From NCBI GenBank assembly GCA_000998135.1, contig LCCV01000008.1, positions 1-52,526 of the forward strand: DNA of 52,526 nt. The letters run 5' to 3'. The DNA is from Parcubacteria group bacterium GW2011_GWA2_42_14. GTDB taxonomy: Bacteria > Patescibacteriota > Minisyncoccia > Sungbacterales > GWA2-42-14. This document shows positions 1-52,526 of the stretch, piece after piece (the stretch's first letter is position 1; each line of letters begins with the position of its first letter). Position numbers and translations under genes: made by a program. Below the pieces are notes generated by a model. It was not told the origin of the DNA and ran no database searches. It saw nothing but the letters and a program-made list of their open reading frames with translations.

Positions 1-360
1 ATTGAGAACGCCGTTGACGATAAGGGAAGAATTCGGAAGGGCAAATTTAACCACTACGCCGGGATCAACGGTTAGGGTGGTGTTGCCGGAAACGATAACT
101 GGGCCCTGCACCACATAAGGACTATCGGCAAGAATCCAGGTGGTATCGGTTGTAATAGTACCGCTTACAAATGTAGGACTGTCAGAAAACGCATTATAAA
201 CAAAGTTTAATAAAAAAAGAATGCTTAAAATAAATACTAAAAATTTTTTCTCCGTTGCAAGATGATAAATATTATCATGGGCATGAACACAAAAAACGCT
301 TTTCCTTTTATAGTTTTTATGCGAGTTGATAGTTATAAAATTTTTAATATTTATATGCAT
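1..360 (-). CDS. Secreted beta-helix-like protein, N-terminal part (runs off left edge)
   Basis: An open frame on the minus strand enters from the window edge. The first ATG in frame is at 360. Translation gives a positively charged lead, a hydrophobic segment (FLVFILSILFLLNFV) that reads as a signal peptide or anchor, then a Ser/Thr/Val/Gly-rich stretch with the pattern TWILADSPYVVQGPVIV and LTVDPGVVVKF. That pattern is typical of the N-terminal cap of bacterial secreted right-handed beta-helix proteins. The start is uncertain: no good ribosome-binding site was seen, and the hydrophobic segment begins about 40 residues in, which is long for a signal peptide. The rest of the protein is outside the window, so the function is unknown. 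Confidence 0.6.
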   Translation of the reverse strand, partial: MHINIKNFITINSHKNYKRKSVFCVHAHDNIYHLATEKKFLVFILSILFLLNFVYNAFSDSPTFVSGTITTDTTWILADSPYVVQGPVIVSGNTTLTVDPGVVVKFALPNSSLIVNGVLN

Positions 361-383
361 GCGTTTTGCGAAATTAGAAAAAT

Positions 384-1025
384 TTAGGATGTTTTTAAAA
401 CAACCACCCTTAATCCTTCCTCCGGCAAATCTTTTTTCTTGATGACTAATTTTTCTTCCGCTTCAAGTGTTTTCATACCCATTTCTTTTAAAAATACATC
501 AACCGTATCTAGGGCAACTTTCAGTCCGGAAATTTTGTAGTGCATGGGAATTACCATACGAGGGTCTATTTGACTGACAACTTGAGACGCTTCCTCGGCA
601 TCAATCGTAAACTTTCCTCCGACCGGAATCATTAAAACATCAACATCGCCGATTTGTTCCACGGTTTCATCGCGAAGTTTCCCCTCTCCAAAGTCCCCCA
701 AATGGCAAATTTTTATTCCCTCCATTTCTATTATATATACGGTATTCATGCCGCGCTCTTTGCCGTTTTGCTTGTCGTGGTAGGTCTCAATTCCCCGGAT
801 ATAAACTCCTTTAGTTTCATATTCTCCGGGGCCTGGTACTAAAAATGGGTTTTCTGGTAAAGATTCAATATTGTTGTGGTCAGAATGATTATGGGTAACA
901 AGCGCAAAATCCGCCCTGAATCTCGGGGGCGTTAAGCCGTTTTCTTTGCCATAAGGGTCAATAACCCCTACCAAATCTCCAGCTTGCAGTTTAAAACAAG
1001 ATTGTCCGTACCAAGTGATGACCAT
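384..1025 (-). CDS. MBL-fold metal-dependent hydrolase (UPF0173-like)
   Basis: A 213-residue metallo-beta-lactamase-fold protein. The metal-binding signature HxHxDH is intact at residues 45-50 (THNHSDH). Later family elements are GEYETKG near 70, HLGDFG near 112, and PMHY in the C-terminal third. Length and motif order match the small stand-alone MBL hydrolases related to UPF0173/UlaG-like proteins; there is no extra domain. The substrate cannot be read from sequence. The gene is monocistronic, on the same strand as the partial secreted gene but separated from it by about 23 bases. A CATGA-rich repeat lies directly upstream of the start codon and no Shine-Dalgarno sequence is visible. Confidence 0.85.
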   Translation of the reverse strand: MVITWYGQSCFKLQAGDLVGVIDPYGKENGLTPPRFRADFALVTHNHSDHNNIESLPENPFLVPGPGEYETKGVYIRGIETYHDKQNGKERGMNTVYIIEMEGIKICHLGDFGEGKLRDETVEQIGDVDVLMIPVGGKFTIDAEEASQVVSQIDPRMVIPMHYKISGLKVALDTVDVFLKEMGMKTLEAEEKLVIKKKDLPEEGLRVVVLKTS

Positions 1026-1110
1026 GAATCATGAATCATGAATCATGAATCATGCAATTTACGCCTTAAATGTTACATGTTTCATGTTCTACGATTCATA
1101 AATTATGGTA
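1026..1110. repeat. CATGATT/CATGTTTCATG dispersed palindromic repeat
   Basis: Four tandem copies of CATGAAT run directly into the start of the MBL gene, followed by ATGTTACATGTTTCATGTTC and TATGGTAG. The same building blocks (CATGTTTCATGT, TATGGTAG) recur in at least eight other intergenic places in the window, mostly next to gene starts. Read on the minus strand the end TACCAT could act as a -10 element for the MBL gene. Confidence 0.6.
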
Positions 1111-1250
1111 GCATTTTTAAGACAAAATTAAAAGCCCTTTCGAGGATTAAACTCATTCTTAACTCGCGTGAGGCAGCGTTTTCTACCGTGGGTTAATCTG
1201 CGACACTTAAGTTTGTTTTTTTGAAATAGATAACCCGTTTTAGTTCTAAT

Positions 1251-1508
1251 TTACTGATAAATTGAGTGGTCGCCGATTGAATGAAACCAGATAACATCTT
1301 TTTCGGCAAATTCAAAAATAATCCGATATTTATTATCAATTGAAAAAGCCCAATACTCTTTAAAACGGCCATGCAATTTATGAGTATCGAGCCCGGGGTC
1401 AAAAGGTTTTTTTCTGAATATACCCTCTTTTTCTTCGGCTATTTTTTTGATTTCTTTCGGCAATCCTTTGTATTCCCGCTCAAATTTTGAAGAATAATAA
1501 ATCCTCAT
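1251..1508 (-). CDS. RelE/ParE-superfamily toxin
   Basis: An 85-residue protein with the RelE/YafQ layout: N-terminal helix pair (FEREYKGLPKEIKKIAEEKEGIF), a central LHGRFKEYWAFSIDNKYRIIFEF strand block, and the terminal HSIGDHSIYQ. The R-x-x-Y-W-x-F and YRIIF elements are the usual family marks, and toxins of this family are ribosome-dependent mRNA interferases. It lies 8 bases behind an RHH antitoxin gene on the same strand, so it is the second gene of a type II toxin-antitoxin operon. Confidence 0.85.
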   Translation of the reverse strand: MRIYYSSKFEREYKGLPKEIKKIAEEKEGIFRKKPFDPGLDTHKLHGRFKEYWAFSIDNKYRIIFEFAEKDVIWFHSIGDHSIYQ

Positions 1509-1516
1509 GCAATTTT

Positions 1517-1732
1517 TTATCGTAAATCTTTGAGTGATTTCAATAATTTACCATTTCCGCCGCGTAGTTCTTTACGGCTTTCTTCAAGTTCTTCGGCAAG
1601 TTTTCCCGCCATCCAAAGCCGAAGCAACATGCGAAAAAATTCGCTTTTGCTTGCAAAGTTACCTTTTTTTATATTTTCTTCCACCACCTCCGTCATTTTG
1701 GGGGGAAGTGATATGTTTATTATATTACGCAT
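1517..1732 (-). CDS. Ribbon-helix-helix antitoxin (CopG/ParD-like)
   Basis: A 71-residue protein. The N-terminal strand NIINISLPPKM followed by two helices is the ribbon-helix-helix DNA-binding fold of CopG/ParD antitoxins; the C-terminal half is charged and should wrap the toxin. It precedes the RelE-type toxin in the same operon, the usual order. A consensus promoter and a 19-bp inverted repeat lie just upstream, as expected for an autorepressed toxin-antitoxin operon. Confidence 0.82.
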   Translation of the reverse strand: MRNIINISLPPKMTEVVEENIKKGNFASKSEFFRMLLRLWMAGKLAEELEESRKELRGGNGKLLKSLKDLR

Positions 1733-1748
1733 AAAAACTCAAATTAGA

Positions 1749-1795
1749 TGTAACATTTTATATTACAATTATACTTCTTTGACCTGTGGTGTCAA
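1749..1795 (-). promoter_or_regulatory. Promoter and operator of the toxin-antitoxin operon
   Basis: On the minus strand TTGACA (1795-1790) and TATAAT (1773-1768) are separated by 16 bases. Just downstream, at 1749-1767, lies the inverted repeat TGTAAnAT...ATnTTACA. Its position between the -10 box and the start codon suits repression by the RHH antitoxin. The motif TTTTATATTACAAT inside it is repeated upstream of the neighbouring TrmB gene. Confidence 0.6.
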
Positions 1796-1840
1796 TAAGA
1801 ATTTGCTGAAACCAATTAGTTCGTTTTTACCGCTATTCGT

Positions 1841-2674
1841 TTATTCTTTCCCCCGAGAAGCCAGAAGGTCTTTTACATACGCGTTCAAATCTATTTTTCT
1901 CCCAAATTGCGAAATTATTTGAAAAAGATGCCGGAATGCATCCGCAATTTCCTGATTATTTATGATAATGACCATATCTTTACTCAAAACTATAATGGAA
2001 ACAGTATCTCCATAGCATAAAATATCAGTATCGAACTCCATTACTTCATCCGGCATCATATTTGCAACAACAAGGCGCTTTGTATATAGATTTTGAAGAT
2101 CATTGGTGTTTAACTTATGAAAACTCTTCAGCAGCCGTTCCCCAAAAATGCCTTCAAGAATAATTCCTTTTGCATTAAATTCCGTTTGCCATTTTCTGCC
2201 GTCTTCCACGCTGAAATACCGTATTTTTATATCAAAGGCCTTATTGCTCTCAATTGAAAAAATCCTGGTTCCTTTTGGCTGTTTTAACGCGTCCCAATAC
2301 GCTTTTTTTATTCCGGCTCGGCCTCTATAAAATAGGACTTCGGATATTCTTTTTGGCTTGTCGGAAAATTTACCGCGGATTTTTTCTAATTCCGGCAGCA
2401 ATTTACCAAATTTTCCGAGCGATTCCCGTGCTGTTTTATAAAGTTCTTTGGGGTCACTTGATTCCCATTCTTCGTGATTGCCAATACGGACGCGATGCGC
2501 GAATTCTCTTTCCGCCAGTTTCTGAAGAATCGGATAAATGCTTGTTCTAGGCATGCCAGTTTTTCTGCCAAGTACGCTTATTTTCGCACTGCCAAGCTCC
2601 AGAAGATTAAAGTAGATTTTACTCTCTTTTTGAGTTAGTCCAACACTTTCTAAATTTTTTTCGTTAATTTCCAT
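1841..2674 (-). CDS. TrmB-family transcriptional regulator
   Basis: A 277-residue protein. Residues about 10-75 form a winged helix-turn-helix of the TrmB type (GLTQKESKIYFNLLELGSAK, then GMPRTSIYPILQKL). The remainder is a sensor-like domain with a phospholipase-D-like tail often seen in these short TrmB proteins (VLFYRGRAGIKKAYWDAL, then DTVSIIVLSKDMVIIINN). The effector is unknown. A palindromic AT-rich motif shared with the neighbouring toxin-antitoxin promoter lies 26 bases upstream of the start and overlaps its own -10 region, which suggests autoregulation. Confidence 0.8.
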   Translation of the reverse strand: MEINEKNLESVGLTQKESKIYFNLLELGSAKISVLGRKTGMPRTSIYPILQKLAEREFAHRVRIGNHEEWESSDPKELYKTARESLGKFGKLLPELEKIRGKFSDKPKRISEVLFYRGRAGIKKAYWDALKQPKGTRIFSIESNKAFDIKIRYFSVEDGRKWQTEFNAKGIILEGIFGERLLKSFHKLNTNDLQNLYTKRLVVANMMPDEVMEFDTDILCYGDTVSIIVLSKDMVIIINNQEIADAFRHLFQIISQFGRKIDLNAYVKDLLASRGKE

Positions 2675-2699
2675 AATAATGACGATATTTTAGTCAACT

Positions 2700-2719
2700 T
2701 TTTATATTACAATAATATA
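2700..2719 (-). promoter_or_regulatory. Promoter/operator of the TrmB gene
   Basis: The motif TTTTATATTACAAT (2700-2713) is identical to that at 1756-1769 upstream of the toxin-antitoxin operon, at nearly the same distance from the start codon (26 versus 24 bases). Here it continues into a 17-bp palindrome (2703-2719, arms TATATTA and TAATATA). On the minus strand TAATAT within it is spaced 17 bases from TTGGCT, so it can be both -10 box and operator. Confidence 0.5.
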
Positions 2720-2836
2720 ACTTTTAAGCCAATAAGGTCAATGGCTATCAGATAATATAAAAAACTGATTTAATTTAGTGATAACTTTGTTATAATTATA
2801 GCAGAAAGTGTTCATTTAAAACTTAAGGAGGAACGA

Positions 2837-3244
2837 ATGCTTTTTAATAGTTGGCTTGGCAGAATTGGCAAGTCAGAAACAGAAAGTGAAAGAAGGGCCC
2901 GAATTAAAAGAGAAGAACGGAAACAAAAAGAACTGGAAACAGAACGAAAAAATAAGATAAAAGAAAAACGGTTGGTCAACCGCAAAGACGTCAGAGAAAT
3001 GAGCTTATTTCGTCGACAACTCAAGCAATTGGAGAAAGACGCGCTTATTGATTTAATTGTTAATCTTCGCAAAGAGAATGCAAAACTCAAAACGGAGTTG
3101 GAAGAAAAGCGCTATGAGGTTATTGCCGCCAGAGATCAGGGATATAGACAGGCCGGTGAAGACAGATATAACAGTCTTTCCCGGGCAGAAAAAGATAATA
3201 TCCAATGGGAACGAGACCGGGCATCCGACAGACTCGTGAACTAA
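2837..3244 (+). CDS. Hypothetical charged coiled-coil protein
   Basis: A 135-residue protein with no family I recognise. It has a strong ribosome-binding site (AAGGAGGAACGA before ATG). Residues about 12-55 are almost entirely Arg/Lys/Glu and residues 60-105 contain a leucine-heptad stretch (LKQLEKDALIDLIVNLRKENAKLKTELEEK), so it is probably an elongated coiled coil. It is the first of three co-directional small genes with strong ribosome-binding sites that end at a shared terminator. Confidence 0.7.
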   Translation: MLFNSWLGRIGKSETESERRARIKREERKQKELETERKNKIKEKRLVNRKDVREMSLFRRQLKQLEKDALIDLIVNLRKENAKLKTELEEKRYEVIAARDQGYRQAGEDRYNSLSRAEKDNIQWERDRASDRLVN

Positions 3245-3277
3245 ACCATCGCCAATCAATCCGAGAAGGAGGAAAAA

Positions 3278-3403
3278 ATGCCTAAAAATGATGTCCAATT
3301 TCATTGGTTCATAGATGGGTTTCCTGTGGTAATTACAATAGCGCTTATCTTAGGAATCTACTGTTACCTATTCATGAAGTTTATTTCTCCTCTGCTGCCC
3401 TGA
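3278..3403 (+). CDS. Small single-span membrane protein (41 aa)
   Basis: A short gene behind AGAAGGAGGAAAAA and an ATG. The product has one hydrophobic segment (VVITIALILGIYCYLF) in the middle and a short tail, so it is likely a single-pass membrane peptide. It starts 34 bases after the coiled-coil gene. No homologue is recognised; the ribosome-binding site and placement are the main evidence. Confidence 0.6.
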   Translation: MPKNDVQFHWFIDGFPVVITIALILGIYCYLFMKFISPLLP

Positions 3404-3439
3404 ATACTGCAATAGTTATCAAAATCAAAGGAGACGCCC

Positions 3440-3586
3440 GTGAGCTGTAAAACTTGCCAAGAGGTTGAGAAAGTTCTGATTAATCTTTCGAAAGAATCGG
3501 AAAAGTATGAAAAAATGGCGAAGTGGTGTTGTGTAGGATTAGCTATTACTGCGGCCGTCTTGTTCTCAACGGCACTCGTACTTTAA
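3440..3586 (+). CDS. Small tail-anchored membrane protein (48 aa, GTG start)
   Basis: Starts with GTG behind AAAGGAGACGCCC. The product begins with a CxxC pair (SCKTCQEV), continues as a charged helix, and ends in a hydrophobic segment (CCVGLAITAAVLFSTALVL), giving a tail-anchor layout. Third gene of the 2837-3586 run, directly followed by a strong terminator. Function unknown. Confidence 0.55.
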   Translation: MSCKTCQEVEKVLINLSKESEKYEKMAKWCCVGLAITAAVLFSTALVL

Positions 3587-3591
3587 GCCAC

Positions 3592-3645
3592 GCCCATCGT
3601 CTGCAACGAAGAAGCCCCTTCGTTCGCGCAACGATGGGCTTCTTT
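3592..3645 (+). terminator. Rho-independent terminator
   Basis: GCCCATCGT (3592-3600) pairs with ACGATGGGC (3631-3639), with an inner AACGAAG/CTTCGTT stem, followed by TTCTTTTT. It closes the three-gene small-protein operon. Confidence 0.85.
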
Positions 3646-3704
3646 TTATATTTTGAAACCATAGCCGTTTTCTAAAATTATCATATAAACAACGTTTTAA
3701 TCAG

Positions 3705-3742
3705 GTATCTATTTATTTGACTATCGATGAATAATTAGATAC
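3705..3742. promoter_or_regulatory. 38-bp imperfect palindrome upstream of the PaaX/Cas2-like gene
   Basis: Half-sites GTATCTATTTATTTGACTA and (reverse complement) GTATCTAATTATTCATCGA face each other over 38 bp, ending 10 bases before the ATG. Length and outer arms match the perfect 38-bp palindrome at 4340-4377. A second small inverted repeat, CTCATAA-GA-TTATGAG (3742-3757), covers the start codon. Read as an operator for the adjacent regulator. Confidence 0.65.
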
Positions 3743-3752
3743 TCATAAGATT

Positions 3753-4307
3753 ATGAGAAAAAATTCAATTGGCAAAGAAATAATATTGATACTGGCCGCC
3801 GGCAGTGTTTTATCGTTGGCCGCCATCCTTTCCGGGCCGAATGTACTGAAAATTATAAAGGCCCTAAAACGCGATTACAACAGATTATCCAAACAGAAAA
3901 TTAAGGACGCGATTCGGCAGCTTGAGCGAAAAAAAATTATAGAGCTGCAAAAAGACGGATACGAAACATACATAAAATTAACGAAAGACGGCCAAAGACA
4001 GATTTTGAAATATAAACTTGATGAATTGAAATTCGGGCGGGTGAAAAAATGGGACGGGAAATGGAGAATAATAGTTTTCGACATTCCGGAAAAATTCAGA
4101 AAAGCAAGGCAGGCCGTTTCTTTCACATTGCGTAAAGCTGGCGCATACCAATTTCAAAAAAGCGTTTTTGTCTATCCTGATGATTGTGAAGACGACATTC
4201 GATTTGTCGCCGGAATATACGGAGTCCGGCCATTTGTTAAATTTATCGAGGCGGGTAGGATTGATAATGAACCTATTTTAAAACGCCATTTTGAAATTTA
4301 TGTTTAA
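3753..4307 (+). CDS. PaaX-like regulator with Cas2-like C-terminal domain
   Basis: 184 residues. After a hydrophobic N-terminal stretch comes a winged-helix region (NRLSKQKIKDAIRQLERKKIIELQ) and from about residue 105 a ferredoxin-like Cas2/PaaX-C domain (WRIIVFDIPEKFRKARQAVSFTLRKAGAYQFQKSVFVYP). Such proteins are often labelled Cas2 or PaaX in CPR genomes. The Cas2 catalytic Asp after the first strand is present (VFDIPE), but there is no CRISPR array or cas1 in the window, so a transcription-factor role is more likely. A 38-bp palindrome precedes it and a perfect version lies between it and comM, which points to autoregulation and control of comM. Nuclease activity cannot be excluded from sequence. 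Confidence 0.8.
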   Translation: MRKNSIGKEIILILAAGSVLSLAAILSGPNVLKIIKALKRDYNRLSKQKIKDAIRQLERKKIIELQKDGYETYIKLTKDGQRQILKYKLDELKFGRVKKWDGKWRIIVFDIPEKFRKARQAVSFTLRKAGAYQFQKSVFVYPDDCEDDIRFVAGIYGVRPFVKFIEAGRIDNEPILKRHFEIYV

Positions 4308-4339
4308 ACTTGGTTAAGTGTGATACTAATGCGATAGCG

Positions 4340-4377
4340 GTATCTAAATATTTATCTATAGATAAATATTTAGATAC
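4340..4377. promoter_or_regulatory. Perfect 38-bp palindrome between the PaaX-like gene and comM
   Basis: The half-site GTATCTAAATATTTATCTA is followed by its exact reverse complement. It ends 11 bases before the -35 box of the comM promoter and repeats the design of the 3705-3742 element. There is no T-tract after it, so it is not an obvious terminator. Best read as a dimer- or tetramer-binding operator. Confidence 0.7.
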
Positions 4378-4388
4378 ATAAACTCTCT

Positions 4389-4417
4389 TTGACATTTTTT
4401 AAGATATTTGTTACCTA
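4389..4417 (+). promoter_or_regulatory. comM promoter
   Basis: TTGACA (4389-4394), 17-base spacer, TACCTA (4412-4417). The predicted start of transcription falls within 2-4 bases of the ATG at 4427, so the mRNA would be almost leaderless, which fits the absence of a Shine-Dalgarno sequence. Confidence 0.6.
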
Positions 4418-4426
4418 TTATTTATT

Positions 4427-5971
4427 ATGATTAAAATTTCTTCAGCGCAAGTGGTGGGGCTTGATGCCAAGCCAATAGATATTGAAGTTGATTTGTCCGG
4501 CGGGCTGCATGTTTTTTCCATTGTGGGTTTGGCTGATAAAGAAATTCAGGAATCGCGCGAAAGAATCGGCTCGGCCATAAGAAACATCGGGGCGCGCCCT
4601 CCTCATAAAAAAGCCGAGCGCGTAATTATCAATCTTTCTCCGGCGGATTTGAAAAAAGAAGGGCCGGCTTTTGACCTGCCCATTGCTTTGGGTTTTCTTT
4701 TGGCATCAGGACAAACGCGATTTGAGCCGGAAGGCCGTCTTTTTGTGGGAGAATTGGGGTTAGACGGCGCAATCAAAAAGGTTTCCGGCATTCTGCCCAT
4801 AACCATTTTGGCGCAAACACTCGGTTTTAAAGAAATTTTTGTTCCACGGGGAAATGGCGAAGAATCTTCACTGGTGCGAGGAATTGATATTTATGAAGCA
4901 GATAACATAAAAGAGCTTCTTGATTTTTTGGAGGGCAGAGTATCACAAAATCCTTTTGACGGCGACCCTCTGGAAAAAGAAAATGAAAATAGAGAATATG
5001 AAATGGATTTTTCCCATATTAAGGGCCAGGAAACAGCAAAGCGCGCCATTGAAATTGCCGCAAGCGGTTCGCATAATCTTTTGATGGAAGGGCCTCCGGG
5101 AACCGGAAAAACTCTTTTGGCAAAATCAATTCCATCGGTTCTTCCGAAAATGTCCAGAGACGAAATTATTGAAGTTACTAAAATTTATTCCGTTGCGGGA
5201 GCGCTTAAAGAAAAGGGCGGGGCAATTACTACCAGGCCGTTTCGCTCCCCTCACCACATCGCCTCACCTGTTTCCATTACCGGCGGAGGTACTACCGTAA
5301 AGCCGGGAGAAATTACTATGGCCCATCGTGGGGTATTATTTCTTGACGAACTGCCGGAATTCCAGCGCCCGGTTTTGGAGGCATTGCGCCAACCCCTGGA
5401 AAACAGGGAAATTACGGTTGCCCGAGCACAGGGAACAGAGACCTTTCCGGCGGATTTTATATTGATTGCCGCCATGAACCCCTGCCCTTGCGGAAATTTG
5501 AATAATCCTAAAAAAGAGTGCGTCTGCCCTCCGGGCGCTATTTCCAAATACAAAAGAAAAATTTCCGGGCCGCTTCTTGACCGCATTGATTTATATATAG
5601 AAGTTCCGAATATTGAATATGTAAAACTTGAAGAAGGCAGTGCGGAAATCGCTCCGGGCGAATCGCAATCTGACAAAATCAGAAAGCGGGTGGAGAAAGC
5701 GCGCCAAATCCAGGATGAGAGATTTAAAAACGAAAAAATTCTTACCAATAGCCAAATGTCGCCCCGCCACATCAAAAAATACTGCAAACTGGATGAGCCG
5801 TCGCGCGAACTTTTGAAAAACGCTTATGATTCCTACAATCTTTCTCCGCGCTCTTATTTCCGGCTGATAAAACTTGCCAGAACCATAGCCGATATTGATG
5901 AATCTCCGGAAATCAAACCCAACCACGTATCCGAAGCAATTCAATACCGCCCTAAAGGTGAGACCTACTGA
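4427..5971 (+). CDS. comM: YifB/ComM family Mg-chelatase-like AAA+ ATPase
   Basis: 514 residues, full length for ComM. The N-terminal domain (about 1-165) is the Lon-protease-like fold of the family (VDLSGGLHVFSIVGLADKEI; LSPADLKKEGPAFDLPIALG). The Mg-chelatase ATPase follows with Walker A GPPGTGKT at 222-229, Walker B GVLFLDELPE around 305, and a Cys-rich PCPCGN segment. The C-terminal helical domain ends the protein. ComM is a hexameric helicase that promotes branch migration during integration of transformed DNA. The gene stands alone behind the PaaX/Cas2-like gene, with its own promoter and an upstream 38-bp palindrome. Confidence 0.93.
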   Translation: MIKISSAQVVGLDAKPIDIEVDLSGGLHVFSIVGLADKEIQESRERIGSAIRNIGARPPHKKAERVIINLSPADLKKEGPAFDLPIALGFLLASGQTRFEPEGRLFVGELGLDGAIKKVSGILPITILAQTLGFKEIFVPRGNGEESSLVRGIDIYEADNIKELLDFLEGRVSQNPFDGDPLEKENENREYEMDFSHIKGQETAKRAIEIAASGSHNLLMEGPPGTGKTLLAKSIPSVLPKMSRDEIIEVTKIYSVAGALKEKGGAITTRPFRSPHHIASPVSITGGGTTVKPGEITMAHRGVLFLDELPEFQRPVLEALRQPLENREITVARAQGTETFPADFILIAAMNPCPCGNLNNPKKECVCPPGAISKYKRKISGPLLDRIDLYIEVPNIEYVKLEEGSAEIAPGESQSDKIRKRVEKARQIQDERFKNEKILTNSQMSPRHIKKYCKLDEPSRELLKNAYDSYNLSPRSYFRLIKLARTIADIDESPEIKPNHVSEAIQYRPKGETY

Positions 5972-6231
5972 CAATTAACACTTAGCTTAATAAATTGGTC
6001 TCGTGAAAATGGCTTAAAATAAGGGCTTTTCAGTTAAACAAAAATTAACTTAAGTGTAAAGAGTCAATATGTTTAAATGGTTCACTTCTTTTTGCATCTG
6101 GTTTTTTCTTTTCTACAAAGCCCTGCGGCTCTTAGAAGCGGATCCACGCGGATGTTAACGCGGATTTACGCGGATATTAAGTTAGTTTGCAACGAAAAAA
6201 ACGGCTTTGGGCAGCCGCTTTAAAAGTTGCG
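5972..6231. other. Intergenic region between convergent comM and TrmB genes
   Basis: Contains a tandem ACGCGGAT repeat (6146-6178), a possible but weak 29-codon frame at 6069-6158 with a hydrophobic start (MFKWFTSFCIWFFLFYKALR) and no clear ribosome-binding site, and a minus-strand terminator (6194-6219). Confidence 0.4.
6194..6219 (-). terminator. Terminator of the second TrmB gene
   Basis: Read on the minus strand, GCGGCT-gccca-AAGCCG is followed by a run of seven T. It lies 13 bases after the stop codon of the TrmB gene. Confidence 0.75.
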
Positions 6232-6951
6232 TTAAACATCTGAACTAACTTTCCACAACACTTCAAAAAAAGATTTCATCATGATGGAAAAATTTCGGCT
6301 GGTGATAAGGATGCCTCGGGCGGGTTCTTCACATGGGATAATGCCGACAGAATTGTCAAAAATAATAATGTAGCCGGGAAAAATGAACGAATCGGGCAGT
6401 AATCGTACATCGTGAAGCCGCGAAGGAGAATCAATTATGTCGTCGTTTGCAAAACGAAGCGCTTTTTGGAAAATTCCTGCTTCGCGGCGGCGTTTGCCCC
6501 AACCGTATTTACCCCCCAACAATTCCGTAAGGTGCTTGGCTGAACCGATGGAAAGAATAATTTTTTCTTTGGTCTTAAGCCCTTCTTCGCTCATACTTTT
6601 TATCGCGTCTTTTCCTTCAAAAACACGAATGGACGGAGCAAGACGGGATTTAGAAATTTCTTTTGTTAATTCGGGAATAATCCGCTCGGCCATAATTACT
6701 TGGCGTTCAAAAAAGGTTTTTAAGCGCGAGGGATGCTCGGCCACAAAACGCCTTACTCCGCGTTCAATATAAGTGGTGACCAATCCCATAGCCGCGAGGT
6801 TTTCAAGAATGTGGTAAGCGCTGGTTCGTTTAATTCCGGCCCTTCGGGCAATGGTGCTTACCGAAGCGTCGGCAAGAGAAAGCAGGGCTCTATAAACAAG
6901 CTCTGTTTTTTTGTCAAGGCCGAAGGGTTGTAAAAATGATGTTTTTTTCAT
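6232..6951 (-). CDS. TrmB-family transcriptional regulator (second)
   Basis: 239 residues. The N-terminal winged helix is clear (GLDKKTELVYRALLSLADAS, then ARRAGIKRTSAYHILENLAAMGLV at about 12-60). The rest matches the short PLD-like sensor half of TrmB-like proteins (IRVFEGKDAIKSMSEEGLKTKEKIILSIGS; IIIFDNSVGIIPCEEPARGILITS). It is related in architecture to the regulator at 1841-2674 but diverged. A 97-bp palindromic repeat abuts the start codon within 3 bases, so its promoter probably lies inside or beyond that repeat. The regulated genes are unknown. Confidence 0.8.
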   Translation of the reverse strand: MKKTSFLQPFGLDKKTELVYRALLSLADASVSTIARRAGIKRTSAYHILENLAAMGLVTTYIERGVRRFVAEHPSRLKTFFERQVIMAERIIPELTKEISKSRLAPSIRVFEGKDAIKSMSEEGLKTKEKIILSIGSAKHLTELLGGKYGWGKRRREAGIFQKALRFANDDIIDSPSRLHDVRLLPDSFIFPGYIIIFDNSVGIIPCEEPARGILITSRNFSIMMKSFFEVLWKVSSDV

Positions 6952-6953
6952 GC

Positions 6954-7050
6954 ATTATTCTTCAAGTTATATCGAGAAGTTTACCTATTCAATAAATTCA
7001 GGGCAGGCATTATTGTTAAATTCTCGACAAGCTCGAATAATAATATTTTA
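6954..7050. repeat. 97-bp palindromic (MITE-like) repeat, copy A
   Basis: Ends carry an inverted repeat (ATTATTCTTCAAG...TCGAGAA and TTCTCGACAAGCTCGAATAAT). A diverged copy is at 14579-14671. It sits directly upstream of the TrmB start codon. The remainder of the 6952-7304 gap holds TTCGCG-rich short repeats and the inverted repeat at 7246-7269; no gene was seen. Confidence 0.7.
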
Positions 7051-7245
7051 TTAGCGATTCGCGAAAATTCGCCCTCAAATTCGCGGGTATTCGCGATTAC
7101 TGACGACTTTTTTCGTCAACACCATCTTACCATAGCCATTTAAAAAACACAAGCAATTAAAGCAATTTATGCGGTTATCATATTTTTATTCCAAAATCAG
7201 CCAAAAAATTAAAACAAAAATTACCAAATAAGATATATTGAAAAT

Positions 7246-7269
7246 GCGATACGAAATAGGTCGTATCGC
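7246..7269. promoter_or_regulatory. Inverted repeat upstream of the 7305-8784 operon
   Basis: GCGATACGA-AATAGG-TCGTATCGC: nine-base arms with a six-base spacer, about 36 bases before the first start codon. There is no T-tract, so it reads as an operator rather than a terminator. It is followed by TTTGACATTTTAACCGGGAG, which contains the ribosome-binding site. Confidence 0.5.
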
Positions 7270-7304
7270 CAACGCACTTTGACATTTTAACCGGGAGAGA
7301 AAAC

Positions 7305-7850
7305 ATGGCTGTAGAAAATAAGCTGTCTCGACCCACGATTGGTCAAGAGGTTTATATCCCTTCGGCATTTTATCTATCGCACGGGAAAGATGACGTACTT
7401 GGAGGCCGCGCCGTTATTACTAAGGTTACTGAAGAAAAATATGGCATTAAGGTTGTTCACGGTATTCAGGTAAGGGGTCTGCCCAATAGGACTTATTATT
7501 GGGAGAATGGTCTTATGCAACAACAAGAAGAGTTGCAAAAAAGATTTAGCGATCAGTTTGCTCGGTCGGATCCGGATGAAAGAGAAGAATTTAATTCCGG
7601 GTCGATAATAACAAAGGATGTCATTCGCCGATGGCTCAATGAGGGCAAAACAAGAGAAGCAACGCATGTTATTGTTATATCCGATTCATTTGATTATACC
7701 TATTATCCGATATACGTTATGCCGGGAGAAAATCCTCGAGAAAAAGCAAAATCAGAATCCGGAGCGCAAACCTCGGTAAAAGAAGTTTATTCTTTATTAC
7801 AAGATACGGAATTGCAGTTAAACGAATACAATGCATTTCACTTTGACTAA
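7305..7850 (+). CDS. Hypothetical protein, paralogue of the next gene
   Basis: 181 residues; no known family recognised. Start supported by GGGAGAGAAAAC before ATG. Soluble, with beta-rich N-terminal half (GQEVYIPSAFYL; RAVITKVTEEKYGIKVVHGIQVRG) and the segment YYWENGLMQQQEELQKRF. The following gene shares the same order of elements (G-x-x-[VI]-[YW]-[IL]-P, then a V-T-E-K strand, then WEN-(S/G)L-x-x-QQE). The two are probably tandem duplicates. The C-terminal 60 residues have no counterpart in the neighbour. Confidence 0.7.
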   Translation: MAVENKLSRPTIGQEVYIPSAFYLSHGKDDVLGGRAVITKVTEEKYGIKVVHGIQVRGLPNRTYYWENGLMQQQEELQKRFSDQFARSDPDEREEFNSGSIITKDVIRRWLNEGKTREATHVIVISDSFDYTYYPIYVMPGENPREKAKSESGAQTSVKEVYSLLQDTELQLNEYNAFHFD

Positions 7851-7863
7851 GGAGAAACAAATA

Positions 7864-8196
7864 ATGAATGAATTGAAAAAAGAAGTTCCAAGAGCTGGTG
7901 ATAGAATTTGGCTTCCGGGAAGAAAATCTGAGATTCTTAAAATACGGTGCAATGTTACGGAAAAAGTGGAGACCGACTTTAAGAGTAATAGCGAAATAAG
8001 CCGTATTATTACGATAACTCATTCGCTTTTGGTTGAGGGAAACGGCGGGTTTGGAATATATAACGGCCCTCATTGGTTTGAATGGGAAAATAGTTTAGAT
8101 AAACAGCAGGAGTATTTTAAGGAAGTTTTTGAACGGCGGAATTGCCGAAAATGCCAATTTCCGTTACCCTGGGACAAATGCGAAATTCATAGATAA
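7864..8196 (+). CDS. Hypothetical protein, shorter paralogue
   Basis: 110 residues from the ATG at 7864, chosen because CTAAGGAGAAACAAATA precedes it; an upstream in-frame ATG overlaps the previous gene without a ribosome-binding site. It shares the GDRIWLP and WFEWENSLDKQQEYFKEVF elements with the upstream gene. The C-terminus ends in a CxxC...C segment (NCRKCQFPLPWDKCEIH) that could bind a metal. Second gene of a tight three-gene operon. Function unknown. Confidence 0.7.
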   Translation: MNELKKEVPRAGDRIWLPGRKSEILKIRCNVTEKVETDFKSNSEISRIITITHSLLVEGNGGFGIYNGPHWFEWENSLDKQQEYFKEVFERRNCRKCQFPLPWDKCEIHR

Positions 8197-8214
8197 GTAC
8201 AAAAAAGGAGTAAA

Positions 8215-8784
8215 ATGATGAATAGAAAGGAGTTTTTTGATAAAATAAATGGTTTTGTTTCTGTTGAAGATAATAAGAAAATTTCGCAGGCGTATTGGTT
8301 GGCCAAAGAAGTACATCGGGAGCAAAAAAGAGACGGCGGAGAAAGATATTTTGAGCATTGCCGCAGGGTTGCTTTATTTTTGATAGAACATGGGTCAACA
8401 AATGCTGATGAAATTATTACCGCGCTTCTTCACGACTGCGTTGAAGACGGGTTTGTTCCGGACGACCTGCTGGAAAAACTTTTTGGCGCTACTGTTTCAG
8501 GGGCAGTTGAAACTCTTTCCAAGATAACCCGTATTTTCGATGAAGCCACCGGAGCGGTAAAAGAGAAGAAAAAGAAAAATCTTGATGATTATTTTCGAAA
8601 AATTTTTGAATCCGCAGTTTTTATCCGTCGGGTTAAATTGGCCGACAGGTTAGATAATTTGAGAAGCATGGATATTTGGCCGGAAAAAAGAAAGCAAAAA
8701 TACCTTTTGGAAACGGAAAAATATATTTTGCCGATTGCGCTTGCAACCGACATGCGATTTTATAATGAATTGCTGGTTGAATAA
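8215..8784 (+). CDS. HD-domain protein, SpoT-hydrolase-like
   Basis: 189 residues that fit the HD hydrolase half of RelA/SpoT proteins: RYFEHCRRVALFLIEHG (first His), ITALLHDCVEDGF (HD pair), and VKLADRLDNLRSM near the C-terminus. Synthetase and TGS/ACT domains are absent, as in small alarmone hydrolases (MESH1-like) and other HD phosphohydrolases. Likely substrate is (p)ppGpp or a related nucleotide, by family only. Two adjacent ATG codons follow AAAAAAGGAGTAAA. It is the last gene of the operon with the two paralogous unknown proteins and is followed by a terminator. Confidence 0.8.
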   Translation: MMNRKEFFDKINGFVSVEDNKKISQAYWLAKEVHREQKRDGGERYFEHCRRVALFLIEHGSTNADEIITALLHDCVEDGFVPDDLLEKLFGATVSGAVETLSKITRIFDEATGAVKEKKKKNLDDYFRKIFESAVFIRRVKLADRLDNLRSMDIWPEKRKQKYLLETEKYILPIALATDMRFYNELLVE

Positions 8785-8795
8785 ATTTTATTGTC

Positions 8796-8827
8796 ACCCC
8801 GCGGTAAACAGCGGGGTATCTTATTTT
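8796..8827 (+). terminator. Terminator of the HD operon
   Basis: ACCCCGC-ggtaaaca-GCGGGGT followed by ATCTTATTTT, 12 bases after the HD gene. Confidence 0.8.
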
Positions 8828-8962
8828 GTATTCATTACCCGGCACCAAAGTTCGAAAAATGTTTATCTTAAATCACTTGTTTATTTCACGGAATCGCCTG
8901 CGGCTTACGTTTGCGTTATCAGAAGATTATTCTAAAACTTGGTGCTGGGTTAATTTCGTGCT

Positions 8963-9002
8963 CCGCAATTCATTCCTTCGGCAAGCTCGGGATGAATTGC
9001 GG
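8963..9002. repeat. Hairpin repeat with TTCGGCAAGCTC loop
   Basis: CCGCAATTCATTCC pairs with GGGATGAATTGCGG around the loop TTCGGCAAGCTC. The loop belongs to the TTCGACAAGCTC type that also occurs at 7022, 13123 and 14649. Probably a small dispersed palindromic element. Confidence 0.55.
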
Positions 9003-9022
9003 ACGAAATTAAAAAAAATAAT

Positions 9023-9046
9023 GCCGCGTCTGACGCGGCTTTTTTA
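9023..9046. terminator. Terminator, possibly bidirectional
   Basis: GCCGCGTC-tga-CGCGGC with TTTTTT on the right and a run of A on the left, so it can act in both directions. It lies downstream of the minus-strand gene at 9091. Confidence 0.7.
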
Positions 9047-9090
9047 AAATAGTAATCATAAATTTTTTATTTAATATTGGATATAAACAA

Positions 9091-9309
9091 TTAGTTTTCT
9101 TCAGTTACTTTAACTAAGGCGCCAGGAAACTTCGCCTGAATCTTAGCCACCCAGCTTTTATCCGGAGCTTTCACGTCAAAACTGACAGTTGGTAAAAAGA
9201 TGCAACAATTTTTAATGCCATCTCCAAAACGCTCATGGAGAAATTGGGCTATTGATAGACGAATTTCATCATCACCGTTAGAGGTTTCTACCGTGATAAT
9301 CACACTCAT
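9091..9309 (-). CDS. Hypothetical small protein (72 aa)
   Basis: No family recognised. Start supported by AGAAGGGGCGCAAA before ATG and by a minus-strand promoter at 9399-9421. Composition is soluble alpha/beta: SVIITVETSNGDDEIRLSIAQFL, then KNCCIFLPTVSFDVKAPDKSWVAKIQAKFPGALVKV. It is transcribed divergently from the Nudix-like operon with overlapping promoters, so the two may be co-controlled. Confidence 0.65.
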   Translation of the reverse strand: MSVIITVETSNGDDEIRLSIAQFLHERFGDGIKNCCIFLPTVSFDVKAPDKSWVAKIQAKFPGALVKVTEEN

Positions 9310-9393
9310 TTTGCGCCCCTTCTGTTTTGTTAAAGATTGTTTTGGATGAATGCCGTTTTTTACATTTTTACAGCAAAACGGCAGTTCTTTATA

Positions 9394-9436
9394 ATCATAC
9401 CACAGTTTGACAAGATGTCAAATAAAATGCTATAAT
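9394..9436. promoter_or_regulatory. Overlapping divergent promoters
   Basis: The palindrome TTTGACA...TGTCAAA (9406-9422) supplies a -35 box in each direction. Plus strand: TTGACA (9407-9412), 18 bases, TATAAT (9431-9436). Minus strand: TTGACA (9421-9416), 16 bases, TATGAT (9399-9394). The two -35 boxes face each other 3 bases apart within one palindrome, so a bound polymerase or repressor on one side must affect the other. Confidence 0.65.
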
Positions 9437-9487
9437 TAAGCCAAGCAGATAATCTGCCCAAAATCTCCTAAAAAGGAGGTAAGAACC

Positions 9488-10588
9488 TTGTCAAATGAAG
9501 ATTCTTTGGTAAAGCGCTTGGAAAAGCCCCGGTCTTCGGCTACTGCCCAGGGGTTTAATTGGATTAAGGAAAAAACCATGGATTTTTTCCGGTTTGTTCA
9601 GGACCGCGGAGATATTAATAAGAGCGGCAAAAGAAAAGGCCTTGCGCTTCCAGGAGGCGGTGTTGACGTTGTTTTTGACGCCGTTATCGGCAAAACTGTT
9701 CATCGCAATTTTATTGAAAGAGACCTAATAGAGATGCCTTTCGGTTTCCGTCTCATTTCTCTGAATGGAGAGCTGATTGAAAATAAAAAGAATCTTTCCA
9801 CTCTTCTTCGCCGGTATGATTTCGGCTCGCATTTGCCGTTGATAGTGGAGCAGGACGGAGCGGAAGATCACGTTGATGTAATTACCGTAATTCCGGTTCG
9901 GGATGAAACTCCTGATGAGGCGGTTATTCGCGAATTTGAAAGCGAGACCGGCCATGGTGTAAGTATTGTTCCTCCGAAAAACGGCATGGCTTTTTATCCG
10001 CATGACCCGGAATATTACCGGAGCGGTGTTTGGCGCGAATCCAAATACGGCGAAATCATGGTGGAAATCAACAATGATTACCTTGGTAACGGTTTAAAAC
10101 ATTATCTTTACACCTTTCATCTGGAAGAAAGCGGAATTGCCGAAAACGGCAATGGCGCAAACGGAAACGGAAACGGCGTCAAGAAGATTCGCGAGGTTGA
10201 TGAGATAAGCGGCGTTCTCAAAATCGCCACCGACATACTTTTGAAGAAAATTTACACGGAAGACCTTTCCGTAAGATATAATAACCGCGAGGGAAACCCT
10301 GAGGGGTTTTATCCCATACACGCCCTGAGAGCCATGTACTGCCTTTGGATTTTGAAAGTGCCTTACGCGGACAATCTTCCGGATATTTACAATTCCGACC
10401 TCGGCGCCGCGCAATTTAAAACGCTTCGCGCTTTTTTGCCAGAAGAAGTTGACGGGGCAATTGTCGGCGGTAAGTTTGACTTTACCGAGGAGGAAGAGGT
10501 ACCCGCGGAATTGCCGGGACCGGCGCTTTTGGCCGGCCGCGATGATTCCAAGGATGCCTGGGAAAAGTGGCTTGGCGTTGGGGCTTAA
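9488..10588 (+). CDS. Nudix-like protein with a split Nudix motif
   Basis: 366 residues, TTG start fixed by AAAAGGAGGTAAGAACC. LPGGG at 54-58 and RDETPDEAVIREFESETG ending at 155 look like the two halves of a Nudix box (GG...E...REuxEExG), but about 80 residues lie between them instead of a few. In the second half, R148-E149 and E153 are kept while the first Glu of the EE pair is Ser152, so catalysis is uncertain. A low-complexity Asn/Gly linker (NGNGANGNGNG, near 220) separates a C-terminal helical part. First gene of an operon with 10607-11332. Could instead be an unrelated protein with a chance match. Confidence 0.55.
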   Translation: MSNEDSLVKRLEKPRSSATAQGFNWIKEKTMDFFRFVQDRGDINKSGKRKGLALPGGGVDVVFDAVIGKTVHRNFIERDLIEMPFGFRLISLNGELIENKKNLSTLLRRYDFGSHLPLIVEQDGAEDHVDVITVIPVRDETPDEAVIREFESETGHGVSIVPPKNGMAFYPHDPEYYRSGVWRESKYGEIMVEINNDYLGNGLKHYLYTFHLEESGIAENGNGANGNGNGVKKIREVDEISGVLKIATDILLKKIYTEDLSVRYNNREGNPEGFYPIHALRAMYCLWILKVPYADNLPDIYNSDLGAAQFKTLRAFLPEEVDGAIVGGKFDFTEEEEVPAELPGPALLAGRDDSKDAWEKWLGVGA

Positions 10589-10606
10589 GGAGAAAGGAGA
10601 AAAAAG

Positions 10607-11332
10607 ATGGCCAGATTTTTCAATTTAACTCCTGATATTTCGGTGCAATATTGGTTAGAGTTTTTGGGCAAAAAAGCCATGATTGTTCATGATAAGGACT
10701 GGTCGCTTACGGCGGAAGAGTATTTCGTTGATAAGCGTCCGGGAGTAAACGGAGAACTTTCAGAAACTTCCCGGCTGTACCTTCAACAGCCCTCGGCCGC
10801 GTTTGAACGAGAAATAGTTAATTCCTTACTTCATCTTATTGGCGTAAATGAAGATTTTTGCAAATTTCAGTTCAAGCGGGAAAACGGCGCTCGCATGGTT
10901 CATTTCCGTCCGTCGGATGAAAATCCGGTTCTGCTCGGTTTTGGCCGACTCAATCCCCGCAACGGAAAAAAGTGTGATAAGAATTTTTCCGAGACATTCG
11001 TGGACAGGAAACCGGGTACGGTTTTCACCAATTACAAAGGTGAAGATGGCCAGGTTTGGGAGGATTTCAAACCGGTATACCTGAAAATCAAACCGGCTGA
11101 TGGACGAGAAGAGTATTATTTGAAAATCTGGACCGAATGGCGCGACAGCGAAATTTTCGTGCTGTCGGAAAAGAATCCAGCGGATGTTCCGCGGGAACTC
11201 CGTGCTTACGAATTCAAAAACGATTCTAAGCCGCGTCTAGACCCCGATGAAGAAGCGGTTATCAATAAATACCAGTCTTCCCCTCGGAAGAAAGTTTGGT
11301 CGCATAAGCCGTTCAGAAGTTTTGGAAAATAG
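10607..11332 (+). CDS. Hypothetical protein (241 aa)
   Basis: No family recognised. Ribosome-binding site GGAGAAAGGAGAAAAAAG precedes ATG, 18 bases after the Nudix-like gene, so the two are co-transcribed. The protein is soluble and rich in aromatic and charged residues (FFNLTPDISVQYWLEFLGKKAMIVHDKDW; EEYYLKIWTEWRDSEIFVLS) with a basic C-terminal tail (SSPRKKVWSHKPFRSFGK). No membrane segment or known motif was found. Confidence 0.65.
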   Translation: MARFFNLTPDISVQYWLEFLGKKAMIVHDKDWSLTAEEYFVDKRPGVNGELSETSRLYLQQPSAAFEREIVNSLLHLIGVNEDFCKFQFKRENGARMVHFRPSDENPVLLGFGRLNPRNGKKCDKNFSETFVDRKPGTVFTNYKGEDGQVWEDFKPVYLKIKPADGREEYYLKIWTEWRDSEIFVLSEKNPADVPRELRAYEFKNDSKPRLDPDEEAVINKYQSSPRKKVWSHKPFRSFGK

Positions 11333-11357
11333 CTTCACAAAAAATAGAGTTTTAATC

Positions 11358-11388
11358 GGCCCCACATTAACGTGGGGCCTTGACATTT
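11358..11388 (+). terminator. Terminator after the Nudix-like operon
   Basis: GGCCCCAC-attaac-GTGGGGCC followed by TTGACATTTT. The T-rich tail overlaps the -35 box of a promoter, so terminator and next promoter are fused. Confidence 0.65.
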
Positions 11389-11407
11389 TCTGTAGATTTG
11401 ATATAAT
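11380..11407 (+). promoter_or_regulatory. Promoter of the 11872 transcript
   Basis: TTGACA (11380-11385), 16 bases, TATAAT (11402-11407). It starts a leader of about 450 bases before the next likely gene. Confidence 0.55.
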
Positions 11408-11871
11408 TGTAATAGAAATTGAAAAATATATAAAAAAGGGAACAAAATTCAGAATTTGCTATCATTTTTTTATCGAATTTCCTAGATTTTTATCGAATTT
11501 CGAATAATGTTGAAAGTTTTTGACATATTTATTAAGCAACACTCAGTGTTGCTTAATAATGCAGATGGTAAATTCTGGACTTTGTTCAACCGACCGAGTG
11601 AGGCGAGGTTTAGGTTAAGGTCTAAATCAGCTTCGCTAATCGGCCACAAAGCCAGCAGTTCTTAAACAAAATCGCGGCCCCGACTTCGCTCGGGGAATAA
11701 CCGCAAAAAAATCACCAAGGAGGTGATGTTACTTTATGAGCCGGCGCCTTTGAGCGCGGCAGAAACCGGTACACCCCTAATTCGCCATGGTGGCGATGGG
11801 GCAACTGCCCAGCGCCATGAAGGCGATGGGAAAAACTCCGCTTTAAGCGGAAAACAGAAAGGAAAAAAGAG
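11408..11871 (+). other. Long structured leader upstream of the GC-rich gene
   Basis: Holds a direct repeat TTTTTATCGAATTTC (twice, near 11470 and 11490), a near-perfect palindrome ATTAAGCAACAC-tca-GTGTTGCTTAAT (11530-11557), then a multibranch fold whose ends CTGGACTTTGT and ACAAAGCCAG pair (about 11576-11655) and a hairpin GCGGCCCCGA...TCGGGG...CCGC (about 11674-11704). A short frame with AGGAGG before ATG at 11726 (62 codons, MLLYEPAPLSAAETGTP...) overlaps the start of the next gene and could be a leader peptide. AAAGGAAAAAAGAG sets the start at 11872. Confidence 0.5.
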
Positions 11872-12891
11872 ATGGAAGGAATTCGAGATCTCAATTCGAA
11901 GAAGCAGATCGTGAAGCCGGAGATTCTGGCTCAGGTCATGACGGCCATGGGGCTGGACCCGATGAAGAAGGCCTACGCCGTGGCGATGATCAGCGGCGTG
12001 GTTGGTGATCCACTGGTCAGAACGGACGAGGAGATTCTCAAGGCCATCCCCGATGTTGTTGCCTACGCCAAGGAGCACGCGAGTGCTTCTTCGGGGCGTG
12101 GCGACGGGTTCAAGGTGGAGTGGGCCGACGAGCGGCTCGCCGATTTGTTCTTCTCGGACAACCGTCCGGGTGAGTGGGACGTTCTCACTTACTCGAACAA
12201 GGGTCCGCACAAGATCAAGTCGCTCGCGCGGCTTGAGCTTCATGCCAAGGGTCGTCCTGTGGACTCGGCGGTCATGGCCGAGATTGTGGCCCACGTCACC
12301 GGTCTCTACGCCCGTCGCAATGACGGCGCCGTGGAGGAATGCAAGGGCTGCACCGTGAAGCACACCTTCCAGCCCTACTCGGAGAACCGAGTGCGGCAGG
12401 AGTGGGAGGATGGCCGCCTGAAGTCAGAGGCGGTCATGACTCACGCCAAGTTCGAGAATTCTCCGCTGTACGGGAAGCCGATGACAACGGGGAGTTTCGT
12501 CAGAAACCCCAGTACGGGGGAGTATGACGCTGTCTGCGACCGGCTCAAGTACAAGATGCTTGAGCCCAAGTTCGAGCCCGTCGTGGAGAAGGGTCCCGAC
12601 GGCAAGGAGCTCACCATCACCATCCGCGGTGAGGTCAAGCCGAAGTTCGCGCGTGAGGCCGATCCTCGGAATCCTGGCAAAACCAGGACGAAGACGGTGA
12701 AGGTTTCCGAGGGTGCCGATTTCCGTGACCGCGGTGCGGTCGCCAGTGTCATGGCGGCTGTGGAGCGCAAGAGCCAGGATAGCGAGACGGTGGACAAGTA
12801 CCGTCCGGCGCCTCGCCAGGAGCGCGGTCAGCACAATCGCGGGAATTTCAACCGGCCGCGGTTTCCCGGAGCGGAGCGCCGCAGCCGATAA
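11872..12891 (+). CDS. Hypothetical GC-rich protein (339 aa), probably acquired
   Basis: No family recognised. Codons strongly prefer G/C at the third position (GAG, AAG, CTC, GTC), unlike the A/T-ending codons of the housekeeping genes around it, which suggests recent transfer. The protein has an N-terminal helical part (ILAQVMTAMGLDPMKKAYAVAM), a middle part with a CxxC (EECKGCTVKHTF) and HAKFENSPLYGKPM, and a basic Arg/Asn-rich tail (RPAPRQERGQHNRGNFNRPR) typical of RNA- or DNA-binding tails. It has its own promoter, structured leader and strong terminator. Confidence 0.65.
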   Translation: MEGIRDLNSKKQIVKPEILAQVMTAMGLDPMKKAYAVAMISGVVGDPLVRTDEEILKAIPDVVAYAKEHASASSGRGDGFKVEWADERLADLFFSDNRPGEWDVLTYSNKGPHKIKSLARLELHAKGRPVDSAVMAEIVAHVTGLYARRNDGAVEECKGCTVKHTFQPYSENRVRQEWEDGRLKSEAVMTHAKFENSPLYGKPMTTGSFVRNPSTGEYDAVCDRLKYKMLEPKFEPVVEKGPDGKELTITIRGEVKPKFAREADPRNPGKTRTKTVKVSEGADFRDRGAVASVMAAVERKSQDSETVDKYRPAPRQERGQHNRGNFNRPRFPGAERRSR

Positions 12892-12923
12892 CTAACAAGT
12901 CCTGATTAGCAATAATCAGGCAG

Positions 12924-12982
12924 GCCCGGAAGGAGAAGGAGTAGAAGTTTTACTTCTCTCTCCTTCCGGGCTGTCTTTTTTA
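12924..12982 (+). terminator. Strong terminator
   Basis: A long stem: GCCCGGAAGGAGAAGGAGTA pairs with the segment ending CTCCTTCCGGGC, followed by TGTCTTTTTT. Confidence 0.9.
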
Positions 12983-13023
12983 ACTAACAACATACAACTA
13001 ACAACTTACAACATTTCATTGTT

Positions 13024-13168
13024 CCTGATAAATTTCTTACCTTGGATTATGAAATAGCTAGAGTTTTATTCCCTGAGCGAGCCGTGCGAGTCGAAGGGTT
13101 CCCATAAATGTATGCCTTCGACAAGCTCAGGCAATAACTATATTTCGTAATCGAAGGAATTTATCAGG
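13024..13168. repeat. 145-bp nested palindromic element
   Basis: Outer arms CCTGATAAATTTCTTACC and (right side) GGAATTTATCAGG are inverted repeats, continued by GATTATGAAATAG / CTATATTTCGTAATC. Inside lies a second inverted pair, CCCTGAGCGAGC...GTCGAAGGG and CCTTCGACAAGCTCAGG. The layout is that of a nonautonomous palindromic element. The rest of the 12892-13282 gap is the terminator before it and a GC-rich leader (CCGATTTACCCCGTAGG...ATCGGG, CGGGGTTT) before the next gene. Confidence 0.65.
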
Positions 13169-13282
13169 GGCAAGGAAAGTAATCTGCCCGATTTACCCCG
13201 TAGGACATTAAATCACCGGCAATCGGGTCGGGGATGAAGCGGGGTTTCCAAAAACCTACAACCAACAAGGGGGTAAGTAGGC

Positions 13283-14077
13283 ATGGGTTCTTTGAGAAAA
13301 GATGTAAAGCGAGTTGATGATTTCATTCGGGATGCCGAGGTGTACAATCCCAAGGTTTGTGTCCCCGATCCTTCCAGGGATTACGGGATGTACAGCAAAA
13401 TGGATGAGGCCTTCAAGGGTCTTCATGGGCATCTTGACGAACTGCGGCGGAATCAGGGTCGTGTCGGTTACAGCGCTCAGAATTTGATGAGCGATCTTTC
13501 CAAGGATTACATTTCGGCGGCACAACAGGGTGATCAGGAAAACATGGCCTATATCGGCCGCGCCATGGAGATGCTGACCGAGGGTTTCAACGAGGCCTCG
13601 GCAGACGGCGCGCTTGCGGAAAGCGGAAACCGTTTCGGACGTACCATATGGCAGGAACAGATGGAAGCCGAGCTTTTCGGCAAGATTTGGCCGGTCATCA
13701 CGGGCGCGGAGGAAGCTGTCCCAGATCTTCTGTTGTGGGGGAACTTTCATGGGAACGTACAGGCGTATCTGTACGGCTTTCTGGACGTGGTGAGCGAGCT
13801 TTCCAAGGCGCTTGCTGAGGAGTTTTCAAAGCCGGATATGACTGTGGAGAAAGAGTTCGCGACGTTTGAGCGGTATCTCGCCATCGCGGATTCAATCACG
13901 CTTCGGTTGTCGCATGAGCGTCACACCCCGGGCTATATCATCAGCAACGGCTACGGCCATTGGATGGCCTACTCCAATAAACTTCGTACCGCTTATGGTA
14001 CGATTGCATTCGTGCGCCGCGATTACAATTTGCGGCGAAGCATCCAGCGCATGGTCGCAAAAGCGCTCAAGGGTTAA
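13283..14077 (+). CDS. Helical protein, possibly translin family
   Basis: 264 residues, nearly all alpha-helical. The segment VQAYLYGFLDVVSELSKALAEEF (near 155-180) and the following FERYLAIADSITLRLSHER resemble the translin-family motif in which a YLxGxLDxxGEL helix is followed by a long helix, and the N-terminal DEAFKGLHGHLDELRRNQGR fits the first helices. Translins bind and cleave single-stranded RNA or DNA. Support is by pattern only, so treat as tentative. The start has AACAAGGGGGTAAGTAGGC before ATG. GC content is higher than in the housekeeping genes. Monocistronic, with a leader and a terminator. Confidence 0.55.
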   Translation: MGSLRKDVKRVDDFIRDAEVYNPKVCVPDPSRDYGMYSKMDEAFKGLHGHLDELRRNQGRVGYSAQNLMSDLSKDYISAAQQGDQENMAYIGRAMEMLTEGFNEASADGALAESGNRFGRTIWQEQMEAELFGKIWPVITGAEEAVPDLLLWGNFHGNVQAYLYGFLDVVSELSKALAEEFSKPDMTVEKEFATFERYLAIADSITLRLSHERHTPGYIISNGYGHWMAYSNKLRTAYGTIAFVRRDYNLRRSIQRMVAKALKG

Positions 14078-14099
14078 GGGACAGCTTCAAGCTTTCCCT

Positions 14100-14128
14100 G
14101 GGTCGGAACCGTTTCCGGCCCTTTTTTT
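14100..14128 (+). terminator. Terminator
   Basis: GGGtCGGAA-ccg-TTTCCGgCCC followed by seven T. Confidence 0.85.
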
Positions 14129-14129
14129 A

Positions 14130-14157
14130 TTGACAAAACTGCCAAGCATGATAAGCT
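14130..14157 (+). promoter_or_regulatory. Promoter of the small coiled-coil gene
   Basis: TTGACA (14130-14135), 16 bases, TAAGCT (14152-14157). Transcription would start at or next to the ATG at 14164. The -10 match is weak. Confidence 0.4.
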
Positions 14158-14163
14158 GAAACT

Positions 14164-14478
14164 ATGAGCAAAAAACATGTTTCAATTGAAGAATTGGCCA
14201 GAATTACCAATAACGAATTTCGGACAATGGAATCAAAAATGGAAAAGGGATTTACTGAACTTGCTGAAGCTATTACGAAATTAACTAAGGGAGTTGACGA
14301 ATTAAGAAAAGGGACTGATGAATTAAGAAAGGGGGTTGATGAAAACTTTCGGCATGTGAACGCGAGATTAAGTCATATTGAATATGGTGTTTCTGATGTT
14401 CCTACCATCCGTGAGGAAATTAATGACCTCCATGAAAAAGTCAGATTGTTGGAAAAAAGAGTTGGCGCGTCCCGATAG
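14164..14478 (+). CDS. Hypothetical coiled-coil protein (104 aa)
   Basis: Charged helical protein with a repeated heptad unit (ELRKGTDELRKGVDE) in the middle and a second coiled-coil segment at the end (LHEKVRLLEKRVG). No Shine-Dalgarno sequence; the promoter position suggests a leaderless message. Proteins of this look are common beside regulators or phage genes but no function can be given. A terminator-like hairpin follows 34 bases later. Confidence 0.65.
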   Translation: MSKKHVSIEELARITNNEFRTMESKMEKGFTELAEAITKLTKGVDELRKGTDELRKGVDENFRHVNARLSHIEYGVSDVPTIREEINDLHEKVRLLEKRVGASR

Positions 14479-14511
14479 ATTTAAATCCATTTTTTATGCC
14501 GCTTAATAAAG

Positions 14512-14540
14512 GAAAACACATGGGTTGCCTATGTGTTTTC
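14512..14540 (+). terminator. Terminator-like hairpin
   Basis: GAAAACACAT-gggttgcc-TATGTGTTTTC, followed by only a short T-rich stretch. Confidence 0.55.
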
Positions 14541-14578
14541 ATTTGCAAAAGTTATTTTAAATGTTATAATTTATGGTA

Positions 14579-14671
14579 ATTATTCTTCAGGCCTATCGAG
14601 ATGTTTATCCATTCGGTAAATTCAAGGCGGGTATTAAATGTAAAATTCTCGACAAGCTCGAATAATATTTT
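14579..14671. repeat. Palindromic (MITE-like) repeat, copy B
   Basis: Diverged copy of the element at 6954-7050, with the same terminal inverted repeats (ATTATTCTTCAG...ATCGAGA and TTCTCGACAAGCTCGAATAAT) and similar interior (TTTATCCATTCGGTAAATTCAAGG). The rest of the 14479-14787 gap shows no gene. Confidence 0.7.
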
Positions 14672-14787
14672 CCGCGTTAATCCGCCTAGCCTGGCTGACG
14701 CCAGTCGGCTTAAGGCGTTATCATCTGCGTCAACCCGCTTCTACGAGCTACTAAACTCGATAAATAACTTAAATAAAAATTGCAAAA

Positions 14788-16605
14788 ATGAAGAATCTAT
14801 CAAAAAACTTAATTTACGGCATTTTAATTTTGATGTCCATCGCCCTTTTGGGCTCTTTGATTTCGGAAACCGTTTATCAGCCCAAAGTCATTTCTTTGTC
14901 GGAATTGGTGCAAAAAATCAATGAAGACAAAGTCGCTAAAATCATAGTCCGCGACAACGAACTGGAAATTGAACTGAAAGACGGCGCCAAAGAAAAATCC
15001 CGCAAAGAATCCGAAGCCGGCATTTCGGAGACATTCAAAAATTACGGCCTTGCTTCGGAAAAATTCACAAATTTGATTGAAGTAAAAGAGCCCTCTGGTT
15101 TTATTTTCTGGTTCGGCGTTTTATTGCCGTTTCTGGCGCCCATAATCATTATCGGATTTTTCATCTGGTGGTCGGCCCGCCAATTCCGCCAGGGCTCCAT
15201 GCAGGCCTTTACTTTCGGCCAATCCAAAGCCCGCCTTATCATGCCCAACGACAAAAAAGAGCGCGTTACTTTCAAAGACATTGCCGGAGCAAAAGAAGCC
15301 AAAGAAGAATTGAAAGAAATAGTTGATTTTCTTAAAAGTCCCAAAAAGTTTTTTGAAATCGGCGCTCGCATTCCTCACGGGGTCTTGCTTATGGGCGCTC
15401 CCGGCACAGGAAAAACTCTCTTGGCCAAGGCAGTAGCGGGGGAAGCCGGAGTTCCATTTTTTCAGATTTCGGGTTCCGAGTTCGTGGAAATGTTCGTGGG
15501 TGTGGGCGCTTCCCGCGTTCGCGACCTTTTCAAACACGCCAAAAAATCAGCGCCCGCGATTATTTTTATGGATGAAATTGACGCGGTTGGTCGCCATCGC
15601 GGAACAGGAATCGGCGGAGGGCATGATGAAAGAGAGCAAACCTTAAATCAAATACTGGTGGAAATGGATGGGTTTGAATCAACCGAGTCGGTAATCATGA
15701 TGGCCGCGACCAACAGGCCCGATGTTTTAGACCCGGCGCTTCTTCGCCCGGGCAGATTTGACCGCAGGGTGATTTTAGACCTTCCCGACATCAATGACCG
15801 CGAAGAAATTTTGAAGATTCACGCCAAAAATAAACCATTGGCAAAAGACGTAAATTTGCGTTTAATTGCCGAAAGAACTCCGGGCTTTTCTGGCGCTGAC
15901 CTGTCTAATCTGGTAAACGAAGCCGCGATTTTGGCCGCGCGCGAAAACAGGAAAATCGTTACGGAAATGGATTTAATTACTTCAATTGAAAAAGTGATGC
16001 TCGGGCCCGAAAGAAAAAGCCATATTTTATCTCCCAAAGAAAAAGAGATTTCCGCGTATCACGAAGCCGGGCATGCTTTGGTTGCCGCCAGTCTTATTGG
16101 AATGGACCCGGTTCACAAAATTTCAATTGTTTCCAGGGGGCGCGCCGCCGGATACACTCTGAAACTGCCGTCCGAAGACCGCCATCTTTATTCCCGCACC
16201 CACTTTCTTAATGAGGTTGCTGTATCAATGGGCGGGTATGCCGCGGAAAAAATTGTCTTTAAAGAATTAACAACCGGGGCTTCTGATGATTTGCGTAAGG
16301 CCTCGGATATAGCGCGGGACCTTGTGATGCGTTACGGTATGTCTGAAAAAATCGGGCCGGCGGTTTTTGGAGAACATGGAGAGCTGGTGTTTTTGGGAAA
16401 AGAATTGGGCATGGAAAGAAATTATTCGGAAGAAACGGCGCGTCTGATTGATTCGGAAGTAAAAAAAGTTTTGGACGGCGCTTTTAAAAAAGCAAAAGAA
16501 ATAATCGCTTCGCGCCGTGCGAAACTAGAACAAATCGCCAAACGGCTTATTGAAAAAGAAACGATTGAAAAAGACGAGTTCGCGGCCATGATGGCGGCGG
16601 CATAA
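14788..16605 (+). CDS. ftsH: ATP-dependent zinc metalloprotease FtsH
   Basis: 605 residues with the full FtsH plan. Two N-terminal membrane segments (about 8-28 and 107-130) flank the short extracytoplasmic domain. The AAA+ module has Walker A GAPGTGKT at 203-210, Walker B IIFMDEID, the second region of homology [20 protein letters not shown], and the pore motif in the [15 protein letters not shown] segment. The zinc site HEAGH is at 425-429. FtsH degrades membrane and regulatory proteins from the cytoplasmic face. The start lacks a clear Shine-Dalgarno sequence. Tandem tRNA-like sequences follow 20 bases after the stop. Confidence 0.95.
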
Positions 16606-16625
16606 ATGAAACTCACGGTATTTGC

Positions 16626-16858
16626 GCGAGCGTAGCTCAATGGTTAGAGCACGGAGCTTATATCTTGGCAAGGAGGGAGAAGCAAAAATGGGAGTGTAGC
16701 TCAATGGTTAGAGCACGGAGCTTATACCTCCGGGGTTCATGGTTCGAGTCCATGCACTCCCATTTTTGTTCCGACCGAGTGAACCAGATATATCATTGAT
16801 ATACCTCCGGGTTGAAAGCAATAACATTGCTTTCAATGGTTCGAATCCAGGCGCTCGC
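16626..16858 (+). tRNA. Split tRNA-Ile(TAT)-like gene interrupted in the anticodon loop
   Basis: The left piece (16626-16662) has acceptor GCGAGCG, TA, D arm GCTC-AATGGTTA-GAGC, and CGGAG-CTTATA. The right piece (from about 16799) has TATAC-CTCCG, a variable region with the perfect hairpin GAAAGCAAT-AAC-ATTGCTTTC, GG-TTCGAAT-CC, and acceptor CGCTCGC. Acceptor and anticodon stems pair fully across about 137 bases that contain a complete tRNA-Ile. The T stem outer two pairs fail (AATGG/CCAGG). The flanks TATATCTTGG and CCAGATATA are also complementary. Either an intron-bearing tRNA hosting another tRNA, or a broken duplicate. No CCA is encoded. Confidence 0.45.
16690..16762 (+). tRNA. tRNA-Ile (anticodon TAT)
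   Basis: A canonical 73-nt cloverleaf: acceptor GGGAGTG/CACTCCC, D arm GCTC/GAGC, anticodon stem CGGAG/CTCCG with loop CTTATAC (anticodon TAT, reads AUA), variable loop GGGTT, T arm CATGG-TTCGAGT-CCATG, discriminator A. No CCA encoded. Its first half from TAGCTC to CTTATA is identical to that of the split gene that surrounds it. Confidence 0.88.
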
Positions 16859-16913
16859 CCAATATCAAACTTTCCGATTTTGGTGCGTTTACTGTTATGA
16901 AAAAAATGTTCAG

Positions 16914-17126
16914 GTGCATATTTATAAAGGCGACAAATATTTCGTAGCGGAATGTATTGATTTGCCTGTGGTTACTCAAGGAAAAACGCTTGACGAGCTT
17001 GCGGAGAACCTAAAGGAAGCAATTGCGCTTCAACTACAAGATGAAAATCCAGCTGATTTTGATCTGGTGGAAAAACCATCGGTTCTTGCAAGTTTTGAAG
17101 TTGAGCCTGCGTATGCCAAAACTTAA
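16914..17126 (+). CDS. hicB: HicB-like antitoxin, orphan
   Basis: About 70 residues from a GTG at 16914. An upstream TTG/ATG frame reads through the tRNA and is not credible. The fold VHIYKGDKYFVAECIDLPVVTQGKTLDELAENLKEAI is the partial RNase-H-like HicB domain. HicB normally neutralises the mRNA interferase HicA and represses the operon. Here the hicA frame that overlaps its end stops after nine codons, so this is an antitoxin without a toxin. The exact start is uncertain; no strong ribosome-binding site was seen. Confidence 0.7.
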   Translation: MHIYKGDKYFVAECIDLPVVTQGKTLDELAENLKEAIALQLQDENPADFDLVEKPSVLASFEVEPAYAKT

Positions 17127-17142
17127 AATCCTCTCAGGTTAA
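17113..17142 (+). pseudogene. hicA: hicA remnant (first nine codons)
   Basis: An ATG overlapping the hicB stop begins the frame MPKLKILSG and then meets TAA. MPKL-x-x-(L/V)SG is the usual start of HicA, normally followed by KEV-x-KALEK. After the stop the sequence is non-coding and contains a GAGCATGCTGAACC repeat fragment, so hicA looks cut off at a junction. Confidence 0.55.
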
Positions 17143-17258
17143 TCCCTGTGGTGAGCATGCTGAACCATACAAATTACGAATACTATTAGTCATTCGCAAT
17201 TCGCCAGATTCGCATTAAATTCGCATCGCATTGGCATCATTGTCGGCGCAAACCGATT

Positions 17259-17284
17259 GTAACTTTTTCAACCAATATATCGTC
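17259..17284 (+). promoter_or_regulatory. ECF-type promoter upstream of the sigma factor
   Basis: GTAAC (17259-17263), 17 bases, CGTC (17281-17284). The AAC and CGTC cores with this spacing are the standard ECF-sigma promoter pattern, and the start codon of the sigma gene follows 29 bases later. This suggests autoregulation. Confidence 0.55.
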
Positions 17285-17312
17285 TTTATTAATATAAACC
17301 CTATTAAAATCC

Positions 17313-17894
17313 ATGCCCGATGACACTCAAAATCAAGATACAGAAAATACCCATGACGAGATAATTTTAGACGGTTCCCAAAAAGACCCCCGACTTTTTG
17401 AAATAATAGTCCAAAAATACCAAGCCCCGTTTTTAAGGACAGCCAAGAGAATCGTGCATCAAAGAGAAGATGCCGAAGATATAGTGCAGGAAGCTTTCTT
17501 AAAGATTTACTCCAAGGCCAAACTATTCAAAAAAAGGGAGGGGGCTTCGTTTAAAAGCTGGGCCTACGCCGTTTTGGTCAATACCGCCATTTCCCACATC
17601 AGAAAATACAAGCGCTCGCACTCCAAAGATATGTCATGGGACCCGGTCCTTGATTCGGTCTTGCCCGACCCTGCCGGTTTCGGAGAAACGGAAAAACTGG
17701 AGATACAGTCGGTCTTGGCAGGAGTTTTAAAAGAGCTTCCGCCTGAATTAAAAACAGTGCTTGAAATGAGATATTTTTCGGACGACACTTATCAAACCAT
17801 AGCCGCCAAAACAGGATTATCCTTGGAAAACGTAAAAATTCGCCTGCATAGGGCCAAAAAAATGGCAAGAGAGGTAATTAGTAACTTTATATAA
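17313..17894 (+). CDS. ECF RNA polymerase sigma factor (sigma-70 family)
   Basis: 193 residues. Region 2 spans about 25-95 (FEIIVQKYQAPFLRTAKRIVHQREDAEDIVQEAFLKIY, then FKSWAYAVLVNTAISHIRKYKR) and region 4 spans about 135-190 (VLKELPPELKTVLEMRYFSDDTYQTIAAKTGLSLENVKIRLHRAKK). Regions 1 and 3 are absent, which defines the ECF group. It directs RNA polymerase to stress-type promoters. An ECF-like promoter lies upstream. The next gene, 15 bases downstream, is a small membrane protein that may be its anti-sigma partner. Confidence 0.9.
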   Translation: MPDDTQNQDTENTHDEIILDGSQKDPRLFEIIVQKYQAPFLRTAKRIVHQREDAEDIVQEAFLKIYSKAKLFKKREGASFKSWAYAVLVNTAISHIRKYKRSHSKDMSWDPVLDSVLPDPAGFGETEKLEIQSVLAGVLKELPPELKTVLEMRYFSDDTYQTIAAKTGLSLENVKIRLHRAKKMAREVISNFI

Positions 17895-17909
17895 AGTGAA
17901 TTAAGAACA

Positions 17910-18281
17910 ATGAATACTTCAACACAAAATAATATTATGTCGAAACTGGAAGATGATTTGCTGAGAAAACGTATAATGAAGAAAGTCTATATGCGCTGGC
18001 TTTTGTTTAAAAAGCTCCCGCAAGTGTTGGGAGAAATCGGAATTATTACCTTTCTCGTGATTTTTGCGCAATCCAGAGTTTCTTTCGCGGCGATTTTAAA
18101 AAACGCTTATTCTGCCGGCATTTCCGACCCGTTGGGGATTATCAATTTTTCTTTTAATGCGCTTTCTCACACTACCCCATCGATCAAAATGTTTTCAGCG
18201 CTTCTTATCGTCATTTCAGTAATGATTATCCGCGATATTCGGGCAACTCGGAAATACAATCCACTTTCCGCTGCAGAATAA
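17910..18281 (+). CDS. Small membrane protein, candidate anti-sigma factor
   Basis: 123 residues. A charged N-terminal helix (KLEDDLLRKRIMKKVYMRWLLFKKLP) is followed by a membrane segment (VLGEIGIITFLVIFAQ), a loop, and a second membrane segment (MFSALLIVISVMIIRDI). A cytoplasmic helix plus membrane segments and close coupling to an ECF sigma gene is the layout of many anti-sigma factors, but no anti-sigma domain or zinc motif is visible. Confidence 0.65.
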   Translation: MNTSTQNNIMSKLEDDLLRKRIMKKVYMRWLLFKKLPQVLGEIGIITFLVIFAQSRVSFAAILKNAYSAGISDPLGIINFSFNALSHTTPSIKMFSALLIVISVMIIRDIRATRKYNPLSAAE

Positions 18282-18282
18282 G

Positions 18283-18393
18283 CCCCGTTAGAGATTTAAG
18301 GCAGTCTCTCTTTATCCAATAGCGCAAGGCGTAAGCCGCTTTCGCTTTACGTCCTATTTTAAATCTCTGTCTAATTTCGAACCTCTAACGGGG
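18283..18393 (+). ncRNA. Highly structured element downstream of the sigma operon
   Basis: Outer stem CCCCGTTAGAG / CTCTAACGGGG, next stem AGAGATTTAA / TTAAATCTCT, and an inner hairpin AATAG...CGTAA / TTACG...CTATT. Three nested stems over 111 bases and no T-tract. Could be a 3' UTR RNA, an mRNA-stabilising structure or a palindromic mobile element. Confidence 0.4.
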
Positions 18394-18480
18394 TAAATGT
18401 AACCAAATAAAACTCATAGACGTAACAAATATAGAGAGGCTACTCCTCACCAAAGGTCGTTTCTCAAATATAAATTTTAA

Positions 18481-18521
18481 AACAAAAACGCCCCGAGTTT
18501 ATCAAGGGGCTGTTTTTGTTT
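18481..18521 (+). terminator. Terminator
   Basis: AACAAAAACGCCCC-gagtttatcaa-GGGGCTGTTTTTGTT; the A/T-rich outer stem extends the CCCC/GGGG core. A near copy follows the next operon at 19044. Confidence 0.75.
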
Positions 18522-18556
18522 GCATATTTTATTTAAAAATGTTATCGTTAAAACAT

Positions 18557-18751
18557 ATGACAACGCTTACTATTTTACAAAAACCAAATTCAAGGAAAAT
18601 TAGGGTTGATATTGACCTTGACCAATGGGAAAAATTGGCAGATGTATTCGGGTTTTATCAGCCATCTTTCCTTAAAACACTTAAACAATCACTTAAAGAA
18701 TCCGGAAATGGAAAGGTGCGGAAAATAGGGTCCCTTAAAGAACTGGGGTAA
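18557..18751 (+). CDS. Antitoxin of a RelE-type pair
   Basis: 64 residues from the ATG at 18557; an upstream TTG/ATG is possible. MTTLTILQKPNSRKIRVDIDLDQWEKLADVFGFYQPSFLKTLKQSLKES has a strand-helix-helix start and a basic end (GKVRKIGSLKELG). Not a recognised antitoxin family, but it sits 4 bases before a RelE-superfamily toxin gene, the usual arrangement. Confidence 0.7.
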   Translation: MTTLTILQKPNSRKIRVDIDLDQWEKLADVFGFYQPSFLKTLKQSLKESGNGKVRKIGSLKELG

Positions 18752-18755
18752 TTTT

Positions 18756-19019
18756 ATGATTGAAATATCTGTTACGAAAACATTTGTGCGGCTTTATCGC
18801 AAACTTACGGTTGCCATTCGGGAAAAAGCCGACGCCAAAACAAAAATTTTTCGCAAAAATCCATTCTATCCGTCTCTCCGCACCAAAAAATTAGAGCCGC
18901 ACCACGAAGAAGTATGGAGTTTCTGGATTAATAAGGATTATCGCATTAAATTCCGTTTCGTTGATTCTCAAAAAGTTCACTTCTTATTTATCGGCAACCG
19001 CAAAGATATCTATTCTTAA
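18756..19019 (+). CDS. RelE/YafQ-superfamily toxin
   Basis: 87 residues with VTKTFVRLYRKLTVAIREKADAKTKIFRKNPFYPSLRTKKLEPHHEEVWSFWINKDYRIKFRF. The NPFYPSLRTKKL and W-S-F-W-I-x-x-D-Y-R-I elements are shared with the toxin encoded at 51995, so the two are close relatives. The family cuts mRNA in the ribosome. Second gene of the operon, followed by a terminator. Confidence 0.82.
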   Translation: MIEISVTKTFVRLYRKLTVAIREKADAKTKIFRKNPFYPSLRTKKLEPHHEEVWSFWINKDYRIKFRFVDSQKVHFLFIGNRKDIYS

Positions 19020-19043
19020 ACAGTTCAAAATTTCTAAAACCAG

Positions 19044-19080
19044 CAAAAACCGCCTCGAGTTTATCAAGGGGCTATTTTTG
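19044..19080 (+). terminator. Terminator of the second toxin-antitoxin operon
   Basis: CAAAAACCGCCTCGAGTTTATCAAGGGGCTATTTTTG, a diverged copy of the hairpin at 18481. Confidence 0.6.
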
Positions 19081-19177
19081 AGTTTGACCTTATTTAACAA
19101 AAAATACCGCGCGGTATTTTTTTATTTTTTCAAACCAACGCTATCACTTTATTCTTTCTTAAAGCTTTAAGCATTTT

Positions 19178-19206
19178 TTGACAACCATATTCCAATTTGC
19201 TACCAT
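19178..19206 (+). promoter_or_regulatory. Promoter of the 19248 gene
   Basis: TTGACA (19178-19183), 17 bases, TACCAT (19201-19206). It lies downstream of the TTG at 19197, which rules that codon out as a start and favours the TTG at 19248. Confidence 0.65.
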
Positions 19207-19247
19207 CACCTTACAATTCTTTAAACGCAAAAACACGGGGGGAAAAA

Positions 19248-19535
19248 TTGGAATCCAGACATAAAAGATTAGAAATTACTTTTAGCGAATCGCTCCAGGA
19301 GGGGCCAAGCGGAATAAATCCGGGCGGGGTTGTATTCCCCCCTGAAGTTATTACAGCTTATGATTTGAAAACAAATAAAATTGTTTTACGGGAAGATTTC
19401 ACCGTATGGCAAAATCTTCAAGATAAGGTTTTTCTCTTTGAAAGTCACGCGCCTCATACGCCAAAAATATTGGTGCATGCAAAAAAAATTCTTTCTATAA
19501 GGGAAGTAGGCGGAGCTGTCTTATATACCGCCTAA
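19248..19535 (+). CDS. Hypothetical protein (95 aa, TTG start)
   Basis: The start is set by CACGGGGGGAAAAA before TTG and by the promoter position. The product (LESRHKRLEITFSESLQ..., then VVFPPEVITAYDLKTNKIVLREDFTVWQNL and a C-terminal FESHAPHTPKILVHAKKILSI) is soluble and beta-rich. No family recognised. Monocistronic, closed by a bidirectional terminator. Confidence 0.6.
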   Translation: MESRHKRLEITFSESLQEGPSGINPGGVVFPPEVITAYDLKTNKIVLREDFTVWQNLQDKVFLFESHAPHTPKILVHAKKILSIREVGGAVLYTA

Positions 19536-19544
19536 TCGCGTTGT

Positions 19545-19573
19545 AAAAAAGGCCGAATAAATCGGCTTTTTTC
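19545..19573. terminator. Bidirectional terminator
   Basis: AAAAAAGGCCGA-ataaa-TCGGCTTTTTT. A second weaker hairpin (CCCCG-tttcat-CGGGaccATTTTTTT) lies at about 19603-19632. Confidence 0.75.
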
Positions 19574-19727
19574 ATTTTACTTTTTTCAAAAACCAACAAA
19601 AAAACGCCCCGTTTCATCGGGACCATTTTTTTATTCAAATTTTCCGCCGTCGCCCTTTGGGCTATAGCGTACAAGCAAGTTTTTCTTCCTGTCCTGAGCC
19701 ATGCCAAAAGACGACAGCAAATAAAGT

Positions 19728-20177
19728 TTATCCGAAGATACCTGCGTATGATGCTATTGCGCCCAACACAACACCGAGCACCGCGCCCCACGCAATATCT
19801 TGTACCGCATGCCCGGATAAATCAATCATATAGCCGTCACTTACAATTTTTTTAAAAGTTCCGGAACCGTCGCTCATAAAATACCCATTCAAAACCTCCT
19901 GTCGTTTACGGGCATTCGCGATATCATATAACCATAGCATTGTGATTACCAAACAGAAAGTAAATATTGGAGATAGCCCCAAATTATGCCAAACAAGAAA
20001 TAAACTCGAAGTAAGAATCGCCGCATGGGTGCTTGGTGCTCCTGCTGCCCATACATATGTCCACCATATACCTTTTAATTGAGTTGGTACTCGTTTTTGG
20101 CTAAATCGGACGAGGAATTTAATAGTTTGACTAACTAACCAAACAATAAAAGGAAAAAGTATATAGAAATAATTCAT
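19728..20177 (-). CDS. Divergent PAP2 family (DUF212) membrane protein
   Basis: 149 residues with three or four membrane segments. The family motif GAPSTHAAILTSSLFLVW near residue 46 and the C-terminal GHAVQDIAWGAVLGVVLGAI match DUF212, a divergent branch of the PAP2 phosphatase superfamily. The substrate is probably a lipid phosphate, by family only. It follows the Hsp20 gene by 9 bases and is likely co-transcribed with it. Confidence 0.85.
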   Translation of the reverse strand: MNYFYILFPFIVWLVSQTIKFLVRFSQKRVPTQLKGIWWTYVWAAGAPSTHAAILTSSLFLVWHNLGLSPIFTFCLVITMLWLYDIANARKRQEVLNGYFMSDGSGTFKKIVSDGYMIDLSGHAVQDIAWGAVLGVVLGAIASYAGIFG

Positions 20178-20186
20178 ATGATTAAA

Positions 20187-20882
20187 TCACTCCATCTTTA
20201 CCTTTATCTTCTGTATAATGTGCTTGTTTTTCTTGGGTAATTTTACGGTCAATAAGCCGTTCTTCAATGCCGCTTCGGCTTTTTCCACTTCAATTTCTTC
20301 GGGCAAAATAACGGAGCGGGAAAAAGAGCCCCAATATAATTCCCTGTAATAATAACTGTCGTCTTTTATTTCTTCCTGCTTACGCCTTCGGCCCTTGATG
20401 GTAACCATGTCATTGGTTATGGAAACATCCAAGTCCTCCGGTTTAACTCCGGCCACGGTTGATTGAATCACGATTTTTTCTCCGTCATCATAAATATCAA
20501 CGGTAAGCTGTCCTTCAACTTCAGCCGGCTCTTCGGCCGCGTTTTCCGGCGAAGACAAATTATCTTTCTTTTCAGCCTTGCTTTCGGGCAACTTAACCGA
20601 TGCGGATTCCTGTTCCTTTTCAAACGCCCTTTCTTTAATCTTGTTCGCGGTTTTTGAAAAAAAGGATATCTTAGCGGGAGATTCTTCGGCTTCTTCCGGT
20701 TCCAGGGCCGGTTCTTTAGCTATTTTCTTTTTAGGCAACCGGCCGGGTTCCTGCTTAAAACTTTTCACTTCATTTATTTCCGGCTCATCGCTAATTTCCA
20801 CCGCTTGTTCTTCGGGTTCCGTATCCTCAATTTTTACGCTTCCAGTTAAGCGCTCAAAAAATGAACGTGCATCTTTTGCCAT
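20187..20882 (-). CDS. Hsp20/alpha-crystallin-type small heat-shock protein with long disordered N-terminus
   Basis: 231 residues. The alpha-crystallin domain is at about 125-231 (LTVDIYDDGEKIVIQSTVAGVKPEDLDVSITNDMVTIKGRRR..., then ALKNGLLTVKLPKK). The first 120 residues are acidic, Pro/Lys/Glu-rich and low in complexity, much longer than the usual N-terminal arm. The short C-terminal tail contains I-x-x-x-I/V spacing (IIQKIKV) that may act as the oligomer contact. The family holds unfolding proteins in the cytoplasm. Confidence 0.88.
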   Translation of the reverse strand: MAKDARSFFERLTGSVKIEDTEPEEQAVEISDEPEINEVKSFKQEPGRLPKKKIAKEPALEPEEAEESPAKISFFSKTANKIKERAFEKEQESASVKLPESKAEKKDNLSSPENAAEEPAEVEGQLTVDIYDDGEKIVIQSTVAGVKPEDLDVSITNDMVTIKGRRRKQEEIKDDSYYYRELYWGSFSRSVILPEEIEVEKAEAALKNGLLTVKLPKKNKHIIQKIKVKME

Positions 20883-20978
20883 AATTGTCTATATCGCGAA
20901 TATTCACTAATTTGATCACGAATTTTACAAATATTAATCATAAAACTCGTAGCCATATTCGCGTAAATTATAAAAAAA

Positions 20979-21071
20979 TTAAATCCTAATTATCTTCTCC
21001 CCTTTAACCAGCTCCAAAAGTTTTTCTACGAGCCCCTTGGGGTCGGAATCATAAACAATAATCTCATTCAC
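20979..21071 (-). CDS. Possible 30-codon frame or gene fragment (GTG start)
   Basis: NEIIVYDSDPKGLVEKLLELVKGEKIIRI, then stop. It reads like the end of an alpha/beta protein but is isolated, without a clear ribosome-binding site. Either a very small gene or a remnant. Confidence 0.25.
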   Translation of the reverse strand: MNEIIVYDSDPKGLVEKLLELVKGEKIIRI

Positions 21072-21102
21072 TTAACATTTTGTAATTTCACAGTTCACTC
21101 TC

Positions 21103-23691
21103 TTACTCTGAGACAAACTGCCCAAAGATATCAAAGTTAGTGGCGAAAAACTCGAAATTATTTCGCAGATCATTCCAAACCACAAGGAATTTTGAACCTA
21201 TGGGCATAACCATAGGCGGGCTTGCAGATGGACCAACTGCCGGTACGCGTTGAACTGGAATACCGGTAAAAGAGTGGGATATCTGAATATCGGGATTAGT
21301 AATTAGGTTAGTCGGAGAAACCAAGGCGCCAAATATGTTGAATTCATTTCTATTGTCTCCCCAAACAACAAGATAGCTATTTTTGCCAAAAGCAATGGCT
21401 GGTGGAAACAAGGGGTCGGCATGGGCAGAGGCGGAAACAAGGAAACTTTGAGGGTCAAGAACATTGCCCAGGGGAGTGATCCGCGTTCCTCTAATGTCAA
21501 AAGACGAGCCTGATTGTGCAACCCAGACCGCCAAATAGTTATTGCCGTCAAAAGCCAGCGCTGACAGGAAATGTTGCAGGGTTGAAGAAGAAAGGGCAAA
21601 ACTTCCTGGATCAAGTATTTGCGCCTGAGGGCTAACTCTTGTTCCAAACACCCCGGTACTATGATTATATATTACCAAATAATTATTGCCATCAAAAGCT
21701 ATGGCCGGATTTCTTTCCACAAATGCCGGGGAAGATAGAGAAAAACCTCCAATATCCAATACATTTCCGTTGGTATCTAATCTTGAGCCAAAGGTTTGAG
21801 AAAAATTGGGGCTTAAACGCCGGTCATCCCAAACCACAATATAATTGGTTCCGTCAAAAGCAACTGCCGGTGTAAATTGGCTGTTAGCTTGATCAGATAT
21901 GACAAAACCATTGGAATCGCTTACTTCGCCCGAGGTGCTGACAAATGTTCCAAAAATGTCTGCCGAGCCGTTGCCCGAACGGTAATCTTCCCAGACCACG
22001 AAGTATTTGCTTCCGTCAAATATTACACTAGGAAGTTGCTGGTGGTCTGGCGCTACGGATATGGGAAAACCATCAGGATCAAGAACTACGCCTTCCGGTG
22101 TTACCCGAGCTCCAAAAATATCGTTTTCCGTTCCGGTCCTGGCATCTGTCCAGACAACAAGATAATTGGTTCCATCAAAGGCAACAGATGAATGCGTTTG
22201 AGGATTGGGGGCGATAGAAACCGGGAAATTTGAACCCAACAAGATGGGACGCCCGGATTCTGTGGTTGCAGAAACTTCGTTGCTTCCTCGCGACAGTCCC
22301 GCTTTGTCAAAAACAAAAACTTTGTAGAAGAAGGCGGTGTTGGGAGCTAAGCCTGAATCAATGAAACTTGTTGTATTGAAAGATGTAAGGGTTGTAACAA
22401 GAAAATCGTTGACTGTAATATTGGGGTTAGTATCACGAAAAACTTTGTACGACGAAAAATCGCGGTCAGTATTTTGTGACCACGACAAAGTTACTGTTGA
22501 GGTAGAAATATTGGTTGGGGTATTTAAGGTTACTGCGGTTGGACGAGTTAAATCAAGACGTTCAAGGCAGTTTTGAGTGTTAGGAAAAAGATTTAAAATT
22601 CTATCAACAGAAGAATTTAATGTTTCAGTACCACGAGGGGTAGTAGCAAAAATATCAATATACAGATTCTCCAAATTAGGCGGAGAAACAAAATCTTCTT
22701 CTGCTTGGGAATTAAACCAATTCAAATTATCTCCGCACAAGGTACGAAAATTAAAGACGTGGGTAAGCTCATGTAAAGTGGTTACCGCTGAAGTAGGAAT
22801 ACCAGCAGGAACAAGAAATATTTTTGCTGAAATATTTTCAGCATCTACCGGCCGTAAAACAATATGCGTATTACCATCAAACACTCGTACCAATATATCA
22901 ACTATTCCATTGCCATCTGAATCATAAAGCGTCCAACCCGGAACAAAAGTAACTGCTTCGTCAACTATTAATATAGGGCTAGTTGGATCATCTCTATGCC
23001 AATTATTTTGAGATAAATTATCTTCAATATCATCTGTCCTGATTCCTTTACTTTTCGTCAAAACCATTAAATCTGGAATAACATTTGTAACACTATCATC
23101 AATAGGAAGATTCCTGATAAAATTAACCGAGCTTAATTTAAACACATACGGAAGATTTGATCCATCATTTATCAATAAATCTGCCTCTGGGGTAGTACTT
23201 GCGAATAAAAATTTAACATCCGCCGGGAGTAATGGGGTGGTAGTTCCAAACTGTTGAAAGAGCAAATCTGATATCTCCTGTTCAAGGTTTTGTGTATTTA
23301 AAACTTCAATTTCAATTTTTAACGGCCTTGAAATTGTCCGATTTCCACTTCTAATATGAAGCGTGCCCTCAAACTCTTTTTTCTTATTGTCTTTTGGAAT
23401 TGTTATGGCAAATTCCAATGAATTATTGCCGCTGACGACGTTTAACGAGATTGTAGAAAATTTTATTAAAGAACGAATACTTGGGGTAATAAAAATGTTA
23501 GCATTAGGAATGTTTTGATTGCTAGAAAAATTTACTGCAATAGTTCTAGTCCCCCCTCTAAAAACCGAGGTTTCAATTTCCTCCGGACCCCAAATAATCT
23601 TTGGCTGTTTAAATCTGTCGGAAAAATTTGAGGCAATTCCGGCAATTAGAAAAAATGATATAGCTGAAGTTAAAATAATTTTATTGAACAT
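21103..23691 (-). CDS. Large secreted protein: HExxH metalloprotease-like region, FN3 domain and repeat blades
   Basis: 862 residues. N-terminal signal segment (IILTSAISFFLIAGIAS). A beta-rich domain to about 140, then a peptidase-like region with HELTH at 307-311, the zinc-binding core of metzincin/gluzincin-type proteases; no third ligand is certain. A fibronectin type III domain lies near 390-480 (VTLSWSQNTDRDFSSYKVFRDTNPNITVNDF). From about 495 to the end come six or seven repeats of about 50 residues, each with FDGTNYLVVWxDxR...FG, probably a beta-propeller. Repeats and FN3 are shared with the subtilase and the pseudogene at 28431. Likely exported and surface-acting. Confidence 0.8.
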   Translation of the reverse strand: MFNKIILTSAISFFLIAGIASNFSDRFKQPKIIWGPEEIETSVFRGGTRTIAVNFSSNQNIPNANIFITPSIRSLIKFSTISLNVVSGNNSLEFAITIPKDNKKKEFEGTLHIRSGNRTISRPLKIEIEVLNTQNLEQEISDLLFQQFGTTTPLLPADVKFLFASTTPEADLLINDGSNLPYVFKLSSVNFIRNLPIDDSVTNVIPDLMVLTKSKGIRTDDIEDNLSQNNWHRDDPTSPILIVDEAVTFVPGWTLYDSDGNGIVDILVRVFDGNTHIVLRPVDAENISAKIFLVPAGIPTSAVTTLHELTHVFNFRTLCGDNLNWFNSQAEEDFVSPPNLENLYIDIFATTPRGTETLNSSVDRILNLFPNTQNCLERLDLTRPTAVTLNTPTNISTSTVTLSWSQNTDRDFSSYKVFRDTNPNITVNDFLVTTLTSFNTTSFIDSGLAPNTAFFYKVFVFDKAGLSRGSNEVSATTESGRPILLGSNFPVSIAPNPQTHSSVAFDGTNYLVVWTDARTGTENDIFGARVTPEGVVLDPDGFPISVAPDHQQLPSVIFDGSKYFVVWEDYRSGNGSADIFGTFVSTSGEVSDSNGFVISDQANSQFTPAVAFDGTNYIVVWDDRRLSPNFSQTFGSRLDTNGNVLDIGGFSLSSPAFVERNPAIAFDGNNYLVIYNHSTGVFGTRVSPQAQILDPGSFALSSSTLQHFLSALAFDGNNYLAVWVAQSGSSFDIRGTRITPLGNVLDPQSFLVSASAHADPLFPPAIAFGKNSYLVVWGDNRNEFNIFGALVSPTNLITNPDIQISHSFTGIPVQRVPAVGPSASPPMVMPIGSKFLVVWNDLRNNFEFFATNFDIFGQFVSE

Positions 23692-23714
23692 AAATTTTGA
23701 AAGCTATTTATTTT

Positions 23715-24173
23715 TTAATTTGAGCCGCTTGTACAATAATTAGGGTCATCACAATTGCACCCTAATATAGTTCCATCCAAATCATTTTTAAGAGCAGACG
23801 AGTCCTTAGTAAGTAATGTTTTCAAGACAAATTGTCTGCCATCTGGAGAATTTGCATAAAAATATCTTGGAGGGTTTGCGTAATTTGCGGGGTAACCGTA
23901 AACGGCATCTCTTTCTCCTAAAAATTCAGGGATTAAATACTGTTTGAGAATTGAAACTTCCTGGCAATCCGACCCGACAACCGGATAAGATCCTTTCTTG
24001 TCGCGATAAAGATCGAGAGAAAGCTCTAACGTCTTTAACCGGCTTAATTGCTCTCTATTTGGATTTGCATATTTCCAGTGAATAAAAGGGGAGTTTAAAT
24101 ATAAAAACAGCCCAAAGATAATAACTATTATCAATAGAATAAAAAATAAAAATATTTTTTTTGATCTTTTCAT
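23715..24173 (-). CDS. Membrane-anchored pseudopilin-like protein
   Basis: 152 residues. An N-terminal membrane anchor (IFLFFILLIIVIIFGLFLYL) is followed by RLKTLELSLDLYRDKKGSYPVVGSDCQ, the conserved helix and YP element of type II secretion pseudopilins and type IV pilin-like proteins. The C-terminal YFYANSPDGRQFVLKTLL...NDLDGTILGCNCDDPNYC matches the GspG/PilA-like end. The typical prepilin leader is not obvious. Related to the 26621 protein. It lies just downstream of the 862-residue gene's start region, in the same direction. Confidence 0.6.
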   Translation of the reverse strand: MKRSKKIFLFFILLIIVIIFGLFLYLNSPFIHWKYANPNREQLSRLKTLELSLDLYRDKKGSYPVVGSDCQEVSILKQYLIPEFLGERDAVYGYPANYANPPRYFYANSPDGRQFVLKTLLTKDSSALKNDLDGTILGCNCDDPNYCTSGSN

Positions 24174-24210
24174 ACCCTTATTTTAGCACGAATCGCGATT
24201 TTATTAAACC

Positions 24211-24360
24211 TTAGACATACCGCCCAAAAGCAATTCCTCCAGATGGAATTACAGTTGAACTGTTTGTAGATCGTGGATTCTGGCCGACAAAAATAATAAA
24301 AGCTAAGAACACAGTTGCAGTAGCGGCGTGTCTAACTGAAATTTTTGTCTGATTAACCAT
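24211..24360 (-). CDS. Possible small membrane peptide (49 aa)
   Basis: MVNQTKISVRHAATATVFLAFIIFVGQ is followed by a Ser/Thr-rich end. Hydrophobic segment in the first half. No ribosome-binding site. It fills the gap between two co-directional genes; could be a fragment of a lost secreted protein. Confidence 0.3.
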   Translation of the reverse strand: MVNQTKISVRHAATATVFLAFIIFVGQNPRSTNSSTVIPSGGIAFGRYV

Positions 24361-24418
24361 GGTGCTATTTAAATTACTATGTTTATGTTAATGTATTTTG
24401 TCATGATAGCGGGCTCGT

Positions 24419-25093
24419 TTAAAATGTTTTTAGGCTAGCCATAATTTTTAACATTATCCTATCTAAATCCGCCGGTTTATTAGAATTGAGTGGCTGTAAT
24501 TGTCTCACCGTCAAAACAACAACATCATCCTTGAGAGTTTTAAAGCAATAGAAATAATTAAATATAAATTCTGGCTCACTGGCGCCGTAGGGAGAGATTG
24601 ATTTGCGCTCCAAAAATACAGTATCACCCGCATTAGTTATACGATTAACAAGCTGGCCTCCATTAAACTGGGTGTCGCATGCTTGATAGATTACATCAGG
24701 AGTTAACGCCTGTCGCAATTCATGAAATATCTCTACTAGGAACCATTCATTATTTTTGTCATCTAAAAAGAGAATTGTATCAAATGATGGCGGTATAGTA
24801 CCAGAAATCATTTCCCCCGCATCAAGTTTCTGCTGTATAAAGTTAGAACCCATAGAAGAAGCTTTTAAGAATGGCGGGTACAAAAAAGAAAACCCAAAAT
24901 CAGGTCTCTTATATTCTAACCATTCTTCTTTTCCCCTTGTAATTGTTTTATCATTCTTAGTGGGCACGGACGGCATTATTGGCTTAGGCAATATTTCAAC
25001 CAATGACACAGGTATTTGTTGTAACCAAAAATAAACACCGGTTGAAATAACAGCAATTATTATAACGATAAGGATTAAAATTTTTTTGTTCAT
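24419..25093 (-). CDS. Membrane-anchored hypothetical protein (PsbP-like pattern)
   Basis: 224 residues. N-terminal anchor (ILILIVIIIAVISTGVYFWL), a Pro-rich linker, then a soluble domain that begins WLEYKRPDFGFSFLYPPFLK, a pattern seen in PsbP-like/DUF1795-like extracellular domains of CPR proteins. The rest has no recognised motif. Probably faces outside. Same strand as the neighbouring secreted genes. Confidence 0.6.
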   Translation of the reverse strand: MNKKILILIVIIIAVISTGVYFWLQQIPVSLVEILPKPIMPSVPTKNDKTITRGKEEWLEYKRPDFGFSFLYPPFLKASSMGSNFIQQKLDAGEMISGTIPPSFDTILFLDDKNNEWFLVEIFHELRQALTPDVIYQACDTQFNGGQLVNRITNAGDTVFLERKSISPYGASEPEFIFNYFYCFKTLKDDVVVLTVRQLQPLNSNKPADLDRIMLKIMASLKTF

Positions 25094-25100
25094 ATTTTCA

Positions 25101-25226
25101 TTATATCACGCCGAAAATTTCTTTGCCATTTAGACGAACGATGGCACTGCTCACTAAATTCTTACAGCCCACGCCATTATCCACTATTATACCAAAAATA
25201 CCTGCTGGATTTTCAACAACAAAAGT
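25101..25226 (-). pseudogene. C-terminal fragment of a lost secreted protein
   Basis: In the frame next to the subtilase end, the sequence reads TFVVENPAGIFGIIVDNGVG, then CKNLVSSAIVRLNGKEIFGV and a stop. It is coding-like but has no start and begins where the subtilase repeat breaks off. Read as a remnant joined to the subtilase gene by a deletion or frameshift. Confidence 0.5.
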
Positions 25227-25234
25227 TCTTCTAA

Positions 25235-26503
25235 TTAGCTTTGATGTTCCGGTTGTCCGTCCCTGGCATCCATCCAAACAACCAGGTAATTCTCTCCGTC
25301 AAAGGCAACTGCTGGACGAATCTGGGGAAGAGGGGCGGTTGAGATGGGGAAGTTGCCGCCGACAAGAGGTGAAGGAGGAACACAGTTCAACACTAATTGA
25401 TGACAAACAGCTTTTTCGGCGTTCAAGCGACAGCCAGTGTTTACGGGATCACTCGGGTTCGCATAACACCCTGTTCCGATTCTTTTATCTGGTTCTCCAG
25501 TTTGAATGGGGTCCGCGGTTTCAATCAAAATCTGTTTGATTTGGGATGGCGTGAGTTCGGGCTTGATGGCCTTGAGTAGACCAGCAACACCAGTTACCAT
25601 GGGGGCGGAAGCAGAGGTGTCGCCGAAGAATTCATCATATTCATTACCAGGTTTTGGGGCATACACATCTGATGCGGGCGCTGCGATATTCACGGCATTT
25701 CCGGATGGCGACCCAACAAAACGATTTTTGCCATCAGAAGCAAGGCCGCCAGCCGTTATGACATTTGATAAATCGTTACCTAAATTAGCAGGGAAAGAAC
25801 AATCCGCATCTTCTGAAGTAATAGAACCGGGAAAAGTTTCACCAGCGGCAACCACAAAAAGAGTATTAAAGTACGAAAGTAATTGAAGTGCGTAAATACC
25901 ATTAGCGCCTTGGTATGCAAGACACTGAAATGGCGTTTCGGCTGTTGAAACCTTGCTTAAATTAACTATGTCTACTCCCCTGATTACTGCCAAATCAAAT
26001 AGCTTGCCATAGACCTTAAATAAATTGAAAAAACTTTTTTCTCCTCCGTCAAAATCAACTTTTAAAGAATAAGGCAAATTGTGAACACCAGAAAGAATGC
26101 CATTCATTTGAGGAGAAAAATAATTATCTGGGTTAGGAAAAGAAATATTATTTGCACCAATAATACCGGAGACCTGCGTCCCATGCCCTCCGGGGTCCTG
26201 ATCTTTTCTAGCAAAATCTGAAGTTCCATTTAAATCAACTTCTTTAAACTCAGGACTAAATTCAGAATGGCCGGCATCAATTCCGGAATCAATAATCCCA
26301 ATCTTAACTTTCGTAAAATTTGTGCTGATAGAATTCAGTAACCGCCAAGCATCAACGGCTTTTATTTGATTGTAAGCAACAATAAACCGGGGATTTTCCT
26401 GCTCAAGGTTTAAAAAATCTATATCAACAAAAATCGCCGCCTTCACAGTAAACACAAAAATGATTCCAAACCCAGCAATAATATATAAAACTTTTTTTCT
26501 CAT
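25235..26503 (-). CDS. Subtilisin-like (S8) serine protease, truncated C-terminus
   Basis: 422 residues. Signal segment (VLYIIAGFGIIFVFTVKAA), then the S8 domain with catalytic Asp72 (IIDSGID), His107 (GGHGTQVSGI) and Ser297 (GDTSASAPMVTG). The usual oxyanion Asn motif (AAGN) reads AAGE near 219-222, which is odd. After the protease, FPISTAPLPQIRPAVAFDGENYLVVWMDAR is the start of one repeat blade of the kind seen seven times in the 862-residue neighbour; the frame then ends at once. Probably a once longer repeat-bearing protease that lost its tail. Confidence 0.85.
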   Translation of the reverse strand: MRKKVLYIIAGFGIIFVFTVKAAIFVDIDFLNLEQENPRFIVAYNQIKAVDAWRLLNSISTNFTKVKIGIIDSGIDAGHSEFSPEFKEVDLNGTSDFARKDQDPGGHGTQVSGIIGANNISFPNPDNYFSPQMNGILSGVHNLPYSLKVDFDGGEKSFFNLFKVYGKLFDLAVIRGVDIVNLSKVSTAETPFQCLAYQGANGIYALQLLSYFNTLFVVAAGETFPGSITSEDADCSFPANLGNDLSNVITAGGLASDGKNRFVGSPSGNAVNIAAPASDVYAPKPGNEYDEFFGDTSASAPMVTGVAGLLKAIKPELTPSQIKQILIETADPIQTGEPDKRIGTGCYANPSDPVNTGCRLNAEKAVCHQLVLNCVPPSPLVGGNFPISTAPLPQIRPAVAFDGENYLVVWMDARDGQPEHQS

Positions 26504-26620
26504 AAGTTTAATAGAAAAAATAAATATGAAATATAGGGTTCCAAATCAAATCAAAAGGATGAGTATAGCAATATATGGAATAAACAAAGCAAGCAGTACC
26601 GGCTTTAGAATTTTAAATAA

Positions 26621-27292
26621 TTATTCCGGCCCAATACAATACATCGGATCATCGCAATCGACACCAAATATCTCACCGTCAATATCATTTTCTAGTACCG
26701 TACTTGCATCAAGGTAATGTAGGTTTGCTTTGATAACATACGACGAACCATCTGTGGCGCTCTTATAGTCATACTGATATTCTATATTTCTACGTGCCCG
26801 CGGATCGCTTGGTAAGCGCGGCATAAAATCAGATGATAGATAGTGTTCTAATTCAGGTTCCAGCGCCTTCCATCGCTCACAGGCATTTTCTTTTGTAATA
26901 ACCGGGTATAATCCTATTTGCTTATAATATTCATTTAATGCCGACTGCACCATTCTCATCTGTGCTATTCTTTTTCCTGTTGTATTTCCGCGCGAGGTGT
27001 GCAAACTAGCCATAATAATGGAAAAAATAAATAAAAGTATTGAAATGAAGATTACAGCTCTTAGCAATCGCACAATAAAGATATGCTCATTTCGAAATAG
27101 ATGAAACATCGCTACAACCATAATAAAGCCAAAAACAAACATTAGGGCATAACCCTGAAACGATTCTACTGAATGGATATAACAAGGAGGCAGCTTAGAA
27201 CTAGGAAACAACATCCGGGGAATAAGTAGGGAAATAACAATACCAGCTATTAATAATGATTTAATAAATGTTTCAAGTATTTTGTCCGACAT
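26621..27292 (-). CDS. Membrane protein with pseudopilin-like C-terminal domain
   Basis: 223 residues. Several membrane segments in the first 110 residues (IAGIVISLLIPRML; ALMFVFGFIMVVAMF; AVIFISILLFIFSII) precede RMVQSALNEYYKQIGLYPVI and a C-terminal region ending NDIDGEIFGVDCDDPMYC, which repeats the end of the 23715 protein. A fusion of a multi-span membrane part with a pseudopilin globular domain is unusual. Confidence 0.6.
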   Translation of the reverse strand: MSDKILETFIKSLLIAGIVISLLIPRMLFPSSKLPPCYIHSVESFQGYALMFVFGFIMVVAMFHLFRNEHIFIVRLLRAVIFISILLFIFSIIMASLHTSRGNTTGKRIAQMRMVQSALNEYYKQIGLYPVITKENACERWKALEPELEHYLSSDFMPRLPSDPRARRNIEYQYDYKSATDGSSYVIKANLHYLDASTVLENDIDGEIFGVDCDDPMYCIGPE

Positions 27293-27303
27293 AAATTTTC
27301 TTA

Positions 27304-28408
27304 TTATTCTACAAAGTTTTGCGTAACTGCAATAATTAGTGGGTTTCCGCTATTTCTAAGTTGGAAAATAATATTGTTTAGTTCTGAAACAGTAGTCGTC
27401 TGAACTTCAATTTTGTATATTTTGGGTTGTGGGATAATACCAATAATACTTCCTCCGAAAGGAAAAACAGTATTTTGCACATCGATACTGGTTGCCTCTT
27501 CGGCAAATAGTATTATTATCTCATTCACTATAAACTTTAAACCCTGATCTTCTACAATCTTTTCAGAATCGCCATCCTTTACAAGAAATTCTTCCTTGCC
27601 CAAAACCGAAACCTTCTCAATCTTAATTTTCTTTGCCAGTATTTGCCCTCTTAAAGTCGTTGCTTCTCCAACATGAACCTCCGCTTTGGGAGCAAGGAGT
27701 TTGAAATTAAAAAATGAGTTTTTGCCGAACTCAATCGGCTTTTTGTCTTGAAAATTTATGCGTAAATCATCAAATTTAACATTCTGACCCGGCAGGATAG
27801 AAATTTTTTGTTGCGCTTTCAATTCGGATTTGATATTTAAAACGGTCGTCGTTGCAAAAATTATGACAGAACTTTCTTTCAAATCGAGTTTGTCTAAATC
27901 ATAAACGCCGCCAGTTAAAACAAGGCGGCTGTTTTTTTCTAAAACAATATTGCGATAATTTCCTGCCGATAAAGTATTGGTTACCCCTTCGAATCTAAAA
28001 ACTTGCGTTCCTGTTTGGAAATCCGGAACATCGGGAAGATTAGCTATGGGTAGAGAAACTGGCTTGATTTGAGTTCCTAATATTTGCGTTTTCCTTTTTT
28101 ATTTGAAGTTTGTTGAAAGAAACATTGCCGTTTATTGTTGTGTTTTTATCTAAAGTAATTTTGTCAGCAAAAAGGTTGCCGTTGATAATCGCGTCTTTCT
28201 GAACATCTATGGTTTTGTTAGAACCAATATCGCCACTTGAAATTTGAGTTCCTTCCTCAATCTTGACTTCTTCGCTGGCAAACAAAACGAAACTGTCACT
28301 GGAATTAAAAAGCGGTTGCGTATTGGAACCGCTGAAATTCAAAGCGGCCAAAGCAACACCGCCCGCGGCCAGAAAAGATAAAAGATGATGAGCGCGAAGA
28401 TTTTTCAT
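27304..28408 (-). pseudogene. Bactofilin-like secreted protein split by a frameshift
   Basis: The first frame (28408 to 28040) starts with a signal segment (LLSFLAAGGVALAALNF) and a bactofilin-like repeat part (KTIDVQKDAIINGNLFADKITLDKNTTINGNVSFNKLQI). At a run of six A on the sense strand near 28095 the frame is lost, and the next frame continues without a gap (QILGTQIKPVSLPIANLPDV...) to the stop at 27304. Removing one A restores about 367 codons. This may be a true pseudogene, a phase-variable tract, or a sequencing error. Function unknown. Confidence 0.6.
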
Positions 28409-28430
28409 TATGTTTTAATTATACCAAATT

Positions 28431-28899
28431 CTATTGACTAATGCAGTTAGCTCCTTGAGGAATTACCGTGTCTTCTGAAAGAATAATATTCTGAAAAGGA
28501 GGGGCGGATAAGGGACAGGGGGGAGGTGGAGGTGGTGGAGGAAGCTCGGATTCTGTGGTTGCGGAAACTTCGTTGCTTCCTTGAGACAATCCCACCTTGT
28601 CAAAGATAAAAACTTTGTAGAAGAAGGTAGTATTGGGAGTTAATCCGGAATCAACAAAACTTGTGGTTATGGAACTTGTAATAGTTGCAACAAGTGTGTC
28701 ATTTACATCAACATTGGCGCTTGCGCTTCGGAAGATTTTATATGAGAAAAAATCGCGGTCTTCTTAGGTGAACAAAACGAAATTGTCGGTGTTATCAAAA
28801 AGCGGCTGATTATTTGAGCCGTTAAAAATTAAAGGCGGCAAAAATGATACCGCCAATAGCAACGAAAGAAATAATATGATTTCTGTTTAATTTATTCAT
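28431..28899 (-). pseudogene. Chimeric pseudogene: secreted N-terminus joined to an FN3 domain
   Basis: Starts MNKLNRNHIISFVAIGGIIFAAFNF, a clear paralogue of the 28408 protein start, with a one-base frameshift and then a stop (FVLFT). The next codons continue as EDRDFFSYKIFRSASANVDV and VDSGLTPNTTFFYKVFIFDK, a paralogue of the FN3 domain of the 862-residue protein, followed by a Pro-rich linker. So parts of two neighbours were fused and then decayed. Its ATG overlaps the prsW stop (ATGA). Confidence 0.65.
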
Positions 28900-29690
28900 A
28901 ATTTATTTGTCGCTTGTTTCTTTTTTAACTGCTCAAACTCTATCAAAACAACCAGGGACATGGTCGTAAGCAATACTATCAAAAGGTTAATATTCCCGGG
29001 GAATAATCCTTCTTTAATTATAAGATAGTTAAAGAGGCCGTGCAACAAAGAGGCCAGAATAATACCAATGGCCAGAAAATGATGGCGATAATGCGAAAAA
29101 AATGCTCTGGCCAGGAAAAACCCCACGATTCCGGAACTTGTGACATGCAGTAAATTGGCTCCAATAAAACGATTGGCCGTCAGCTGGAATGAAGAAAACT
29201 GAAATCCCAAATCAATGATTTTTTCAGGAGAAGGAAGAATGAAAAGAAAATTTTCAATCGCCGCAAACCCAAGAGCCGCGGTCATCATATAAATCATGGC
29301 ATCAATCGGCTCATCAAATTCACGCCTGCCCAAAACCAAAATGCGCACAGCCGCGTATTTAAAATATTCTTCCAAAAAAGCAATTCCAAGAAAAACAAAA
29401 AACGGAAACTGGTCAATTGTAATACCGTGATTAATAAGGGCCACAATTCCTTCAAAACAGCCCGGCTGGTCGGGTGACGAAGCGGGGTTTAAATCGTGGC
29501 AGCTTCCGAAAAACAAAAGCTCGGCCACAATGGCAAAAATCGCCGAAGCAATTCCTCCGATAAAAACCAAAAAAAGCAAACGCTTCGGCTCGGGTCTGGA
29601 ATCCTCGCGTAAATAAAACAAAAGCCAGATTATTGGCGGAAGAAAACTAATAAATATATATGCGGTGTAGGATGATAGGATGGCAGCCAA
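28896..29690 (-). CDS. prsW: PrsW-family glutamic intramembrane protease
   Basis: 264 residues with about seven to eight membrane segments. The family motifs are present: FLEEYFKYAAVR (EE-x-x-K), ALGFAAIENFLF (E-x-x-x-N) and the His motifs NLLHVTSSGIVG and LLHGLFNYL. PrsW cleaves membrane proteins such as anti-sigma factors, so a link to the ECF sigma/anti-sigma pair at 17.3 kb is conceivable but not shown. The downstream pseudogene overlaps it by four bases. Confidence 0.88.
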   Translation of the reverse strand: MAAILSSYTAYIFISFLPPIIWLLFYLREDSRPEPKRLLFLVFIGGIASAIFAIVAELLFFGSCHDLNPASSPDQPGCFEGIVALINHGITIDQFPFFVFLGIAFLEEYFKYAAVRILVLGRREFDEPIDAMIYMMTAALGFAAIENFLFILPSPEKIIDLGFQFSSFQLTANRFIGANLLHVTSSGIVGFFLARAFFSHYRHHFLAIGIILASLLHGLFNYLIIKEGLFPGNINLLIVLLTTMSLVVLIEFEQLKKKQATNKL

Positions 29691-29827
29691 TTCAATAAAA
29701 TCCCAATTTCAAAATCCCAAATCCCAAACAAACTCAAACTTCAAAATTCAAATATCAAAATTTTTGTGTTTTGGTCATTTGAATTTTGATATTATTTGGG
29801 ATTTGGATATTGGAATTTTGGATTTAT
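29690..29827. repeat. AT-rich palindromic repeat (CAAAATTCAAAT type)
   Basis: Built of AAATCCCAAA, CTTCAAAATTCAAATATCAAAA, and on the right their inverses TTTGAATTTTGATATTATTTGGGATTTGG and GGAATTTTGG. A long imperfect inverted repeat between divergent-looking gene ends; no gene inside. Confidence 0.6.
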
Positions 29828-29859
29828 TAACAGTACATAACCTAAAGACAACACGCACC

Positions 29860-31458
29860 TTACTTAACCCAGTACCTCTTTTTTATTTCGGCATCTCTTT
29901 TCTCCTCTATCAATTCTACCTTATTTTGGGCTTTTTTGCGAAATTCAACCAGTTCTTCTTCGGATAATTTGTTTAATTTAACGGCGCGTAATTCAAGATA
30001 TTCACGATTATTTTTCGCCGCATCATCAAGCGCTTCTTCAAAAAGCGCGTTTAAAATATGACCGATCTTCGGCCCTTGAGACAAATTCAAAAGTTTTTTT
30101 AAATCATCACCGTTAATTTTCAGCATAGTAACTTTAACGGCCTCTCCCTCCCGTAAAATCTTTTCCACCCTGTATTGAAAATGCCTTAAGCGATACGGCA
30201 CCGCCTTGGGAACTCCGGAACCGATACGGTCGCAAATGCGGACTTTTACCAAATCATCCATATTTTCCGGCCCAATATTCCTAATAAGCCGCCTGATGGA
30301 GGCGTCAGTTGTATAATTTTGTCCCTTCAATTCAATCTCTTCCGGGTCCAGCGGGTTAGGTTTTTCTCCTAGCTCTTTTCTTATTTCTTCCTCCGCATCT
30401 CTTCGCAATTTATAATTAAAAAGATGCCAGCGAACAAGCTTGGCTATTTTTTCCGCGGTTTTAGCCGGGAAGCGAAGCCGGGTCAAAATTTCAAAACTCA
30501 TTTTCCCTCCCACAACGTCATGTCCGTAAAAAGTTGAATCCGGCCCCTCACCTCGTTTAGCGCGGGGTTTGCCAATATCATGAAACAAGGCGGCGATTCT
30601 TACGTCAACCGGATAATTTTGGCTTGCTCCATATTCCAACGCCCTTAAATTATGCTCCCAAACAGTATAAATATGATGCTTATTCTGCCCAACTCCGTAT
30701 CCTTCCAGAAGTTCGGGGACTATGTGTTTCAAAATGCCGGTTTCACGCAAAAGCTCCATCCCCTCCTTGGCATTTTTTGAAGCAACTATTTTTATGAATT
30801 CATCACGAATACGCTCTTTAGAAATCGCCTGAAGCCACCCGGCATTGTTTTTAATAGCTTCCAGGGTTTTTTCCTCAATGAAAAAACCGAAATGAGACGC
30901 AAATCGCGCCGCCCTTAACATTCTCAGGGCGTCTTCTTCAAATCTTTTTTCCGCCTCTCCCACCGCCCTGATTAGTTTTTTCTCTAAATCTGCCTGTCCG
31001 TCAAACGGATCGATTAGTGACATGAGACATGGGACATGGGACATGTTACTTGTCGCTTGTCGCTTGTCGCTTGTCGCTTCTAATGCGATTGCATTAATCG
31101 TAAAATCTCTTCTGCTTAAATCTTCTTCCAACGTTTCGGCAAATCTAACTTCATCCGGATGGCGTTTATCGGTATATCTTCCTTCGGCTCGAAAAGTTGT
31201 TATCTCAACTTCTTTTACTGTTTCATCTTCCGCGTCAGTTCTTACGGTAACAGTCAAAAACTGGTTGGCATAAAAACTGTCAGGAAAAATTTTCTGAATT
31301 TCTTCCGGCTTAGCATCAGTAGTTATATCCCAGTCAGCGGGTTTAATCCCCAATAACAAATCCCGCGCGCACCCGCCGACAACATATGCCTGAAATCCTT
31401 GTGCCTGCAATTTTTCAGCAACCTCTGAAATTTCTTTGGGAATTTTAATTTCTTTCAT
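29860..31458 (-). CDS. cca: CCA tRNA nucleotidyltransferase (poly(A) polymerase family) with HD domain
   Basis: About 532 residues from the ATG at 31458 (an in-frame ATG at 31494 is possible). Nucleotidyltransferase motifs are YVVGGCARDLLLG, PADWDITTDA (the catalytic D-x-D pair) and RRDFTINAIAL; the HD domain follows (AALFHDIGKPRAKRGEG). It adds or repairs the 3' CCA of tRNAs, which is needed here because the tRNAs at 16690 and 31541 do not encode CCA. A dispersed repeat is inserted in frame between NAIALEA and LIDPFDGQADL, adding about 18 residues at a normally conserved joint. Confidence 0.9.
   Translation of the reverse strand: MKEIKIPKEISEVAEKLQAQGFQAYVVGGCARDLLLGIKPADWDITTDAKPEEIQKIFPDSFYANQFLTVTVRTDAEDETVKEVEITTFRAEGRYTDKRHPDEVRFAETLEEDLSRRDFTINAIALEATSDKRQATSNMSHVPCLMSLIDPFDGQADLEKKLIRAVGEAEKRFEEDALRMLRAARFASHFGFFIEEKTLEAIKNNAGWLQAISKERIRDEFIKIVASKNAKEGMELLRETGILKHIVPELLEGYGVGQNKHHIYTVWEHNLRALEYGASQNYPVDVRIAALFHDIGKPRAKRGEGPDSTFYGHDVVGGKMSFEILTRLRFPAKTAEKIAKLVRWHLFNYKLRRDAEEEIRKELGEKPNPLDPEEIELKGQNYTTDASIRRLIRNIGPENMDDLVKVRICDRIGSGVPKAVPYRLRHFQYRVEKILREGEAVKVTMLKINGDDLKKLLNLSQGPKIGHILNALFEEALDDAAKNNREYLELRAVKLNKLSEEELVEFRKKAQNKVELIEEKRDAEIKKRYWVK
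31018..31083. repeat. Dispersed repeat inserted in frame in cca
   Basis: On the plus strand GTGACATGAGACATGGGACATGGGACATGTTAC is followed by four or five tandem copies of TTGTCGC. The same units occur upstream of nusA and tig. Within the protein it encodes SDKRQATSNMSHVPCLMS. Confidence 0.7.
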
Positions 31459-31540
31459 TGCTTTATTTTTAACATAAAAAACTGTTTTTGTCATCTTTTA
31501 TTTGATTTTTGCCGCTTTTTATGTTATTTTTGCAATGAAT

Positions 31541-31614
31541 GCGCCTATAGCTCAATTGGATAGAGTACCTGCCTTCGAAGCAGGGGGTTCCAGGTTCGAG
31601 CCCTGGTAGGCGCA
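31541..31614 (+). tRNA. tRNA-Arg (anticodon TCG)
   Basis: 74 nt: acceptor GCGCCTA/TAGGCGC, D arm GCTC/GAGT, anticodon stem CCTGC/GCAGG with loop CTTCGAA (TCG), variable loop GGGTT, T arm CCAGG-TTCGAGC-CCTGG, discriminator A. CCA is not encoded. Confidence 0.93.
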
Positions 31615-31740
31615 CGTTGACAAAATAGCACGATAAGTGCTATTTTTGTTTTAGCTTTCTTAACAATCTGCGCGGATACGGCCTTGGAACTAATATACGG
31701 CGGCCCCAAAGAAATTAAATGCGAAAGGTGGTAAACCAAA

Positions 31741-32271
31741 ATGTCCAAAAAAAGAAAACACAAACTGCCCACCTCGGGCGACCGCTTAGTTGACTGGCAC
31801 TTCAGACAAATCGTGGATGTTTTGGAAAAAGGAATTTACGCGATAAGAAAAAAGAAACGGCTGGTAAGCATGGATGACAAGCCCCCGAGAAAAGCGGTAA
31901 GCGGTCTTTACGCGCCCGACCTTGACATGATTTTTCTGAACGCCGCCAAAAGCCGCCACCCGAACTGGCAGGACTCCGTTGCCACGCTCATACACGAAGC
32001 AGGACACAAAATTCATCCTTTGGCAAAACACCGAAGCATTGAGGCCTTAGAAAGGACTCTGATGATTAAATTCACTGACGAACAGAAACGATACTTAAGA
32101 AAATTAATTCCACAAAGAGAAGTTAAAAAAGACCCTCCGCCGGCAAAAGATATTCCGGAAATCAAAGAGGGCAAAAAAGAGCCGGTATCCGCGGCGCCGG
32201 AAACGAAACCCGAAAATCAGGCGCCGGAGACAGCCACGCCCGAACCAAATAATGAACCAAATAAATTATAA
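31741..32271 (+). CDS. Small HExxH zinc-metallopeptidase-like protein
   Basis: 176 residues. HEAGH lies near residue 88 in ATLIHEAGHKIHPLAKH, preceded by LYAPDLDMIFLNAAK. This is the zinc-site helix of a minimal gluzincin-type fold; a third ligand is likely in the following helix (E of SIEALERTL). The last 50 residues are a Pro/Glu/Lys-rich disordered tail. No signal peptide. Start supported by GCGAAAGGTGGTAAACCAAA. Closed by a terminator. Confidence 0.65.
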   Translation: MSKKRKHKLPTSGDRLVDWHFRQIVDVLEKGIYAIRKKKRLVSMDDKPPRKAVSGLYAPDLDMIFLNAAKSRHPNWQDSVATLIHEAGHKIHPLAKHRSIEALERTLMIKFTDEQKRYLRKLIPQREVKKDPPPAKDIPEIKEGKKEPVSAAPETKPENQAPETATPEPNNEPNKL

Positions 32272-32281
32272 TATATAAATA

Positions 32282-32308
32282 CTCCGGAATTTTTCCGGAG
32301 TTTTTTTA
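32282..32308 (+). terminator. Terminator
   Basis: CTCCGGAA-ttt-TTCCGGAG followed by seven T. A diverged copy of the stem lies at about 32445-32470 before the convergent gene. Confidence 0.85.
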
Positions 32309-32470
32309 TTCCTGTTTTTTTCTTATGCATTTTAGGAGAAACTGTATTTTCTATTTTATCTCTCCTATACGCTTAAGCGTATAGAAGGGATATTTTTATT
32401 TTTTGTTTTTAGGGGGGGTTCGGGCGTTCACACTGCTTAAAAAAATACTCCGGAATTTTTCCGAAGATTT

Positions 32471-32782
32471 TTAACGGTTTCTAGTTATTCGCATATTTCC
32501 TACGTCCCCGGCCGTCATTCCTCCCAAACAACCAAACGCTGAAACGAGCAAAAAAGCAATAACTTTTTTCAAGAAAGGATGTGCCGCTGCCGGTATCTCC
32601 CAAAACCACACAACCGCGATGCCTGCAAGCAAAATTACAACAACAAAAAAAGATACAACAGCCACAGAAAAAAGAAAAGGTTCAGCTTTATGTCCATATG
32701 AAAGACACCCAGAAACACCTAGAATAAAGAATACAATAAAAACAAACAAAAACGCGATTATAGCTTGATAAAGCAGTTCCAT
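32471..32782 (-). CDS. Hypothetical membrane protein (103 aa)
   Basis: Three hydrophobic segments (IIAFLFVFIVFFILGVS; SVAVVSFFVVVILLAGIAVVWFW; VIAFLLVSAFGCLGGM). The start at 32782 is chosen because AATGGGGGCGTTT precedes it; longer in-frame starts reach 32827. No family recognised. Confidence 0.6.
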   Translation of the reverse strand: MELLYQAIIAFLFVFIVFFILGVSGCLSYGHKAEPFLFSVAVVSFFVVVILLAGIAVVWFWEIPAAAHPFLKKVIAFLLVSAFGCLGGMTAGDVGNMRITRNR

Positions 32783-32813
32783 AAACGCCCCCATTATTTT
32801 AAAGAACCTGTTA

Positions 32814-32842
32814 TTGACATGTATCATTTGTTTTGCTACCCT
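32814..32842 (+). promoter_or_regulatory. Promoter, probably of nusA
   Basis: TTGACA (32814-32819), 17 bases, TACCCT (32837-32842). It faces nusA across a repeat-rich leader of about 235 bases. Confidence 0.5.
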
Positions 32843-32910
32843 ATTGATAGTAGTGATTTTTCAATCATGGTCCGCTGATAATGCGGATCTTTAAATAGTG
32901 ACAAGGGACA

Positions 32911-33085
32911 TGGGACAAGAGACATGGAAAGTGGTGATAAAGGACAAGTAACATGAGACATGGTTTTTGTAATTGCTTTACGAATAAATCCGTATTAGCA
33001 ATAATACATGCTACATGTCTCAATGTCTCATGCCGTATGTCACAAAAGACTTGCCACATGTTTCATGTCACATGTCACTAAAAAT
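32911..33085. repeat. Large CATGTCAC palindromic element upstream of nusA
   Basis: Left arm TAGTGACAAGGGACATGG..., right arm ...CATGTTTCATGTCACATGTCACTA; between them further GGACAAGTAACATGAGACATGG and TACATGTCTC units. The right end touches the nusA start codon (four bases away), so the apparent upstream frame of nusA is only the repeat translated. Confidence 0.7.
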
Positions 33086-34525
33086 ATGGACTTAAAGAAT
33101 TTTAAACAAGCCGTACAGCAGTTGGCCGAAGAAAAGGGAATTTCCCAGGAAAAAGTGCTGGAAACAATTGAAATGGCCGTGGCCGCGGCCTATAAAAAGG
33201 ACTATGGCAAAAAAGGACAGATTGTAAAAGCCAAATTCAACCCGGAAACGGACGAGCTTAGTTTTACCCAGATAAAAATCGTGGTGGACGAAACCATGAT
33301 TAAATCCGAGGAAGAAGTAAAAGCCGAGGAAGAAGAAAGGGCGAGAAAACTGGCTGAAGCCGCCGGAGAATTGGCGCCGGAAGAATCCTCCTCCGCTAAA
33401 AATTTAAAAAACGAAGAAGAATTAAAAAGGGGGAAGAGGAAAGAAGACGCAGAAGAAGAATTTTCGGAAAATCCGGAAGAAAAAAAAGTGCGTTTTAATC
33501 CTGAAAAACATTTAATGCTGGAGGAAGCAATAAAAATAAAAAAGGACGCCAAACCCGAAGACGAGCTTGAATTTCCGCTTGAGCCGCATTCCGATTTCGG
33601 AAGAATCGCGTCGCAAACCGCCAAACAAGTGATAATACAGCGAATCCGCGAGGCCGAAAGAGAAGCGGTATTTCAAGAATACAAAAACAAAGAAGGAGAG
33701 CTCGTTTCAGGAATCGTGCAAAGAATTGAGGGAAGAAATGTTTACATTGACCTCGGGCACGGGATTGGAGTTTTGCCGCCGGAAGAGCAAATTCCCGGGG
33801 AACGCTACCGTCTGGGAGAACGGGTTAAGGCCATAATTTCATTGGTTGAATCAAGCCCCAAGGGCCCCGGAATTTTCCTTTCCCGAGCGCATCCGCGCTT
33901 AATCAAAAAACTTTTTGAAATTGAGGTTCCGGAAATCGCCGCCGGCACCGTGGAAATAAAATCCCTTGCCAGAGAGGCGGGGTCCCGAACCAAGGTTGCG
34001 GTTGAATCCAAGGAAGAAAATATAGACCCGGTGGGGTCCTTGGTAGGGCAGAAAGGCGTCAGGGTAACAACCGTTATCAATGAATTGGGAGGAGAAAAAA
34101 TTGATATAATTGAGTGGGCTGATGATATTGCAAAATTCGTTGCGAACGCTCTTTCTCCGGCCAAGGTTCTGGAAGTAAAAATTTTTGAAAGAAGAAAAGA
34201 AGCGCAGGCGCTTGTAGCCGACGACCAATTGTCGCTTGCCATAGGTCGGGGCGGGCAAAACGCCAGGCTTGCCGCAAAACTTACCGGCTGGCGGATTGAC
34301 ATCAGAGCGCGCGAGCAAACAGAAGGAATAAAAACTGAACCGGAAACAACAGAAAAATCAGCCGCCGAAAGCGAGCCTCGCGCTGACGGGCGGGCCTCCG
34401 AAGAAAAAAAAGCTGATAAAGAAATGGAACCTAAAAAAGAAAAAGAAACAGAAGAAAAAGGGCCGGAAGAAAAGCCAAAAGAGAAAAAGACGAAAAAGAA
34501 AAAAACGGCCAAAAAATCTAAATAA
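33086..34525 (+). CDS. nusA: Transcription elongation/termination factor NusA with acidic insertion and basic tail
   Basis: 479 residues from the ATG at 33086, where homology to NusA begins (MDLKNFKQAVQQLAEEKGISQEKVLETIEMAVAAAYKKDYG). About 90 extra, mostly charged residues interrupt the N-terminal domain. The S1 domain is near 210-275 (GIVQRIEGRNVYIDLGHGIGVLPPEEQI), followed by two KH domains (DPVGSLVGQKGVRVTTVINELGGEKIDII; LSLAIGRGGQNARLAAKLTGW). The tail of about 65 residues is Lys/Glu-rich. NusA binds RNA polymerase and nascent RNA. No Shine-Dalgarno sequence; a repeat element abuts the start. Confidence 0.93.
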   Translation: MDLKNFKQAVQQLAEEKGISQEKVLETIEMAVAAAYKKDYGKKGQIVKAKFNPETDELSFTQIKIVVDETMIKSEEEVKAEEEERARKLAEAAGELAPEESSSAKNLKNEEELKRGKRKEDAEEEFSENPEEKKVRFNPEKHLMLEEAIKIKKDAKPEDELEFPLEPHSDFGRIASQTAKQVIIQRIREAEREAVFQEYKNKEGELVSGIVQRIEGRNVYIDLGHGIGVLPPEEQIPGERYRLGERVKAIISLVESSPKGPGIFLSRAHPRLIKKLFEIEVPEIAAGTVEIKSLAREAGSRTKVAVESKEENIDPVGSLVGQKGVRVTTVINELGGEKIDIIEWADDIAKFVANALSPAKVLEVKIFERRKEAQALVADDQLSLAIGRGGQNARLAAKLTGWRIDIRAREQTEGIKTEPETTEKSAAESEPRADGRASEEKKADKEMEPKKEKETEEKGPEEKPKEKKTKKKKTAKKSK

Positions 34526-34530
34526 TAAAA

Positions 34531-34615
34531 GCGACTCCAATACACGAATGACACCCGAATGACACGAATACGTATTCGAGTCATTCGCGTGAAAAATTAG
34601 AGTCATTCGAGTCGC
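34531..34615. repeat. GCGACTC...GAGTCGC inverted repeat, copy 1
   Basis: Ends GCGACTC and GAGTCGC, interior GTCATTCGCGTGAAAAATTA and AATACGTATT. A second copy is at 49599-49684. It ends 7 bases before the pyrophosphatase start codon. Confidence 0.7.
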
Positions 34616-34622
34616 CCCAAAA

Positions 34623-36599
34623 ATGTTACTCTTCCCCATCATCACTTCTCTCATATCAGTCGTTTTCGCCTTATGGCTTCGTGGCCAAGTAATGAAACAT
34701 CCGCGAGGCGATTCCAAGATGGTTGAAATTTCCGATGCCATCAAGGAAGGCTCAAGGGCGTACCTTAGACGGCAAAATCAAACAATCCTTTTTGTAGCCG
34801 TAATTCTTTTTCTTATAATCGGCTTTACTAAATATCTCGGCTGGCCTACCGCAATAGGTTTTTTAATCGGAGCCTTAAGTTCAACTTTGGCAGGATTTCT
34901 CGGCATGATGACCGCGGTTGATTCAAACTCGCGAACCGCAGAAGCGGCAAAATTAGGACTTTCCCGAGCATTCATTCTCGCCTATAAAGGCGGGGCAGTA
35001 ACCGGATTTTTGGTTGTTGGAATCGGACTTTTATCGGTTTCGCTATTTTACTGGTTTGTGCATGATTTAGCGCCATTAATCGGACTGGCTTTCGGCGGTT
35101 CCTTGGTTTCAGTGTTCGCGCGCCTTGGCGGAGGAATTTATACCAAGGGTGCTGACGTGGGAGCGGATTTAGTCGGGAAAATTGAAGCTGGAATTCCGGA
35201 AGATGACCCAAGAAATCCGGCGGTTATTGCCGATAATGTCGGAGATAACGTGGGAGACGACGCCGGAATGGCCGCGGATCTTTTTGAGACATACGCTGTA
35301 ACAATAATCGCGGCAATGCTTTTGGGCTCGCTTACGTTCGGAGCCGCGTCTTTTTATGTAATGCTTCCGCTTTTGATCGGCGGTCTTTCCATCATTGCTT
35401 CAATTTTAGGAAGTTTGCTGGTTAAAATCGGAAAATCCGGCTCAATAATGGGCGGGCTTTATAAAGGATTGATTGCGTCAGCTTTTTTGTCAGCTATATT
35501 TTTAATTCCTCTTTTTTGGTACGGTGAATTGGAAAACCCCGGCAAAAATTATGCCGCTTCCTTAATCGGCTTGGCGGTAACGGCCCTCATGGTTTTGGCA
35601 ACCGAATATTATACTTCCAAGAAATTCAGGCCGGTGCAAAGTATTGCCCGCGCCTCAACCACCGGCCACGGAACAAACATGATTATTGGATTGGCTATGT
35701 CTATGGAGGCAACTACTTTTCCGGTATTGATAATTTTAGGAGGAATGCTCGGGTCTTTTTGGCTTGCCGGAATTTATGGAGTGGCTTTGGCCGCAACAAC
35801 CATGTTAAGCATGGCCGGAATCATTGTGGCCATAGACGCTTTCGGTCCGATCACGGATAATGCCGGAGGCATTGCCGAAATGGCTGGACTTGACGAAAAA
35901 GTCAGGGCCGTAACGGACCCCCTGGACGCGGTTGGAAATACGACCAAAGCAGTTACCAAGGGATATGCTATTGCCTCAGCCGGACTTGCTTCCATTATAA
36001 TGTTCGCCTCTTATGTGGAGGAACTTAAAAATTTCGGAAAAAATGTTTCTTTTGATCTTTCCGACCCCCTGGTTCTGGCCGGACTTTTTATCGGAGCCAT
36101 GATGCCTTATCTTTTCGCGTCCATTGCCATGAGGGCGGTTGGCAAAGCCGCGGGAGAAGTAGTTACCGAAGTTCGCAGGCAGTTTAAAGAAATTAAAGGG
36201 ATTATGGAAGGAACCGCCAAGCCCCAATACGGAAAAGCAGTTGATATCGTAACCAAAGCCGCTATCAGGGAAATGATTGTTCCGGCTCTTATTCCGGTAA
36301 TCGTGCCAATTTTAACGGCATTTATTCTCGGACCCAAAGCGCTCGGCGGGGTTTTGGTCGGCTCAATTATTACCGGACTATTTGTTGCCATCTCCATGAC
36401 CGCCGGAGGAGCGGCCTGGGACAATGCCAAAAAATATATTGAGGAAGGAAACTACGGCGGCAAAAAATCATTAGCACATCAGGCGGCAATTACCGGAGAC
36501 ACGGTAGGAGACCCGTATAAGGACACCGCTGGACCGGCCATAAATCCTATGATTAAGATTGTGAATATTGTTGCTTTATTACTGGTAAGGATACTTTAA
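34623..36599 (+). CDS. hppA: Membrane-bound ion-pumping inorganic pyrophosphatase
   Basis: 658 residues with about 15-16 membrane segments. Catalytic signatures are [35 protein letters not shown] and the C-terminal [19 protein letters not shown]. In the segment [15 protein letters not shown] the residue after GNTT is Lys rather than Ala, which in this family marks the K+-independent, proton-pumping type. It couples pyrophosphate hydrolysis to a membrane gradient. No Shine-Dalgarno sequence; a palindromic repeat lies directly upstream. Confidence 0.95.
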
Positions 36600-36621
36600 A
36601 AAAACAGATTTTAACATCAGA

Positions 36622-37767
36622 ATGAACAATTTCGAAAAATCAAAAAAACTTCCCGTCGGATCCCCCGATTTTGAAAAAGCGCGGAGCAAAGAACAATACC
36701 GCCTTCCGGCGCTTGAAGTAAAAAACACCGTCATCAAAAGAAACACGGCTTTCCCCGAGCTTCCGTTTAAGTTCGAGGTTGGAAAGCAAACCCCGCTTGG
36801 AATTTTTTTCACAAAAAATTCGGAAAAATACCAGGAGAAAAAACGAAGGCCCGTCATTATGCCGGAAGATAGTACGGGAAGAAGCGGCTCATTCGGTCCG
36901 GTTATATTCAAGGACAGAGAAGGGCGTATGTATCGCGATGTGGATGCAAAGGGAATTGGTTATTATTATAAAGAAACACTAGAAGAAAATTACGTTATTG
37001 AAAATACGAAGCGGGATGACCCATTAGATAACGGTGATCCGAGAAAGGCCCCGGGTCTTATGGATTATGAATTTGCGCTTCGCGATATGAACTATTCGGA
37101 AAAATTTATTCACGCGGGTATTCGAACTCACCGGGTGCTTGGCATTATTGATCTTGAAGAAATTATTGTTGACGAAGAAAAAATATCCGTGGAAGAAGCA
37201 AGGAAACGCGGGTTCATGAACGAAGAAATGCATCCCGTTGCCGAAGTTCGCGCGTTCGGAACAAAAGAACGTATAGCATATCTGGATAATAGGGACAGTG
37301 AAGACCAGGAAAAAGCAATTGACGACGCGCGAAGAATCGTTTCGGCAGAACTTGGAAAAGATCCTGATCAATTTTCTTCAGAGGACTATCTGCGGTGGTT
37401 TTCGGAAACGCTCGGACAGCAAGTCGCCAAAATCAGAAAATTGAAACTTCACCACGGCTATATCTCAACCCACAACATCACTCTTGATTGCCGGATTGTT
37501 GACCTTGATTCGGTAACTCCGGTCAAAGAATTTCTTGCCGACAACGAAAATATGACGGAAGATGATATTTATTCGCAAGACTACTTTGGTGCCAAAACAT
37601 CTCTTGATCACCTCGTTTCTGATTTAAATTTGCTGTCAACAAAATCCTCAGCGGATTTTAGGGAAAAAGGTGCGCTTGAATTGTTTAAAAAAGCATACGA
37701 AGAAGAATTAAAAACAAAAAGAAGCGGTGCAAAATCAAAACCGCGCGAAGCCCAAAAAGCGGCGTAA
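36622..37767 (+). CDS. Kinase-fold protein resembling SelO (tentative)
   Basis: 381 residues. Two segments recall SelO/YdiU pseudokinase AMPylases: ALRDMNYSEKFIHAGIRTHRVLGII (compare the SEAMHALGIPTTRAL helix) followed by HPVAEVRAFGTKERIAYLD, and LHHGYISTHNITLDCRIVDLDSV, which fits the HG-x-x-x-x-N-(I/M) and D-x-D catalytic region of protein-kinase-like folds. The Gly-rich ATP loop was not located. The C-terminal tail is basic. Could also be an aminoglycoside-kinase-like protein. 22 bases after hppA, same strand. Confidence 0.5.
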   Translation: MNNFEKSKKLPVGSPDFEKARSKEQYRLPALEVKNTVIKRNTAFPELPFKFEVGKQTPLGIFFTKNSEKYQEKKRRPVIMPEDSTGRSGSFGPVIFKDREGRMYRDVDAKGIGYYYKETLEENYVIENTKRDDPLDNGDPRKAPGLMDYEFALRDMNYSEKFIHAGIRTHRVLGIIDLEEIIVDEEKISVEEARKRGFMNEEMHPVAEVRAFGTKERIAYLDNRDSEDQEKAIDDARRIVSAELGKDPDQFSSEDYLRWFSETLGQQVAKIRKLKLHHGYISTHNITLDCRIVDLDSVTPVKEFLADNENMTEDDIYSQDYFGAKTSLDHLVSDLNLLSTKSSADFREKGALELFKKAYEEELKTKRSGAKSKPREAQKAA

Positions 37768-37772
37768 AAAAA

Positions 37773-38138
37773 CTAATCGCCTAAACGATTAGTTTTACTG
37801 AAACCATTGCCGTTTTCCTTGAATTCATAAAATTCGTAAATATTCCCTTCATCATCTTCCCAGAAACAGCAAACACTTGAACCGCGCGTGATTTCGGCAT
37901 GATGGAACCGGGGGTTTATCAATACGCAGGCCGGACAAAGATATAGATAATAAACCGAGTATTTGCCGTTGTCATATTCTTTTTTGAAGGTTTTTTTGGC
38001 CAGATATTCTTCCGGATATTCATATCGGCAATGGACACAAAAATTAGTATGAACTACGGAAGGCGAAGGTAACGGCATAAAAAAATCCCAAATTCCAACA
38101 AACATTCTCCCGACGGCTTTAAAAAATCTTTTTATCAT
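37773..38138 (-). CDS. Zinc-ribbon-like hypothetical protein
   Basis: 121 residues. Two Cys pairs (CVHC near 34 and CPAC near 69) spaced by about 35 residues suggest a zinc ribbon. The N-terminus (FFKAVGRMFVGIWDFFMPLP) is amphipathic and may sit at the membrane. Its start overlaps the stop of the DUF502 gene by 4 bases, so the two form an operon. Function unknown. Confidence 0.6.
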   Translation of the reverse strand: MIKRFFKAVGRMFVGIWDFFMPLPSPSVVHTNFCVHCRYEYPEEYLAKKTFKKEYDNGKYSVYYLYLCPACVLINPRFHHAEITRGSSVCCFWEDDEGNIYEFYEFKENGNGFSKTNRLGD

Positions 38139-38743
38139 GGACCATCTCCGGATAGAGGCGGTTTAACGGGGCCGTTTTTCCTGGTTAAAACTTTGGGACC
38201 GGAAGCCATAAAAGAAGCGACAAACTGCATCACTTCGGGCGCGGAGTTGGCAAGCGGAATAATTAAATCCGGACGGGACTTGTCAATAAACTGGTGGTCC
38301 CCCACTCCGGTTATAAAAAACACTCTGTAAAACTCCTTTCCGTCACTAAGCTTTTGGTCTCCCATAATAAAACCGATTTTCCATTCTCCGGCCATAGGAT
38401 GCTGAAAAAGAACGGGTGTTATGCGATGGCCATCAAGCGCATCTTCCCCGCCGCTCCAAAAATATTTCAAAAGAGGAATATGGCGCGCGATAAAATCAAG
38501 ACCCGTCTTTACAGCTTTAAATCTTAATATTCGTCCCACAACCAACAAGAGCGTTGCGGTTAAAACAACGCTCGCCAAAAACAGAAAAATTTTCCTCCAT
38601 TCACCATCAACAAAAATATGGAACCTGAATAAAACAGTATCCCACCAAAAATTTTCAATTAAATCATAGAACCAGCGTACGATATAATAAAGTATTACCG
38701 CGGGAATCAAAAACTTACAAGCCCCCCATAAGTCCTGTTTCAC
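38135..38743 (-). CDS. DUF502-family membrane protein
   Basis: 202 residues. Two membrane segments (FLIPAVILYYIVRWFYDLI; IFLFLASVVLTATLLLVVGRIL) followed by a soluble domain with IPLLKYFWSGGEDALD, FQHPMAGEWKIGFIMGD and YRVFFITGVGDHQF, in the order expected for DUF502. Role unknown. First gene of the operon with the zinc-ribbon-like protein. Confidence 0.75.
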   Translation of the reverse strand: MKQDLWGACKFLIPAVILYYIVRWFYDLIENFWWDTVLFRFHIFVDGEWRKIFLFLASVVLTATLLLVVGRILRFKAVKTGLDFIARHIPLLKYFWSGGEDALDGHRITPVLFQHPMAGEWKIGFIMGDQKLSDGKEFYRVFFITGVGDHQFIDKSRPDLIIPLANSAPEVMQFVASFMASGPKVLTRKNGPVKPPLSGDGP

Positions 38744-38814
38744 GTCTTTTTACCGTATTATTCTTATTTAAAAGACCTTATTTATCAAAGTAGCACAAAT
38801 TAAAGAAAAGAAAC

Positions 38815-38851
38815 AAGTAACATGAAATATGTCGCTTGTCTCGTGTTACCA
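38815..38851. repeat. Short CATG repeat copy upstream of tig
   Basis: AGTAACATGAAATATGTCGC followed by TTGTCTCGTGTTAC; the ends GTAACA and TGTTAC are inverted. It abuts the trigger-factor start codon. Confidence 0.55.
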
Positions 38852-40207
38852 ATGAACTATCAAACAAAAACGCTACCCCGCTCGCAAATTGAAATACTGG
38901 TAAATGTTCCGCGCGATGAATTAAAACCCTTTCTTGAAAAAGCGGCTATTTTGCTTACCCAAGAAAAACCGCTTGAAGGATTCCGACCGGGGCGCGCGCC
39001 TTTGGAAATCGTCAAACAAAGGTTCGGCGAATACGCGATTTATGAACGCGCGGCTAAATTATACATTGAGAAAAATTATCCCAAAATTTTTGACGAAACC
39101 CTTCATAAAAATAGCGAAACCGTACAAGATACATTAGAACCTATCGGTCAGCCGGAAATAACAATTACCAAACTTGCCCCGGGAAGCGAGCTTGAATTTA
39201 AAATAATCTTGTCGCTTCTGCCCTCTATAGCGCTCCCCGACTATAAAAAAATTGCTTCCTCGGTTTCCCAAGAAAAAAAGACGCCCGAAGTTTCAGAAAA
39301 AGAAGTAGAAGACACGCTGAATTTCATCAGAGAATCGCGCGCTTCCCTGATTACGGTTTCACGGCCCGCCCAATTCGGGGATGCCGTAGAAATTGATTTT
39401 GAAACATTTGACGGAATCACGAAACTAAACGGGTTTGAATCAAAGAGTCACCCGCTGGTCTTAGGGGAGAAAAAAACCATTCCGGGGCTTGAAGAAAAAC
39501 TTATCGGCATGGTCGCCGGAGAAATAAAAGAGTTTTCGGTGAAACTGCCGGATAACTTCCATGACAAGGCCCTAACCCAAGGTCCTGCCGGGCAAGTTTC
39601 GAGACTCGCAGGCAAAAATATAACATTCAAAACAAAAATGAATCTGGTGCAGGAACGAAAGTTACCGGAACTTACCGACGAATTTGCCAAGGGCCTTGGA
39701 AAATTTTCCGGAGTGGAAAATCTGCGAATAAGTATTAGTGAAGGAATCATGCTCGAAAAAGAAAGAAAAGAAAAAGAGCGTCTCCGCATCAAAATAGCGG
39801 ATGAAATAGCTACTAAAACCACGGCAGAAATTACCGAGATTTTAATAAACTCCGAACTTGAAAAAATGGTAAGCGAGCTGAAAAACGGAGTGAAACGCAT
39901 GGGCCTGAAGTTTGATGAATATTTATCAAATCTTAAAAAAAGCGCGGGAGATTTAAAATTGGACTGGGTTAAAGACGCCGAAAGAAGAGTTAAAATCGCC
40001 TTGGTACTTAGAAAAATCGCTAAAGAGGAAAAAATAGAGCCGACGGAAGAAGAAGTGCAAAATGAAATCAACCGCTTTATCTCTTACTCCGGAATGCCGG
40101 AAAAAGAAACCAAAAAAATTGACAAAAAACAAATTTTTGAATATGCTTATGGTATCGCAAGAAATGAGAAAGTATTTCAATTTCTAGAGAAAACAAACTT
40201 CGTTTAA
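38852..40207 (+). CDS. tig: Trigger factor (ribosome-associated chaperone)
   Basis: 451 residues from the ATG at 38852; the upstream frame is translated repeat. The ribosome-docking loop is GFRPGRAP near residue 42. The PPIase-like domain (about 150-250) follows with FGDAVEIDFETFDGITKLNGFE and the PGLEEKLIGMVAGEIKEF element, then the long helical C-terminal chaperone arms. It binds nascent chains at the ribosome exit. The clpP gene follows 33 bases later, a common pairing. Confidence 0.92.
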   Translation: MNYQTKTLPRSQIEILVNVPRDELKPFLEKAAILLTQEKPLEGFRPGRAPLEIVKQRFGEYAIYERAAKLYIEKNYPKIFDETLHKNSETVQDTLEPIGQPEITITKLAPGSELEFKIILSLLPSIALPDYKKIASSVSQEKKTPEVSEKEVEDTLNFIRESRASLITVSRPAQFGDAVEIDFETFDGITKLNGFESKSHPLVLGEKKTIPGLEEKLIGMVAGEIKEFSVKLPDNFHDKALTQGPAGQVSRLAGKNITFKTKMNLVQERKLPELTDEFAKGLGKFSGVENLRISISEGIMLEKERKEKERLRIKIADEIATKTTAEITEILINSELEKMVSELKNGVKRMGLKFDEYLSNLKKSAGDLKLDWVKDAERRVKIALVLRKIAKEEKIEPTEEEVQNEINRFISYSGMPEKETKKIDKKQIFEYAYGIARNEKVFQFLEKTNFV

Positions 40208-40240
40208 AATAGTACCCTATTGGCTAAACCCTATACCCTT

Positions 40241-40858
40241 ATGAACAAAGAAATCTATAATCAATACCTCATCCCCACCGTCATTGAAAAATCCCAATTC
40301 GGGGAGCGGGCTTATGATATCTATTCGCGGCTTTTAAAAGACCGGATTATTTTTTTGGGCGGGCCGATTGTTGACCCCGTGGCCAACGCCATAATCGCCC
40401 AGCTTTTGTTTCTAGACGGACAGGATTCCAAGGACGATATCAAACTTTATATAAACTCTCCGGGCGGTTCGGTTCCGGCAACTTTGGCTATTTACGATAC
40501 CATGCAATACGCCAAGCATGATGTTTCCACCATTTGCATCGGAATGGCCGCGTCAGGCGCGGCCCTGCTTCTTGCTTCCGGGGCCAAAGGAAAACGCTTT
40601 GCCCTGCCCAATTCTGAAATCCTGATTCATCAGATAATGGCCGGCGGAATTGAAGGACAGGCAACCGAAATTGAAATTTCCGCCAAACATATTTTGCGAT
40701 TAAAAGAAAGATTGAATCAAATTTTAGCCAAACACGTCGGAAAATCTATTGCTCAAGTTGAAAAAGATACGGACAGGGATTTTTATATGGATGTTGAAGA
40801 AGCGAAAAAATACGGAATAATCGATGAAATAATAAAAAGAAAAAATACCGCAAAATAA
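40241..40858 (+). CDS. clpP: ATP-dependent Clp protease proteolytic subunit
   Basis: 205 residues from ATG 40241. YINSPGGSV, catalytic Ser105 (GMAASGAA; the usual Met after Ser is Gly), His130 (SEILIHQ) and the Asp-bearing [11 protein letters not shown] segment are in place. It forms the tetradecameric ClpP chamber that works with ClpX or ClpC. Downstream of tig, ending at a strong terminator. A TTG at 40220 is an alternative start. Confidence 0.94.
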
Positions 40859-40867
40859 GAAACAAAT

Positions 40868-40912
40868 AAGGTCCGACCCTTACAGCAAAGGTCGGACCTT
40901 TAAATTTTTCAC
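40868..40912 (+). terminator. Terminator; left copy of a hairpin that brackets the tRNA array
   Basis: AAGGTCCGACC (40868-40878) pairs with GGTCGGACCTT (40890-40900), then TTAAATTTTT. The same stem sequence recurs at 42187-42221 on the far side of the tRNA array. Confidence 0.8.
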
Positions 40913-40976
40913 AAAAAAAACGGCCGGACCGATTCGCGGGGTTTGATTTCCCCTGCGAATCGGCCGGCCTCGTGTG

Positions 40977-41216
40977 CTACGCGGAAAGGCCGCGCCTCTT
41001 CTGCGCCTCGGCGAACTCGCGCCTGACGCGCGCGAAAATCGCTGTGGCCTTATTGGCGCTCGCCCACATATCCGCGGCCGTATCTCCGTTGGAACGGATG
41101 ATACGCCGCAGTTTGTTGTAGGCGGTACGTTCCGCCTGATTGGCGTACTTCGCCTTGGTCTTGGGCTTTCCAGCCCTTGTGAGCTTCGGCGCGCCCTTTG
41201 CCTGCTTGTCTGCCAT
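40977..41216 (-). CDS. Small basic hypothetical protein (79 aa)
   Basis: Strong ribosome-binding site (AAGAAGGAGAGAGAAA before ATG). Lys/Arg/Ala-rich with GAPKLTRAGKPKTKAKYANQ followed by a helix (ATAIFARVRREFAEAQKRRG); it could bind nucleic acid. GC-rich codon use, unlike clpP next to it. It lies directly downstream of the tRNA array on the same strand. No family recognised. Confidence 0.65.
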   Translation of the reverse strand: MADKQAKGAPKLTRAGKPKTKAKYANQAERTAYNKLRRIIRSNGDTAADMWASANKATAIFARVRREFAEAQKRRGLSA

Positions 41217-41269
41217 TTTCTCTCTCCTTCTTTTGATTGGTTGTTTCTTGTTGTTCGTACCGAACGTTT

Positions 41270-41363
41270 TGGTAGGCGCGGAGGGATTTGAACCCCCAAC
41301 CTTGCCCTGATCTAGGGCTCCGCGGGTATAAGCCGCTCGCTCTGGCCATTGAGCTACGCGCCA
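41270..41363 (-). tRNA. tRNA-Ile(TAT)-like with long variable arm
   Basis: 94 nt with encoded CCA. Acceptor TGGCGCG/CGCGCCT (first pair T-T mismatched), D arm GCTC/GAGC, anticodon stem AGCGG/CCGCG with loop CTTATAC (TAT), T arm GGGGG-TTCAAAT-CCCTC. The variable region is 23 nt and contains the hairpin GCCCT-AGATC-AGGGC, which is class-II size, although Ile tRNAs are class I. Confidence 0.7.
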
Positions 41364-41384
41364 CCAAGCTGTTCTGGTTTTAGC

Positions 41385-41456
41385 TGGTGCCGGCGAAGTC
41401 GAACCCCTACTGTACGGATTTTGAATCCGTTGCCTCTGCCGTTGGGCTAAGCCGGC
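41385..41456 (-). tRNA. tRNA-like gene, anticodon CAA, shortened T arm
   Basis: 72 nt with encoded CCA. Acceptor GCCGGCT/CGCCGGC (one mismatch), D stem GCCC/AGGC, anticodon stem ACGGA/TCCGT with loop TTCAAAA (CAA, Leu codon UUG). Only 18 nt lie between the anticodon stem and the acceptor, about 4 too few, and GGGGTTCGACTT does not make a proper T stem. A normal Leu tRNA would also have a long variable arm. Possibly decayed. Confidence 0.5.
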
Positions 41457-41470
41457 ACCACTTTTTTGAT

Positions 41471-41556
41471 TGGTAGGGAGGGTAGGATTTGAACCTACGC
41501 GGCTTTCACACCAGATTTACAGTCTGGCGCCTTCAACCGGACTCGGCCACCTCCCT
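41471..41556 (-). tRNA. tRNA-Tyr (anticodon GTA)
   Basis: 86 nt with CCA. Acceptor AGGGAGG/CCTCCCT, anticodon stem CCAGA/TCTGG with loop CTGTAAA, class II variable arm, T arm GTAGG-TTCAAAT-CCTAC. Confidence 0.9.
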
Positions 41557-41565
41557 ACAACGGAT

Positions 41566-41650
41566 TGGTACCGGGGAAGAGACTTGAACTCTCACGGGTT
41601 TCCCCATCGGATTTTAAGTCCGACACGTCTGCCAGTTACGCCACCCCGGC
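41566..41650 (-). tRNA. tRNA-Leu (anticodon TAA)
   Basis: 85 nt with CCA. Acceptor GCCGGGG/CCCCGGT, anticodon stem TCGGA/TCCGA with loop CTTAAAA, long variable arm (TGGGGAAACCCGTG), T arm GAGAG-TTCAAGT-CTCTT. Confidence 0.9.
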
Positions 41651-41678
41651 ATCAAAGCATCAAGTTGTTAATGAAAAA

Positions 41679-41754
41679 TGGTGGGCCGTGGTGGCTTTGA
41701 TCCACCTACCCCCTGGTTAAAAGCCAGGTGCTCTTCCGATTGAGCTAACGGCCC
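41679..41754 (-). tRNA. tRNA-Lys (anticodon TTT)
   Basis: 76 nt with CCA. Acceptor GGGCCGT/ACGGCCC, anticodon stem CCTGG/CCAGG with loop CTTTTAA, T stem GGTGG/CCACC. The T loop reads ATCAAAG, with A in place of the almost invariant T at position 54. Confidence 0.88.
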
Positions 41755-41765
41755 ACACATTCTTT

Positions 41766-41840
41766 TGGCTGGAGCGGCAGGATTCGAACCTGCGGTAACC
41801 CGGTTAACAGCCGGGCGCCTTACCGCTTGGCTACGCTCCA
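41766..41840 (-). tRNA. tRNA-Asn (anticodon GTT)
   Basis: 75 nt with CCA. Acceptor TGGAGCG/CGCTCCA, anticodon stem CCCGG/CCGGG with loop CTGTTAA, T arm GCAGG-TTCGAAT-CCTGC, discriminator G. Confidence 0.93.
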
Positions 41841-41881
41841 ACCACAGTTTTTGTTTTCAACCCGAATCTTAAACGAAGGAT

Positions 41882-41974
41882 TGGCTGGGGAGGAGGGACT
41901 CGATTTTCCTTCTCGGAAAATTCCCACCGATGTCGGGTTCAAAGCCCGATGCCTTACCGCTTGGCCACACCCCA
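41882..41974 (-). tRNA. tRNA-Gln (anticodon TTG) with a hairpin inserted in the T loop
   Basis: 93 nt with CCA. Acceptor TGGGGTG/CTCCCCA, D arm GCCA/AGGC, anticodon stem TCGGG/CCCGA with loop CTTTGAA, variable CATCG, T stem GTGGG/CCCTC. The T loop should be 7 nt but is 25: a perfect hairpin ATTTTCC-GAGAA-GGAAAAT sits between position 54 and CGAGT. Confidence 0.75.
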
Positions 41975-41982
41975 ACCACAAT

Positions 41983-42066
41983 TGGTGACCCCGGAGGGAT
42001 TCGATTTCGCCCATCGCGAAATCCCTGGGAGTGACGTCAGTCACTCCCTTCTCATCCCTCCATGGT
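41983..42066 (-). pseudogene. tRNA-Glu 3' fragment with a T-loop hairpin
   Basis: TGGTGACCCCGGAGGGATTCGA (41983-42004) repeats the 3' end of the intact tRNA-Glu at 42094. The T loop carries the hairpin ATTTCGC-GATGG-GCGAAAT at the same place as in tRNA-Gln. The 5' half of a cloverleaf is missing; instead there is a nine-base-pair hairpin (GGGAGTGAC/GTCACTCCC) and GGAGGGAT that pairs with ATCCCTCC. Confidence 0.55.
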
Positions 42067-42093
42067 TTTGATTAATTGCCGTTCTCGGCATTT

Positions 42094-42172
42094 TGGTGAC
42101 CCCGGAGGGATTCGAACCCTCGGTCTCCACCTTGAAAGGGTGGCGTCCTGGGCCTGGCTAGACGACAGGGTC
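42094..42172 (-). tRNA. tRNA-Glu (anticodon TTC)
   Basis: 79 nt with CCA. Acceptor GACCCTG/CGGGGTC, anticodon stem CCACC/GGTGG with loop CTTTCAA, T arm GAGGG-TTCGAAT-CCCTC. First gene of the array. Confidence 0.9.
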
Positions 42173-42186
42173 AAATTTGATTTCTC

Positions 42187-42221
42187 AAGGTCCGACCTTG
42201 ACGCAAAAAAGGTCGGACCTT
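42187..42221. repeat. Right copy of the GGTCCGACC hairpin bracketing the tRNA array
   Basis: AAGGTCCGACCTT-gacgcaaaa-AAGGTCGGACCTT, with an outer inverted pair AAATTTGATT / AATCGAATTT. Same stem as at 40868-40900; the block between them holds the array and the 79-residue basic protein. Confidence 0.65.
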
Positions 42222-42263
42222 AACCGTAAATCGAATTTGACTCTGTCGCATTTTTTCAAAAAA

Positions 42264-42343
42264 CTCCCGCCATACTCACGTAACTTACAACGCACAACTT
42301 TATTTTCAGTTATCGGTTATTGGCTACGGAAGTATGGTAGGAG
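42264..42343. repeat. Cassette-separating inverted repeat 1
   Basis: Ends CTCCCGCCATACT and AGTATGGTAGGAG are inverted repeats. Member of the (C)TCCTACCATA family found also at 42951, 44175, 44651 and 45071. Confidence 0.6.
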
Positions 42344-42363
42344 GGCGAAAAACTTTTTCGCCC

Positions 42364-42912
42364 CTAAAAGAGAAAGGCGTGTAGTAGAACAAGAAGGAGC
42401 GCCACAAGAAGGTATGCCTTGGTTTTTACACCAACAGCTTCCATTCTCATGGTAACCTCGTCCCAGGCACTGCGCTTGTCGGCTCCCTTGCGGGATTCCT
42501 CAAACACCGCTCGACGCGCCTCGGCTGACATAACGAACCCTCGCCCGGTTAACTGGTAGGGTCTCCTCATAAGAGGCCAAAGCCAGTACATTCCTGTCTT
42601 GTCACTGCCGTCATGGAGGAAGTGAATGAACACTCCAAGGGCGAACAGTATCGCAAGATAGGAACTCTGTGTCACCAGCCACACCAATCCCGCGCCCACT
42701 GGTATCAACATCAGCGGGAAATGGATGATATGGTGGCTGACCAGCTTAAACCTTCTCCGGAGCAAAACGTACGGAATGAAATCCAGGTCTGGAAAAAAAG
42801 CGAAAAAGATGGATAGTCCCAGCACACGATAGTCGAACTGAATTCCAAAAAATAAAGACACAATAACGTACACGACCATGCCGCTCGCCAGGTCGATAAA
42901 CACTGATATCAC
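42364..42912 (-). CDS. YdjM/DUF457-like membrane protein
   Basis: 182 residues with about four membrane segments. FFAFFPDLDFIPY and the following SHHIIHFPLMLIPVGAG fit the metal-dependent membrane hydrolase family (YdjM/DUF457), which has a PD-x-D motif and a His-rich helix end. A second His segment is FIHFLHDGSDKTG. Reaction unknown. GC-rich codon use. Ribosome-binding site AAAGGGGTGATATC. Followed by a GGGCGAAAAA/TTTTTCGCCC hairpin and an inverted-repeat element. Confidence 0.65.
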   Translation of the reverse strand: MISVFIDLASGMVVYVIVSLFFGIQFDYRVLGLSIFFAFFPDLDFIPYVLLRRRFKLVSHHIIHFPLMLIPVGAGLVWLVTQSSYLAILFALGVFIHFLHDGSDKTGMYWLWPLMRRPYQLTGRGFVMSAEARRAVFEESRKGADKRSAWDEVTMRMEAVGVKTKAYLLVALLLVLLHAFLF

Positions 42913-42950
42913 CCCTTTCTCTTGTTGTTATGAAATTTTTACCAAAGAAC

Positions 42951-43050
42951 CCCTACAATAAACTGTGATTAAAAATGTGGAAAGTTAAATATTGAAAGTA
43001 GTTTCTACGCTCCACATTCCACACTCTACAATCATAATCTATGGTAGAAG
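42951..43050. repeat. Cassette-separating inverted repeat 2
   Basis: CTACAATAAACTGTGATT on the left faces AATCATAATCTATGGTAG on the right; imperfect arms with AATGTGG/CCACATT inside. Confidence 0.5.
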
Positions 43051-43108
43051 CGGGTGGCTGATTCCTGATTGTGTCAGAAACCAACCACCCGTGATACGGG
43101 TCTGGTTA

Positions 43109-43555
43109 CTACTTCACGTTACCGCTCCAGACCCAACTCGGATTCGGGCCGCCCCTGGCCATCCGCTCGAAAGCGGCCCTGATGCCGACATTTCGGTTTC
43201 GAAGCATGTTCCGGAAACTCTTCCGAATCCCGGAAAGCTCCCTTCGCTCCCGGACGAGACCCCTCATCTCGGCCAAGGTATCGGCCTTGACCACCGGAAG
43301 AACCTGCCGAAGAACACGCAATTCCGCAAGAAACGAATCCAGCATCTTCTGGCGAATCTGCGCGATAGCGATCTCGCCAGAAAGCGGGTTCCCGGGCGCC
43401 GTGGTCTCCGGCACCTTGATTTCCATCAGGCGAGGATCCGCCTCGGGAAGTGCGTTGGAAACGCCCGGCGCCGCAATTTCGGCGTCCACCTCATTGACCC
43501 AGCCCGACACCTTGTCCAGCCGGGCCTGAATCCTCTCGTTCGTGGTCTTGGGCAT
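43109..43555 (-). CDS. Hypothetical helical protein (148 aa)
   Basis: Start at 43555 chosen by AAGAAAGGAAAGAAC before ATG; longer upstream frames lack a site. Mainly helical: TTNERIQARLDKVSGWVNEVDAEI, then IAIAQIRQKMLDSFLAELRVLRQVLPVVKADTLAEMRGLVRERREL and a basic end (IRKSFRNMLRNRNVGIRAAFERMARG). No family recognised. Followed by a CGGGTGG/CCACCCG hairpin and repeat element 2. Confidence 0.65.
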   Translation of the reverse strand: MPKTTNERIQARLDKVSGWVNEVDAEIAAPGVSNALPEADPRLMEIKVPETTAPGNPLSGEIAIAQIRQKMLDSFLAELRVLRQVLPVVKADTLAEMRGLVRERRELSGIRKSFRNMLRNRNVGIRAAFERMARGGPNPSWVWSGNVK

Positions 43556-43617
43556 GTTCTTTCCTTTCTTGGCCGTCCGCCTCTGGCGGATTAGACCTTT
43601 CTTTGTCATTTCTGGAA

Positions 43618-43950
43618 CTACTGCACTTCCCTCAAAACCTGCTCGGCCTTCTCTTGAGCCCGAAAAACAGACCAGACATCCACCCAGCATCCGTTGTCGT
43701 GGAGGACGATTTGGCCGGTCCGGACCATCCCGTTCAGGATGTCGCAAACCAAAGCCGCCTTCTCCTTGTCATTGGTCTTTCCTCGCAAGCCAAGTTTCTC
43801 CATCATTGCGTAGATGGAGGAGGCCGGAAGAACAGGACAATGATGCCCTTTCAACTCCGCCTCGATACGCCATCCGTTCGCACTGACAATCACGAACGGC
43901 CCTTTCTGATAAACCGGATTGTTCTCGAAGTATCCGACTTCCTGTGCCAT
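43618..43950 (-). CDS. Hypothetical protein (110 aa)
   Basis: Start at 43950 set by AAAGGGGTGAACAAC before ATG. MAQEVGYFENNPVYQKGPFVIVSANGWRIEAELKGHHCPVLPASSIYAMMEKLGLRGK... and a C-terminal region with NGCWVDVWSVFRAQEKAEQ. Mixed alpha/beta, soluble. Unknown. It may be co-transcribed with the next minus-strand gene 62 bases downstream. Confidence 0.65.
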   Translation of the reverse strand: MAQEVGYFENNPVYQKGPFVIVSANGWRIEAELKGHHCPVLPASSIYAMMEKLGLRGKTNDKEKAALVCDILNGMVRTGQIVLHDNGCWVDVWSVFRAQEKAEQVLREVQ

Positions 43951-44005
43951 GTTGTTCACCCCTTTCCTTATCCTCCGTAGCTTTATGCGAAAGAGGTTTT
44001 TAGGT

Positions 44006-44149
44006 TTATTCGCCATGTTTCTGCCAGTCGCGAACCGCATCTTTGCGGTCGCGCTGGCGGTTATAGCCGCCCTTTTTCGGTGTGTGCGCCCCGCCGGTTT
44101 GTTTCGGCAAGGGCAAACGAACCGAAATTTTCTTACCCCATATCTTCAT
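44006..44149 (-). CDS. Small basic hypothetical protein (47 aa)
   Basis: Start at 44149 set by GAAAGGAGAAAAAATA before ATG. Sequence is highly basic (KIWGKKISVRLPLPKQTGGAH, then TPKKGGYNRQRDRKDAVRDW), which suggests nucleic-acid binding. No family recognised. Confidence 0.55.
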   Translation of the reverse strand: MKIWGKKISVRLPLPKQTGGAHTPKKGGYNRQRDRKDAVRDWQKHGE

Positions 44150-44174
44150 TATTTTTTCTCCTTTCCTCAAAGAT

Positions 44175-44270
44175 CTCCTACCACAACTCATGAACCATAC
44201 AACATATAACTTGTAACATTCGGTATGATTTTGTGTTTCATGCTTCATGTTTCGTGAAGTATGGTAGGAG
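44175..44270. repeat. Cassette-separating inverted repeat 3
   Basis: Perfect nine-base ends CTCCTACCA (44175-44183) and TGGTAGGAG (44262-44270); interior TCATGAACCATACAAC and TTTCATGCTTCATGTTTCGTG. Confidence 0.7.
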
Positions 44271-44321
44271 CCGGTAACCGAAGTCACCGGCTATTGGGGC
44301 GGGATGGAATCTGTGCGTGGC

Positions 44322-44588
44322 CTAACCGCGGCCTCGCTTCACTTCCTCGGCCCTTTTGAAGGCCTGGAAGAAAGCGGAGGAGGCCAACCGCTGGGCCTCG
44401 CGCTCGGCGTCACGCTTGAGCGTCTCGGAAAGCCGAAACGCCCTGACGCCGTGCCTACGGCCGATGGCGGCATCCCGACCGCAGACGATCACGCGCTTTC
44501 CACGCGTGACCTTCGGGTCAAGATTCCACATCTTCTCGGCCTCGGCCGAGAACCCGCAGGGCTGAACGGAGCAAATGAACTTTTCCAT
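44322..44588 (-). CDS. Hypothetical protein (88 aa)
   Basis: Start at 44588 set by AAAAGGGGACAGGATA before ATG. MEKFICSVQPCGFSAEAEKMWNLDPKVTRGKRVIVCGRDAAIGRRHGVRAF, then a charged helix (SETLKRDAEREAQRLASSAFFQAFKRAEEVKRG). Two Cys in the first 11 residues and one near 37. No family recognised. A GCCGGTgac...ACCGGC hairpin and repeat element 3 follow. Confidence 0.6.
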   Translation of the reverse strand: MEKFICSVQPCGFSAEAEKMWNLDPKVTRGKRVIVCGRDAAIGRRHGVRAFRLSETLKRDAEREAQRLASSAFFQAFKRAEEVKRGRG

Positions 44589-44650
44589 TATCCTGTCCCC
44601 TTTTGCGCCCGCTTTAATGCGGCGCTGTTTGTTGTTATAAAGAACTGGTC

Positions 44651-44728
44651 CCCCCACCATAACTAGTGACATGAGACATGTTTCATGTAGCATGTTTCTT
44701 ATCATTTGTCGCTAAACTATGGTAGAAG
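44651..44728. repeat. Cassette-separating inverted repeat 4
   Basis: CCCACCATAACTAGTGACATGAGACATG on the left faces TTATCATTTGTCGCTAAACTATGGTAGAAG on the right, with TTTCATGTAGCATGTTTC in the centre. This copy joins the TATGGTAG ends with the CATGTCAC family found near nusA and cca. Confidence 0.65.
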
Positions 44729-45070
44729 GGCGAGGCGGAGCTGGAGAACTTGCATTCTCATGGGCTTTCGGCCCGGGCTTTTTCGCCTCGCCTTTTTTGC
44801 AGGGTGGAAGTTCTCCATCACTGGTCCCGAGCAGAGGCCTCTGCTCGATCCGGAGTATTTTCCCCGGCTCCAGTTCCTCTCACACCGCCACCCACGGTAT
44901 GAGAATTTCCCGAGTTGGCCCGTTGGTTATGGTGGGCCAAACCTTTTTACCTCGGGAGTCACGGTCGCGAGCCGTGACGGAGAAATTTTTTGAAGATGCG
45001 GGGAGAGAGTTTTGTATGCTCTGCCGGAGTCCGCAAACTCTGTCTTATTTTTAGCCGAGCGCGCTCTCTC
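44729..45070 (-). ncRNA. Gene-free, strongly folded segment (candidate structured RNA)
   Basis: No credible coding frame. On the minus strand it shows a closing stem GGGGAGAGA/TCTCTCCCC (ends about 45070 and 44999), GTCACGG-ctcgcga-CCGTGAC, CCCGAG...TGGCCC-n-GGGCCA...CTCGGG, TTCTCATACCG/CGGTGTGAGAGGAA, CCGG-n-CCGG, CGAGCAGAG/CTCTGCTCG, GGAGAACTT/AAGTTCTCC and GGCGAGGCG/CGCCTCGCC. It is bounded by repeat elements 4 and 5, like the protein cassettes. I could not match it to RNase P RNA, tmRNA or SRP RNA. Confidence 0.4.
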
Positions 45071-45150
45071 CCCTGCCAAAAACTGTTAGTGACAAGCAGC
45101 ATGTCCCATGTTTCTTGTCTCATGTCACTAAAAAACTTTGGTAGAAGGGG
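45071..45150. repeat. Cassette-separating inverted repeat 5
   Basis: CCTGCCAAAAACTGTTAGTGACAAGCA on the left faces TTGTCTCATGTCACTAAAAAACTTTGGTAGAAG on the right. CATGTCAC core present. Confidence 0.65.
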
Positions 45151-45160
45151 GTGAACAACA

Positions 45161-45475
45161 ATGCCATCACCCCAGTTGGCCGCAGAGTTCCGCTCTGCAT
45201 CGGTGCGCGTCATCCGGAAGCATGGGGGTGGACCCACACGCTACGAGGGGTTTTTGCCCTCGCCTCCCGGATTATCCGTCATTAGTGGCAGCCAGTCCAC
45301 CGCTGACATCCCGCTATTGCTGCGGGACACGGCTACTGCCGGAGACGCACGAACTTGCGCCCCCACTCAGCCGTTGATTGACGATAGCGGACGCGCAAGT
45401 CCTTGCACTTTTACTTCTTGCCAGCCATTCATCCACTCCGCCGTAGTCGCTAGTCGCCGCAGGCGCCGCGGATGA
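45161..45475 (+). CDS. Doubtful GC-rich frame (104 aa)
   Basis: Preceded by AAGGGGGTGAACAACA, nearly the same leader as the convincing minus-strand gene at 43950, but the product (MPSPQLAAEFRSASVRVIRK...) is Ser/Pro/Arg-rich and lacks a protein-like pattern. The DNA is full of hairpins (GCAGAG/CTCTGC, CGAGGGG/CCCTCG, CCCGC/GCGGG), so it may be structured RNA instead. Confidence 0.2.
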   Translation: MPSPQLAAEFRSASVRVIRKHGGGPTRYEGFLPSPPGLSVISGSQSTADIPLLLRDTATAGDARTCAPTQPLIDDSGRASPCTFTSCQPFIHSAVVASRRRRRG

Positions 45476-45503
45476 CAGACTCCGGACGAACAGCTGGCAA
45501 GTT

Positions 45504-45584
45504 GCAAACGAACAGGTTTTTGCTGCCGATATCCTTCGCCTTCGCTCAGGATGACTTTTTAGCAACAAGAACCTGTTCGTTTGC
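45504..45584. repeat. GCAAACGAACAGG inverted repeat
   Basis: GCAAACGAACAGGTTTTTGC on the left and GCAACAAGAACCTGTTCGTTTGC (right, reversed) form a long stem around TGCCGATATCC...AGGATGACTTTTTA. Palindromic element. Confidence 0.65.
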
Positions 45585-46311
45585 CTTAAAAATTTATTAA
45601 AAGAACTTTTTGTCCGCAACTGTCCGCGTTAAATTCGCGTAATTGTCTGCGTAATTCTGCGTTAAGTCCGCAACTGTCCGCGTCCCCACAGGGAAGCCGC
45701 TAAATCGGTTATGGTGACCTCCGCGCGCGCTTTAAAGACAAAGTTGTTTATAAGCAACGACGCTTGTTGAGCCCATAACCGAGCCAGCGGCCTCCCTCCC
45801 AGCTTACGCTGGGCGAGGATCGCCTCGCCCCAAAGGGGCGGGCGGCCCCGCGAGAAGCTCCCCCCAGCCCCAGTTTTCGCCTTCCGAAACAAGATTGAAA
45901 TCTGTCTTAGAAAGCAAAAACTGGAGCTGGATACCTTTTAGCCTCATATTTTCAACCAAGGGCCTAATAAAGTTGTTTTATGCCTGTTGAAAATATGTTG
46001 TATCCGTTGATTTATTCCCGTCTGGCGGGCGAAGTCCCGAGTTAAACCCAGAATCCTTCGTCCAAAGCGCCGTTCCTTATAGCAGTATGAAAATTATTTC
46101 AGTTTTAAGTGATACAATATCACTAAACCATTTTATTTTGCTACTTAGATCGGACGTTTCAGATTTCTTGATTGTCAACATCATCATATTATCATATCAT
46201 TGACTAAATGTCAAGAATATGAGATAATTTATTTAAAGAAATACAAAAAACAGCATTTTTAGCTGATTTTTTTATATAATAAATCTGTCAAAAACTTTCA
46301 ACATTTTTTAA
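45585..46311. other. Long gap: structured GC-rich part, then AT-rich spacer
   Basis: Two direct copies of GTCCGCAACTGTCCGCGT (about 45611 and 45668). Then nested pairings CCGCT...CGGTTATGG / CCATAACCG...AGCGG (45690-45792), GGGCGAGG-n-CCTCGCCC and GCCCCAAAGGGGCGGGC (about 45810-45845), and a long stem CCAGCCCCAGTTTT / AAAACTGGAGCTGG (about 45864-45930). No gene seen. From about 46080 the DNA is AT-rich and leads to the deaminase promoter. Confidence 0.4.
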
Positions 46312-46340
46312 TTGACACGACAAATTTAATATGATAAAAT
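46312..46340 (+). promoter_or_regulatory. Promoter of the deaminase gene
   Basis: TTGACA (46312-46317), 17 bases, TAAAAT (46335-46340). Confidence 0.65.
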
Positions 46341-46388
46341 AAAATTAATCTTTAAAAACTATTATTGTAAAAACCAAGGATAGGACTA

Positions 46389-46859
46389 ATGCAGGCAAAA
46401 ATCGCCCTTTTCCCGCTTAACAACTCTCCGTTTTCCAAAGAACTGGAAATCGCCAAAAAAGAAGCTGAAAAAACACGCCATAAAATGAGGCATGGCGCCC
46501 TGATTATTGATAAAAAAAGGAAGATTTACCTTACGGGGTCAAATTCTCCCTGCGACGCTTTAACCCCTTTTTGGATTTTATATTCAAAATGCCACCCCAA
46601 CAGTATGAGGCACGCAGAAATTTCGGCTCTTGCCAAAACCCCATGCAAAAATATAATGAAAATCTTCAATCTAAAACCAATGGATATTCTCCGCGGGGCC
46701 ACGGTTTTTACATACCGCTTGTCCAAAACAGGCGTTACCGGGGTTTCCCGGCCATGTCCCAAAATATGCTGGCCGGCGCTTAAGGCGCTCGGCTTCAAAG
46801 ACGCGGTTTATATCGCTCGCTGCAACAACGAACTCATGGTCGCCCGCGAATATTTTTAA
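46389..46859 (+). CDS. Cytidine/deoxycytidylate-deaminase-family zinc enzyme
   Basis: 156 residues. Zinc-site motifs RHAEISAL (H-A-E, residues about 75-77) and SRPCPKIC (P-C-x-x-C, near 121-126) are those of the CDA/dCMP deaminase fold. The N-terminal helix and GALIIDKKRKIYLTGSN strand fit. The substrate base is not clear (cytosine, deoxycytidylate or a tRNA/guanine type). Ribosome-binding site AAGGATAGGACTA. Monocistronic with its own promoter and terminator. Confidence 0.8.
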   Translation: MQAKIALFPLNNSPFSKELEIAKKEAEKTRHKMRHGALIIDKKRKIYLTGSNSPCDALTPFWILYSKCHPNSMRHAEISALAKTPCKNIMKIFNLKPMDILRGATVFTYRLSKTGVTGVSRPCPKICWPALKALGFKDAVYIARCNNELMVAREYF

Positions 46860-46905
46860 CCCCGCCCCTGAAATATCGCAGAGGACAACGGGGTTTTTGT
46901 TTTTA
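46860..46905 (+). terminator. Terminator of the deaminase gene
   Basis: CCCCG (46860-46864) pairs with CGGGG (46890-46894) around a 25-base loop, followed by TTTTTGTTTTT. Confidence 0.65.
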
Positions 46906-46983
46906 CGCCAAGGTCATTTGCATGAAAAGCATAATATCTTTAACTATTTTTCAAAAACAAAGTAATTCTATCCACACTTCTTT

Positions 46984-47011
46984 TTGACTTTTATATCAGG
47001 CATGCTACATT
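46984..47011 (+). promoter_or_regulatory. Promoter of the 47052 gene
   Basis: TTGACT (46984-46989), 16 bases, TACATT (47006-47011). Confidence 0.5.
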
Positions 47012-47051
47012 AATTTATGCAATAGCTCTTTAAACAAAAACGGGCAGAAAA

Positions 47052-47417
47052 ATGGAAAAAACCGGAGAATTTCGAAAGCTGGGCGGAGCGATTATCGGAG
47101 CTTTTCTCGGAGCTTTGGTTGGCGGATATTACAGCGGCTATGTGGCATTCGGCCTTGTTTTTGGAGGCGCTTGGGCCATGGCCTGGTTTTTAGAAATTCT
47201 GTTTTTCCGAAAAAATTTCTTATTTTTTGTTGTTTTTTGGTTTATTTCGTATTCAATATTGCTTTCTTATTTTGACATTACAATACCAGAGACAATATCC
47301 GGCATATTAACAGTCCTTGTGGGCTACATAGCGGGAACAATTATTTTAGGAATTCTTTGGACAATATTATTTTCATTCAAGTCCGACTCGAAAAATACAA
47401 AAAAAGACGGGCAGTAA
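47052..47417 (+). CDS. Hypothetical membrane protein (121 aa)
   Basis: Four hydrophobic segments: GGAIIGAFLGALVGGYYSGY, FGLVFGGAWAMAWFLEILFF, FLFFVVFWFISYSILLSYF and ISGILTVLVGYIAGTIILGIL. A Gly-rich first pair and a Lys-rich C-terminal tail. No family recognised. The terminator overlaps the stop codon. Confidence 0.6.
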   Translation: MEKTGEFRKLGGAIIGAFLGALVGGYYSGYVAFGLVFGGAWAMAWFLEILFFRKNFLFFVVFWFISYSILLSYFDITIPETISGILTVLVGYIAGTIILGILWTILFSFKSDSKNTKKDGQ

Positions 47418-47431
47418 AAACTGCCCTTTTA
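47409..47431 (+). terminator. Terminator overlapping the stop codon
   Basis: GGGCAGT-aaaa-ACTGCCC followed by TTTT; the TAA stop lies in the loop region. Confidence 0.75.
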
Positions 47432-47459
47432 ATTATCCACCGCGAACACAGAAAAACAC

Positions 47460-47487
47460 TTGACGAATTTTTCTATATGGCTATACT
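47460..47487 (+). promoter_or_regulatory. Promoter of the rplJ-rplL operon
   Basis: TTGACG (47460-47465), 16 bases, TATACT (47482-47487). Start of the L10 leader. Confidence 0.6.
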
Positions 47488-47493
47488 AAATAA

Positions 47494-47684
47494 ATAGTTT
47501 CCTAAGACAGTCCCGATTTTGTCTCCGGCGGAGCCGGGGGTACAAAATCGAGGATCCCGACTTCTTTAATGTAATTAAAATGAGGCGTCGGGACAGGCAA
47601 ACACTAAGTCCTGCCGAGGATACGAAACAATCGCTTTTTTGCTGATTTTTTGTATTTTTGGCCGGACCAAACCGGTTATTTTTT
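47494..47684 (+). promoter_or_regulatory. L10-type ribosomal protein leader
   Basis: A folded leader before rplJ. CTAAGACAGTCCCGA opens a stem that closes with TCGGGACAGG; an inner stem GATTTTGT...ACAAAATC encloses CTCCGGCGGAGCCGGGG. The AGACAG kink-type motif and GTCCTGCCGAGGATACGAAACAATC are as in known L10 leaders, where the L10-L7/L12 complex binds its own mRNA. A T-rich stretch (CTTTTTTGCTGATTTTTTGTATTTTT) before the start codon may add termination control. Confidence 0.65.
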
Positions 47685-48206
47685 ATGCCATTAACACGAG
47701 AAAAAAAATCTAAAATTGTTGAAGAATTAACGGAAATGTTCAAAAAGCAAAAAATTGCCGTATTTTCCGATTTCCGCGGAGTGGGCGTTTCAAAATTAAC
47801 CGCTTTGAGGCGGGAAATGAAAAAAACCGGAGCCGAATTCAGGGTTGCCAAAAAAACTTTTTTGCGAATTGCCCTTAAGGTAATCGGCATTGATTATGAC
47901 CCCAAAGAGCTTGAAGGAGAAATTGGGGTTATTCTCGGTTATGAGGACCAGATTGCGCCGGTGAAATCAGCCGTTAAATTCGGCAAAGAAAACAAAACGT
48001 TTAAAATTTTAAAAGGAATTCTTGACGGAAAATTTCTTGAAGGAAAAGATGTTTTAGCGCTTGCCAAACTTCCTTCACGCGAACAATTGCTTGCCAAACT
48101 CGTTTGGACGCTTAACTCTCCGATTCAGGGATTTCACAATGTTTTAAATGCCAACCTTAAAAACTTGGTAGTAGTATTAAATAAAATTAATAACTTAAAA
48201 AAATAA
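47685..48206 (+). CDS. rplJ: 50S ribosomal protein L10
   Basis: 173 residues from ATG 47685. MPLTREKKSKIVEELTEMFKKQKIAVFSDFRGVGVSKLTALRREMKKTGAEFRVAKKTFLRIAL is the L10 N-terminal rRNA-binding domain; the C-terminal helix (FHNVLNANLKNLVVVLNKINNL) is the L7/L12 dimer platform. Encoded before rplL, in the standard order, behind an autoregulatory-type leader. Confidence 0.95.
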   Translation: MPLTREKKSKIVEELTEMFKKQKIAVFSDFRGVGVSKLTALRREMKKTGAEFRVAKKTFLRIALKVIGIDYDPKELEGEIGVILGYEDQIAPVKSAVKFGKENKTFKILKGILDGKFLEGKDVLALAKLPSREQLLAKLVWTLNSPIQGFHNVLNANLKNLVVVLNKINNLKK

Positions 48207-48235
48207 TTAAAAATATTTTAGAGCGGCAGTGTGTC

Positions 48236-48431
48236 ATCCCCCACCAATTTTGCGGTTATGACATAAGCGGGGCGCTTCGCCCATAATCGGGATGGCCTAT
48301 TCGGCCACGCGCCCCGCACCAGTTGCATCACACATGGTTCTACATCAGTTTTGTCCATAAATTTTGGCAAAATTGGTGGGGGACGATCATGATTGCAACT
48401 AAATTTTATTCGCTTACGCTCTAAAATTTAG
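48236..48431 (+). promoter_or_regulatory. Large folded intercistronic region between rplJ and rplL
   Basis: Outer stem ATCCCCCACCAATTTTGC (48236-48253) pairs with GCAAAATTGGTGGGGG (48367-48382). Inside, GGGGCGC pairs with GCGCCCC. A second hairpin CTAAATTTTA/TAAAATTTAG (48399-48431) ends 6 bases before the rplL ATG. There is no T-tract. It may set the fourfold excess of L7/L12 over L10 by mRNA processing or translation control; this is inference. Confidence 0.55.
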
Positions 48432-48437
48432 GCAATC

Positions 48438-48812
48438 ATGTCGAAAAATGATATAATAGAGTCAGTAGAAAAGATGACGGTTTTGGAGCTTTCCGAATTG
48501 GTAAAAGCTCTTGAAGAAAGGTTCGGCGTATCGGCGGCCATGCCGATGATGGCCGCGGCTCCGGCCGCCGCTTCCGAAGAAGGAGCCACCAAAGAAGAAA
48601 AAACTTCTTTTACGGTTGAACTTAAATCGGGCGGAGGACAAAAAATTCAGGTCATCAAAGCACTTCGGGAACTTACCAGTCTTGGCCTCAAAGAAGCCAA
48701 GGACTTGGTTGATGCCGCTCCCAAAGCGGTAAAAGAAGGAATGTCCAAAGCGGACGCGGAAGAAATGAAAAAGAAACTGGAAGAAGCGGGAGCGACGGTT
48801 GAGATAAAATAG
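48438..48812 (+). CDS. rplL: 50S ribosomal protein L7/L12
   Basis: 124 residues. N-terminal dimer helix ([27 protein letters not shown]), Ala/Pro/Met hinge ([22 protein letters not shown]) and the conserved C-terminal domain ([56 protein letters not shown]). It forms the ribosomal stalk that recruits translation factors. No Shine-Dalgarno sequence; a hairpin lies just upstream. Confidence 0.96.
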
Positions 48813-48837
48813 AGACATGAAACAAGCGACATGAAAC
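48813..48837. repeat. CATG repeat, left flank of the four-helix-bundle gene
   Basis: AGACATGAAACAAGCGACATG, then AAAC, running into the start codon of the next gene. Inverted relative to the copy at 49195. Confidence 0.6.
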
Positions 48838-49194
48838 ATGGAATATTCTGGTTATAGAAAATTAAATGTCTATCTCAAATCGCATGCGCTTGTTTTATTA
48901 GTATATAAAGTTACAAAAACTTTTCCGAAAGACGAATTATTCTGTTTAACTTCTCAGATGCGAAGATGCTCTATTTCCGTGCCAGCAAATATTGTTGAAG
49001 GATATGGACGAAGAACAGCAAATGATAAACTACAATTTTACTACATAGCCAGAGGCTCGCTTAATGAATTGGAATACTATATTGATTTAGCTTTAGATTT
49101 GGGATATATCACGGAAAAAGATTATGAGGAATTACAAAATTTAAGAAATGATGTAGGCCGTTTATTAAACGGTTTTATAAAATCAATAAAGTAA
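48838..49194 (+). CDS. Four-helix-bundle protein (23S rRNA IVS-protein/Avd-like family)
   Basis: 118 residues. The family signature FCLTSQMRRCSISVPANIVEGYGRR is clear, with four helices in total. Such proteins are encoded in intervening sequences of bacterial 23S rRNA and as free genes, and share the fold of Avd of diversity-generating retroelements; their molecular role is not settled. Here the gene interrupts the ribosomal operon region between rplL and a winged-helix gene and is bracketed within a few bases by inverted copies of the CATGTCAC repeat, as if it were carried by that element. Confidence 0.88.
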   Translation: MEYSGYRKLNVYLKSHALVLLVYKVTKTFPKDELFCLTSQMRRCSISVPANIVEGYGRRTANDKLQFYYIARGSLNELEYYIDLALDLGYITEKDYEELQNLRNDVGRLLNGFIKSIK

Positions 49195-49227
49195 ACATGT
49201 CACATGTCTCATGTCACATATAGCTAA
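49195..49227. repeat. CATG repeat, right flank of the four-helix-bundle gene
   Basis: CATGTCACATGTCTCATGTC followed by ACATATAGCTA. Inverse of the left flank; sits between the stop codon of the four-helix-bundle gene and the next start. Confidence 0.6.
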
Positions 49228-49228
49228 A

Positions 49229-49597
49229 ATGGAACAAATTCTAGACAAATTATTTGAATCAACTACCAAGGTTCGGCTTTTGAAACTGTTTTTAATGAAC
49301 CCGGACGGGCAATTTACCATGCCCGAAGTTGTCAAACAAACACAGCTGAAACGCCAAGCAGTAAAAAAAGAATTGGCCAAACTGATGCGACTTGGCTTGG
49401 TAAAAACTAAAATTTTAACCATTCCGGAGTTAAGGGTTAAGAAACTCAAGAAAATACTGAATCCCCAACCTAAAAACCAAGTTGTAAAAAATAAAAAAAC
49501 CGCCGCAAAAGAAAACGGCCGAAAGAACGAAAACAGCCATAAAAGCCCTGGAAGGAAAAACGGCAAAGAAAAGGTTAAATCAAAAAAGAAGAAATAA
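49229..49597 (+). CDS. Winged-helix DNA-binding protein with basic tail
   Basis: 122 residues from ATG 49229. Winged helix at about 1-65 (ILDKLFESTTKVRLLKLFLMNPDGQFTMPEVVKQTQLKRQAVKKELAKLMRLGLV). The rest is a Lys/Asn-rich disordered tail ending in KSKKKK. Probably a transcription regulator of the small CPR type. The start lies inside or next to a repeat; no Shine-Dalgarno sequence. Confidence 0.75.
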   Translation: MEQILDKLFESTTKVRLLKLFLMNPDGQFTMPEVVKQTQLKRQAVKKELAKLMRLGLVKTKILTIPELRVKKLKKILNPQPKNQVVKNKKTAAKENGRKNENSHKSPGRKNGKEKVKSKKKK

Positions 49598-49598
49598 C

Positions 49599-49684
49599 GC
49601 GACTCTAATTTACCAATAGTGACAGAATGATTCTGATAATTTATTTGGGTCATTCGCGTGAAAAATTATAGACATTTGAGTCGC
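49599..49684. repeat. GCGACTC...GAGTCGC inverted repeat, copy 2
   Basis: Ends GCGACTC and GAGTCGC and interior GGGTCATTCGCGTGAAAAAT match the copy at 34531-34615. Confidence 0.7.
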
Positions 49685-49725
49685 TATCCATAAAATTATT
49701 TTTAACCGCTTATTAGTAAACTATT

Positions 49726-50991
49726 ATGGCCGGAACAGAAATAAAAAAAGAAATAGGCAAAGAAACTACTGAAACAATCACAATGAAGCCGGAGAAAGAA
49801 CCGCAGGTAAACCTTGCCGACCCTGAAAACAAGGGAATTTTTGAGCGTTTAAGCGACAAGGCTAAAAGTTTCGGAGCCAATCTCTATGAGAAAGCCAAAA
49901 TCAATATCGTTGACCGGGCCAAAATTATGTATAATGAAGATCTTTTCAGCTGGCATGATGAAATTTCCTTAGGAGTTGCTTCGAAAATTCGCGGACACGA
50001 CCAGCGAATCGGGGCTTTGGAAAAATCCCTGGTTGAGCAGGACCGCCGCCTTGATTCCTACAAAAAACGTTTTGGCAAATTGCCGCCGGATCTTCAGGAA
50101 AAAGCATATCTTGAAAAACAGAATTTGGAAAGACAAAAAGAAATATTAAAAAACCAAAGGGACAGAATGCAAACCCAATTGGAATTCCGCAACAACAAAA
50201 AGTCGCTTTACGAAAACAGAAGAAACGAGATTGCCCAAGAAGTAAACGGTCGAATCCAAGAACGATTTGTGGCGCCGCGCGAAAAAAGAATTGAATCGCT
50301 CCAAGAGGAAAAAGGTAAATTCGACCAAGAAATATATGCTTTCGTGTCAACCAAAACGGAGTTGGAAAAAGAGCTGACCGAACTTAAAAGCGAAGTCGAA
50401 AACGTTGAATCCGACTGGGAAAAAGATGCTTTGGGCCGCATTATCAAAGAATTGCAAGGTGAACTTAAAGAAAGTAATAATTATATAAAGTCGCGCCTGA
50501 AAGAAAGGGCGGCCATTGAGAAAAAACTGGTTAAATTGGACAAAAAAGCAAATAATTGGAGGGACTACCAAAATGAATTCGCGCGCGTAACGCAAAGAAC
50601 TTCGCATTATCCGGAAACAGGCGAAAAACCGAGAGAAAAAATAAAAACCGAACGCCGCGAAATCAGCGCCAAAACCTCAGGAACAACGGGAGAAATAACC
50701 GAAACAAAACCAATAATCGAAACCAAAGAAGAAATAGAAAAATTATCGGCCTCCGACTACATCAATGAATGGAATCGGTATTTTAGAAGCGAAATGGAAA
50801 TAAAACCGAAATCGTTTGTGGAAATTTCAAAAATCGACCAAAAAGAAGAATTAACAATTGCCGAATTGGAAAATCTCATAAGAAATTATTATATGGCCGC
50901 AAGCAAAGAAAAAATAAGGCCGCTAAAACTTAAGGAGCGGGAACTGGAAAAACGGTTAAAAACGCTTCGCCGATACTTAATAGGTTTTTAA
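49726..50991 (+). CDS. Long coiled-coil hypothetical protein (421 aa)
   Basis: No family recognised. Residues about 85-290 are near-continuous coiled coil (RIGALEKSLVEQDRRLDSYKKRFGK; EKQNLERQKEILKNQRDRMQTQLEF; LEKELTELKSEVENVESDWEK). The first 50 residues are charged and likely unstructured. The C-terminal 80 residues (ASDYINEWNRYFRSEMEIKPKSFVEISKI...LEKRLKTLRRYLIGF) form a separate helical part. No membrane segment. A second, short coiled-coil gene follows 18 bases later. Confidence 0.75.
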   Translation: MAGTEIKKEIGKETTETITMKPEKEPQVNLADPENKGIFERLSDKAKSFGANLYEKAKINIVDRAKIMYNEDLFSWHDEISLGVASKIRGHDQRIGALEKSLVEQDRRLDSYKKRFGKLPPDLQEKAYLEKQNLERQKEILKNQRDRMQTQLEFRNNKKSLYENRRNEIAQEVNGRIQERFVAPREKRIESLQEEKGKFDQEIYAFVSTKTELEKELTELKSEVENVESDWEKDALGRIIKELQGELKESNNYIKSRLKERAAIEKKLVKLDKKANNWRDYQNEFARVTQRTSHYPETGEKPREKIKTERREISAKTSGTTGEITETKPIIETKEEIEKLSASDYINEWNRYFRSEMEIKPKSFVEISKIDQKEELTIAELENLIRNYYMAASKEKIRPLKLKERELEKRLKTLRRYLIGF

Positions 50992-51009
50992 TTTCTTTTA
51001 TTTAAACAA

Positions 51010-51258
51010 ATGAACGTCCGCGATACAACAAACAAAACAAATGATGGGCTAAAAAGAGCCCAAGACCTTTTGGCCAAAGCAAAAAAGGCCAATTCTGATT
51101 TTGTCCAAAAAACTGATATTTTAATTAAAAACATAAACCAAGGAATTAACCAAGCCAACCAAGAACTGGGAAAAAATCAAAAAGAGTTCAAGAATTTTGA
51201 AAAAGATTCTACAAACAAAATGGATAAAGCGGTTTTGGAATTTTTATCTGAAGAATAA
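51010..51258 (+). CDS. Small coiled-coil protein (82 aa)
   Basis: Entirely helical and charged: LKRAQDLLAKAKKANSDFVQ, then DILIKNINQGINQANQELGKNQKEFKNFEKDSTNKMDKAVLEFL. Co-directional and close to the preceding long coiled-coil gene and the following one. Unknown. Confidence 0.6.
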   Translation: MNVRDTTNKTNDGLKRAQDLLAKAKKANSDFVQKTDILIKNINQGINQANQELGKNQKEFKNFEKDSTNKMDKAVLEFLSEE

Positions 51259-51274
51259 TTTTCTCCAAACACCT

Positions 51275-51658
51275 ATGAAAAAGCAAATATATTTCGTAAA
51301 TAAGGACTTTCAGTTTTTTCCGGAACTGCGGCTTCTTGCCCTGAAAGCGGCTCCAGCTAACCGTTCCCATCTTTTGCGTCGGTTAAATTCTCTCGGAGGA
51401 GTAAAACTTGCCATTCTTGCCGGAATTTTTATTAACTCGGAAAATTCCCGCGCCGATTTACTATTGGTCGGAGATAAACTAAAAAAGGCCCGGCTCAACA
51501 ACTTTTTTTCATGGCTTGAATCAGAAATCGGCAAAGAACTGAACTACGTAGTTATGCCCACCGAAGAATTCAAATACCGCATGGATATGTATGACCGTTT
51601 TGTACGAGACATTTTAGAATATCCGCATAAAAAATTAATAAATAAAATGCATATTTAG
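51275..51658 (+). CDS. Degenerate nucleotidyltransferase-like protein
   Basis: 127 residues from ATG 51275. The plan LRRLNSLGGVKLAILAGIFI, NSENSRADLLLVGDKLKKARLNNFFSWLE, GKELNYVVMPTEEFKYRMDMYDRFVRDILEYPHKKLIN follows minimal nucleotidyltransferases preceded by a short helix-turn-helix. The GS-x-x-x-G...SD-x-D site is partly lost (AG-x-F, RADLLLVGD), so it may be inactive or a regulator. Confidence 0.6.
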   Translation: MKKQIYFVNKDFQFFPELRLLALKAAPANRSHLLRRLNSLGGVKLAILAGIFINSENSRADLLLVGDKLKKARLNNFFSWLESEIGKELNYVVMPTEEFKYRMDMYDRFVRDILEYPHKKLINKMHI

Positions 51659-51738
51659 AATTACTTTAAAAGCAAGTTTAAACGCAACCAATTGCGTAAA
51701 ACTAAACGCAAATTATTGAAATCAGTTAAAATAAACGA

Positions 51739-51767
51739 TTGATAAAAATATCATAAAAAGCTATAAT
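51739..51767 (+). promoter_or_regulatory. Promoter of the third toxin-antitoxin operon
   Basis: TTGATA (51739-51744), 17 bases, TATAAT (51762-51767). Transcription should begin at the A of the ATG at 51774, giving a leaderless message. Confidence 0.65.
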
Positions 51768-51773
51768 ATAACC

Positions 51774-51998
51774 ATGAACACCATAACCATTCCAAAAAAA
51801 GAATATCAGGAACTTGTTGAAAAAAGGATTCGCTACGATTATCTTCGCCAAATGATGGAAAGAGATTTGTTCTCGCCGCCGCCGGAAAAAAACAGAAAAA
51901 AAATCGTTTCTGCTTTTAAAGTAGCGGAAAAATATAACCAAAAATTTCTGAAAAGCTTAGAAAAAGGGATAAAACGCTCTTCGTATTTTAATTCATGA
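51774..51998 (+). CDS. Antitoxin of the third RelE-type pair
   Basis: 74 residues: TITIPKKEYQELVEKRIRYDYLRQMME, then a Pro-rich turn (LFSPPPEKNRKKIVSAFK) and a helix. The short N-terminal strand plus helix is of the kind seen in small RelE antitoxins of CPR genomes. Its stop overlaps the toxin start (ATGA), showing translational coupling. Confidence 0.75.
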   Translation: MNTITIPKKEYQELVEKRIRYDYLRQMMERDLFSPPPEKNRKKIVSAFKVAEKYNQKFLKSLEKGIKRSSYFNS

Positions 51999-52243
51999 AA
52001 ATCTTACCCATCCGCGAGGATCTAAAAAAATATCTTAACAAAAGACGTCTTGAGAAAAAATTTGAAAAACAAAAATTTTTGTTTGAGCAAAATCCATTTC
52101 ACCCGAGTTTAGAAACCGAACTTTTAGAGCCGCAAAAAATGCGATTCTGGAGTTTCAGAATTGACCGAAAGTATCGGGCAATTTTTATTTTCCTAGAAAA
52201 TAACTCCGTGGAAATAATTGATATTAACAATCATTACCAATAA
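51995..52243 (+). CDS. RelE-superfamily toxin (third pair)
   Basis: 82 residues: LKKYLNKRRLEKKFEKQKFLFEQNPFHPSLETELLEPQKMRFWSFRIDRKYRAIFIFLENNSVEIIDINNHYQ. NPFHPSLETELLEP and W-S-F-R-I-D-x-K-Y-R-A-I align with the toxin at 18756. Terminal His of DINNHYQ matches the end of the 1251 toxin (IGDHSIYQ). Confidence 0.82.
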   Translation: MKILPIREDLKKYLNKRRLEKKFEKQKFLFEQNPFHPSLETELLEPQKMRFWSFRIDRKYRAIFIFLENNSVEIIDINNHYQ

Positions 52244-52360
52244 AACTATCGACATGGTTCGCAAATCATCATTGGTCGCGTGTCCCACTTCAACGAATCC
52301 CTTCTTGATCTCCAAATAATCAGATAGAAGTCAACTCGTCGTCGTCGATTTCTTATTCTT

Positions 52361-52526
52361 GTGCTTCTGGAGAAACTAGCGAATATTTTTAAGGCTAAAG
52401 AATCGTCCAAGCTTATGGACATGGAACTATCGCTCGCGTTAGAGAGGGCCGCGGCCATATATGGCAAAATCGTGGAAAATAGTCCGTTCGGCGAATATGC
52501 CGACGAATCATTGTTCAATATGGCGG
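52361..52526 (+). CDS. TPR-like protein, N-terminal part (runs off right edge)
   Basis: An open frame to the window end reads LLEKLANIFKAKESSKLMDM, then ELSLALERAAAIYGKIVENSPFGEYADESLFNMA, which has the spacing of a tetratricopeptide repeat of the BamD/YbgF type (A-x-x-x-Y-x-x-I-x-x-x-x-P-x-x-x-x-A-x-x-x-L-x-x-x-A). A GTG at 52361 or the ATG at 52415 could start it. No ribosome-binding site seen. Confidence 0.45.
   Translation, partial: MLLEKLANIFKAKESSKLMDMELSLALERAAAIYGKIVENSPFGEYADESLFNMA

Follow-up and report, generated by a model that had tools for sequence, protein, structure and literature searches.

Hairpins of one family and cognate tRNA genes as inserts in tRNA-gene loops of a Sungbacteria-like genome and its relatives

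Two tRNA-derived sequences in a tRNA array of a Sungbacteria-like genome carry a hairpin at one fixed position of the T loop, and both hairpins are members of a single family, here denoted hpB, that recurs beside many tRNAs of the same genome and in related genomes. Inserts occur in three loops (T, D and anticodon); the original prediction had described hairpins in T loops, and some loci instead hold a whole tRNA as the insert. We propose that hpB is probably the terminal hairpin of small palindromic mobile elements, a non-coding family of Sungbacteria and related CPR bacteria whose main targets are tRNA-gene loops and which enters other sites less often. Few genes are as conserved as those for tRNAs, and the loops of bacterial tRNAs are expected to be fixed; here structured DNA, whole tRNAs included, appears to have landed in them repeatedly.

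Hairpin-bearing tRNA copies in the window

The window (the whole stretch of 52,526 nt that was analysed) is contig 8 of a 1.24 Mb genome that is 95% complete, and our analysis agrees with the earlier assignment of the host to the CPR. The tRNA array (41270-42172) lies within a segment of raised GC content (~0.5 vs 0.37-0.43 across most of the window) and its tRNAs encode their CCA ends, whereas most chromosomal tRNAs of the same genome do not. The region 41200-46200 has the appearance of an acquired island: besides raised GC and the array it contains several small ORFs that match no Pfam family, and repeated TATGGTAG(A/G)AG motifs adjoin inverted repeats. A tRNA-like gene with a CAA anticodon (41385-41459, minus strand) lacks a long variable arm, has a collapsed T arm and scores 28.9 bits with Rfam, slightly below the gathering score. 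A gene for a 23S rRNA intervening-sequence protein (PF05635), a family named after inserts within rRNA genes, is located at 48838-49194 (plus strand).

Table 1. Positions of tRNA genes, tRNA-derived shells and hairpins in the window.
Feature	Position	Strand	Basis or remark
Outer tRNA-Ile(TAT), 5' piece, broken in anticodon loop	16626-16662	+	Fold and cognate score
tRNA-Ile(TAT), intact, nested in anticodon loop of outer copy	16689-16763	+	ARAGORN, Rfam, fold
Outer tRNA-Ile(TAT), 3' piece	16798-16858	+	Further hairpin 16812-16836 in variable region
tRNA-Ile(TAT) of array	41270-41363	-	ARAGORN and Rfam; extra hairpin 41304-41318 in variable region
tRNA-Gln(TTG) with 18-nt T-loop hairpin, redundant array copy	41882-41974	-	Rfam RF00005, 39.1 bits
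Hairpin hpB of tRNA-Gln, ATTTTCC-GAGAA-GGAAAAT	41903-41921	-	Position 54/55
23-nt exact direct repeat of tRNA-Glu(TTC) 3' end	41982-42004; other copy 42093-42115	-	
Glu-derived shell	41983-42061	-	Fold: outer stem GGAGGGAT/AUCCCUCC enclosing two hairpins
Hairpin hpB in T loop of Glu shell, ATTTCGC-GATGG-GCGAAAT	42004-42022	-	Position 54/55
First hairpin of Glu shell, GGGAGTGAC-TGAC-GTCACTCCC	42027-42048	-	Fold
tRNA-Glu(TTC), intact, adjoining its shell	42094-42172	-	ARAGORN; Rfam, 61.8 bits

The tRNA-Gln(TTG) gene forms a complete cloverleaf in which a perfect 7-bp hairpin, predicted to lie directly after the T stem and confirmed there, separates this stem from CGAGT. The resulting T loop has 25 nt (A-ATTTTCC-GAGAA-GGAAAAT-CGAGT) instead of the normal 7, an excess of 18 nt. 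Rfam scores the gene as a tRNA (gathering score 29) and ARAGORN misses it. The gene has two U-U mismatches (6-67 and 50-64) and is therefore not pristine. The check for a second tRNA-Gln(TTG) that had been suggested was run and identified an intact gene elsewhere in the genome (C5:16565-16635), so the window copy is redundant. A 23-nt stretch that includes the Gln hairpin has an identical copy inside the 16S rRNA gene of a relative (G004).

The second hairpin belongs to what had been taken for a 3' fragment of tRNA-Glu. The 3' end with its CCA is present, but the sequence is more than a fragment: its 5' end pairs to form an outer stem around two hairpins (Table 1), the second of which is hpB. 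The T loop of this shell has 24 nt (ATTTCGC-GATGG-GCGAAAT-CGAAT), 17 nt above normal. As predicted, a different hairpin thus occupies the same spot as in tRNA-Gln, between positions 54 and 55, and in both cases the tRNA resumes with CGA(G/A)T; the agreement in size that had been claimed along with that in position holds to within one base (18 vs 17 nt). The two direct-repeat copies of the tRNA-Glu 3' end are only ~90 nt apart.

The hpB family and nested tRNA genes

Both window hairpins belong to a family whose consensus is GGGA-[ATTTTSC-GAGRR-GSAAAAT]-CGANTCC. Across 14 examples the stem is 95.9% paired, a value owed in part to the examples having been picked as hairpins, with changes on both sides at five of the seven pairs and a covariation score of 0.419 (0.184 in shuffles). 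The loop, conservation of which was not a criterion of selection, is conserved in these 14 and begins with an invariant GA. A family model (R3) identifies 22 distinct sites in the source genome (23 matches, one site being matched on both strands). The two window sites, both in the training set, score E = 1e-12 and 6.5e-11; these values, together with the same hairpin type in other genomes, exclude a chance origin of the window hairpins.

Thirteen of the 22 sites lie within 300 nt of a tRNA, although all 13 trained R3 and are no independent test of it. The tRNAs concerned include Glu(CTC), Leu(CAG), Leu(TAA), Leu(TAG), Gln(CTG) and Arg(TCT), as well as Ile, Cys, Tyr, Pro(TGG) and Ala(TGC). Nearly all of these hairpins interrupt the T loop of a 'shell', a partial copy of the adjacent tRNA, whose 3' end continues after hpB; the module beside Ala(TGC) seems to be located in a D loop. 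The other nine sites, one of them weak, are away from tRNAs, and several of them hold a composite unit made up of a hairpin hpA, a CGGGCGAAGCCC linker and then hpB. Among relatives, seven of 11 strong hpB loci outside the training set have a tRNA inside the ~1-kb locus, hpB is found beside tRNAs in the single-contig genome G012, and a ~1.7-kb 16S rRNA gene of G004 (L169, 774-2497) has an insert that contains the hpA-linker-hpB unit.

Neither the exact Gln hairpin nor the hpA-linker-hpB core is present in the viral contigs searched, and a degenerate hairpin pattern run against 380 genomes of the phylum matched the window alone. Two models of synthetic T arms, R1 and R2, in which tRNA arms were combined with random hairpins, recovered few true cases, because normal tRNAs score too and no more than 16 candidates per genome are scored in large sets. 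The general ATTTYSC hairpin pattern is enriched in the order, in part because terminators and palindromes particular to G011 resemble it, and its count was set aside as evidence. In G011 (L068-L087) at least 20 of 27 pattern matches lie inside larger palindromes of the form CACCCTGTTAAAT-hairpin-hairpin-ATTTAACAGGGTG, whose ends resemble repeats that flank nested tRNAs in the source genome.

In these nests an intact tRNA gene occupies the D or anticodon loop of another copy of itself. Around chromosomal tRNAs, the upstream flank contains 5' pieces and the downstream flank 3' pieces of the tRNA in question, the break falling in the T, D or anticodon loop. Inverted repeats, in many cases ACCCCGTTA...TAACGGGG, form the joints, and folding of the loci gives stems within loops. 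For the nested tRNA-Ile(TAT) of the window (Table 1), the outer 5' piece has a cognate score of 68 vs at most 34 for any non-cognate tRNA. Leu(CAG) is nested three deep, with an intact gene in a middle copy which is itself in an outer copy bearing a T-loop hairpin, and two loops of an outer Ile(GAT), D and anticodon, each contain a tRNA-Ile. Under a strict test, in which a tRNA qualifies when it outscores all tRNAs of different amino acids on its own flank and no more than one further flank matches equally well, 15 of 36 chromosomal tRNAs are flanked by their own copies (200 random pairings: mean 0.88, maximum 4). The leader/trailer inverted repeats of 11 of 37 tRNAs exceed the 99% level of non-partner pairings.

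Nested tRNAs occur in several other families of the class. In G002 the anticodon loop of an outer tRNA-Asp, both pieces of which are apparently identical to the inner gene, encloses another tRNA-Asp, and further cases were found in G011, G040, G066 and G126; most Leu loci from other families, a rough negative control, show no nesting. In genome G000, tRNA-Ser, tRNA-Phe and tRNA-Val other than CAC were not found, nor did a search for interrupted-only forms of these tRNAs recover any; they are probably missing through assembly gaps.

Origin of the inserts

Fixed position, recurrence, a covarying stem, cognate nesting, and copies outside tRNAs, in a 16S rRNA gene and in other genomes point to the mobile family proposed above. 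An insert between positions 54 and 55 leaves the acceptor stem in place, along with the T stem and CGANT; in the D or anticodon loop it is often a stem that bears the same tRNA in full. This intact copy, or one that adjoins the interrupted gene, would sustain translation, and the interrupted copy could then survive as a shell open to further inserts. Loops may be entered because they are exposed or because changes there are tolerated. We infer that each element moves as a unit and that tRNA function has been lost in most shells. A simple palindromic insertion alone leaves the match between inserted and host tRNA unexplained; the target may be copied during insertion, or gene conversion may act later. 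Exact copies at different sites are few, and recent movement is visible just indirectly. We tentatively extend the proposal to a new palindromic mobile class of the CPR that enters tRNA loops and might carry or copy the tRNA it interrupts, which could give nests up to three deep.

A different reading takes the hairpin-bearing and shell tRNAs for working RNAs, in which either the mature tRNA tolerates the hairpin or a split tRNA is held together by the inverted-repeat stem, the inner tRNA being excised while the outer halves remain joined. With cloverleaf segments laid out by hand, the Ala(GGC) shell keeps 21 of 21 pairs with nine changes on both sides, the second Asp shell 21 of 21 with five, and the Ile(GAT) shell, whose T arm is not alignable, 16 of 16 with six. 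Since these stems are kept despite divergence, inner and outer copies must each have evolved as tRNAs for some time, and covariation of the hpB stem favours function as well. Pairs are, however, broken in other shells (four of 17 in the outermost Leu shell, two of 20 in Gln, two in Ile(TAT)), several shells are split in the anticodon loop and each shell examined has an intact counterpart, and we regard function as tRNAs as unlikely.

Integration into a tRNA T loop has a precedent in mycobacteriophage Ms6 (PMC1762012), and the inserts could be scars of site-specific integrases that attach at tRNA genes; the 3' copies would then be displaced att ends and the hairpins recombinase core sites. The 23 nt of the tRNA-Glu 3' end that recur as a direct repeat, and the position of the array in a GC-rich segment, are in accordance with this. 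Yet 5' pieces of the shells are present as well, ahead of the intact gene, the D and anticodon loops are also used, the units measure just ~20-200 nt, the hairpin stems differ in sequence, hpB is found away from tRNAs, and no integrase gene fits in the ~90 nt between the direct repeats of the window; such an origin is decidedly improbable. The suggestion that the inserts are tiny introns, removed from the transcript, has still less to recommend it. They do lie within tRNA genes, and rRNA-gene introns are reported in many CPR bacteria (PMC7143001), but no Rfam intron or other family matches, the hairpins lack a bulge-helix-bulge, intact copies make splicing unnecessary and splicing does not explain nested complete tRNAs.

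Of the earlier guesses, expansions that mark defunct tRNAs came nearest: an intact Gln(TTG) exists elsewhere and an intact Glu(TTC) next door. Random decay does not account for the inserts, which form a recurrent, structurally conserved family at many tRNAs and in relatives, occupy D and anticodon loops too, and sometimes consist of a whole tRNA. Decay of spare tRNAs, for which the redundancy and two mismatched pairs of the window tRNA-Gln could be cited, or an assembly error is already contradicted by the evidence, and we give either very little credence: numerous tRNAs carry the same hairpin type, several assemblies made independently of one another show it, among them that of G012, and its loop is conserved while its stem covaries.

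Comparison with known elements

A search of the open literature recovered no description of nested tRNA genes, tRNA-loop hairpins or CPR tRNA insertions, which is weak evidence given that subscription journals were mostly uncovered; within this scope, the original prediction seems right that no class of T-loop hairpins has been described in bacterial tRNAs. Both the gene arrangement and the mobile element would be of a new kind. Mis-annotation of tRNAs in CPR genomes could follow, since ARAGORN misses hairpin-bearing tRNAs, and the loci offer a natural experiment on the amount of additional structure that a tRNA loop tolerates.

The nearest known systems are the mitochondrial double-hairpin elements and the REP/REPIN palindromes, and neither fits on the features tested. 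Double-hairpin elements (DHE) and repetitive hairpin elements (RHE) are small, dispersed, non-coding elements of one to three hairpins in fungal and sponge mitochondria, located between genes and inside rRNA genes and presumed mobile (PMC10085805, PMC2800124). They share with the hpA-linker-hpB unit of several non-tRNA sites the arrangement of adjacent hairpins as a dispersed non-coding unit. The elements here are bacterial, concentrated in tRNA loops and may have whole cognate tRNA genes as inserts. Copies of a DHE/RHE hairpin keep strongly conserved sequences, some of them identical in different species of fission yeast, whereas hpB stems vary and covary between copies and it is structure and loop that are conserved. 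Integrative elements that target tRNAs, such as Ms6, likewise use the T loop and duplicate tRNA 3' ends, but here neither integrase nor cargo is seen, and there are 5' pieces, three loops and copies outside tRNAs. The split, permuted and intron-bearing tRNA genes of archaea and algae are also interrupted within loops; they differ in that the interruptions here lack a bulge-helix-bulge and can contain a complete tRNA of the same kind.

REP/REPIN/BIME sequences are, like hpB, short dispersed palindromes of bacterial genomes. No enzyme linked to the hpB elements was found. RAYT (Y1, TnpA_REP) transposases are present in 12 of 18 genomes, and a role for them as the mover is unsupported: G004, G011 and G040 carry elements or nested tRNAs yet have no RAYT gene, and at 17 of 18 RAYT loci no convincing hpB flanks the gene, which has other palindromes around it. 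At L219 (G005) and L224 (G012) the RAYT genes lie amid CTATAGAGG...CCTCTATAG palindromes that are REP-like and separate from the tRNA-loop hairpins.
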